Shown piece by piece: positions 1 through 35,418 of a DNA stretch of 35,418 nucleotides. The notes under the pieces were generated by a model. That model did no database searches. It was not told the DNA's origin and saw nothing but the letters and a program-made list of their open reading frames with translations. The DNA comes from a virus: positions 1-35,418 of IMG/VR virus record IMGVR_UViG_3300047378_000175; one strand, given 5' to 3'. How positions within the stretch are numbered: the stretch's first letter is position 1; each line of letters begins with the position of its first letter. The translations under genes were made by a program, and so were the position numbers.

Positions 1-175
1 CTTCTTCTAGTAGTTCTATATTGCCTTTTGCTAATGTAGATTCTTTGGTAAACCTTTCAAAGGTGTTGTTCTCTTTTATTGTTACATACTCGCCATCTTG
101 GCTAACCCATAACCCATATATATCTTGTTGGGCAAATGTGAATGTACTAAGTAGTATAAAAAATAGTTTCTTCAT
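1..175 (-). CDS. Secreted lipocalin-like small protein, N-terminal part (cut by window edge)
   Basis: ATG at 173-175 overlaps the stop of the LamG gene as TAATG, and the frame stays open to base 1 (58 codons). The protein starts with Lys-Lys, a hydrophobic core of about ten residues and FAQQ, a typical signal peptide with cleavage after FA. The mature start (GLWVSQDGEYVTIKENNTF) looks like small lipocalin-type beta-barrel proteins common in Bacteroidetes. The function is unknown. I infer that the stopless fragment here and the startless fragment at 35305-35418 are halves of one gene joined across the genome ends. A phage gene with an export signal next to the lysis genes could act in the envelope. 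Confidence 0.6.
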   Translation of the reverse strand, partial: MKKLFFILLSTFTFAQQDIYGLWVSQDGEYVTIKENNTFERFTKESTLAKGNIELLEE

Positions 176-3100
176 TATTTAAATGCCATATATAAGAAAT
201 TATCAGTACCGCTTGCGTTGTGGCTTGCATTGTTAGTTAGAATTTTAAAGGATGTATCTTTGAATTCAAATCTGTTGGATAAAGGGTTTTCTGAATTACT
301 CAAGTTTGCATATAATAAATCATCTGCAAAATCACTACCGCTTCTTACCGAATCATATATTAACCAAGAGTGTCCTGAAACATCAAGTCTTTTAATCATA
401 ATCCAACTCGGTTTAAACCCTGTTGTTATTTCGGGGCCGTTTGTGTTGTTATTGCCCGAATAAGTCCCTATCTTACTATATCCTTCAACTGAATGCCAAC
501 AATAGGCTATATAGTCATTATTGGTTGAATTATCAGCACTACCCCCTGTAAGTGTGAATAAATCCGATGTGGGCAAATCTCCATTCCAAACCTCTTGATT
601 AACAAATGTTGTTGCATCCTCGCTTGTATTAAGTTCAAGGTATTGATATTCGCCACCACTTTGTCCTAATAGTTCAGAAAACACATACCAATTTTTAGTT
701 GAATCTAAAAGTTTAACTATAATTAAGTCGGGAGCAGAAGAAAGTCCGTGTCCTACTGTTGCTCCTGCAGTTGCATTACCTGTATATTTCACAATACTAA
801 AGCCCGCTTCTGTATTAGCAGAAACCATACAATTAGCACCTTGAATAGTACCATCATTATTTTGGACCGCATCGCCTCCGCCTTTCCATACCCAAGCTAC
901 AAATTCGGCATCCTCTGAATAAGTTCCATTGACTGCACCATTTACATTGTAATTTCCTGCAGTAACATCACCAACAGTAAAACCATTAGCATCATAAGAC
1001 TTTAAAGAGTAATTTGTTGATGTGTAGTCATTTTCAGACCCTGTTGTGTCGCTTCTTAATTGCCTTTGTACACCCCTAACAGAGTCGTGCAATGCGTGAT
1101 TATTACCTGATGAACTTCTATTTTTTACCCATACTAAATCAGGTTGGAAACCTACATTAGATATGTAGTGGTCTGTATCGGCATTACCTGTGTACAATAC
1201 AGCCTTAAAGTTAGACGTATCTACTTCAGGTTTTTCGTTGTATAGTTCGGTTACTTGGCTACTTGTAAGGGCAGATGAATAGATGCGTACTTGGTCAATA
1301 CTACCATCAAATGCAAAAGTTGAAACTCCATCCCCACCGACAACTAATGGAGTTGTGTTAGTTACCAAAGAGGTGGACAATACGCTTGTATTTTCTAACG
1401 TTCCATTTATATATATCTTTACTGCACTCGTTGATATTGTGCCAACTATATGTGTCCAATTTCCGAAATCAAGGGCAGTTGTTGCTGTAGCATTTACGCC
1501 ACCACCACTTGTATGAATCACTATTCTTGGGAGTTTACCTGTAGAACTCGGCACATCTAATGTCCATCCACTTGTACTTCCTATATATTTATCTAATATA
1601 CCAGTATAATTTACAAAAGAAGTTGGATTTACCCAAACCGAAAACGAAAGTGTTTGTGCAGAATCTAAAAATCCAGATGGTAATGTTATTTTACTATTAC
1701 TACCATTAAACACCGCTGCTTGACCATATCGCCCAAACCTATACTCAATGTTCGTGTCCGTTCCGTCATTTGTTCCTTTATTATCTTCAGAACTGTTGTC
1801 AAGAGGATAATGTGCTACTGCGGTTGCACCTGAAGGAAAGTCTGCCGTATTAGCAGTTGCAGTATATACACAAGCGGTTTCTCCATCTCCACTATTGTAA
1901 AGAGTATCTACTTCTGTTTGATTTAACCCTTTAGAGAATATTCTCACTTGGTCTATATCGCCATCATAATAAGTACCTGAAGGAGATACTGTATTTCTAT
2001 AACCTATCCCAAATGCAATATTTACAGATAAACTTGCAGTTGCACTCACAGGTGTATGTCCAGTACTATCTATGTATAAAGTAGCATTTGTTCCGTTATA
2101 ACTACCCACAACGTGATGCCAATTACCATCATTTATTGCTCCAGTATGAGTCGCTGAAAATATGCTGCTGCTGCTATTACCTGCACCAAAGGTTACAATA
2201 CCTGTTGATTTATTTATACTTATAAAACACCAACTTGTTCCATCATTCGCAGATACTATGTGTCCACTTCCTACCCCAGTTGATAAAGAAGTATTAATCC
2301 AACAAGAAATGGCTATTTGAGAGAATCCATTAGGATTTAATGTTGTTACTATTTTACTACTACTTCCATTAAACCTTGCACCATAGTTTATTTGTCCTCC
2401 TACTCCGAAGTCAACGTTGGTAGGTGTGCCATCGTAATATCCACTTGCTTCCGAAGCATCGTAGTCCATAGTGTATAAAGCTACACCTGAACCTTCGCTA
2501 AATGGATTGGTATTGGATGCGGTTGATGATGTTTCAGCGTAAAGCGTTGCTACATCTTCTGCACTTATAGCTTTGTCAAAGATTCTTACTTGGTCTATTT
2601 TGCCATCTACTCCATTAGCACCTGAACTATTGCTTGCACCTAAAATATTATCATTATTTTGTGCTTTAATGTTTGAATTTGCTCCTGTATAAGATAACAC
2701 ACCATCTACATAAATTTTAAAAGGATTACCTGCACTAAAAGTAATTACTAAATGATACCACTGATTAGCAGAAAAAGAAATTCCGTGGTCAAAATATCCA
2801 ACACTTCCTATATAAGCTAAATTAATATCAGTTGAAACTGCCCTAAATAAAATTCTATTTTCAAAATCCATTTCAAGAACAGTCTGTATGCCATTTGTGT
2901 CATCTAAATTGAACCATAAAGAAATAGAATGTTCATTTGTATTTAGAATATTATTTGGCAACACAATAGCACTACTACTCCCATTAAACGAAGCAGCCTG
3001 TCCAAACTTTGCACCTGTAGCCGAGTAAGTTACGTTTGTGTCGCTTGTAGCATCATAGTTAGTTGTAGTATCATCAGCATTACCATCAAGCTGATATAAA

Positions 3101-3222
3101 GCTATGTTGCTACTGAATACATCATTTGCACCAAATGCTTGTACCGAATCAGTTGTACAAGCTGCATCACCAGATGAAGCTACTATACCTCCTGTTGTAA
3201 AAAACTTCTTATTGAAACTCAT
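175..3222 (-). CDS. Large tail adhesin with three LamG domains
   Basis: 1015 residues, the largest protein in the window. Three concanavalin-A/LamG-type domains are visible at about residues 35-230, 245-450 and 460-665. Each starts with a Y-x-LD or YTMD strand, has an FNGSxSxI strand and ends with DG-IDQVRIF/Y followed by an ALYxE/TLYN-type helix. Residues 670-1015 hold a repeated module with P-DLVWVKN, P-DLIIVK and P-SWIMIK strands followed by W/H-x-hydrophobic-D-S-VRG motifs, resembling the DUF7483-type domain of marine phage tail proteins. LamG domains bind glycans, so a receptor-binding or surface-adhesion role at the tail tip is inferred. It is among the last genes of the structural block, 1 nt after the 185-residue gene, and shares TAATG with the secreted-protein gene. 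Confidence 0.85.
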   Translation of the reverse strand: MSFNKKFFTTGGIVASSGDAACTTDSVQAFGANDVFSSNIALYQLDGNADDTTTNYDATSDTNVTYSATGAKFGQAASFNGSSSAIVLPNNILNTNEHSISLWFNLDDTNGIQTVLEMDFENRILFRAVSTDINLAYIGSVGYFDHGISFSANQWYHLVITFSAGNPFKIYVDGVLSYTGANSNIKAQNNDNILGASNSSGANGVDGKIDQVRIFDKAISAEDVATLYAETSSTASNTNPFSEGSGVALYTMDYDASEASGYYDGTPTNVDFGVGGQINYGARFNGSSSKIVTTLNPNGFSQIAISCWINTSLSTGVGSGHIVSANDGTSWCFISINKSTGIVTFGAGNSSSSIFSATHTGAINDGNWHHVVGSYNGTNATLYIDSTGHTPVSATASLSVNIAFGIGYRNTVSPSGTYYDGDIDQVRIFSKGLNQTEVDTLYNSGDGETACVYTATANTADFPSGATAVAHYPLDNSSEDNKGTNDGTDTNIEYRFGRYGQAAVFNGSNSKITLPSGFLDSAQTLSFSVWVNPTSFVNYTGILDKYIGSTSGWTLDVPSSTGKLPRIVIHTSGGGVNATATTALDFGNWTHIVGTISTSAVKIYINGTLENTSVLSTSLVTNTTPLVVGGDGVSTFAFDGSIDQVRIYSSALTSSQVTELYNEKPEVDTSNFKAVLYTGNADTDHYISNVGFQPDLVWVKNRSSSGNNHALHDSVRGVQRQLRSDTTGSENDYTSTNYSLKSYDANGFTVGDVTAGNYNVNGAVNGTYSEDAEFVAWVWKGGGDAVQNNDGTIQGANCMVSANTEAGFSIVKYTGNATAGATVGHGLSSAPDLIIVKLLDSTKNWYVFSELLGQSGGEYQYLELNTSEDATTFVNQEVWNGDLPTSDLFTLTGGSADNSTNNDYIAYCWHSVEGYSKIGTYSGNNNTNGPEITTGFKPSWIMIKRLDVSGHSWLIYDSVRSGSDFADDLLYANLSNSENPLSNRFEFKDTSFKILTNNASHNASGTDNFLYMAFK

Positions 3223-3223
3223 A

Positions 3224-3781
3224 TTATTCTATTTCGTCAGATGAAGGAAAAAATTGTACTTTGTATTGCAATGCGGTCTTGTAAGACTTCTTAGCATTTA
3301 CCTCAGCTTCTAACCTATCGGCTTCTGTAAGTATTCCTGCTCTTTCTGTTGCAACGTCTGTATCAATATCTATATCCCTCTCTGCTTTTCTAACTACTTG
3401 CCAATCTGTAGGTTCTAATAGTTTACCTGCTTTAGACTTAATCTCTGAGATTTTACTTGCTTTAATGTCGGCAATCTTATATCTCTTTTCGGTTTCGCCT
3501 GTTGGCTCTCCATCTTCTCCGATAACATCTACCTCTTGGCTAAAGTCAACATCAGTAACATCATAGGTCACTACTGAATTAGCTTCGTCAAAATATAAAC
3601 CGCCTTTGGTTTGCGTTTGCTTATCGTAGCTTGGCTTTACAACATCGTAAAACCCCTCGGCTTCTAGAGTTTCTGCAGATGCCTTTCTAAAGTTGAGGAT
3701 TACACTTCCGTCTGACTTAGTGTGTGTAGAAGGTAAGGTTTTATATAATTGTACCTGTCCGTTTTTTACTCTTGCTTTCAT
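3224..3781 (-). CDS. Hypothetical tail-fibre-region protein
   Basis: 185 residues, mostly polar. Residues 1-85 include AEGFYDVVKPSYD and GGLYFDEANSVVTYDV, a pattern I associate with small proteins encoded near tail-fibre genes in many phages. The C-terminal half is charged and helical, with an ERDIDIDTDVATERAG segment. It lies between a fibre-like protein (3784-4527) and the LamG adhesin with gaps of 1-2 nt, so it is surely co-transcribed with them. A fibre assembly chaperone or minor fibre component is possible but unproven. Confidence 0.7.
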   Translation of the reverse strand: MKARVKNGQVQLYKTLPSTHTKSDGSVILNFRKASAETLEAEGFYDVVKPSYDKQTQTKGGLYFDEANSVVTYDVTDVDFSQEVDVIGEDGEPTGETEKRYKIADIKASKISEIKSKAGKLLEPTDWQVVRKAERDIDIDTDVATERAGILTEADRLEAEVNAKKSYKTALQYKVQFFPSSDEIE

Positions 3782-3783
3782 AA

Positions 3784-4527
3784 TTATGCTGTTGTTGAAG
3801 ATGTATAAGTTCCTACTGCAAAGTGATATACTTTGGCTCCTGCTGTATCATCAGTACACATTATCTGGATTATATTATTCGTTGAGCCATCGTAGTTTGT
3901 GCTACCCACCTTGTTAAAGGTAGAGCCTGTTTCCGCAAAGGTTACGATAAAATTGCCGTTTACTATTAAATCAATTACTTGTCCTTGTTGAGCATTTGAC
4001 AATGTGAATATCGAATCAGCATCCATTGCAGCTGTGAAAGTTGCTGCCAAATCAAAATTTAAAGCAAAAGCACTTCCTGTCCCTAGAGGTTCTAGTTCTG
4101 TATAACTTGGATGTAATTGTTGATGGTCTACTCCGTTGTCAGTAATCTGAACGTCATCAGTGTTTACTGTAATTCCAGTACCTGCTCCTACGTTTAGTGT
4201 AGCACTTCCACCTGATTCATTTACTCCTGTTAGACCACCACCTGCGTTTACATCTTCTATGTCAGCTGATACGGCAAAATTAAGTTTACCTGATGTGTCA
4301 TCATAAGTTACTGAGATGTTAGTTTCTGTATTTCCCGAAACCATTGCACCAATTATGTCTTGAATATTTTCGCTAAAATTCAAACCACCTATGTTAAGCG
4401 TGTCTGTATAACTGTCTGCGCTTCCATATATATCATGGAACATTTGTCTAACTTTTACAAAAGCATCCCTGAGCTTATCTCCTTGTCCGCTGTTAGCTGT
4501 TGATACGTTTAAATTTTGTGAAGCCAT
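3784..4527 (-). CDS. Putative tail fibre / structural protein
   Basis: 247 residues, rich in Gly, Ser, Thr, Asn and Asp and poor in Lys. Residues 1-45 look helical (RDAFVKVRQMFHDIYG). The middle holds beta-type repeats such as GGLTGVNESGGSATLNVGAG and TGITVNTDDVQI, a pattern common in trimeric fibre shafts. The C-terminal 100 residues resemble a beta-sandwich (FALNFDLAATFTA, FIVTFAETGSTFNKVG). No enzymatic motif is visible. Position upstream of the LamG adhesin supports a fibre or needle component. Confidence 0.65.
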   Translation of the reverse strand: MASQNLNVSTANSGQGDKLRDAFVKVRQMFHDIYGSADSYTDTLNIGGLNFSENIQDIIGAMVSGNTETNISVTYDDTSGKLNFAVSADIEDVNAGGGLTGVNESGGSATLNVGAGTGITVNTDDVQITDNGVDHQQLHPSYTELEPLGTGSAFALNFDLAATFTAAMDADSIFTLSNAQQGQVIDLIVNGNFIVTFAETGSTFNKVGSTNYDGSTNNIIQIMCTDDTAGAKVYHFAVGTYTSSTTA

Positions 4528-4538
4528 AATTTATTTTT

Positions 4539-4769
4539 TTATTCGAATAATGTTACTAATGTTAAGTCAGCACTTAAATCCATAGAATCTACACTGTATA
4601 ATTGGTTGTCATCTATTGTTAGTGCCAATGTTTCTGTTTGTCCCCCCTGTAAAGAATCTAAAAAGCAATCAGGAGATGAAAAATGAGGAATCGCCTCTGC
4701 TACAGTGAAATCTTCGTTTCCGAACTCTGTAAAGCAGTAAATCTTACCCCAACCTATCGAATTTGCCAT
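4539..4769 (-). CDS. Small acidic virion-region protein
   Basis: 76 residues starting MANSIGWGKIYC. This GWGKIYC opening recurs, from memory, in small proteins of Bacteroidetes phage structural regions. Rich in Asp, Glu, Leu and Thr, with two Cys and no membrane segment. It is followed after 11 nt by the fibre-like gene. Possibly a minor capsid or tail decoration; function unknown. Confidence 0.6.
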   Translation of the reverse strand: MANSIGWGKIYCFTEFGNEDFTVAEAIPHFSSPDCFLDSLQGGQTETLALTIDDNQLYSVDSMDLSADLTLVTLFE

Positions 4770-4871
4770 TTAAATCTTTTCCTTTATAATATAACTATTT
4801 AACTTTATTTCGTTTTCTTTTTTAGGCTTGTAGGTGGTTTTAACCTTAGTCTTCTTTTTTTTATATCCCAT
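4770..4871 (-). CDS. 33-residue Lys-rich peptide
   Basis: Small ORF: ATG at 4869-4871, TAA at 4770-4772. It fits exactly between its neighbours, with 2 nt to the upstream stop at 4874 and abutting the next ATG at 4769. The N-terminal half is very basic (MGYKKKKTKVKTTYKPKK). Such peptides could bind DNA or packaged nucleic acid, but no function is assigned. Exact fit in a tightly packed operon is the main evidence that it is translated. Confidence 0.5.
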   Translation of the reverse strand: MGYKKKKTKVKTTYKPKKENEIKLNSYIIKEKI

Positions 4872-4873
4872 GA

Positions 4874-5377
4874 TTAAAACACCCAACCGTTAAAGAGTGC
4901 ATCCTTATCTGGATATATATCCTCGTTATTGTTAGTGTAGTATTCAGGAAATAAAGACGATGCGTTAAAACTCATGTAATCTATAAATCTATTGGCATAG
5001 TACTCAGCATAATCTCTTTCCTTTGCTATCAATATATCAATCTCCGTTTTCTCTGCTAACTGACTATTCTCACTTGTATGCTTGTATACACCTCCATTAG
5101 CAACTGTATAGGCAGCAAAAGGAAGATATTCACTCATTGCGAAATGGATTAACATAGGCTGAATATAGTCATTGACTAAATTTAAATAGTCTCCTGCCAA
5201 AGTATCTGCAATTATATCAGCACTAATCTTATTGTATAAATCCGTTCCAAGGTAATTTCTAACATGAATCTCTTGGGCTAGTTTAATAAACTGTATAAAC
5301 TTATCAGTATCTACATTACCACTAAGAGCTGTATTCTTTACTAAATCTTGACGTTTTATAAATAAAGCTGTAGCCAT
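4874..5377 (-). CDS. Putative head-tail connector / head completion protein
   Basis: 167 residues, largely alpha-helical. Starts FIKRQDLVKNTALSGNVDTDKF and contains IKLAQEIHVRNYLGTDLY, then helices with IQPMLIHFAMSEYLPF and a C-terminal YANRFIDYM helix. This layout (a short all-helical protein directly after the portal gene, about 170 residues) matches the gp6/gp15-like connector fold, and I associate the sequence with an uncharacterised family found next to portals in Bacteroidetes phages. Its start shares TAATG with the end of the portal gene, implying coupled translation. Assignment is by position and helical pattern only. Confidence 0.6.
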   Translation of the reverse strand: MATALFIKRQDLVKNTALSGNVDTDKFIQFIKLAQEIHVRNYLGTDLYNKISADIIADTLAGDYLNLVNDYIQPMLIHFAMSEYLPFAAYTVANGGVYKHTSENSQLAEKTEIDILIAKERDYAEYYANRFIDYMSFNASSLFPEYYTNNNEDIYPDKDALFNGWVF

Positions 5378-6630
5378 TATTCTTCTTCTGTTTGGGGTTC
5401 AACTTCTGTTTGTTGAGCATCCTTCTTAACACCAGTCTCTTTTTCTATTTCAGACTCAGTAACTGCATTAGTTAAATCGGTGAATTCAAGAGGTTGTAAT
5501 GTCTTAAAGTATATATCTAAATCTATATTGTTGTATTCAAGTATTCTTTCAAACTCATCAAGTATAGTAACCTGCATTGGTCTTATAACAGTATTATCCA
5601 TCAATACTGATGCTGTCTGAAGCTCCTCTGCGTTATTACCAAGACCAGAATTATCTTTAATCCCTACAAGCATTGGAGATACAATCCTATGAGATACCAT
5701 AACTTTTTTCATGGACTCATCAGAAAGGAACTGGTATTGTTGATGGGCATCTGTGAGCTGTACAGGTTCTATAGTAGCAGCTAATTCTTTGCTGTCGTTA
5801 AAAGCTAAAATAAACTTCCCTGCATTAGAACTACCACTAAATTTATTGTAGATAGCTCTTTCTATTTCATCTCTCTGCTCCTTATCTGGGACTCCATTAT
5901 TGAAGTTGATAAGCATCGATGGTGCAAGACCATTCTGAATATTGTTTATATGGTAGTTTGCTATTTCTTCTTCAAGTTCCGCATACTGTAGCCCTCCTTG
6001 ATAATCTACAGGAGAGTAGTAGTAGAAACCTGCTCTATAGGGTCTAATATATAGAATCTCTATGCCTTGGTTTGAAGTGCCAAAAGCAGGAATACGTTTA
6101 GGTTTATCACTTGGCTTTATATTAATCCAGTCAGAAGAATAGTAGTACGCTTTTATCTCACCATCATTAGAGACCTTCTCAGCTCTTAATGTTTCGATTG
6201 GCATGTGTTCTACTTGAACAATCTTACTTCTATCCTTACTGTATATTACTTGAACAGCAGCCTGACCCATCATCTTGTAATCGTAGCATACCTTCTTCAT
6301 ACAATCCTTTCTAAGTAGCTTTTTCATTTCAGCATACTCAGCAGGTTTATCCTCACTGTCTGTGGCATCCAACCCCTTACCATATATCATTTCTGATATT
6401 CCGTTTATAGAAGCATTGTTAGTTGGAGACCCATTGTATCTATCTATTAGATAGTCAAAGTAATCGTTTTCATCTCCATATTCAACCCAATCATTTCTGC
6501 CATTCTCACTGACCTCTGGTCTACTGTAGGATGATAATCCTATGACATGGATAGATTGCTCTACCTTTTTTACTATTGAGTTTACGTTGGCTTTATTTCT
6601 TGCCATTTTGATTGATTTATTCTTACTCAT
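5377..6630 (-). CDS. Portal protein
   Basis: 417 residues, the usual size for a portal. Features include an N-terminal Tyr-rich region (NDYFDYLIDRYNGSPTNNA, about residues 55-75), a YDYKMMGQAAVQVIYSKDRS strand pair, PIETLRAEK, and the long helix region with QYQFLSDESMKKVMVSHRI followed by GIKDNSGLGNNAEEL, typical of portal stem and crown helices. The C-terminus is acidic and Gln/Glu-rich. The portal forms the dodecameric channel for DNA entry and exit and docks the terminase. It lies downstream of the capsid gene and far from the terminase, which is unusual. Start shares bases with its upstream gene (TAATG-type overlap). Confidence 0.85.
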   Translation of the reverse strand: MSKNKSIKMARNKANVNSIVKKVEQSIHVIGLSSYSRPEVSENGRNDWVEYGDENDYFDYLIDRYNGSPTNNASINGISEMIYGKGLDATDSEDKPAEYAEMKKLLRKDCMKKVCYDYKMMGQAAVQVIYSKDRSKIVQVEHMPIETLRAEKVSNDGEIKAYYYSSDWINIKPSDKPKRIPAFGTSNQGIEILYIRPYRAGFYYYSPVDYQGGLQYAELEEEIANYHINNIQNGLAPSMLINFNNGVPDKEQRDEIERAIYNKFSGSSNAGKFILAFNDSKELAATIEPVQLTDAHQQYQFLSDESMKKVMVSHRIVSPMLVGIKDNSGLGNNAEELQTASVLMDNTVIRPMQVTILDEFERILEYNNIDLDIYFKTLQPLEFTDLTNAVTESEIEKETGVKKDAQQTEVEPQTEEE

Positions 6631-6965
6631 TATATAATAACAAAATCATTATCGTAGCTATCTTCCTCTACATATTCTCCAGTATTAGCAAAATACTTAT
6701 CTAAACCAGTTTGGTCAGTGCAGAATATTAAACCTCTATATATCTCCGTAGAGCCATCTTTTACCCTATAGGTGTACTGATTACCCTCTTTGAGTGAGAA
6801 AGTGCCTGTAAGCACCATGTAATCGTCTTCTAAGGTCTTTGAGACACTAATATCAGATGTAGTTCTTGTGGATTTATCTGTTAAGGATAAAGTAGGGGAA
6901 CTGGCATCAGCTCTCGTTACAATCTTTAATGATTGACTATCTGTAGAAGTTGTTAGAATCTCCAT
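6630..6965 (-). CDS. Conserved small structural-region protein
   Basis: 111 residues predicted as a beta-sandwich: SLKIVTRADASSPTLSLTDK, YMVLTGTFSLKEGNQYTYRV, IYRGLIFCTDQ, and an acidic end GEYVEEDSYDNDFVII. Similar small proteins sit beside the portal in many Bacteroidetes phages; none that I know has a proven role. A head decoration or neck component is possible. The gene lies 40 nt after a terminator (7005-7033), so it needs either read-through or its own promoter; a weak TACTTTG box is on the minus strand at 6980-6986. Confidence 0.65.
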   Translation of the reverse strand: MEILTTSTDSQSLKIVTRADASSPTLSLTDKSTRTTSDISVSKTLEDDYMVLTGTFSLKEGNQYTYRVKDGSTEIYRGLIFCTDQTGLDKYFANTGEYVEEDSYDNDFVII

Positions 6966-7004
6966 ACTAAAGTAACATCAAAGTACGATTTTGTTTTGTA
7001 TTAA

Positions 7005-7033
7005 CAAAAAAAAGAGGGCATAAAGCCCTCTCT
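7005..7033 (-). terminator. Rho-independent terminator
   Basis: Minus strand shows AGAGGGC, loop TTTAT, GCCCTCT and then eight T. A 7-bp GC-rich stem with a U-tract directly downstream of the 183-residue structural gene. Probably tunes expression of capsid and tail-tube genes relative to portal and fibre genes. Confidence 0.85.
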
Positions 7034-7058
7034 TTAAATCTACAATATAATGTTAATA

Positions 7059-7610
7059 TTATACTGCTCTTTGTGTAGATTGTGTATCAGTAGCAGAAGT
7101 CATTCCTACGAATGGGTCAGCAGTAGTAGCTCCATCAACAAAATTAGGCATAGTAGTCTCATTTGCAGTAAGAGTCAAGGTATACCCCTGAAGGTCTCCC
7201 ATTGCAGTTCCACTAACCATAGTACCTCCAGTTACTTCAGCACCATGTTCTCTACCTACAAGAAGAAGGCTTCCGTCAAAAGTTTCTAGGAAAACATGAG
7301 GTCTTCCGTATGCCATTAACTTCAATTCCTTATTATCTTCTTTACTTAGTTTGTGTAGCGTTACATTTACTACTTGTTCAAAGAATGTCGTTCCATTCTC
7401 TAAAGAACTTTGAATATTTGTCTCTAAGGAAGAATTACCTTTAACATCGTAAGTGTGATAAGTAAAAGTACCACCCATATCTGTAACTTCATCATTAGAG
7501 CCAACAGTAACAGCTCCCAAGTCTCCGAAATCTACAAAATGAATTTTTCTTATACCACCTACAGCGTCTTTACATGGTTTTAGTCTCCCACCAGTTAAAT
7601 CACAACTCAT
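7059..7610 (-). CDS. Major structural protein, probably tail tube
   Basis: 183 residues beginning MSCDLTGGRLKPCKDAVGG, then IRKIHFVDFGDLGAV, a Ser/Thr-rich strand region, NGTTFFEQVVNVTLHKLS, and a GTAMGDLQGYTLTLTANE turn near residue 140. This MSC-LTGG...C-D-GG signature with AMGDL-GYTLT is recurrent in Bacteroidetes phages as an abundant virion protein. The beta-rich pattern with a central helix fits the tail-tube fold. A head-decoration protein is the alternative. It has a terminator on each side (7629-7665 upstream, 7005-7033 downstream), consistent with independently tuned high expression. Confidence 0.65.
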   Translation of the reverse strand: MSCDLTGGRLKPCKDAVGGIRKIHFVDFGDLGAVTVGSNDEVTDMGGTFTYHTYDVKGNSSLETNIQSSLENGTTFFEQVVNVTLHKLSKEDNKELKLMAYGRPHVFLETFDGSLLLVGREHGAEVTGGTMVSGTAMGDLQGYTLTLTANETTMPNFVDGATTADPFVGMTSATDTQSTQRAV

Positions 7611-7628
7611 ATCTTTTATGTTTTAAAT

Positions 7629-7665
7629 GAAAAAGGGTAGGTAGGCACTTGGCTTACCCACCCTT
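7629..7665 (-). terminator. Terminator after capsid gene
   Basis: Minus-strand arms AAGGGTGGGTAAGCC and GCCTACCTACCCTT pair with one G-T and one mismatch around a 4-nt loop, followed by a short T run. Lies between the capsid gene stop (7686) and the next ATG (7610). A long stem with a weak T-tract could be a partial terminator and 3' stabiliser of the capsid mRNA. Confidence 0.75.
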
Positions 7666-7685
7666 ATTTCTTGGTTAATTATTTA

Positions 7686-8633
7686 TTAGATAGAGTAAAG
7701 TACAATATCTCCACCAATCCCATGCTGAATACCTGCGGTGTATCTCATAACGATTCTTACGTTTTGAGACCCATCAATGTCAGCCATATCGATAACTTTA
7801 ACTTGGTTATGGTCAGATAGTAGACCAGTTCCAAAGAACAAGTTAGATTTCTCAGCAGCAACCATTTTGTTGCTTGGTAGACCTTGTGCCAACTCTACGT
7901 TGATACCGTCAAATGTCAATGCACTTCCGTTGAACCACTGAGTACCTTTGTTGTCAGTACCTGCTGCTCCAACTTGAGAAGCAAATCCACCTAAAGCTCT
8001 CACATAAGCTCTATAAACGTTAGGAGCGACATAAACAGTCAAATCTTCTTTTCCGTATACAGTAGATGGAATTAAATCTACAGTAGCTCCAAGTTCCCCA
8101 ATTACGTTAGCAGCAGTTACAGATGTTTCACTAGTAGTAACATCATTAACGTCAGTATCAGCTCCTAGTGTAGTAAGGAATCCGTCAAATTCTCCTTCTG
8201 TTGCATTAGCACCATTCCAGACAGTTTGCTCTACTTTTTGAGCTACCTTGTCAGCGACATGAGCAATTAAGAAATCAGAGAAACTTGGGGGTAGGTCACT
8301 GTAAGCAGAGTATCCCATTTGAACTGCCTCCCAGTCCGATACAAAATCTTTTTTGCAAAGCTCCAAATTTACTTGAAATTCTTCAGGTTGTAGGATTCTC
8401 TCACTCAAAGTAAGTACTCCTGTTGATTTAGTGAAGTCGCAAGTTGCATCAGCTACGATATCGCCAGATACAGCTTTCTTTAGTACTTCTTTAAATTTTA
8501 CATTGGGTTTAATCGTAATTAGATTATTTGCCAATGTTGAACCACTCAATAGGGCAGCAGAAATATATTTTCCTGCAAACTCCCCTGCATAAGTAGTGGT
8601 TATCGGTGTGGTTAAACTTTCGCCTCCTGCCAT
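7686..8633 (-). CDS. Major capsid protein
   Basis: 315 residues, in the usual size range for an HK97-fold capsid. The N-terminus (MAGGESLTTPITTTYAGEFA) is followed by an E-loop-like region with CDFTKSTGVLTLSERILQPEE, the helix FLIAHVADKVAQKVEQTVWNG (about 124-144), a P-domain strand VAPNVYRAYVRALGG, GINVELAQGLPSNKMVAA, and a terminal QNVRIVMRYTAGIQHGIGGD. This combination is typical of Bacteroidetes phage capsids. The candidate scaffold and protease lie directly upstream in the transcript and a strong hairpin follows. Confidence 0.85.
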   Translation of the reverse strand: MAGGESLTTPITTTYAGEFAGKYISAALLSGSTLANNLITIKPNVKFKEVLKKAVSGDIVADATCDFTKSTGVLTLSERILQPEEFQVNLELCKKDFVSDWEAVQMGYSAYSDLPPSFSDFLIAHVADKVAQKVEQTVWNGANATEGEFDGFLTTLGADTDVNDVTTSETSVTAANVIGELGATVDLIPSTVYGKEDLTVYVAPNVYRAYVRALGGFASQVGAAGTDNKGTQWFNGSALTFDGINVELAQGLPSNKMVAAEKSNLFFGTGLLSDHNQVKVIDMADIDGSQNVRIVMRYTAGIQHGIGGDIVLYSI

Positions 8634-8659
8634 TTTAATTGATTTTAGTTATTTATTAT

Positions 8660-9169
8660 TTATGAATTAATTCTACTTAAAACTCTACCCATAGTACTAG
8701 CGGGTCTGTTAGAGTTGTTTAGGCTTACGTCCAATTTTCCTTTTGATTCTGCCTCTGGACTATGCTTGATTGGTTCGGCAGCAGGTTCTTCAGATAACTT
8801 CTCTACTTGTTTAGAGAGTTCTTCTTTCTGACTCTTGTACTCTTGTAATTCGCCTTTAACAGCTTCTTTAAGAGCATCAATCTCAGATTTCATTGCAGAG
8901 ATGGCAGATTTAAAATCTTCATCGGTAACATACCCTTCCATCAATTCAACTTCCTCTTCTTGCGCTTCAACCTCAGCTACTTCTTCAGTTGATTCTTCAT
9001 TTAGTTCTTCTGCGACTTCTTCTACAGCATCCTCTTCACTTTCTGAAGACAATACTTCCTCTTGGACTTCTTCTTCCATTATATCCTGAGCAAGTTCATC
9101 TTCTTTGGTAAGCAAGGACAACTTCTGTAGAATTTCGTCTAAAATTGTTGTTGCTTTTGTACCCTCCAT
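8660..9169 (-). CDS. Putative scaffolding protein
   Basis: 169 residues with a strikingly acidic, Glu/Val-rich first half (about residues 18-80, runs such as EEEVQEEVLSSESEEDAVEE), then a predicted coiled coil (DFKSAISAMKSEIDALKEAV, KSQKEELSKQVEKLSEE, about 85-130), and a short basic Asn/Arg tail. The combination of acidic low-complexity, coiled coil, and location between the maturation protease and the major capsid gene matches phage scaffold proteins. No sequence family was recognised, so the call rests on composition and synteny. Confidence 0.65.
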   Translation of the reverse strand: MEGTKATTILDEILQKLSLLTKEDELAQDIMEEEVQEEVLSSESEEDAVEEVAEELNEESTEEVAEVEAQEEEVELMEGYVTDEDFKSAISAMKSEIDALKEAVKGELQEYKSQKEELSKQVEKLSEEPAAEPIKHSPEAESKGKLDVSLNNSNRPASTMGRVLSRINS

Positions 9170-9224
9170 GATGTTTTTATTTATAATAAAATAATATACA
9201 TCGGAAATAGTGTTAGATTTTCAT

Positions 9225-10076
9225 CTATGGGCAGCACTGAGTATATGAGAAACTTCTAAAGAAATTATCTCCAAAACCACCATTAAAGTTCATATCTTTT
9301 ATATTACAAGCATTAATTAGATTATTACCACTAACTTCGTAGTTCCTAACTCCAATAGTAAAAGCGTTTGCTGAACCATTATCTTGAGTATTCTTTAAAT
9401 ATAAAGTATTAGTTCCACTATATAACAAGTCAGGATTAAATCGATGGACAACCATATCATCTAATCCACAAACAAAGTCTGGGTCTGTAATTGTTAAATC
9501 AGTGTTTGATGAAGCAATGAATAAAGAACCTATTTGAGCATTACCATTTAAATCTACATCTCCTATTTTTGTGCCATTAAGGTATATATCGAAATTATCA
9601 TCTGTTACAGAATTATCATTACATATCTGAATAACTAATACTCTATCAGTACACTCTGGTGCGGGGTCTCCCTCTGGGTCTAATACCTGTGAATTCAAAG
9701 CAGTACATTCAGCACAATCGTCAAAAGGTATACTTATTGAAGTTATAATCTCAATGCCCTCAAAGTTTCTTTCTTCATCTACAGTATAACACCCTTCTTG
9801 ACCATTCTGTAAGGTCATGTGATAGGTAGTTCCAACATTTAAAGTTCCATGATAATGTGCGTTTTTATGGTGTCCATCGTCACAGTTAGTTATACGATAA
9901 GCTGAGTGTCCTGCGCTAACAGCAGGAGCGGAATTTGTAACGGCACCTATTCCTTGAGCTTGTAAACTTCCATCACAACATTTCCTTGAATATGTCCTTC
10001 CATCTGGGCAAAGACAAGCTCTCCTGTCGTTTGTAGGAGACGTTCTGCTATACGTAAACTTCCTTCTTTTTCTCAT
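9225..10076 (-). CDS. Cys-rich virion protein of unknown function
   Basis: 283 residues. A very basic N-terminus (MRKRRKFTYSRT) leads to RACLCPDGRTYSRKCCDGSL, with four Cys within 18 residues. More Cys pairs follow (DDCAECTALN, one near ICND, a terminal CCP), and the second half is an Asn/Asp-rich beta domain. The start shares ATGA with the protease gene. The LCPDGRTYSRKCCDGS motif recurs in Bacteroidetes phages, where the surrounding genes are structural. The Cys clusters suggest metal binding or disulfides formed outside the cell. Could be a head-associated or host-contact protein. Confidence 0.65.
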   Translation of the reverse strand: MRKRRKFTYSRTSPTNDRRACLCPDGRTYSRKCCDGSLQAQGIGAVTNSAPAVSAGHSAYRITNCDDGHHKNAHYHGTLNVGTTYHMTLQNGQEGCYTVDEERNFEGIEIITSISIPFDDCAECTALNSQVLDPEGDPAPECTDRVLVIQICNDNSVTDDNFDIYLNGTKIGDVDLNGNAQIGSLFIASSNTDLTITDPDFVCGLDDMVVHRFNPDLLYSGTNTLYLKNTQDNGSANAFTIGVRNYEVSGNNLINACNIKDMNFNGGFGDNFFRSFSYTQCCP

Positions 10077-11422
10077 GCTTTCCTTGATTTTGGATGTTTC
10101 TTCGGTAGTAAATCGTAATCCGTAGTGTATTTAGGATTCTGTGGTCTACCATTTCTTATTAAGTAGAGATAGGCATTAACCCTTGCAAAAGCCCACTGAG
10201 AAGCTGACCTAACTTTAGGGCTATGAGATGTGTTAAAAGCTCCAAGACCACGCTGAAAAACAGAGGCAAGGACAGCAGTAGTAACACCATAACCCAATTT
10301 ACCTTTATATTTCTTGTTGAATTCATCAGATTTCTTTTTAAGTGATGCTCTGTCTTTAGCAGAGACTTTAGCTCCTGTCTTTCCAGAAGCATCTCCTTTA
10401 GCAGACCCCTTACCTTTAGGACTCTTATTGGGAGTGTCAGACTTAGGTGCCTTAGGACTTGACTTAACATTACCTTTATCATCTACCTCAGCCATCTTAT
10501 CTTTTATCTCACCAAGACCCCTTAGCTTACTTCTACTCCAAGAAAGTGCCGATAATCCACCCCAAGCATCATACATTAACTTGCCACATCCATCAGAATA
10601 GCTCTTAGAAGCCTCTAAATCGCTTTTGTGACGAGAAAGGAAGGAGTACATCCTCTTTATCGTGGACACCGTTAGATTGGATTTTGATGCCAACTGGGAG
10701 GCTCTGCGTTTCCCCACAGCAGTTCCACAAGAACCCCAACCATTTTCATCAACATACTTCAACACTTTTTTAGCGTTATTTGAAACAGACTCAGGATAAT
10801 CGTTAAAAGTCTTTAGTTCGTACTTCTTAGAGTCAAGGAAGTCTTGTATTTCAAATAGAATCTCAGTAGCTTCATTCTCGTTTATATCGTCACCCATCTT
10901 AGACATCTCGAGTTTATCTGTGAAGTATCCTTCGATAGAGAATCCTTTTACTAATCCTGTCTTGACATAGTTCTCCCAGACTTCTTCATTGTTAACCTTC
11001 ATGGAAACCATCCAAGTACCTACTGGCATATCTAATCCATACTTTCTACTTTTATCATGGACTTCATCCTCTATAATCCAACTCTCCACTACAGTCAAAC
11101 CATTGAGTTCAGCTTCATGTTCCAATGTAGATTTATTCTGGTTGCCTCTCATTAGGAATAATTCACTTGCTTTTCTTACAGTATCGTCAGAGAAATAAAT
11201 GTAGTATTCATCTTCTCCGTCTGTACGATAAATATTCTTATTAGGAATTAGGGCAGCACCCATTAAGATGCGTTTCTCCTTATCTACCTCAGCAAGATTA
11301 ACTTTGGTTTGTTCTTTTAGAGCAATGAAGTTTTCTTCTATTGCAGGTTTATCTACAATAGATATAGCTTCTATTCCTGATAGTAAAGCATCCTCATCAA
11401 TAAGTAATTCTATAATTCTCAT
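10073..11422 (-). CDS. XkdF-like prohead maturation protease with two C-terminal domains
   Basis: 449 residues in three parts. Residues 1-175 look like the XkdF/S78-type phage protease: ISIVDKPAIEENFIAL, ILMGAALIPNKNIYR, TLEHEAEL with His102, and GLVKGFSIEG with Ser162, a plausible His/Ser pair. Residues about 195-305 hold a domain with GWGSCGTAVGKRRASQLAS and DGCGKLMYDAWGG, seen in Bacteroidetes phage head genes. After a Lys/Ser/Gly-rich linker, residues about 355-449 match a DUF5824-like domain (GLGAFNTSHSP, NAYLYLIRNGRPQNPKY, TDYDLLPKKHP). It lies upstream of the scaffold candidate and capsid, as expected. The role of the two extra domains is unknown. Confidence 0.8.
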   Translation of the reverse strand: MRIIELLIDEDALLSGIEAISIVDKPAIEENFIALKEQTKVNLAEVDKEKRILMGAALIPNKNIYRTDGEDEYYIYFSDDTVRKASELFLMRGNQNKSTLEHEAELNGLTVVESWIIEDEVHDKSRKYGLDMPVGTWMVSMKVNNEEVWENYVKTGLVKGFSIEGYFTDKLEMSKMGDDINENEATEILFEIQDFLDSKKYELKTFNDYPESVSNNAKKVLKYVDENGWGSCGTAVGKRRASQLASKSNLTVSTIKRMYSFLSRHKSDLEASKSYSDGCGKLMYDAWGGLSALSWSRSKLRGLGEIKDKMAEVDDKGNVKSSPKAPKSDTPNKSPKGKGSAKGDASGKTGAKVSAKDRASLKKKSDEFNKKYKGKLGYGVTTAVLASVFQRGLGAFNTSHSPKVRSASQWAFARVNAYLYLIRNGRPQNPKYTTDYDLLPKKHPKSRKA

Positions 11423-11432
11423 AATTTATTAT

Positions 11433-13475
11433 TTAAAATGCAGCGACATTAACTGTTTTATCTGCAATGTTATTATAGGTTTCTAAATCATCCCACACTA
11501 AATTAACTTTTTGTTCTTCTCTTGTTCTTGCTACAGCCATACTAAGTTGAGAGGTTTCTGACGCTCCTACTACGTTAAAATCAGGTGCTTCTACCGATGG
11601 AGCAGCTCCACCTACACCACCTCCACTACCACCACCAACAGGTAACTTGGTTGCTAATATTTTCTTCACTTGAAGAAATCCAAAAGCCGCAGTAGCTGCT
11701 GCTTGAGCAATATTCCATGGCCCGTATGGTTTAGCTCCAAGAGCAGCAGTAACAGCCTCATAAGTATTCATGGTAGCCATAGCTACAGATACAGCCTTAC
11801 CTAAAGCACTACCTTCCCCCGCTATTGCAGTTATAGCTTGTGCGACATAGTTAGCGGTGGCTAATTTAGCATCTGCTTCATCTCGGTCAATCTTTTTGTT
11901 TGTCTCAGCTAAAGCTTCTTTCGCATTAGTTATTTGTTGTTCTATGCCAATAGTTTCTTCTCCTGCTACAATAGCTGCTGTTCTTTGCCGTTCAAGGTTA
12001 TCTAAAATGTTTTCGGTCTTCGCTTTCTCTAATTCCTTTTGAGCATTTAGTTTGTCAAAATCATTACGAGCCATCGACATCTCAAAATTCTTATGAGCAA
12101 TTATTCTTTCATTGAGTCCTTTCTCAAGCAATTCCGTAGCTTTGTCTTCATCTCTAAGTCTACGGTCATTTACCTTTCTTTCTGTCTCTTTATCTATTTG
12201 TGATAGATATTCATTTAAAGATTGTCTTGATTCAGCTATAGCTTTATCAGCATCTATTTGTGCTTTAGCTCTATCTTTGTCATTCTTAATTGTGTTTACC
12301 TTTTGTTGTTGTCTTTCCGCAAAATCACTCTGTCTTAGCTTAGCTATTTCTTTTATAGCTTTAGCATTTATTTGAATTTGTTGGTCTTTATTTTTTCTTA
12401 GAGATGCAGAGACTCTAATTTGTGACTGCACTATCTCTTTATCGAAATCTAACTGCCCTGCTAAGAACCCCCTTCTAGTAGACTTACCTCCACCTATACC
12501 ATCTTTATCATAAAGTATTATAAATTCTTTTAAAACATCAATTCTTTCTTTTTCAGATTTTATAACTTCATTATTAGCATCTATTTTTGATTTAGCATTT
12601 TCAACAGCCTTTTGCGTATCAGAAAGTATAATATTAACACCAGATTTTTGTAATATTGTTCTTTTTTCTTGAATCTTATTAAATTCTTCTGTTAATTGAT
12701 TTTCATCAAGATTAACTTTTCTTAATGCTAGTATGTTTTCTGTTTCTTTTTCTACAATACCTGCTTGTATTTCTTGTATTTTACTTTGGGCAGCTTGAGA
12801 CATTGCTAAGTCTATTATAGATTCTCTATAATCGTTATTTGCTTTAGCAGCAGCCTCAGTCTTGTTTTTGACATCATCTAGAGATGTACTAGAATCGTCT
12901 AATTTCTGTATGTAATCAGGAAATTCCTTGTTCAGTTTTTTTATTGCTATTTCTTTTTGCTTATCACTTGATGTTGAAGACTCTAATACTGATATATAAG
13001 TTTCAAATCTACCAGAAGTGTCATCTACTTTAGACTTCATATCGTCAAAAGCTCCCGACAATTCATCAGCACCTTGTCTCAATTCTTTTATTTTTTTCGA
13101 TATCTGAGGTAGGAAAGATATAAGAAGTTGAATTCCTACCATGAGTCCACCTACTCCCATTAGGCTTTTTCCAACATCTTTAAGAGCGGCTGCAAATCCT
13201 CCTGAATTCTTAGCTGATATTTGGACTAAACTAACTAACTGACCTAAGTTATTAGCCATACCTTGAAATCCATAGGAAGCATCAGAAGCTAACCTACTAG
13301 TCTCAAGTAATATTGCATTGTTTAGACCAGACTCAGCCTTATTCTTCGAAGTTCTTCCCGCTAATTGTTCTGTGGATTTAGCTAACCCATCTATAGCTTT
13401 ACCTGTTTGATTTATGGTTCTAGTGGCGTTTTTATCCACCACCATGATATCCACCATTATCTTCTTACTTGCCAT
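11433..13475 (-). CDS. Tail tape measure protein
   Basis: 680 residues, long and helical. After an N-terminal VDKNATRTINQTGKAIDGLA segment there is a hydrophobic stretch at about residues 105-128 (MGVGGLMVGIQLLISFLP), long coiled-coil regions rich in Lys, Glu, Gln and Asn (about 170-560), a second hydrophobic segment with GAKPYGPWNIAQAAATAAFG (about 595-620) and a Gly-rich linker (GGGSGGGVGG). This plan is that of a tape measure, which sets tail length and is ejected with DNA. At roughly 1.5 angstrom per helical residue a tail near 100 nm is expected (inference). It overlaps the 48-residue gene by 11 nt. Confidence 0.8.
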   Translation of the reverse strand: MASKKIMVDIMVVDKNATRTINQTGKAIDGLAKSTEQLAGRTSKNKAESGLNNAILLETSRLASDASYGFQGMANNLGQLVSLVQISAKNSGGFAAALKDVGKSLMGVGGLMVGIQLLISFLPQISKKIKELRQGADELSGAFDDMKSKVDDTSGRFETYISVLESSTSSDKQKEIAIKKLNKEFPDYIQKLDDSSTSLDDVKNKTEAAAKANNDYRESIIDLAMSQAAQSKIQEIQAGIVEKETENILALRKVNLDENQLTEEFNKIQEKRTILQKSGVNIILSDTQKAVENAKSKIDANNEVIKSEKERIDVLKEFIILYDKDGIGGGKSTRRGFLAGQLDFDKEIVQSQIRVSASLRKNKDQQIQINAKAIKEIAKLRQSDFAERQQQKVNTIKNDKDRAKAQIDADKAIAESRQSLNEYLSQIDKETERKVNDRRLRDEDKATELLEKGLNERIIAHKNFEMSMARNDFDKLNAQKELEKAKTENILDNLERQRTAAIVAGEETIGIEQQITNAKEALAETNKKIDRDEADAKLATANYVAQAITAIAGEGSALGKAVSVAMATMNTYEAVTAALGAKPYGPWNIAQAAATAAFGFLQVKKILATKLPVGGGSGGGVGGAAPSVEAPDFNVVGASETSQLSMAVARTREEQKVNLVWDDLETYNNIADKTVNVAAF

Positions 13476-13611
13476 AGTATTGTCTTTTTAGTTGTTTCTT
13501 AGCTTCACTCCAATTTCCCACTGCCTTATACTTACCTTTAGATATATCTATATTTTCAGATTGACCATACCAGTCATCTATACTTAGTAAATCTATGATG
13601 TTCTTTATCAT
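13465..13611 (-). CDS. 48-residue protein between tail genes
   Basis: Small ORF: ATG at 13609-13611 shares ATGA with the stop of the 756-residue tail gene, and TAA at 13465-13467 lies inside the start of the tape measure gene. Residues 1-20 are MIKNIIDLLSIDDWYGQSEN, and the end is basic (SEAKKQLKRQYYGK). The double overlap is the pattern of coupled translation. Function unknown; perhaps a tail assembly helper. Confidence 0.6.
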   Translation of the reverse strand: MIKNIIDLLSIDDWYGQSENIDISKGKYKAVGNWSEAKKQLKRQYYGK

Positions 13612-15878
13612 ATTATATTATCTAGTGTTGGTATCAAGTTTAATAGTTCTATTTCTGTTGCCCCTGTTTTTAGGTTTGTCTTTATAGAGTTTATTCTAAA
13701 TAGTCTATCATGTATCTTTATCTGGTCATTCAACTTATATCTTACAAGAATCTTGGCAGGAAGGAAACATTTATACCTAAATATTCTCTTACTCTCGTTG
13801 TAAGCTCCTGAGATATAGTTTATGTAGTACTTACTAAATAACGAATTCTCTGTGGCTATCAAGGTGCTTGAATCAGTCTCTCTGTATATTTTTAATTGCC
13901 ATTCGTCAAACTCAGTGTCAAAGTTTAAACTATTAGCAGGAGGTGTAGTTGGTGTTCCTTCCTCATTGGAATTAGAAGGTCTCCAATATGTTGTTAAGGC
14001 AGACTCTGTGCCTGAAATCCAGTTTATATTTTTACCTCCTGTTATAGTCTGGTTAATTCCATAAAACAATAATGGCTTTATGTTTTCTGGTTTGTAGTTT
14101 CCTGTAGGGGTGGTTTTTTCAGTTGTGGCATCCTCATGACTAAATTCGCCCCCTGCTGCATACCCACACTGGATATAAGTTAGGTTTGAGTTTTCAGAAG
14201 TTGCAGCCTCCCCTATATCAAATAGTCTTTCATATTTTATATGGGAAAATGGAATTTCAACCCTGTATTCAGCCCCCAAATCATTATAATGTTTAGGAGA
14301 GTTATATGTTGTATTTCCAAAGACCTTATTGTATTTTGTCTGATGGTTTTCCATCAGTATAGTATTCGTTTCTTCATATTCAAAAGAAACAGATGAAAAC
14401 GGTCTTGCCACTTCAATCTCATGGGATTCAACATCTACAAAATCAACAACGTCTATAGTACCTCCCGTCATATTATTCACAGCATCAGCATAGTAATCAT
14501 CTAAAGTTTGTACTTCTATCACTGGCACTGCATCTAAAGGTTCTTTAACGTAAGCAGTAAGATTGAACATCTTAAATAGTCCAGATAAGAAATCAGTAAC
14601 CTTCATGTCTGGAAAGTGATTAACTAAATCTTGCTCTGGAGATGTAGAGTCTGTAGCATTCAAAGCCCCAAAAGCATAGTAAGTAAGAGTCTCTACAGTT
14701 CCATTTGGAACAAACGTAAACAAACCTACTTGAGCGCTAAATGTTATTGCACCACCTAAAGTTTCAACTTCCCATCTTAACTTATACGTTCTTCCCTCTA
14801 CTGTTTTCTCGTTTGATAACTGATAGTTAGGATTAGCGTCTAATGATACACTCTGGTGAACTCCTGATGTTGTTTTCTCCGAAATAACATCTCCAGTGAT
14901 ATCATCGATACATCTTAATATCAAATAATCATAAGTGCCAGAACTTATAGTTACTATTAATCGACTTCCAAATCTCCTTATGGTTGTATTACCAGAAAGG
15001 ATGGATTCCTGTGTAAAAGTAAATGTATCGTTTACTATAGATAAATTATCGTTAGAACCAGAAGTTACTAAATCAAATATTTTTTTAGAACTACCTAGCT
15101 CTCCTGACAGGTTGTAATTTATTATTTCACCATTCTTCCTAGATAACCAAAGATAGAGATTATCCAGTGGTGTAGTATCAAAGAATCCTGTAAAAGATAT
15201 TCCGTACTTAGATTCTATAGCTTCTAATATCTTAGTAACCTTAATGGCAGGTTTTAAGTCGGTGTGTTTTAACCCTCTCGTAGTATCTGTACTTCCTGAA
15301 TAAAGGTTGCCATCATAATTAGGAGATGCAGAAGAAGAATCATAATATAATCTCTTCTCTGATGTTATAAGAGGGTATATTATAGCATTGCTGTGTAGCC
15401 CATTTGTAAACCCTGTCTTTACAGTATCTGCATCATAAGTAAAGTCTCTTATATTAGAATCTAAACTATCCACTAAAGCAGTTAACTTATCTTCTTTTAG
15501 AGCCTCTCTTAGTCTAATCAAACCTCCGTAAAATATAATAGTATAACTAGCCGCCTTGTTATTTTTCATCTCTGTGGATTGGAGGTATATGTAACCCTCC
15601 CTAAAAGGCATATAATTCAGGTGTATTTTAGCTAATTTTTTAGTAGCTCCATTAAACCCTTTTACGTCTGGGTTATAGAAATGCTTGAACAGTTTGTTGT
15701 TCCTGTCGTTAGCAGGAATCTTAAATGTTCTTGAGTAGTCAGCGAATATCTTAGAGAAGTCTTTTATATCTTGTATAGAAGAAATCAATGTCATCGATTC
15801 ATCCTCGAATAAATCAACCTTAGCATACTCTTGATTATCGTCACTACTCTTGTCAATATATAACTGTACGTCTATCAT
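13608..15878 (-). CDS. Large tail protein (baseplate or hub candidate)
   Basis: 756 residues. The N-terminus has FEDESMTLISSIQDIKDFSK and FADYSRTFKIPANDRNNKLF, an opening characteristic of a large tail protein widespread in Bacteroidetes phages. The middle is beta-rich with many Ser/Thr/Asn loops. The C-terminus has LKIYRETDSS, ILVRYKLNDQIKIHDRLFRI and KTGATEIELLNLIPT, resembling a beta-barrel domain of baseplate hub proteins. It lies immediately before the tape measure gene region and shares ATGA overlaps on both sides. Exact tail position is inferred from synteny. Confidence 0.65.
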   Translation of the reverse strand: MIDVQLYIDKSSDDNQEYAKVDLFEDESMTLISSIQDIKDFSKIFADYSRTFKIPANDRNNKLFKHFYNPDVKGFNGATKKLAKIHLNYMPFREGYIYLQSTEMKNNKAASYTIIFYGGLIRLREALKEDKLTALVDSLDSNIRDFTYDADTVKTGFTNGLHSNAIIYPLITSEKRLYYDSSSASPNYDGNLYSGSTDTTRGLKHTDLKPAIKVTKILEAIESKYGISFTGFFDTTPLDNLYLWLSRKNGEIINYNLSGELGSSKKIFDLVTSGSNDNLSIVNDTFTFTQESILSGNTTIRRFGSRLIVTISSGTYDYLILRCIDDITGDVISEKTTSGVHQSVSLDANPNYQLSNEKTVEGRTYKLRWEVETLGGAITFSAQVGLFTFVPNGTVETLTYYAFGALNATDSTSPEQDLVNHFPDMKVTDFLSGLFKMFNLTAYVKEPLDAVPVIEVQTLDDYYADAVNNMTGGTIDVVDFVDVESHEIEVARPFSSVSFEYEETNTILMENHQTKYNKVFGNTTYNSPKHYNDLGAEYRVEIPFSHIKYERLFDIGEAATSENSNLTYIQCGYAAGGEFSHEDATTEKTTPTGNYKPENIKPLLFYGINQTITGGKNINWISGTESALTTYWRPSNSNEEGTPTTPPANSLNFDTEFDEWQLKIYRETDSSTLIATENSLFSKYYINYISGAYNESKRIFRYKCFLPAKILVRYKLNDQIKIHDRLFRINSIKTNLKTGATEIELLNLIPTLDNII

Positions 15879-16963
15879 CTAATATCTTGGATATAGTTGT
15901 TTGCTACAGTGAATTCTACTGTAAAGTTTATGAGCTTCTCATTAACCTCTTTCTTCTCTTGGAATGAAGTGGTTCTGGGGACTACAGGTGTTATATCTCC
16001 ATCTTGGTGAACCCAACAATGCTCAGTCACCATGAGTTGTTTTACAACTTCGTTGTGGTCTTCTGTAATGAATCCAGTGTTCATTTTAAGCGTCTCTGTT
16101 GCTCTAACATCAGTAGCTTGTCTTGAATGGTCATACTGACTATAAGAAACACCTGTAGAGCTTATATCTAGTATTGAACGTTTATAATCATCTCTCTCCG
16201 CTTCGAATGAATCATCTCTACGCTTAAAGAACCATAAATCTTGCATGACTCCAAATTTATTCAAGAAGGATACTCTATGAGGGGTATATTTACATTCGTC
16301 TAGGCATCTTATATATCTTGTTTCTACAGTCCCATCAGGATGCGTTACTTTTACTTCATCAGCATTTAGCGGCACTTCCGTTTGCTCTTGAAATCCTTCT
16401 GAATCAGCTGTTCTTACACTAACTTCGCTTATTCTATAATTATCGTCTATTGTGCTTATTCTTTTTTCAATAGTGTCTATTGTTGTATTTGTAACAGAAC
16501 CTCCAATAACATATTTAGATATAGACGTTCCTTCTATTAGATACTCAACTTCATAAACACCATCTGTAGATACATAGACTGGTATAAAAGCTCTCTCTCC
16601 ACATTTAACGTAGAAATATGTGTTTGATGCCAAAAAACCCTTACTTAATGTTGGATTTATTCCATCTTCAAATTCACCGTATCCAAGAAATGCTAGATTT
16701 CTTTTCTCCAGTATATCTGTAGAGGCATCATCAAAAGTTCTTGTAATGACAAAATCTACCCATGCAGTTTGTTTTATAGAACTATAATCCCCATTGAAGT
16801 AAACATCTATATAATCTTTCACCAATTCAGCTACCTCGAAAACTATAACTTCTTCATCTGGTATTAAGCTTTTCTCAAGAGTGTATTGAGGGTCGCTTGG
16901 TCTCTCCCCTGCTATACCAGTGTATATATATATTTCTAATTTAGCTTTTGATATTGTTGCCAT
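15875..16963 (-). CDS. Tail structural protein
   Basis: 362 residues. Starts MATISKAKLEIYIYTGIAG, with EVIVFEVAELVKDYIDVYF (about residues 38-56), a strand-rich middle, a CLDECKYTPHRVSFLNKFG segment with two Cys near 220, and an FKRRDDSFEAERDDYKRS region. Similar proteins come just before the large tail protein in Bacteroidetes siphophages. No enzymatic motif. ATGA overlap with the next gene suggests coupled translation and matched stoichiometry. It could be a distal tail component. Confidence 0.6.
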   Translation of the reverse strand: MATISKAKLEIYIYTGIAGERPSDPQYTLEKSLIPDEEVIVFEVAELVKDYIDVYFNGDYSSIKQTAWVDFVITRTFDDASTDILEKRNLAFLGYGEFEDGINPTLSKGFLASNTYFYVKCGERAFIPVYVSTDGVYEVEYLIEGTSISKYVIGGSVTNTTIDTIEKRISTIDDNYRISEVSVRTADSEGFQEQTEVPLNADEVKVTHPDGTVETRYIRCLDECKYTPHRVSFLNKFGVMQDLWFFKRRDDSFEAERDDYKRSILDISSTGVSYSQYDHSRQATDVRATETLKMNTGFITEDHNEVVKQLMVTEHCWVHQDGDITPVVPRTTSFQEKKEVNEKLINFTVEFTVANNYIQDIR

Positions 16964-16974
16964 CTTTAATGTTT

Positions 16975-18147
16975 TTATATCTTTATCCCGCCAGTTGCTC
17001 TTACTGGGTGAGGTACTATTGTGAATCCTGTATCAGGAAATGCGTTGCTAGGGATTATGTTAGATACGGTTCTTGTTGTGGTATTGTAATTAAACACGAA
17101 TTTTTCTCCTGATTTAAAAAAGATATAATCCGTACCGATAGCCTCTACTTCCGTATTAAATACATCTGTTCCTCCGTAAAAACCAAAAGTATCTTGATAT
17201 TGATAATAAGCAAATTGATATTCATTAGCTGTTGTATTTCTGAATACACCTGTTCTCATTATCTCAATAACAGAATTTAACGAACTGCCCCAATCATCAG
17301 TATTAAACTCAAAACTAATGCCTATTCTATTATCCCCAGAAACAAATGAAGAATTATCAACTATAACAGCGGGTTTATTGAATGATTGCACAGCAGATGC
17401 CCAATTTAATCCAGAAACACTACTAAATATAATAGTTGGAATTTGACTCTTATCCTCAAAACCAAAAGATGCAGGAGATACAGTTTGCACCAATGAATCA
17501 TTAATATAGACCTTCATTGAAGGAAAAACTGGAAGTGTTCCGGACATTTGACTAAGAAATGCCAAAGCTAATGTTTGTGAGCTATCTAACAAATCTGTAT
17601 TGGTGGGAGGGGTAGCGGGTAATGAGAACGTAGATACTGGTGCTGCCGTCTCATCTGGGCAACTAATTGTTAGCCTATACCTATCTGTTTCTAATGGAGC
17701 TTCAACAGTAATGGTTAAGGTTGATTCAGTGTCAGTAGACCTTACTATAGGTATTCCTGCATTGGCAAATTCTCCACTAACAAGTCCTGTAAGTTCAGAA
17801 GCGGGTATTCCCATATCTATAAGTTCCTGTTTATGCACATCACCACCTTTATATCCAACCACCGTTGGAGAAGCATCTTCTGTAAATTGATAAGTAATCT
17901 TAATAGGAGTGTATATAGTATAATTTAAAGTAAAAGTGCCACTTCTATTTGTGGCATCCACCTCATAAATACGAGTACCAACATCCTCCCCTACATTTAC
18001 TTCCTTTCCACATTCTAATGGTTGTGTTAAAGTCGAAGGAGGGTCATATTCTGGGGGTACTGGTTCTCCGCTAGATGGTGACCCTTGGGAATCTACAGTC
18101 AAGTAATATGGACTTCTTACATTTATTTTTTCTACTTCTCCTGCCAT
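16975..18147 (-). CDS. Putative tail protein with Ig-like region
   Basis: 390 residues, almost no Cys, rich in Thr, Ser, Pro and Val. A Pro-rich segment (about residues 17-40, SGEPVPPEYDPPSTL) is followed by beta-strand patterns (GTFTLNYTIYTPIKITYQF, STLTITVEAP, DRYRLTISCPDE) that suggest one or two immunoglobulin-like sandwiches. The second half is Asn/Phe/Tyr-rich and beta-type. Ig-like domains are common on tail-tube or fibre proteins and bind carbohydrate weakly. Unrecognised by family; the tail role comes from flanking genes (gaps 2 and 11 nt). Confidence 0.55.
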   Translation of the reverse strand: MAGEVEKINVRSPYYLTVDSQGSPSSGEPVPPEYDPPSTLTQPLECGKEVNVGEDVGTRIYEVDATNRSGTFTLNYTIYTPIKITYQFTEDASPTVVGYKGGDVHKQELIDMGIPASELTGLVSGEFANAGIPIVRSTDTESTLTITVEAPLETDRYRLTISCPDETAAPVSTFSLPATPPTNTDLLDSSQTLALAFLSQMSGTLPVFPSMKVYINDSLVQTVSPASFGFEDKSQIPTIIFSSVSGLNWASAVQSFNKPAVIVDNSSFVSGDNRIGISFEFNTDDWGSSLNSVIEIMRTGVFRNTTANEYQFAYYQYQDTFGFYGGTDVFNTEVEAIGTDYIFFKSGEKFVFNYNTTTRTVSNIIPSNAFPDTGFTIVPHPVRATGGIKI

Positions 18148-18149
18148 AA

Positions 18150-18755
18150 TTATTCTATAATATATTCGTCTCCTTTTTTAGTGTAACCTGCTCTTCTGAA
18201 TATTTCATCTAAGTTGAGGTGTATGTCTTTCTCTAATGGGTCAGCTATTGCATTTATTTGTTGCATCGCAATCTCTATAGCATCCCCTATAAAATTAGTA
18301 GGTTGACTACCATAGGTTCTTATTTTACGTCTTATAAGACCTGCTATAGTTCTTATTGCAGCATCGCTTCTAGTGATAAACTTACCTCTAGCATCTCTAA
18401 GTCTAACAGGTTTTGATTTTATCCAATCTACTAATTCGTCTACGTCAGGAACTTGCTTAGTACCCTCGTCTACTTTCTCTCCGTAGCTATTACCCGTAAC
18501 CCCTAATGAAAAAGAACCCCCACTTATAGATTTATTTAGTCCCGCTTTAGTCATTTTTACCCTTAAGCTATTAGCCAAACTTCCCGTGGAATCTATAGGC
18601 TCGTTTATAGTTCTACCATTTGGAAATGCTTTTGTAGGGGGATACCTACGTTGTCTATTTCTGCCTATTTCTATTTTAAGGAGCTTGATTAAACGCTTGG
18701 AAAAACCAAACATATAAGCCTCTGTGTTGCGTAATTTCAATCTACTTACAGACAT
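18150..18755 (-). CDS. HK97 gp10-like tail completion / neck protein candidate
   Basis: 201 residues, basic. The GSLANSLRVKMTK strand, SYGEKVDEGTKQVPDVDELVDWIKSK turn and the RTIAGLIRRKIRTYG helix parallel gp10-like head-tail joining proteins (typical pattern: a ligand-like EYG/DEGT turn, then a helix with IA--I-RKI). The gene overlaps the 163-residue gene by 10 nt. Position after the terminator candidate and before tail proteins agrees with a neck role. Confidence 0.6.
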   Translation of the reverse strand: MSVSRLKLRNTEAYMFGFSKRLIKLLKIEIGRNRQRRYPPTKAFPNGRTINEPIDSTGSLANSLRVKMTKAGLNKSISGGSFSLGVTGNSYGEKVDEGTKQVPDVDELVDWIKSKPVRLRDARGKFITRSDAAIRTIAGLIRRKIRTYGSQPTNFIGDAIEIAMQQINAIADPLEKDIHLNLDEIFRRAGYTKKGDEYIIE

Positions 18756-19237
18756 GATGTACCATCAGCGTTAATTAGTGCCATATCATTATTAGGAACT
18801 TCTATATTGATAACCATTGACCAACCAGTAAGCAAGTTTTCAAACCTATCTTCGAACAGACTCGCAGTTACAGTTTCATTAAGTTCATAATCGTTTGTTT
18901 CCATGCCACCTCTACGAAGTGAGCTTTGCAATCCATTGATAACAGTAAGCATTGAATTAAGAATATCTTGCTTGTTATCCAAACCAAGATGAGGTTTTGT
19001 CTTATCCTGTTTATCGTCTTTATCTTCATCTACAATATCCATAACTATAATATTCATAGAGAAAGTCATTTTAAACTCATCGAACGTAACATCATTGACG
19101 TTTACATGGGATAGCGGGAATATCGTTTGCTTAGACAAATCCACTTCCATTATATCACCGAATGTCACAGTATTGATATTATTATTGCCAATTAAATAAT
19201 TGTAGATATTATCAATAAGATTATAGTATGTTTTCAT
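18746..19237 (-). CDS. Tail terminator / completion protein candidate
   Basis: 163 residues with an N-terminal helix (LIDNIYNYLIGN), beta strands FKMTFSMNIIVMDIVDE, a charged loop DKDDKQDKTKPH, a helix DILNSMLTVINGLQSSLRR, and a final strand WSMVINIEVPNND. This alpha-beta order (helix, strands, long loop, helix, strands) fits the tail terminator fold. Start codon shares TAATG with the stop of the frameshifted chaperone frame, an independent sign that the shifted frame is translated. Confidence 0.6.
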   Translation of the reverse strand: MKTYYNLIDNIYNYLIGNNNINTVTFGDIMEVDLSKQTIFPLSHVNVNDVTFDEFKMTFSMNIIVMDIVDEDKDDKQDKTKPHLGLDNKQDILNSMLTVINGLQSSLRRGGMETNDYELNETVTASLFEDRFENLLTGWSMVINIEVPNNDMALINADGTSCL

Positions 19238-20000
19238 TATTTCTTATATGCTTTCTTAATCATTTGAGCCTCTAACTGGTTCTTCTCCTTTTCAAACACT
19301 AAATAGTTTAAACACTTGAAAAGCTCTTGTGAGGTAACGTCATCGAATTTGAGGACATCTCCTTTAGCAAGTGCGTAAATTGACTGATACCAACCCCACT
19401 TTGAGCTAAAGTTTCCTTGAGCTGAGAGGTCTGTGGATTCTTCCGCATCTCCATCTCCATATAATTCAGGGTAGCTAGAGACAACTCCTTCCCTAAATCG
19501 TAAAAAAAAACCATCGCCCCCATTACAACATCCATTGGCATCTCTTTTATGAGATTCTGAATGTCCTCATTTGGAGAGTAAGGAGCAATGGTATACTTAT
19601 CCTTAGATTTGAAATTAACTGGTCGGAAAAGCACTGCCATAGCTTTGTGCATTTGTTGCCAATCAGAAATTGTGTTTTCTAAGTCTATGTATTCTCCAAG
19701 TGAGATATCGTCAAGCTTCGGTATAAATCCCATTTCAACATCAAGAAGATTAAAGTTCCTGATTAAACTAGGCTTTTCTTTAAATGCTTCTCCAAGGATG
19801 TTTATAACCTTCTCTGCCTCTACCATCGGTATCTGTTCTACATCACGCAATGTAATGTTACAGAATATTTCAATGAGCTTCTTATTTAGAAATTCATCTG
19901 CTCCCTCATTTTCATCTGATATCTTAATGTACTTTTGGTATTGCCCAAGAGTAATATCATTGAGAGTTGTTGGAACTTCTAATTCAATCTTCTTTCTCAT
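19237..20000 (-). CDS. Tail assembly chaperone, -1 frameshift (G-T-like) product
   Basis: Frame 0 from 20000 to 19503 (166 codons), then a -1 slip on T-TTT-TTT continues as TTA CGA for 88 codons to TAA at 19237-19239, giving about 254 residues. The -1 frame is open from about 19557 but has no early ATG, so it needs frameshifting. Its end is clearly protein-like: SSKWGWYQSIYALAKGDVLK and LFKCLNYLVFEKEKNQLEA. The W-GWYxSIY-LA-G...YL-FEKEK pattern occurs in tail chaperone extensions of related phages. Lambda gpG/gpGT is the precedent. The true slip position and efficiency are not proven by sequence alone. Confidence 0.7.
19308..20000 (-). CDS. Tail assembly chaperone, unshifted (G-like) product
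   Basis: 230 residues. Starts MRKKIELEVPTTLNDITLGQ and continues YQKYIKISDENEGADEF, FCNITLRDVEQIPMVEAEKV and then DDISLGEYIDLENTISDWQQMHKAMAVLFRP in overlapping parts. The LxDITLGQYQKY and SLGEYIDLEN-W signatures mark a chaperone-like protein upstream of tail genes in Bacteroidetes phages. It is the first gene of the late unit behind promoter C. At residues 163-166 the gene reads ATG GTT TTT TTT TAC, a run of nine T (19502-19510) and a classic -1 slippage site. Unshifted translation ends at 19308. Confidence 0.75.
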   Translation of the reverse strand: MRKKIELEVPTTLNDITLGQYQKYIKISDENEGADEFLNKKLIEIFCNITLRDVEQIPMVEAEKVINILGEAFKEKPSLIRNFNLLDVEMGFIPKLDDISLGEYIDLENTISDWQQMHKAMAVLFRPVNFKSKDKYTIAPYSPNEDIQNLIKEMPMDVVMGAMVFFYDLGKELSLATLNYMEMEMRKNPQTSQLKETLAQSGVGISQFTHLLKEMSSNSMTLPHKSFSSV

Positions 20001-20024
20001 ATATTATAATAATTAAAAATCAAT

Positions 20025-20057
20025 AAAATGTACCTTAATAAATTGCAACTGTCTAAA
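20025..20057 (-). promoter_or_regulatory. Promoter C (late unit)
   Basis: On the minus strand TTTAGACAGTTGCA (20044-20057), an 11-nt gap, then TACATTTT (20025-20032), close to the Bacteroidetes -7 box TAnnTTTG. The predicted start near 20018 leaves an 18-nt leader before the ATG of the tail chaperone. Shares GrCAGTTrCA with promoters A and B. Likely drives the whole late region. Confidence 0.5.
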
Positions 20058-20092
20058 TGGCATATTAATATATATAGTTATATATATATAGA

Positions 20093-20177
20093 GTTACACT
20101 GTATAAAGTTACTCTATGTGTATATCATGTTACTCTGTGTGTATACTGTGTTACTCTATATATTGATATATTACTTG
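20093..20177. repeat. 21-nt-period GTTACTCT repeats
   Basis: GTTACTCT starts at 20108, 20129 and 20150, exactly 21 nt apart. The units continue with similar sequence (rTrTGTATAynnT). Degenerate copies are GTTACACT at 20093 and ATTACTTG at 20170. A 30-nt AT run precedes them (20061-20090). The period equals two helical turns, so bound proteins would align on one face. Fits either iterons of a replication origin or activator sites 75-140 nt upstream of promoter C. Confidence 0.75.
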
Positions 20178-20224
20178 AAATAAAAATAACTTTATACATC
20201 TATATGCCAAATAGGCACGTGCAA

Positions 20225-20479
20225 TTATTTATTGTATTTGTCGTGGAGAAAACAGTATAGCTCCCAGTATTTCATCTGTGAATCTTCAAAGGAATACCGT
20301 ACATCGCTTTTAGTGATGTTGCCAAATAGATTTACTTCGATTTGATAATCTTCCTGATTATACCTCTTCGGCACTAAAGAAACCTTAATGTTGTTATCTA
20401 TACACCATGAGCAACACTTCCATTGGTCTTTCCTGTAGATGCCAATAAAAAGTTCCTTTTTCTTTTTAGCTTTTCTCAT
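20225..20479 (-). CDS. 84-residue hypothetical protein
   Basis: Starts MRKAKKKKELFIGIYRK, followed by CCSWCIDNN (three Cys in five residues) and alternating strands (IKVSLVPKRYNQEDY, EVNLFGNITKS), ending in an aromatic helix YWELYCFLHDKYNK. No known family. It stands alone between a 289-nt non-coding leader and the repeat/promoter region, so it is expressed separately from the late operon. The basic start and Cys cluster permit a nucleic-acid or metal-binding role; it could be a regulator of the nearby late promoter, but nothing proves that. Confidence 0.6.
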   Translation of the reverse strand: MRKAKKKKELFIGIYRKDQWKCCSWCIDNNIKVSLVPKRYNQEDYQIEVNLFGNITKSDVRYSFEDSQMKYWELYCFLHDKYNK

Positions 20480-20768
20480 GGGTATTGCTAAGATACTAAA
20501 TAAATATTACTAATCCAAGTGGCAGGTGCAAAATGTGTTGTGTGTAGAGAGTAGTCTAATAAGCTACGACACTCGGTTTTCCGTCAGAGTACCTCAAATA
20601 AGCCTCTCTAACGAACGATAATTATCTCAGTGGGGTCTATGTATCATAATTATACAAAAGTCTCTCAAATGTGCCTCTAAATGCGTCTGAGAGGATACGA
20701 AGCTACCTTTTCAAGTCCTTTTTAATTCTCTTTTATTGATTTACAACCATTTAGCAAAATATAGGGTA
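20480..20768. other. Non-coding region with degenerate repeats
   Basis: About 290 nt without a convincing ORF. On the minus strand three related segments recur: GGCACATTTGAGAGACT (20660-20676), GGCTTATTTGAGGTACTCT (20586-20604) and AGCTTATTAGACTACTCTC (20547-20565). There is a perfect palindrome GATAATTATC near 20618-20627. A weak TATCTTAG box lies at 20488-20495, 20 nt below a TTG. Could be a leader, an untranslated RNA or a protein-binding region. Confidence 0.5.
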
Positions 20769-20795
20769 CAAAAAAACCGCCCATTAAGAGCGGTT
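20769..20795 (-). terminator. Rho-independent terminator
   Basis: Minus strand AACCGC, loop TCTTAATGG, GCGGTT, then TTTTTG. Lies 26 nt after the stop of the 49-residue gene and ends the small-ORF unit. Confidence 0.8.
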
Positions 20796-20820
20796 ATATT
20801 TAATTAATCAGTGGTAAGGT

Positions 20821-20970
20821 TTAATTTTGATTATCAAATCTATAGGATAAATCATTTAAGTATGTTTCCATGTGTTTAATGTTTTTATATTGTTGCCCAT
20901 AGAAAGTACAAATTTCTTTTAATTCCTTTTTGCTTTTTCTGTTATATTCGAATTGTTCCTTATTTGCCAT
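20821..20970 (-). CDS. 49-residue hypothetical protein
   Basis: Small ORF: ATG 20968-20970, TAA 20821-20823. Charged helical protein (EYNRKSKKELKEICTFYGQQ, then MET-LNDLSYRFDNQN). Its start lies inside the end of the 52-residue gene (11-nt overlap) and a terminator follows its stop, so it is the last gene of a unit. Function unknown. Confidence 0.5.
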   Translation of the reverse strand: MANKEQFEYNRKSKKELKEICTFYGQQYKNIKHMETYLNDLSYRFDNQN

Positions 20971-21118
20971 AATCAGTATAGGTTTTTACATATTCTCTAA
21001 AGTGTTTTTTATTTCTTGCTTTATTATTGGTATCGTATAGGTGCCGAACACATAAATTTTTATGTATTGTTGAATACTCAAAATAACCATGATTAACCTT
21101 TGTTATAAATATCTCCAT
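20960..21118 (-). CDS. 52-residue hypothetical protein
   Basis: ATG 21116-21118, TAA 20960-20962. Begins MEIFITKVNHGYFEYST and is basic and Tyr/His-rich (CVRHLYDTNNKARNKKHF). It starts 2 nt after the stop of the 97-residue gene and overlaps the next by 11 nt, so it belongs to the same transcript. No family recognised. Confidence 0.5.
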   Translation of the reverse strand: MEIFITKVNHGYFEYSTIHKNLCVRHLYDTNNKARNKKHFREYVKTYTDYGK

Positions 21119-21120
21119 GT

Positions 21121-21414
21121 TTATTTATTTAAGTTAGTTAATTTTATTTCCTTTGTTTTTATTTTGGTTCTTATTTCATCGGTGGACAAATTACCATAAT
21201 AAGCATTTGAATATAAAAACTCTTTTAAATATTTTATTGTGGTTCTTGAATAGTCCCAATAAAAAGAATCTAAATAAATAATGTTTTTGACGGTGTCAAT
21301 TTTGCAAATGATACTTTTATAAGACTGAAAAAATACTTTTGAGCCGTTTGTTATTTTAAATTGGTTTGGTACAGCGTTTCCGCTCCTAGTGCTTTTTAGT
21401 TGTGTTACTTTCAT
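21121..21414 (-). CDS. 97-residue hypothetical protein
   Basis: Basic protein with alternating strands: SGNAVPNQFKITNGSKVFFQ, SIICKIDTVKNIIYLDSFYW, then a helix DYSRTTIKYLKEFLY and a Lys/Thr-rich end. The layout suggests a small beta-alpha domain. Unrecognised. Gap of 2 nt to the next gene and 11 nt from the upstream gene support one operon of four small genes. Confidence 0.6.
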   Translation of the reverse strand: MKVTQLKSTRSGNAVPNQFKITNGSKVFFQSYKSIICKIDTVKNIIYLDSFYWDYSRTTIKYLKEFLYSNAYYGNLSTDEIRTKIKTKEIKLTNLNK

Positions 21415-21425
21415 TTTAATAGTTT

Positions 21426-21611
21426 TTAAGCGTTAATAATAATTTGAGTAAATACCCATATAAAAAAAGGTATAAATAAATAAAGAGCGTTTTTGCTCAC
21501 TTTGTCAATAGTTCGAATAATTTTTTTTTGTTCGAATGTGTCATCTAATATGCCGTAGGGGTCATTATTGAAAATTTCGTTTAATACTTGTTCTTTTGTT
21601 TTTTGTTTCAT
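21426..21611 (-). CDS. 61-residue membrane-anchored protein
   Basis: A charged N-terminal part (KQKTKEQVLNEIFNNDPYG, KKIIRTIDKVSKNA) is followed by a single C-terminal hydrophobic helix (LYLFIPFFIWVFTQIII, about residues 43-59). This is a tail-anchored layout with a cytoplasmic N-terminus. First gene of the small-ORF unit, 45 nt after a candidate promoter. Possibly a host-takeover or exclusion factor (inference only). Confidence 0.6.
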   Translation of the reverse strand: MKQKTKEQVLNEIFNNDPYGILDDTFEQKKIIRTIDKVSKNALYLFIPFFIWVFTQIIINA

Positions 21612-21642
21612 AATAATAAAATTAGTTAATATTTAATTTGCT

Positions 21643-21656
21643 TGTGATGTTTCACA
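21643..21656. promoter_or_regulatory. Candidate operator TGTGA-N4-TCACA
   Basis: Perfect 5-bp inverted repeat TGTGA TGTT TCACA between the candidate -7 box and the ATG of the 61-residue gene. The position would let a bound dimer block the promoter at 21660-21690. The site is short, so this is weak evidence. Confidence 0.35.
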
Positions 21657-21659
21657 TGT

Positions 21660-21690
21660 CAAAGTAAATACAGAAAGCCGAGAAAATCAA
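21660..21690 (-). promoter_or_regulatory. Candidate promoter of small-ORF unit
   Basis: On the minus strand TTG (21688-21690), a 21-nt gap, then TACTTTG (21660-21666), one base short of TAnnTTTG. It lacks the GrCAGTTrCA element. About 45 nt upstream of the first ATG of this unit. Confidence 0.3.
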
Positions 21691-21733
21691 CGCCATTTAT
21701 TATTTTAACAAAACTTTAACATTTGCCAAAACC

Positions 21734-21765
21734 AAAAGGGGAACGACATTTTCAGCCGAACCCCT
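21734..21765 (-). terminator. Terminator-like hairpin after methyltransferase unit
   Basis: Minus strand AGGGG TT CGGC, loop TGAAAAT, GTCG TT CCCCT, then TTT. Two short stems separated by a T-T internal loop. The upper arm overlaps the first copy of the 17-bp tandem repeat. Confidence 0.5.
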
Positions 21766-21826
21766 ATTGAATTCACACCCCTATTGAATTCACATTTTAG
21801 GGTATTGAATTTACACCTATTGAATT
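21761..21826. repeat. TATTGAATT direct repeats
   Basis: CCCCTATTGAATTCACA occurs twice in perfect tandem (21761-21777, 21778-21794). Two further copies of TATTGAATTTA follow at 21803 and 21818. The last overlaps the methyltransferase stop codon. Spacing of the cores is 17, 21 and 15 nt. Candidate protein-binding array. Confidence 0.75.
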
Positions 21827-22572
21827 TAAAACATCCTGAGCTGTGTTTTATATTTGTAGAGTCTTTTCTCTGCGAACTCTAAATATTTTTCTGATATCTC
21901 GCTCCCAATGTAATTCCTTTTAAGTAGTATTGAAGCTTTAGCAGTAGTGCCAGTTCCCATGAATGGGTCGTATATCAAGTCTCCCTCTTTCGAGAAGTAG
22001 TTAATGAAGTGTTTAGGTAGCCAATCACCAAAGGCAAAAGAATGGTTTCCAGTCTCCTTATCTGAGTTTACTGGTTTAATTATTAGATTCTTAATGTAAT
22101 CTCCATTGTGATTTGAGAAGTTACAATACTGGAAATTGTTTTTACTAGGGGTATCTTTAGATATACAAAATATATATTCTATTCCATTAGATACTCCAGT
22201 GTCAAGTATGGAGCTTGGGGGGTTGGATTTACACCAGAAAAACACGTGTTTTATTGAGTCTTTATATTCTGACATAATATGGTTTATAATTCCTTTGTTG
22301 CCAGAAACCTCTTGTATATTATAAAATACATGGTGTTTAGTTACCCTATACAATTCGTCTATCCACTTTGATGTCTGGGCAAAATATTCATCAACCTTTA
22401 GATTGTCGGAATAATCAGAATACTTTATTCTTTTGTTCTTCCAGTGTCCATTCCTACGAACATTTCCTATATTGTATGGAGGGGAGGTAACAACCACATC
22501 CACGAAGTTATCCTTCATTTTGGACATGGTTGTCAAACAATCCTCTTGATATATCTTGTTTATATCAATCAT
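21826..22572 (-). CDS. DNA N4/N6-methyltransferase, beta-class order
   Basis: 248 residues. The catalytic motif TSPPYN is near residue 29-34, and the AdoMet-binding motif DPFMGTGTTAKA comes late (about residues 202-213). The order catalytic then binding is the beta type. Also visible: YRVTKHHVFYNIQEVSGNKG and IGSEISEKYLEFAEKRL. It should methylate adenine N6 or cytosine N4; the specificity cannot be read. No cognate restriction enzyme is beside it, so protection of phage DNA from host nucleases is likely. Overlaps the ParB-like gene by 8 nt. Confidence 0.85.
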   Translation of the reverse strand: MIDINKIYQEDCLTTMSKMKDNFVDVVVTSPPYNIGNVRRNGHWKNKRIKYSDYSDNLKVDEYFAQTSKWIDELYRVTKHHVFYNIQEVSGNKGIINHIMSEYKDSIKHVFFWCKSNPPSSILDTGVSNGIEYIFCISKDTPSKNNFQYCNFSNHNGDYIKNLIIKPVNSDKETGNHSFAFGDWLPKHFINYFSKEGDLIYDPFMGTGTTAKASILLKRNYIGSEISEKYLEFAEKRLYKYKTQLRMF

Positions 22573-23365
22573 TACTAATTAACTTATTGAACTCAAAGTC
22601 TGTCATATTATAAATTTCTTGGAGTTTATCCTTGATATTCTCTCTGTGTTGTGTAATCATCTGTTTCTTTGATTTTAAATAACTTATATAACTATCAGCT
22701 CTACTTACAAAATCCTTAACATTGCCCTCTGATTTAAATTTAACTGACTTACCAAAAGCAACCACTCCAGATAAAGTGTGAGATGGAAATTTATATTTGA
22801 GTCTAAAATGTTTTGTCAACTGGTAAGTTGTTTGAGCAACTACCATTTCATTGAAAATTATAGTACCCTTTTTAAACTTCTCTTTATCCTTCACAAAGAT
22901 ACTGAGTATTTTGTCTAAAGATAAGCTACTTTCCTCCATTCTATTCTTTAGCATTTCATAATTAGGATATTGTTCATTGTCATACCCAAAATTTAACCAT
23001 GAATGAAGAAAGTCATTGAGAATCCATCCTTTACCAGTGGTGTTTAGTTTTGCGATTAAATCTATCACATCTCTTTTGGCATCACACTTAACAACTGACA
23101 CCTCTACTAAATCCTTTGGTTTCATCAATTTATAAATACCTGTTAATGTATGTTGTCCATCCCCGATAGCTCTTTTGTTTTTGTCATAATTCAAGATAAC
23201 TATAACTGGAAGTTTTATCAACCCATAGGTTAATATTGAATCTCTAATCCCACTTGCGTGGTTCTCCTTGATTTTTCTATTAAATGGTAATAGATTCTCT
23301 TGTTTAAGCAGTTCGCCTACTTCTTTTTTTGTGATTGTAATTGTTGATGTTTTGTAATGTTTCAT
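22565..23365 (-). CDS. ParB/sulfiredoxin-fold nuclease-like protein
   Basis: 266 residues. Residues about 25-90 have FNRKIKENHASGIRDSILTYG, LIKLPVIVILNYDKNKRAIG and the hallmark GDGQHTLTGIYKL, the N-terminal ParB (Srx-like) fold. No helix-turn-helix or centromere-binding region is evident; the rest is helical and basic. Such proteins occur next to or fused with DNA methyltransferases in phages, and the 8-nt overlap suggests the two act together. A CTPase or nuclease activity is possible; partitioning is unlikely in a lytic phage. Confidence 0.7.
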   Translation of the reverse strand: MKHYKTSTITITKKEVGELLKQENLLPFNRKIKENHASGIRDSILTYGLIKLPVIVILNYDKNKRAIGDGQHTLTGIYKLMKPKDLVEVSVVKCDAKRDVIDLIAKLNTTGKGWILNDFLHSWLNFGYDNEQYPNYEMLKNRMEESSLSLDKILSIFVKDKEKFKKGTIIFNEMVVAQTTYQLTKHFRLKYKFPSHTLSGVVAFGKSVKFKSEGNVKDFVSRADSYISYLKSKKQMITQHRENIKDKLQEIYNMTDFEFNKLISND

Positions 23366-23381
23366 CTTCTTTTGTGTTAAA

Positions 23382-23924
23382 TTATACTAAATAACTTAGG
23401 GGATTATCCCCTCTTGAAAAATAAGTGCCATCCTCTAAGAAGACGAAATTTCCTTGTTGAAATTTGGTAGAGATATAATCTTTACTTATATAAGTTTCTG
23501 CTTCCTCCCTACATGCTCTCAGCCACTCTCTAAAGCATCTTTCTAGTATCACGTTAGGGTCAAGCTCATTGTCTTCGTAAACAGCCTCCCTAAGCTCTCT
23601 AAACAAGTGGACATCTGCGAAGTATCCAGTGAATAACCCATCCATCTTAGACAATTCGTTGATTATCTCATAAAAGTCAATATTTTTGTATTTCCATTGC
23701 TTCCTAAATTTACAGTAGCTTTTTTCAGTAGCATCGTAAAAGTCAATATTGAAGTCAGTTACTTTTGTGCCTAATATCTTGGCGAATTCAAATAGACTAT
23801 TTATAGATTCATCGGCATAAAAATACCCTGCTTTGATAGTAGCTTCTGTCTCATTGTAGAGAGCCTCAATCTGAGACTCCCTACTGAGTTGGTCAAATCT
23901 AAATAGCTTGTCGATACCTCTCAT
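23382..23924 (-). CDS. Phage protein of the F-x-LS-E-x-Q-x-E-A type
   Basis: 180 residues with the opening FRFDQLSRESQIEALYNETE, ESINSLFEFAKILGTKVTDF, NIDFYDATEKSYCKFRKQWK and GLFTGYFADVHLF. I know this layout (FDxLSxEAxxxA followed by a strand-rich acidic domain with a GLTGYCAD-like turn) from many phages and mobile elements without a defined biochemical role. Strongly acidic. In an operon with the methyltransferase, so an anti-defence function is conceivable but not shown. Confidence 0.65.
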   Translation of the reverse strand: MRGIDKLFRFDQLSRESQIEALYNETEATIKAGYFYADESINSLFEFAKILGTKVTDFNIDFYDATEKSYCKFRKQWKYKNIDFYEIINELSKMDGLFTGYFADVHLFRELREAVYEDNELDPNVILERCFREWLRACREEAETYISKDYISTKFQQGNFVFLEDGTYFSRGDNPLSYLV

Positions 23925-24139
23925 TATAAATCTATTTTAATCTTATCCATTATAGCTTCCTTGATTTCGTTTCTGTTATCCCAGAACCATTCATGCCAAT
24001 CTCCTGTTACTACTGAGGTATTTAGATTTTCATCTATAATATAGCTCAGGTTATCTTCTATTGCATTTAAGGTATCTCCTACTATCTCTTCAAAGATATC
24101 TCCTTCTGTGTTGTTTGTTGGGTCTATCATGCGTTCCAT
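23924..24139 (-). CDS. 71-residue acidic protein
   Basis: Very acidic and helical: EGDIFEEIVGDTLNAIEDNL, then VVTGDWHEWFWDNRNEIKEA with a Trp-rich centre. The start overlaps the preceding gene by 16 nt, and the stop shares bases with the next start. The high negative charge would allow DNA mimicry, a known tactic of phage anti-restriction proteins, but there is no sequence match. Confidence 0.55.
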   Translation of the reverse strand: MERMIDPTNNTEGDIFEEIVGDTLNAIEDNLSYIIDENLNTSVVTGDWHEWFWDNRNEIKEAIMDKIKIDL

Positions 24140-24309
24140 ATATCATGTATTAGTTTTACTGGGTCTTGTTCTTCCTCACTCCAACATTTCATAATTTGTT
24201 CTCCAGTGGAGTTATCAATGTAGAATGTGTATTTACCAAATTGGTTTTCTATTGTAACATAACAAGCCTCTGGGCTTCGATGTGTTATTTTCATTGTTGG
24301 TGTTCTCAT
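24127..24309 (-). CDS. 60-residue hypothetical protein
   Basis: Reads as a small beta sheet followed by a helix: THRSPEACYVTIENQFGKYT, YIDNSTGEQIMKCWSEEEQD. The gene is packed between the WYL_2-like gene (2-nt gap) and the acidic protein gene (13-nt overlap). Unrecognised function. Confidence 0.55.
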   Translation of the reverse strand: MRTPTMKITHRSPEACYVTIENQFGKYTFYIDNSTGEQIMKCWSEEEQDPVKLIHDIWNA

Positions 24310-24311
24310 GA

Positions 24312-24581
24312 TTATTTGTTATTAAAGTTAAACGTTTCACCTTCTATCTTAATCCAGATGAGTTTGGCATAATTGATAAACCTATGACCATCATTATTCA
24401 TATCGAATACTGGAATAAGGTTAGCTGTGATTGGGTCGAAGTTTCTACCCTTACCTTTGACATGCTTTACAACACCTGTTCTACAATTCATGGTTCTAAT
24501 AGAGCCGTCTTTCTTAACGAACTTGGCAGAGAATACTTTACCTGTAGATACTTTGTCTAAAATTTCTTGTAGTGTAATCAT
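24312..24581 (-). CDS. WYL_2-like SH3 beta-barrel protein
   Basis: 89 residues. The N-terminal helix is followed by VFSAKFVKKDGSIRTMNCRT, GVVKHVKGKGR, LIPVFDMNNDGHRFINYAKL and WIKIEGETF. The FVKKDGS-R-MNCRTGV...K-GR-F...VFD...FR-I pattern fits the small Sm/SH3-like (WYL_2) family found in phages; its ligand is unknown, perhaps nucleic acid. First gene behind promoter A with a predicted leader of about 20 nt. Confidence 0.65.
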   Translation of the reverse strand: MITLQEILDKVSTGKVFSAKFVKKDGSIRTMNCRTGVVKHVKGKGRNFDPITANLIPVFDMNNDGHRFINYAKLIWIKIEGETFNFNNK

Positions 24582-24606
24582 AATGTTTATTGTTTTAATT
24601 CGATTG

Positions 24607-24636
24607 CAAGATAGTAATTATTTTGCAACTGCCAAA
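24607..24636 (-). promoter_or_regulatory. Promoter A (accessory unit)
   Basis: Minus strand TTTGGCAGTTGCA (24624-24636), a 10-nt gap, then TATCTTG (24607-24613), a near match to TAnnTTTG. It follows the terminator of the terminase unit and precedes the WYL_2-like ATG at 24581. Confidence 0.5.
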
Positions 24637-24696
24637 TATTTAAACAAAAAAACATATAACCATATATTGGGTAGAAAAAGACCTTATTATCTGTAA

Positions 24697-24730
24697 CAAA
24701 AAAAAGAACCACCCTTTTACAGGTGGCTCT
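24697..24730 (-). terminator. Terminator after large terminase
   Basis: Minus strand AGAGCCACC, loop TGTAAAAG, GGTGGTTCT (one G-T pair), then eight T. Nine-base-pair stem, 70 nt after the TerL stop. Confidence 0.85.
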
Positions 24731-24801
24731 CTAAACAAACTATTAACTAAATAAACAAATGAAACAGTCAAATCTATAAATTATTTTTGACTCTACCAAA
24801 T

Positions 24802-26013
24802 TTATTTCACAATATACATTCCTTTAGGTACTGAACGAGTCAACATATACTGCACAGCATAGCGTAATGAATCGATAAGGTGATTATAGGAATCGATAGG
24901 CTTTATTCCGTTTACTGCCCAAGCATAGTTATTGAACTCTTTGATTAAGTTCTCCCCTTCTACATTTATAGTGTAGTCTTGCATCAGTGCAATACCAGAT
25001 AATATACTACCTTTCTTTTTTATTGTAGGGCTTAGATTCAATCCTCTGGTGGATAGTTCTGCAATCAATCGAGGCTCACTATTATCACAGATAATTAGTT
25101 CCTTTCCTGCGTGCCTGATACATTCATCATATAGATTAGAAGTAACCAATCCCTTTTTATATAAATATTCTTTTGCCCAGATTATTTTTCTATCTTTGTC
25201 AATGGCAACCTTCACAAGAGCTGAGGCATCTCTGGAAAATCCCCAATCCAAGCCCCATGCCTTTAAATCTACACCCTCATTGAATTGTCCAATCTGCCAG
25301 TCAGTGAAGATTACACCCTCTGCTTTCTGTAGCCAACCTCCCATTATCTGATGCCTAAATTTATCTGGTCTACGTACCTTCATCTCTTCTAGTTGATTCA
25401 CGAATGACCCGCTTAAATTCTCAACATTATCTTGATAGGTGGTATGGATATAGTTTACGTTATTCTTTTCTCCATTGAATCCATCTGGTATCTCCCTGTT
25501 CTGGTAGAACCTCTGGTATATCCAATGTTCTTTTGTGGTAGGGTTTAGGATTAACAAACATCTATTGTTCACACCTTTGGCACGAATAGAGTAATCTATC
25601 TTATCAAAACTCTCCTCATCGTTTAACTCCTCAGCCTCATCCAATACAAAAGTATTGACACCACTAATAGATTTAAGTTTGGCAGTCTGGTCTCCACTTG
25701 CTGTTTTAATACCTGAGAAATATATGGAGCTTCCTGTTAGATTGTTTATAATCTCATATTTAGTTATAGTGAAGTGTTCTATAACCCCCATCAGCTCTAG
25801 CTTCTCAATAAATTCAGGGATGATACTCATACTCGCTGAACTCATAGTGTAACGAGTAAACAAGACTTTGTTGTTCTTTTCGTAAGTGAGTAACACTAAG
25901 AACACTGTTACCGCAAAGGATTTACCTGAACCCCTACCTCCAGTAATCACACTGTATCTGCTATCTGAATCAAATAGCGATTGGTATTTAGGATTTAGAT
26001 TTACTTTATTCAT
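24802..26013 (-). CDS. terL: Terminase large subunit
   Basis: 403 residues from ATG 26013. The ATPase has Walker A GGRGSGKS (residues 25-32), an LFTRYTMSSASMSI segment, Walker B TFVLDEAEEL (near 125) and a coupling motif LILNPTTKEHWIYQRF. The nuclease domain has GLDWGFSRDASALVKV, LIICDNSEPRLIAEL and a final HLIDSLRYAVQYM, giving the expected Asp residues. It packages DNA at the portal and cuts concatemers; the fold is of the Terminase_3 type. An in-frame GTG at 26025 would add four residues, but the ATG overlaps the upstream 45-residue gene less (8 nt). Start chosen on that basis. Confidence 0.9.
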   Translation of the reverse strand: MNKVNLNPKYQSLFDSDSRYSVITGGRGSGKSFAVTVFLVLLTYEKNNKVLFTRYTMSSASMSIIPEFIEKLELMGVIEHFTITKYEIINNLTGSSIYFSGIKTASGDQTAKLKSISGVNTFVLDEAEELNDEESFDKIDYSIRAKGVNNRCLLILNPTTKEHWIYQRFYQNREIPDGFNGEKNNVNYIHTTYQDNVENLSGSFVNQLEEMKVRRPDKFRHQIMGGWLQKAEGVIFTDWQIGQFNEGVDLKAWGLDWGFSRDASALVKVAIDKDRKIIWAKEYLYKKGLVTSNLYDECIRHAGKELIICDNSEPRLIAELSTRGLNLSPTIKKKGSILSGIALMQDYTINVEGENLIKEFNNYAWAVNGIKPIDSYNHLIDSLRYAVQYMLTRSVPKGMYIVK

Positions 26014-26143
26014 CCTTATTATCACGCTTACCCCAAACCTCAGATGCAGGTTTCACATAGTATCCCAATATAGGATTCACTAAGTAATTCCAAAAATCCT
26101 TTGGGAAGTTCTTTGGGTCTCTAATCTGTTTTGCTCTCGCCAT
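26006..26143 (-). CDS. 45-residue protein between terminase subunits
   Basis: Small ORF: ATG 26141-26143, TAA 26006-26008. Basic and aromatic: MARAKQIRDPKNFPKDFWNY, then PILGYYVKPASEVWGKR. Overlaps the small terminase by 23 nt and TerL by 8 nt. The amino-acid pattern (DPKNFPKDFW, GYYVKP) is protein-like and not low complexity. A terminase accessory factor is conceivable. Confidence 0.55.
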   Translation of the reverse strand: MARAKQIRDPKNFPKDFWNYLVNPILGYYVKPASEVWGKRDNKDE

Positions 26144-26495
26144 CTTCTTCTGGTGTTATATCTATTGTCTTGGGTTTACTAAAGTCTATCACTGGTATAT
26201 TTACCTTGGTGTCTATATTTATATTCTGCTGTTCTTTCGGTCTACCATAACGATATTCAAGTAGCCACTTCATGTGTTGAACTGAACCATCCTTAGCTAA
26301 TTTGGCAACCTCTATCCAAGCCTTCTCCTCACTACCAAAAGCTTTCTTCATGGCATTTAGGGTCATCCCTGCAATATCTTTATCGGCAGTCTTACGAGGT
26401 CTACCTTGTCCTCTGGAGACACCTTTGACAGCACCGTTATTACGTCTGCCATCAACCTTCCTTTTCATTGGTCTTTTTTGTTCTTCATTATCCAT
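26121..26495 (-). CDS. terS: Terminase small subunit candidate
   Basis: 124 residues. The basic N-terminus has GVSRGQGRPRKTADKD, with a GRPRK AT-hook-like motif. A helical centre follows: TLNAMKKAFGSEEKAWIEVA and SVQHMKWLLEYRYGRPKEQQ. The acidic C-terminus could contact TerL. It precedes TerL with only the 45-residue gene between. This small basic/helical architecture with YRYGRPKE is common in phage small terminases; DNA recognition is inferred. Confidence 0.65.
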   Translation of the reverse strand: MDNEEQKRPMKRKVDGRRNNGAVKGVSRGQGRPRKTADKDIAGMTLNAMKKAFGSEEKAWIEVAKLAKDGSVQHMKWLLEYRYGRPKEQQNINIDTKVNIPVIDFSKPKTIDITPEEDGESKTD

Positions 26496-26916
26496 GAGAA
26501 ACCTCCAATCCTTTAATATGCTTTAATTCCTTATCTACGTCTCTAAATATATGGATAAGCTTCCTATGTTCAAACACCAATTCTTTATACTTCTCCCTGT
26601 AGTAACTATCAGGCTCAAGATATTTCTTAGGGTCATTTGTCAGCTTGTTAAGTATTCTTGATATTTTAGAGTAAGCCTTTATAAACTTAGAGTCATAAAG
26701 TAACACTACCTCTTCCATAGTTTTAACTCCATGAATTACCGTTGCATGATTTTTATTTATCTCTTTACCTATATCAGAATATCCAAACGAAGTGTAATCT
26801 CTTGCTAATTTATAATATAGGTTCCTGACGTAAACAACTTCTCTTATCCTTGTTGCCTGAGATATATCTATTTTAAATTCACTTTCTACTAATTCTCTAA
26901 TCTGTGATAATTCCAT
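26488..26916 (-). CDS. DnaA domain IV-like DNA-binding protein
   Basis: 142 residues. Residues about 20-75 read ATRIREVVYVRNLYYKLAR, DYTSFGYSDIGKEINKNHAT and VIHGVKTMEE. R-R--V--R---Y-LAR-T---Y--IG---N--HATV-HG is the DnaA C-terminal (TrpR-like) domain signature that reads DnaA boxes. The AAA+ ATPase of DnaA is absent, so it cannot melt DNA alone. It may direct host initiation factors to a phage origin, or compete with host DnaA. Gene overlaps on both sides (8 and 20 nt). Confidence 0.75.
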   Translation of the reverse strand: MELSQIRELVESEFKIDISQATRIREVVYVRNLYYKLARDYTSFGYSDIGKEINKNHATVIHGVKTMEEVVLLYDSKFIKAYSKISRILNKLTNDPKKYLEPDSYYREKYKELVFEHRKLIHIFRDVDKELKHIKGLEVSHG

Positions 26917-27085
26917 TTATTTCTCTTTTAAATTCAACGTAAGCATCTACAACACCCTGACAACATTCGTAGTTTTCAGTCTCCTTATAGAATTCCAAAA
27001 GGTATCTTATGTCTTCTTCAAACAAAACACCTAACCTGAGTGAATGAAGTATGTCGTTAAAACATTCTTGCTTATCTAAATACAT
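26897..27085 (-). CDS. 62-residue hypothetical protein
   Basis: Acidic and helical, with DKQECFNDILHSLRLGVLFE, DIRYLLEFYKETENYECCQG and a final VDAYVEFKREI. Three Cys. Overlaps the DnaA-like gene start by 20 nt; the small TM gene stops at its start. No known family. Confidence 0.55.
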   Translation of the reverse strand: MYLDKQECFNDILHSLRLGVLFEEDIRYLLEFYKETENYECCQGVVDAYVEFKREINGIITD

Positions 27086-27163
27086 TTACTTCTCTAAAAA
27101 TAAAACTACTAATAACATTACAATTCCTGTTATGTAAAAGATAGTTATCGTTTCAAATATCAT
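27086..27163 (-). CDS. 25-residue single-TM peptide
   Basis: ATG 27161-27163, TAA 27086-27088. Nearly the entire peptide is one hydrophobic helix (ITIFYITGIVMLLVVLFL) with Glu/Lys at the end. It overlaps the SET gene by 11 nt and abuts the next ATG, filling the gap exactly. Very short, so coding status is uncertain. Confidence 0.4.
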   Translation of the reverse strand: MIFETITIFYITGIVMLLVVLFLEK

Positions 27164-27431
27164 ATTTTCTATAATATACTGTTAGTTCTTCTCCTTTTTT
27201 TATAGGTCTCACAGTGTATAGGAGACTCTCTGTTCCATTACCTTTTATAAAACAGTTAGGACTATCGCTATGGTTTATAAACCCTCCTAGAGGAGTTCTA
27301 ATTAGTTTCTCAGTATAATGATGGGTTACACCAAAACAATGCCCTGCTATAACCTTTTCTGTAGCAAATACACCTTGTCCATGTATACTGCTATTTCTTA
27401 TTGTCAATTCTTCTGGCAAAGGTCTATACAT
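27153..27431 (-). CDS. Miniature SET-domain protein
   Basis: 92 residues with the SET core signatures in order: HGQGVFATEKVIAGH (GxG AdoMet region, about residues 17-31), GGFINHSDSPNCF (the NHS--PN motif, about 49-61) and IKKGEELTVYYRKYD (the GEEL--Y motif, about 77-91). SET proteins transfer methyl groups from AdoMet to lysine. Most are over 110 residues; here the insert and post-SET regions are missing. The substrate is unknown and may be a host or phage protein. It overlaps the exonuclease gene by 1 nt. Confidence 0.75.
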   Translation of the reverse strand: MYRPLPEELTIRNSSIHGQGVFATEKVIAGHCFGVTHHYTEKLIRTPLGGFINHSDSPNCFIKGNGTESLLYTVRPIKKGEELTVYYRKYDI

Positions 27432-28231
27432 TATATATCTCCTTCTAATTCGTAGTCGTAAACTTCCTTATTCTTTTCTACAAAATATTCATTGTAGACA
27501 TCCACAGCCTGTTCAACATCGTACCTCCCCGCATTGAAAGACCTCTCGCTTACCCCATAGAATCCAATGGTCGCTGTAGTCTTATCAATAGCAATAAAGG
27601 TAAAGTCTTCATAGCCTACATCAAATAACTTGCAGTAAATGTAAGCTTGGCATCTATAAAGATACTCCCTTGCGGAGTACTCAAACTTATTTATGTTTCC
27701 TGTAGTCTTTAAATCTACTATATATCCATCCCCTAGGACATCAGCCTTAGCTCTGAATGGCATCCCAAATAGATTCCCAATAGCAGGAACTTCCTTCTGG
27801 GTGTGTTGCATTATATCTACAGCTCTTGAATTGCTGTAGAACGATTCTGCCAATCTCTCTACCTGTTCCTTCTCACTCATGGTGAACGGTCTTGGGTGTT
27901 CCTTTAGAGCTTCCTTAAATACGTTTGTATTTCTACCCTTTATATCTACGAAAACTTGCTTCTCATAAACATGAGGTTCTAGTATCGCTGTATGGAATAG
28001 CCACCCAAATTCAAATGCAGGATTAGTTTTAGAACCAACCAACAAAGAATCCTCATAGGCTTTCGGCGAGTCTAGTAGTTTCTTTACAGAGCTACTAGAT
28101 AAAACATTTCTTCCTAGGTACTGATAATAGAATTCATCATCCATCATCTTCTCTAGTAATTCTGATTTAGACCAGACCTTGCTGTCTAAGGTTGTTATAC
28201 TTTCTTGCATAATCGTTTTTTGATTGTTCAT
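27431..28231 (-). CDS. RecE-like PD-(D/E)XK exonuclease
   Basis: 266 residues. After a helical N-terminal part with FYYQYLGRNVLSSSSVKKLL, AFEFGWLFHTAILEP carries the conserved His. The nuclease core is FRAKADVLGDGYIVDLKTTG (Asp of ADV, Asp-x-Lys of DLK), and RCQAYIYCKLF supplies the Gln-Tyr helix motif. This is the RecB/Cas4-like fold of phage recombination exonucleases such as RecE. It likely works with the annealing and SSB-like genes at 33 kb. The start at 28231 overlaps the 48-residue gene by 65 nt; an ATG at 28147 (MMDDEFYYQYLG) would remove this overlap and may be the real start. Confidence 0.75.
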   Translation of the reverse strand: MNNQKTIMQESITTLDSKVWSKSELLEKMMDDEFYYQYLGRNVLSSSSVKKLLDSPKAYEDSLLVGSKTNPAFEFGWLFHTAILEPHVYEKQVFVDIKGRNTNVFKEALKEHPRPFTMSEKEQVERLAESFYSNSRAVDIMQHTQKEVPAIGNLFGMPFRAKADVLGDGYIVDLKTTGNINKFEYSAREYLYRCQAYIYCKLFDVGYEDFTFIAIDKTTATIGFYGVSERSFNAGRYDVEQAVDVYNEYFVEKNKEVYDYELEGDI

Positions 28232-28313
28232 ATTCTTGTTCCATCCAATGAAGTTCTGCTCTCTGTGATTCTAAGAACCACTCGTACTCTAAAAGCTCTT
28301 TAGTCTTTCCCAT
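28167..28313 (-). CDS. 48-residue coiled-coil protein
   Basis: ATG 28311-28313, TAA 28167-28169. Charged helix: LLEYEWFLESQRAELHWMEQ and EYEQSKNDYARKYNNLRQQG. The start shares TAATG with the 57-residue membrane protein. It runs 65 nt into the annotated start of the exonuclease, unless that gene begins at 28147. Function unknown. Confidence 0.5.
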   Translation of the reverse strand: MGKTKELLEYEWFLESQRAELHWMEQEYEQSKNDYARKYNNLRQQGLV

Positions 28314-28486
28314 TACCTTACGTATTTTAATAGTTTTCTAATTATCTTTTCTATTGATTCTTTGATGAATGACAGTGGAGATTCTACAACGTAGTAAACC
28401 AACACTACCAACCCTTCAAATATAATAAAGAATATAAGAAGCAGTAATATGATAAATAACTTGGGGAGGTTGAATATTATCTTCAT
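28313..28486 (-). CDS. 57-residue membrane protein
   Basis: ATG 28484-28486, TAA 28313-28315. A strong hydrophobic region covers about residues 10-36 (FIILLLLIFFIIFEGLVVLV), with a basic C-terminal tail (IKESIEKIIRKLLKYVR). One long or two short membrane segments. Lies 60 nt after the 52-residue gene. It is remote from the lysis genes, so probably not the main holin. Confidence 0.5.
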   Translation of the reverse strand: MKIIFNLPKLFIILLLLIFFIIFEGLVVLVYYVVESPLSFIKESIEKIIRKLLKYVR

Positions 28487-28546
28487 GCCTTATTGTTTTA
28501 AACAAAGCTATATAAAAAAATAACCAATCACAAAAACTTTAACACT

Positions 28547-28705
28547 TTATTGTTTAGGGTCGAAGTTCCCTTTCCAATAAGTTTGGCAAACAGCAAAGCG
28601 TTGTTCCCTATCAGGAAACTCCTGCATAACTTTTGCATTGTTCATGCATCTCTTGTTGAAATCTACTTTTTCTTCGTACTTTTTTGGTTTCATGTTTAAT
28701 GGCAT
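28547..28705 (-). CDS. 52-residue conserved phage protein
   Basis: ATG 28703-28705, TAA 28547-28549. Helix with KVDFNKRCMNNAKVMQEFPD followed by EQRFAVCQTYWKGN. The EFPDREQRFAVC-x-W type motif resembles small proteins encoded in many phage genomes near head or packaging genes, function unknown. Two nt separate it from the upstream stop. Confidence 0.55.
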   Translation of the reverse strand: MPLNMKPKKYEEKVDFNKRCMNNAKVMQEFPDREQRFAVCQTYWKGNFDPKQ

Positions 28706-28707
28706 AA

Positions 28708-28827
28708 TTACTCTTTTTTATTGTTATTATCTGATTCTAGTTTCTCTAATTTTCTTGAGAGGGCAACACAATAAATCTGTAGTTCCTTAATCTCTCTTTT
28801 CATATTTAACAATGTAACTTCTTTCAT
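28708..28827 (-). CDS. 39-residue coiled-coil peptide
   Basis: ATG 28825-28827 shares ATGA with the stop of the 89-residue gene; TAA 28708-28710. Amphipathic helix (LLNMKREIKELQIYCVALSR, KLEKLESDNNN). Overlap with its neighbour supports translation. Function unknown. Confidence 0.45.
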   Translation of the reverse strand: MKEVTLLNMKREIKELQIYCVALSRKLEKLESDNNNKKE

Positions 28828-29093
28828 TTATCTAAATCTTTTTTTAATCGTTCAATATAACAAGCCCCATCTAAAAGTTCCTCTTGCAGATGCTGTAACC
28901 ATTGTAGTGTTGTAAGTTTACTATCATAGAGTGTGGTATCATATTTAGCGATACCTACTTTGCTTCTAACGGTAAGCAAATTCTTTACATCTTCAACTAT
29001 AGGGTCGCTAATATCCTTCAGTCTTTTAGTTACTCTTGGCTTTTTATCATAACTATCATTCATTGTCCACCATTTAGATATACTGTCTCCCAT
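28824..29093 (-). CDS. Small helical protein, MazG-like candidate
   Basis: 89 residues with VRSKVGIAKYDTTLYDSKLT followed by LQWLQHLQEELLDGACYIER. The pattern R--VG--KYGTTL...WLQH--EE-LDA--Y--R is widespread in phage proteins that some annotate as all-alpha NTP pyrophosphatases. Only part of the EExxD metal site is visible (EELLD), so the activity is uncertain. Confidence 0.6.
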   Translation of the reverse strand: MGDSISKWWTMNDSYDKKPRVTKRLKDISDPIVEDVKNLLTVRSKVGIAKYDTTLYDSKLTTLQWLQHLQEELLDGACYIERLKKDLDK

Positions 29094-29097
29094 ACAT

Positions 29098-29505
29098 TTA
29101 AAATTTACATTTTTTACAATCCCACTCTCTTCCTAAATTATTAACGTAGTTTACAAATCCCTGTGGTTCTGGAAGTGTAACCCAATGCTTCTTATAATAA
29201 ACTCTTGTAATCTTACATTTATCAAGAGGTATATCTATATTCTCGTCATCACATTCATGTTCTACCTTTAGAACAATAGACTTTTCGTTCGTGTGCCAAC
29301 TATCACTAATCCTTTCCAGTAACAACCTCTGTCCAGTGGGAATAGGTTTGAATTTACGTTTAACCTCTATTAGAATTAAAACCTTATTATCAAATTCAAG
29401 TACACCATCAATATCTGATGGATGGAGCTTTCCGTTCTGTACTCCTGTAAAGTCTATAACTTGCTTTACTTTATTTCTGTTCTTTATCAGACTTGTACTG
29501 TTCAT
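29098..29505 (-). CDS. PD-(D/E)XK nuclease-like protein
   Basis: 135 residues. HPSDIDGVLEFDNKVLILIE and then VKRKFKPIPTGQRLLLERI give an Asp (DIDG), the EVK motif (Glu-x-Lys) and a Gln helix, as in PD-(D/E)XK nucleases. Two Cys pairs (EHECDD, CKKCKF at the end) may bind zinc. Substrate unknown; a DNA recombination or host-DNA degradation role is possible. Confidence 0.65.
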   Translation of the reverse strand: MNSTSLIKNRNKVKQVIDFTGVQNGKLHPSDIDGVLEFDNKVLILIEVKRKFKPIPTGQRLLLERISDSWHTNEKSIVLKVEHECDDENIDIPLDKCKITRVYYKKHWVTLPEPQGFVNYVNNLGREWDCKKCKF

Positions 29506-29896
29506 ATACTTTCTTTAATTCGTTATGGATTCTATTTTTAAAACAAGGACTACAACTTGTAGGAATTGCTTTTTCATTGAACACTCTGTTAAATATATTT
29601 ATTAAATCTCTTTGAGTGCTTTGTGTTATAGAATTTTTATTGGCTACAAAATACTTATCTAAAAATTCATACTCTGGTTCTAAAAGACATTCCACTTTCT
29701 TATAAGGAAACATCTTATTTAAAAAATCCCGTCTCCTGTCGCATCCACAATCTTTTCCATCGGAGAGCCACTCTACTGCTTTTTTGATGCCAGTAGCTGT
29801 GGTTATCTTCTCAATAGTGTCTCCTAACCCTTTACTTGGTTTGCTTGTACTCTTGATAGTACTCTTTGGTTTTTTCCCTGACTTTTTGTTTGGCAT
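29471..29896 (-). CDS. Conserved Cys-containing protein of unknown function
   Basis: 141 residues. A basic Ser/Lys tail (residues 1-23) is followed by GLGDTIEKITTATGIKKAVE, KDCGCDRRRDFLNKMFPYKK and a late TSCSPCFKNRIHNELKKVY. The G-GDTIEK-T-ATGIK...GKDCGCD--R---N--FPY pattern recurs in Bacteroidetes phages. Cys pairs CGC and CSPC suggest metal binding. Overlaps the sigma-like gene by 65 nt, which is long but leaves no later start before the conserved part. Confidence 0.65.
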   Translation of the reverse strand: MPNKKSGKKPKSTIKSTSKPSKGLGDTIEKITTATGIKKAVEWLSDGKDCGCDRRRDFLNKMFPYKKVECLLEPEYEFLDKYFVANKNSITQSTQRDLINIFNRVFNEKAIPTSCSPCFKNRIHNELKKVYEQYKSDKEQK

Positions 29897-30368
29897 TACT
29901 AAGTGTGTTAAAAATTGAACTTAAACTTATCTTAGTTTCTCTTGCTATTCTTCTCATGCTCATTCTATTGTAGAAGTGTATATCCCATATCTTTTTATCG
30001 TACCAATACCAAGACGAAACAACACCATCTATTTCATCTACAAGTTTATTAAATGTATCTTCATTCTCATAATCTACAACACTAGATTCAACATCTATGG
30101 CATCGTTTAAAGGTAGGTGATGCTTATTTATTTCCTTATGAAACCCAGACAAGAATAAATTTCTAAGCGTAACATAAACGTAGTATGTGTTTACTTCTGA
30201 CTCGTTGTACATAATCTTATCTTTCTTATCTATGTACTTATTAAGTCTCACATACATCTCTTGAACCAATTCATGAGATTGTTCTTTAGTGCAACCAAAA
30301 GACTTTGCCATATTAACCCAGTCATTATGGTTCTTTGCCAATAAATCTATTAACCTCTCTTTTTCCAA
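29832..30368 (-). CDS. Sigma-70-like factor
   Basis: 178 residues, TTG start. Region-2-like helices are WVNMAKSFGCTKEQSHELVQ, EMYVRLNKY and VTLRNLFLSGFHKE. The C-terminal helix-turn-helix is MSMRRIARETKISLSSIFNT followed by LSNAKQKVREK, like sigma region 4. The two-part layout and size agree with small ECF-type factors. It could direct host RNA polymerase to phage promoters; the three GrCAGTTrCA promoters are candidates. A later ATG (MAKSFGC) exists but would remove region-2 residues. Confidence 0.65.
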   Translation of the reverse strand: MEKERLIDLLAKNHNDWVNMAKSFGCTKEQSHELVQEMYVRLNKYIDKKDKIMYNESEVNTYYVYVTLRNLFLSGFHKEINKHHLPLNDAIDVESSVVDYENEDTFNKLVDEIDGVVSSWYWYDKKIWDIHFYNRMSMRRIARETKISLSSIFNTLSNAKQKVREKTKEYYQEYKQTK

Positions 30369-30511
30369 AAGTGAAATGATATACCGATTATAAAAAACAT
30401 TATCTGAACTAGATGTTCATCTTCATCGATGTCATCGTCAGTATCTAAAGTAGTAGTCCAGTAATTGATTCCTACCATAATCCCATATATAGGGAATAAT
30501 TGTACATACAT
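30350..30511 (-). CDS. 53-residue membrane protein
   Basis: ATG 30509-30511, TAA 30350-30352. Hydrophobic start (VQLFPIYGIMVGINYW), an acidic loop (LDTDDDIDEDEH, about 22-33), then a hydrophobic segment (LVQIMFFIIGISFHFW) and KKRG. This is a two-helix hairpin with an acidic turn. It starts 1 nt after the RusA-like stop and overlaps the sigma-like gene by 19 nt. Confidence 0.5.
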   Translation of the reverse strand: MYVQLFPIYGIMVGINYWTTTLDTDDDIDEDEHLVQIMFFIIGISFHFWKKRG

Positions 30512-30512
30512 A

Positions 30513-30896
30513 TTAAACTGATTTAATTGTTACTTCTATCCTTGAGTTGCCTTTATCTATTCCCATATACTTAGCTGTTATATTTTTAACGATACTTGTA
30601 TCATCTGCTAATATACAACCACACATTACCATGGAATCTTGAAAGAACTTATCTACCACACTCACTACGTTCATTAAATCTCTAACTCTTTTATCAGGAG
30701 CATAGTACTTATAGTGAATAGATACTTCGCCACTAAATTCAAAGTCTAATTTATCCTGTATTAAATAATAGTAGTTACGTTTAACATTACCACTAACAGA
30801 GTGATGCCAATTCCTATACTGATTAAGATTTAAATACAGTTTCTTTTTTCCACTAAATGAATGAGTGGGTAAAGTAATTTTAACTTCTTTTGGCAT
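30513..30896 (-). CDS. RusA-like Holliday junction resolvase
   Basis: 127 residues, the usual RusA size. The N-terminal strand is followed by LNLNQYRNWHHSVSGNVKR. The core has YYAPDKRVRDLMNVVSVVDK, FFQDSMVMCGCILADDTSIV, supplying the Asp-x-x-Asn, Lys, Asp and paired Asp positions of RusA. It would cut four-way DNA junctions during recombination and before packaging. It overlaps the primase-helicase stop by 17 nt. Confidence 0.75.
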   Translation of the reverse strand: MPKEVKITLPTHSFSGKKKLYLNLNQYRNWHHSVSGNVKRNYYYLIQDKLDFEFSGEVSIHYKYYAPDKRVRDLMNVVSVVDKFFQDSMVMCGCILADDTSIVKNITAKYMGIDKGNSRIEVTIKSV

Positions 30897-32607
30897 CTAT
30901 ATCCGTAAACGGTGTTGAATTATTAAACATATACCTTTGTGTTTTAACATCAAAATGTATCCCATGGACTTCTTGTGGTATCCCTACTAACTTTTGTTTC
31001 TTTATCTTTTGACTGCCAAATATCACAGCAGTGTTAGAAAAATCTAATGCTCTCTCAGGTCTCCATATAAACATTACATTATCTGCCTTATCAGCGAATG
31101 TACCTCCACCTTTAATCTTATTTACATCTGGCTTAAAATACCTACCATCTTCACCTTTTGATGGAGTGACTTGATGAGCCACAAGGTGTATTGAAATGTT
31201 ATAGTCTAAAGCAAACCTTTTAAGCTCACTCATAAATCTACTTATATACAAATCCTCACGCTCACCTCTATTCATCTTATGTTGTACGGTATTGTATGGG
31301 TCTATAATAAGACTTCTAATACCTTTTGTCTTAACTAAATAACTCGCACGATGAAAAATGTTGTCAAGAGTAAAATCCTTTTTAGGGTATATCAAGAAGA
31401 AATGTTTCTTTACAAAATCCATGGCATCTCTATATTCACTGAGAGACATCTGATGACTTTTGTAGAATGGGTCGGCACTCTTACCCATATACATTTCAAT
31501 AATATCATTAAAGAAATCGTTCATTGGCATATTCTCAGGAGAGAACACTCCAAACTTCCAACCATCATAATACGATTTAATTGTTGCCAATTGATTAAGG
31601 AACATAGACTTTCCTTCGTTCTGATATCCTGTCCAAATATTTACCTCTCCATTTCTCCAAGTCCAAGCACTATCCACAGCAGGAATATAAGTTGTAGTTC
31701 CTCTCTCTTGACCATTGTGATATCCATCTAACATACTATCACTAACATCATCTACAGAAAAGATACCCTCAATCTTAGGGCTGTGAGCTATTTTAAGACG
31801 TTCTCTTAGACTTTCTACACCTTCTTGTATTAATACCTCATTAGCATCTTTAAACGGTCTTAAATCAACTAATTTACATTTATCAGCACCAAACCTACGG
31901 ACTAATTCTTTTTCTAAGTTTCTGCCATTATCATCATTATCTGTAGCTATGTAAACTATATTAGCGCGTTCAAACACGCTATAACAATTAGTAATACACT
32001 CTAATTTCTTGTCGATATTTTTATCGTTAACATTAGGAGCGCCCATGTTTACACTTGTGTGGAAAGGTATTCCTGCCACTTCCCATGACAAAGAATCCAT
32101 TTCACCTTCGCATATTACGATAGCATCTTGGTCTACACACCCATCATAGTTATAAATAACTGGTTCGGCATCTTTAGACTGCGTAAAGAATTTACCGTCA
32201 ATGCCTCTAGTTTTATAATTTACTATCTGTCTATCTACTAAATATGGAAAAACAATACTCTTGTTATCTACAGAGGAAACTATTTTATTGTTATCTATTA
32301 CTTCGTTTGTAATACCTCTTGAATTAAGAAACTTCCTACCATCTTTAGTTAGCTTTTTTAAATTACTTTTTTGTGGTTTCTTATAGCTTTTTTTTGTTTT
32401 ATTCATCTGAATACCTTTTGTTTTTAATACACCTTGCCATCCACACTTATGGCAATTATATAAACCTTCTTCTGTGTTTATACTTAAACAGGTGTCTTTA
32501 TAGTTTTCTTTGCCTAGCTTCAAGCAATTAGGGCATTGTACTTTTTGCTGTACACTGTTTCCTTTTAACCTAATGCCTAAACTACTAAAATTTTCTTCTA
32601 AAATCAT
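30880..32607 (-). CDS. Bifunctional primase-helicase (T7 gp4-like)
   Basis: 575 residues. N-terminal zinc ribbon with Cys25/28 and Cys52/55 (CPNC...CHKC). TOPRIM-type region at about 160-250 with VICEGEMDSLSW and VYIATDNDDNGR. The C-terminal RecA-like helicase has Walker A WTGYQNEGKSMFLNQ (about 330), Walker B SLIIDPYN, a His motif IHLVAHQVTPSKGEDG, and GGTFADKADNVMFIWRPE. It makes primers and unwinds DNA at the fork. It is the only replication enzyme visible, so the host polymerase must be recruited. Confidence 0.85.
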   Translation of the reverse strand: MILEENFSSLGIRLKGNSVQQKVQCPNCLKLGKENYKDTCLSINTEEGLYNCHKCGWQGVLKTKGIQMNKTKKSYKKPQKSNLKKLTKDGRKFLNSRGITNEVIDNNKIVSSVDNKSIVFPYLVDRQIVNYKTRGIDGKFFTQSKDAEPVIYNYDGCVDQDAIVICEGEMDSLSWEVAGIPFHTSVNMGAPNVNDKNIDKKLECITNCYSVFERANIVYIATDNDDNGRNLEKELVRRFGADKCKLVDLRPFKDANEVLIQEGVESLRERLKIAHSPKIEGIFSVDDVSDSMLDGYHNGQERGTTTYIPAVDSAWTWRNGEVNIWTGYQNEGKSMFLNQLATIKSYYDGWKFGVFSPENMPMNDFFNDIIEMYMGKSADPFYKSHQMSLSEYRDAMDFVKKHFFLIYPKKDFTLDNIFHRASYLVKTKGIRSLIIDPYNTVQHKMNRGEREDLYISRFMSELKRFALDYNISIHLVAHQVTPSKGEDGRYFKPDVNKIKGGGTFADKADNVMFIWRPERALDFSNTAVIFGSQKIKKQKLVGIPQEVHGIHFDVKTQRYMFNNSTPFTDIDAKRS

Positions 32608-32668
32608 TATACTGTATTATATAATTATAACATGGTATATATAGTTATTTATTTTTTATATATATATA

Positions 32669-32974
32669 CTATATAATATAATCTGTCATATTGGCAGTTG
32701 CAGATAATCTTATCTTACGTTCCTTTCCAAACCTACCACCTGTAGATTTCGTATCACGCTCTAGGAAGCCCTGTGCTTCTAGTTTAGACAGCATCCTATA
32801 TAAAGTCCTGTCTGATATGTTTAAAGTGTCGCAAATCGCTTTATTTGAAGCGTAGCAGTATCCTCTCTTCTTACTTAAACCCTTAATCAAGGAAAGTAAT
32901 GCACCTTCAGTTACTGTTAATGATTTATTCATGAATGCAACATTGATATTTATAAATTTAGTTTTCTTCTTCAT
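32669..32974 (-). CDS. Winged-helix DNA-binding protein
   Basis: 101 residues. ALLSLIKGLSKKRGYCYASN is followed by the helix-turn-helix AICDTLNISDRTLYRMLSKL and a basic wing (TKSTGGRFGKERKIRLSA), the arrangement of HTH_36/replication-initiator-like domains. It comes just before the primase-helicase with a 61-nt AT-rich gap (32608-32668). It could be an origin binder, or a regulator of early genes. Confidence 0.7.
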   Translation of the reverse strand: MKKKTKFININVAFMNKSLTVTEGALLSLIKGLSKKRGYCYASNKAICDTLNISDRTLYRMLSKLEAQGFLERDTKSTGGRFGKERKIRLSATANMTDYII

Positions 32975-32979
32975 AATGA

Positions 32980-33017
32980 TAAAAAAAATGGGGATAAAAC
33001 TATTGTCCTACCCCCAT
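32980..33017 (-). terminator. Terminator after SSB-like gene
   Basis: Minus strand ATGGGG, an 18-nt loop, CCCCAT, then TTTTTT. Lies between the SSB-like stop and the winged-helix ATG. The long loop suggests partial termination, leaving the replication genes at a lower level. Confidence 0.65.
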
Positions 33018-33029
33018 GTAAAAATTAAA

Positions 33030-33317
33030 TTAAAATGGCAATCCATCACCACTGAACTCTTTCTTTGGAGCTTGAGCGGTATCATTTTGATTCTTATTGC
33101 CCTCTGGCTTAAACTCATCAATCCAGATGTTGTGGGTCTGACCGTATTGAGTTTGCTCTTTTAAAGCTCCCATAGTCATTCTAAGGTATCTCTCACCCTT
33201 GTATTCAAACCAAGAGTCTTTTACTTTACTCTCAGGAATAGAAAAGTTAATTAAATCATAGTTCGATACTTTCTTACCGAATCCTACATACTTCTTTTGT
33301 TTAGCGTTATCGCTCAT
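33030..33317 (-). CDS. SSB-like protein
   Basis: 95 residues. A single OB-like beta domain (KYVGFGKKVSNYDLINFSIP, WFEYKGERYLRMTMGALKE) and an unstructured Asn/Gln/Lys linker end in GDGLPF. The terminal DGLPF resembles the acidic-hydrophobic tail (DDDIPF) by which bacterial SSB recruits partner proteins. This supports a phage SSB acting with the exonuclease and annealing protein. The OB domain is shorter than in bacterial SSB. Confidence 0.65.
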   Translation of the reverse strand: MSDNAKQKKYVGFGKKVSNYDLINFSIPESKVKDSWFEYKGERYLRMTMGALKEQTQYGQTHNIWIDEFKPEGNKNQNDTAQAPKKEFSGDGLPF

Positions 33318-33334
33318 AATTATAAAATTAAAGG

Positions 33335-33727
33335 TTAAATATTCTTTCTTTTAAAGTCATCAGACTCATCTTCTCCAAAGACTCCTAACTCATAGAATCC
33401 AGTCATCTTTAGAACCGCCCTACTCATAGCTCTCTTTTCTGCCATTTCCATGACATACCATGTGTTGCAGTTTCCATCTCTATGGGTCTCTCCTTTTAAG
33501 GCAGAACCAAAGGTTTCAATTTCTTTCTCGCCTTTACTAGCATTGGCTCTAACCACTGCAAAATTAGGCAAAGAATTGATTACATCATAGTTAATACTGA
33601 TTCCCTCAATAGCCTGTATCTTATCAATACCTGCCCTTGTGATAATCATATAGTGCTGATGCTTAAATACGTCATCAGAACTAAGGTCGTACTTCTTGTA
33701 GAGTTTTGATAGTTTTTCTCTATTCAT
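33335..33727 (-). CDS. Putative single-strand annealing protein (Rad52/Sak-like)
   Basis: 130 residues. Contains HYMIITRAGIDKIQAIEGIS, NYDVINSLPNFAVVRANAS, EIETFGSALKGE, and the helix YVMEMAEKRAMSRAVLKMTG followed by FYELGVFGEDES. The strand pair followed by an AEKRA-SRA helix resembles the Rad52-like fold of phage annealing proteins. It is the first gene behind promoter B and beside an SSB-like gene; with the RecE-like exonuclease this makes a recombination set. The assignment is by pattern only. Confidence 0.5.
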   Translation of the reverse strand: MNREKLSKLYKKYDLSSDDVFKHQHYMIITRAGIDKIQAIEGISINYDVINSLPNFAVVRANASKGEKEIETFGSALKGETHRDGNCNTWYVMEMAEKRAMSRAVLKMTGFYELGVFGEDESDDFKRKNI

Positions 33728-33749
33728 AATAAAATGTTTTGATTATTAG

Positions 33750-33781
33750 CAAATCTAGGGATTAAATCTGTAACTGCCAAA
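33750..33781 (-). promoter_or_regulatory. Promoter B (early unit)
   Basis: Minus strand TTTGGCAGTTACA (33769-33781), an 11-nt gap, then TAGATTTG (33750-33757), a perfect TAnnTTTG. The -33 box overlaps the T-tract of the terminator of the lysis unit. About 20 nt to the first ATG at 33727. Confidence 0.6.
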
Positions 33782-33811
33782 AAAAATGGCTCAGTATAAA
33801 ACCAAGCCATT
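33777..33811 (-). terminator. Terminator of lysis/late unit
   Basis: Minus strand AATGGCT, a 13-nt loop, AGCCATT, then TTTTTT. Follows the 45-residue basic gene and marks the end of late transcription. Confidence 0.8.
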
Positions 33812-33878
33812 CTTAGAAGAAAAACAATAAAACTATAAGGCTATGAAATAACCTATGAACAAAGGTAAGCAATAAAAA

Positions 33879-34016
33879 CTATTTTTTACCTTGACCTCTA
33901 TATTTTTTTTTATAATTCCTTGAGGACTTAAGTGAACTACTTTTAGATTTAGCATGAACACCTTTGCGTTTTACCTTATCTTTTTTATAATAATTACTAT
34001 CTATTTGTTTTGCCAT
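33879..34016 (-). CDS. 45-residue basic protein
   Basis: ATG 34014-34016 shares TAATG with the holin-like gene; TAG 33879-33881. Very basic: KKDKVKRKGVHAKSKSSSLK and SSRNYKKKYRGQGKK. The HAKSKSSxLKSSxNYKKKYRGQG ending is one I recall from several Bacteroidetes phages. Likely binds nucleic acid or membrane phospholipid; role unknown. The last gene before the terminator. Confidence 0.6.
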   Translation of the reverse strand: MAKQIDSNYYKKDKVKRKGVHAKSKSSSLKSSRNYKKKYRGQGKK

Positions 34017-34429
34017 TACTGATGAAGTTTATTACCCATTACTTTTTCTACACCTCTACTACCAAAGTATCCACCAATAACTACACTTAGTAGTCCTGTT
34101 ATTGAATCCAATGGATAGCCTAAATACCACCCTGCTACATAGCTAATAGAAAAGAAAGCTAAAGTTAATGGTCTTACATTCTGTGCTAACCATCCACTTC
34201 TACTGTCGGCAACCCACCTTCGAGTAACACCATCCATTTCAGCACGTTCTAAGCGTAGTTTCTCTAGAGCTATCTCCTTATCCTCACTACTCATATCAGA
34301 ACCGCCTATAATAGCTTCTATTACGTTTCCTACAGGTGTATCTTGTGCTATTGCACTTACTACTTTGGGTATCTTCTGAAGTAGGAAAGAACCTACCTTC
34401 GTATCTTTAAATTTCTTTTTACCTGACAT
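34016..34429 (-). CDS. Holin-like membrane protein
   Basis: 137 residues. N-terminal amphipathic part (FLLQKIPKVVSAIAQDTPVG), a charged helical linker (EDKEIALEKLRLERAEMDG), then RRWVADSRSGWLAQNVRPLT leading into two membrane helices (TLAFFSISYVAGWYLGY and ITGLLSVVIGGYFG, about residues 90-130). The RWVADSRS-W---NVRPL motif before the helices is that of the 3TM-type holin family from gene-transfer agents and phages. It lies directly after the endolysin. Pore formation is inferred. Confidence 0.7.
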   Translation of the reverse strand: MSGKKKFKDTKVGSFLLQKIPKVVSAIAQDTPVGNVIEAIIGGSDMSSEDKEIALEKLRLERAEMDGVTRRWVADSRSGWLAQNVRPLTLAFFSISYVAGWYLGYPLDSITGLLSVVIGGYFGSRGVEKVMGNKLHQ

Positions 34430-34444
34430 TTACTATCTGTTCCG

Positions 34445-34807
34445 CTAATATGTCCAGATGACATCGGCATCTTTGTAATCGTCTGAATCGACATGGATAA
34501 AGGTGTCTGCCAATCCAAATCTGTTGAAACCAACTTGGATAAGGGCATCAAGTATAATCCATCTCTCTCTCGAACCCTGTATTGAGATATCAACTGCTTT
34601 TCCCACAATGTGGCTTGAATTTGGTTTTCCTCCAACCTTTTGGTTATGTTCGATAGTTCTATATCCTGAGTTGATTTTAAAGGGAATCCCTGCAAGGTCA
34701 CGAGCGTTGTCGAGCATTGTAAGGAAGTCAGCATCCATGTACTCACCAGAATGAGGTACGTCTGGGGAAGCGAATTCTTCAAGTGTAAAGTATTTAAGAT
34801 TTGTCAT
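34445..34807 (-). CDS. M15-type peptidase endolysin
   Basis: 120 residues. The SGYRTIEHNQKVGGKPNSSH segment and VGKAVDISIQ give zinc ligands His66 and Asp73, and TFIHVDSDD gives His105, as in Peptidase_M15 (D-Ala-D-Ala type) phage lysins. It cleaves peptidoglycan cross-bridges. No signal peptide, so release depends on the holin candidates. It overlaps the upstream membrane gene by 14 nt. Confidence 0.85.
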   Translation of the reverse strand: MTNLKYFTLEEFASPDVPHSGEYMDADFLTMLDNARDLAGIPFKINSGYRTIEHNQKVGGKPNSSHIVGKAVDISIQGSRERWIILDALIQVGFNRFGLADTFIHVDSDDYKDADVIWTY

Positions 34808-35153
34808 CGTGTTCTAACGCTTTATTCAAAAGCAATCTATCGATTGTATCGTCTTGCATTTTAATAATCAGATTTTCATAGGCATCCTTCTGACCTACTA
34901 ACTGCTCCACCCTTGTTTCAAGTGAATCGTTTTTACGTTGTAACTCTACAAGTTCGTTTGGGTCTTTACCAATAAACACATATATAGCAGCACCTATGGT
35001 AGCTACTAAAGCACCTGTAATAAGTTTAAAGGTATCGTTATTGGTTTGTGGTATCTCCACATAAGAAAGGAAAATCAAAAGCAGGATAACAAATAAAAAT
35101 ACTACTCCACTTCCTATGTATCCCCTTAGTTCTCTGCGTTCTCTACTATTCAT
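34794..35153 (-). CDS. Membrane protein with coiled coil (lysis region)
   Basis: 119 residues. Two hydrophobic segments (GSGVVFLFVILLLIFLSYVE, about 13-32; LITGALVATIGAAIYVFIG, about 44-62) and a coiled coil from about residue 66 (ELVELQRKNDSLETRVEQLV). The long helical tail could span periplasm like an inner-membrane spanin or could regulate a holin. No lipobox partner is seen nearby, so the spanin idea is open. Shares ATGA with the 51-residue gene. Confidence 0.6.
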   Translation of the reverse strand: MNSRERRELRGYIGSGVVFLFVILLLIFLSYVEIPQTNNDTFKLITGALVATIGAAIYVFIGKDPNELVELQRKNDSLETRVEQLVGQKDAYENLIIKMQDDTIDRLLLNKALEHDDKS

Positions 35154-35305
35154 TTTTTTAAGGCTTTATATATAGAGATACAGGTAAATGTAAGAGTTGC
35201 TCCCATTACAAGCATTTGAAGTATGCTATTTATTTCACTTACACTAAACGCTAAAGCAAAAATGTTTGCAGAGTATAGTCCAAAAATTTTCATTGAATCG
35301 TCCAT
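35150..35305 (-). CDS. 51-residue two-helix membrane protein, holin candidate
   Basis: ATG 35303-35305 and TGA 35150-35152. MDDSMKIFGLYSANIFALAF and INSILQMLVMGATLTFTCIS form two membrane helices, with a basic end (YKALKK). Such a hairpin with a charged C-terminus is typical of small class II holins. Start shares TAATG with the partial secreted gene and stop shares ATGA with the next membrane protein. Confidence 0.6.
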   Translation of the reverse strand: MDDSMKIFGLYSANIFALAFSVSEINSILQMLVMGATLTFTCISIYKALKK

Positions 35306-35418
35306 TATTTTAATTTGTAAAATAACCAAGCCTTTTCATCTCTTGGTTTACATACTACCATAGTTTCATTTCCTACATAGTAGCAAAGCTGATAGTTATC
35401 TAAGGTGTCTTTGCGTAT
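35305..35418 (-). CDS. C-terminal part of secreted small protein (cut by window edge)
   Basis: Open from the window end to TAA 35305-35307 (37 codons), no start. Contains TLDNYQLCYYVGNETMVVCK and PRDEKAWLFYKLK, like the last strands of a small beta barrel. With the fragment at 1-175 it would form a protein of about 95 or more residues of coherent lipocalin-like character. A direct join of the two window ends is out of frame (289 nt, remainder 1), so at least two bases are missing or the genes differ. Confidence 0.55.
   Translation of the reverse strand: MRKDTLDNYQLCYYVGNETMVVCKPRDEKAWLFYKLK

Follow-up and report, generated by a model that had tools for sequence, protein, structure and literature searches.

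To our knowledge, far-off second initiator-binding sites are known from few phages. For SPP1, the purpose of the second site is still a model, in which it is either another origin or a barrier that halts forks so that synthesis switches to concatemers. SPP1 is a lytic siphovirus of Bacillus in which gp38 (G38P) binds oriL, inside its own gene, as well as oriR, located 12-13 kb away in the late region, with each locus consisting of direct repeats and an AT-rich melting region, and gp38 bound at oriR is proposed to arrest replication forks and thereby set off concatemer synthesis (PMC6316719, PMC3485210). Phage lambda has a single origin, inside O, where iterons spaced 20, 24, and 23 nt apart lie right after the coding sequence of the DNA-binding domain of the initiator and adjoin an AT-rich tract. 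A plasmid initiator with a pfam13730 domain also supports replication (PMC5703833), and the RepA_N/pfam13730 plasmid initiators (pSK41, pPR9) place a winged-helix N-terminal domain on the A+T-rich Rep boxes of a single plasmid origin.

The locus described here lies in a window (the whole stretch of DNA analyzed, 35,418 nt) from a marine flavobacterial-type phage in which two distant repeat clusters probably bind the replication starter protein. The original prediction had pointed to three identical 8-mers at an exact 21-nt period, with two degenerate flanking copies and an adjacent AT-only run, in a non-coding region upstream of the late promoter, and had read them either as replication iterons or as an activator array. 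All predicted genes used in the analysis are oriented on the minus strand. The features of this first locus, site A, are as follows.

20001..20224, no strand: site A, the whole intergenic region (224 nt), with the window's second least stable 150-nt stretch
20077..20176, plus: full iteron array of site A, with GTTAT at 20077, GTTAC at 20093, 20108, 20129, and 20150, and ATTAC at 20170
20108-20115, 20129-20136, and 20150-20157 (span 20108..20157), plus: three copies of GTTACTCT, the core of site A, start spacing 21 and 21
20050..20062, plus: palindrome W2, TGTCTAAATGGCA (TGNC-N5-GNCA), followed toward the array by 13 nt of AT and then AGTTATATATATA
20205..20217, minus: palindrome W1, TGCCTATTTGGCA, with its AT arm toward the array
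20025..20057, minus: candidate late promoter of the Bacteroidota type (TTTAG-N20-TACATTTT), overlapping W2 and predicted from sequence only
19308..20000, minus: first late-operon gene, phrog_32199, of unknown function, lying downstream of site A in the compared relatives
20225..20479, minus: 84-aa gene, upstream of site A in close relatives

The positions and spacing of the three 8-mers were reproduced, and the degenerate copies were located as GTTACAC at 20093 (spacing 15) and ATTACT at 20170 (spacing 20). Because the flanking copies sit at these other spacings, the predicted 21-nt phase holds for the three core units and covers only that part of the array. The AT-only run is present beside the array, and the location between genes 19308-20000 and 20225-20479 is indeed non-coding. 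GTTACTCT is the sole 8-mer in the 35.4 kb having three copies at a constant spacing of 12-40 nt, and the window's only other exact copy of it, at 29029, falls within a gene. Constant-spacing 8-mer triples arose in none of 200 dinucleotide-preserving shuffles of the window, and shuffling of the local 224 nt yielded such a triple in 0.055% of shuffles. Tandem Repeats Finder independently detected the array (20108-20159, period 21, score 76), and its GTWAC-centered sites are imperfect dyads (arms 4, 2, 4, and 5 of 7; P ~0.02). A pattern scan for three GTTACT units at 21 nt returned 119 stretches among viral contigs, of which L036 is from the contig that also gave L123 and L054 is probably the window itself. 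A phage collection searched with the window DNA contained nothing similar, and searches for Rfam families and tRNAs gave zero matches.

The array is bracketed by W1 and W2, two 13-bp TGNC-N5-GNCA palindromes situated ~155 bp apart with their AT arms pointing inward, and W1 together with the W2 arm forms a 52-nt imperfect inverted repeat. W2 is kept in most of the array clade. Gene 19308-20000 opens the structural operon, and the array occupies the gap upstream of it. W1 and a third palindrome of the same type, W3, were also considered as promoters, a reading that was rejected since neither of them shows a conserved TTTG element.

W3 belongs to a second locus, site B, which lies directly after the winged-helix gene that the original prediction had named as one possible source of the array-binding protein. 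This locus is 12.5 kb from site A and comprises the following features.

32605..32696, minus: site B, palindrome W3 plus an AT-rich dyad region, at the window's least stable 150-nt stretch
32684-32696: palindrome W3, TGCCAATATGACA, in the 3' end of the winged-helix gene
32669..32974, minus: 101-aa winged-helix protein, the likely iteron-binding initiator (predicted), HTH_36 (PF13730), PHROG replication initiation families
30880..32607, minus: primase-helicase fusion, immediately downstream of site B; DnaB-like, with a zinc finger and TOPRIM domain seen by eye

Only W3 overlaps the gene end, and an AT-rich stretch separates it from the primase-helicase gene. The winged-helix protein matched Pfam PF13730 (HTH_36) with 36.3 bits against a curated cutoff of 25, and its PHROG matches are to replication initiation families, with O-like matches at E 1e-8 and weaker. 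A fold search with a structure model of pLDDT 76 gave 4pql, 5kbj, and 4pt7 as the best PDB matches, at modest TM-scores of ~0.5; according to their titles, 5kbj is a Rep-DNA complex, 4pt7 is an initiator, and 4pql is a DNA-binding protein only. Scans with the winged-helix family retrieved many relatives, and in several lineages a near-palindromic repeat cluster begins right at the end of the winged-helix gene, with the distant relatives L248 and L251 likewise having palindromic repeats after the winged-helix domain. In L248, L249, L251, and L252, these distant genes are followed by ATGACA-N4-TGTCAT repeats within CCCC runs, which is a lambda-O-like layout. A TGCC-N5-GGCA-type palindrome at the winged-helix 3' end (32684-32696 in the window; L209-L316) is kept in many lineages despite changed residues.

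Of all 150-nt stretches in the window, the least stable starts at 32563, at site B, and the next least stable starts at 20054, at site A. The original prediction had proposed GC skew as a test of origin activity. Since the skew shows no change of sign at the array, it lends no support to a bidirectional origin at A, and it is compatible with a unidirectional one.

A scan with the protein encoded at 19308-20000 identified 52 loci. Conservation in close relatives, upon which the original prediction had staked itself, was found: the relatives closest in this protein have the array at the same place, and overall its position is conserved in >20 relatives. One of these, L121, has exactly one 21-nt unit more, and 176 bp separate its palindromes. 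The array of L122, L124-L126, and L128-L129 is of a second type, in which GTWAC recurs at spacings near 20, 21, and 15. This array is absent from more distant relatives (~31-45% late-protein identity). The winged-helix gene is present in the array genomes with enough sequence and was not found in the array-less genomes tested, including relatives having a homologous late gene. Of the 9 array-less relatives fetched, 8 lacked any primase-helicase match, and G027, the ninth, had one of only 26% identity. Because the array genomes form a single clade in the late-gene tree, the co-occurrence of array and winged-helix gene counts as one evolutionary event.

The comparison of sites A and B was made with contigs containing both the late gene and the winged-helix gene. 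In the relatives, the two sites carry one lineage-specific repeat that differs between lineages. Across nine lineages, 9-mer sharing between a genome's own A and own B was 0.108 versus 0.022 for foreign pairs, and none of 100,000 permutations was as high. A variant of this test with the palindromes masked was set aside, since letters that are masked can match one another. For example, the G105 repeat TACATARAGTATTATA occurs at A (11372-11472) and at B (22728-22809), the G094 repeat TACATAGTGTATTATA has 3 copies at B, 5 at A, and zero elsewhere in 34.3 kb, the G057 repeat ATACATGTTAT has two exact copies at A plus two at B and no further exact copy, and the repeat common to A and B in G048 is ATACATATTAT. 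By pattern searches, the repeats in these 22-38 kb contigs are confined to the A and B clusters, the exception being one two-mismatch stray in G105. Four genomes with no late gene found in the record (G099, G104, G106, and G107) have the B cluster only. The A-B distance was 10.8-13.2 kb in 17 genomes, with two permuted contigs wrapped. The site A array is half of a paired, co-evolving two-cluster system in the relatives. For the window itself the A-B link rests upon the relatives, because the GTTACTCT unit is absent from its own site B and the best word common to its two sites is merely ATAACTATATATA, weaker than in the relatives. Since the iteron changes occur at both sites together, the many lineages with changed iterons suggest that selection keeps the distant site matched to the initiator. 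These co-changing lineages make the role of the second site testable by swapping sites or initiators between constructs, and the paired-iteron layout provides a simple rule for locating origins in uncultured marine phages.

We consider it likely that the array consists of iterons and that site A is a second initiator-binding locus in the phage replication system. The small winged-helix initiator (32669-32974) would bind these iterons as a dimer at A and at the smaller B. Each site pairs binding sites with very unstable AT-rich DNA, at which the strands would open, and the adjacent primase-helicase would be loaded at both. By analogy with SPP1, B may be the early origin and A either another origin or a protein-DNA barrier at which forks stall, leading to a switch to concatemer synthesis; the putative roles of A are a firing origin, a fork staller, and a late-gene regulator. 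One observation that counts against this reading comes from G031, which has TGNC-N5-GNCA palindromes at site A and in which no winged-helix relative was detected. There are three of these palindromes (L151; contig 32326-32382), recurring every 22 nt immediately upstream of the same late gene. A simple word count showed no iteron-like cluster in Tenacibaculum phage JQ, whose primase-helicase is 48% identical.

The observation behind the original prediction is right, and its origin reading is strengthened and extended; it had not included the second site, the palindromes on either side of the array, or the likeness to SPP1. As in SPP1, one locus lies at the initiator gene and the other in a non-coding gap of the late region, the two distant loci have the same direct repeats (in the relatives, and weakly in the window itself), and each has an AT-rich element predicted to unwind, here the two least stable stretches. 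The 10.8-13.2 kb between A and B compares with the 12-13 kb of SPP1, and genes for a RusA-type resolvase and a RecE-type exonuclease are likewise present in the window. The proteins encoded at 33335-33727 and 33030-33317 had zero PHROG matches; from gene order and look, our guess is an annealase and a single-strand-binding protein. Unlike SPP1, where one locus is inside the initiator gene, B follows that gene, with only W3 overlapping its end. Further differences are that the putative initiator consists of a single 101-aa winged helix, that helicase and primase form one protein, and that site A directly precedes the late operon. The position of iterons right after the coding sequence of a DNA-binding domain, the adjoining AT-rich tract, and the 21-nt spacing all recall the lambda origin. 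In contrast to lambda, however, the array is far from the winged-helix gene and B follows that gene. Aligning the winged-helix family with lambda O by hhalign gave no match (probability 0.9%), set against the O-like PHROG matches. The RepA_N/pfam13730 plasmid initiators share the winged-helix domain, and the best fold matches include a Rep-DNA complex and an initiator, but here there is no C-terminal primase-binding domain, and there are two phage loci instead of one plasmid origin.

As for the protein that binds the array, candidates were compared across mosaic genomes. The array core of the type-2 genomes (G002, G005, and G009) is 94-97% identical to each other and 74-77% to the window, and array type follows the winged-helix gene, which is 96-100 among these genomes versus 82-86 to the window. 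The late gene has a different pattern (window-G002 98%), and the 60-nt late promoter does not follow the array either (window-G002 90%, G002-G005 76%). The DnaA-like protein (26488-26916), the other binder originally proposed, is 96% identical between the window and G002 despite their different arrays and 40% between G002 and G005 despite their near-identical arrays, and the sigma-like protein likewise departs from the array pattern. Since 5 of 19 genes fit the type-2 pattern, the comparison mainly excludes candidates, and the winged-helix concordance is modest evidence. The winged-helix protein is favored as the putative binder by the relatives, in which the same repeat clusters only at A and directly after its gene.

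The main rival is late-gene control by this same winged-helix protein. Such control and the two-locus initiator account can both hold, and it is possible, if tentative, that the initiator itself controls late transcription from A, which would then be a second origin or fork barrier as well as a late-operon switch, coupling replication to the early-to-late switch. Somewhat less likely is a purely transcriptional array, in which the protein would bind B to autoregulate the primase operon and A to activate or repress the late genes, with A having no origin function. A is immediately upstream of the first late gene in the array genomes examined, W2 overlaps the -33 region of the candidate late promoter, and MarR/PadR regulators are also typically winged-helix. 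However, the PHROG and best fold matches are mainly replication initiators, the homologous late operon runs without the array in relatives missing the winged-helix gene, late promoter and array core recombine separately, and the iterons were not seen at other promoters in the relatives searched. Of the two readings first offered for the repeats, iterons of an origin are therefore favored over an activator array for late genes.

In a further alternative, the A and B iterons would be a copy-control or handcuffing pair in the style of iteron plasmids, or a cis element like P4 crr, with A titrating the initiator or looping to B. We regard this as improbable: it fits the presence of one iteron in two clusters whose distance is roughly constant, but no integrase was seen by inspection and there was no sign of plasmid-like maintenance. 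Still harder to credit is binding of the array by the DnaA-like protein or by host DnaA. This protein matches Pfam Bac_DnaA_C (E 2e-11) and two array units match TTATNCACA at 8 of 9 positions, but its identity does not track array type, it is present in array-less relatives, and the iterons of other lineages are unlike a DnaA box. DnaA boxes are also unenriched, with no exact TTATNCACA at the array and a window total below that of shuffles. A functionless chance tandem duplication, which the AT-rich background and variable copy number might accommodate, is the least probable of all, as it is contradicted by the covariation of A with B and stands against the shuffles and the position conserved in >20 relatives.

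Several further features were noted. The DnaA-like protein is a stand-alone DnaA C-terminal DNA-binding domain, without an ATPase domain, and has relatives in many of these phages. The small protein at 29832-30368 has the look, by eye, of an ECF-type sigma factor (Sigma70_r4_2 at only E 0.012) and is possibly a late-gene sigma factor. Both contig ends of G092 (37967 bases) carry the late gene and site A, ~36.08 kb apart, which suggests a circular map of ~36.08 kb. Several contigs end just upstream of the 84-aa gene. A reading of the clustered contig ends upstream of the late gene as genome ends was rejected, as the gene map instead reveals that contigs are permuted and that the accessory region varies. 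The non-coding 641-nt stretch at 20480-21120 lacks an Rfam match and contains a strong terminator (20775-20795, minus). The accessory region at 21121-23365, encoding a ParB-like protein, a DNA methylase, and small genes, varies among close relatives, and just 3' of the DNA methylase gene is a 17-nt perfect tandem duplication, two copies of ACCCCTATTGAATTCAC at 21760-21794.
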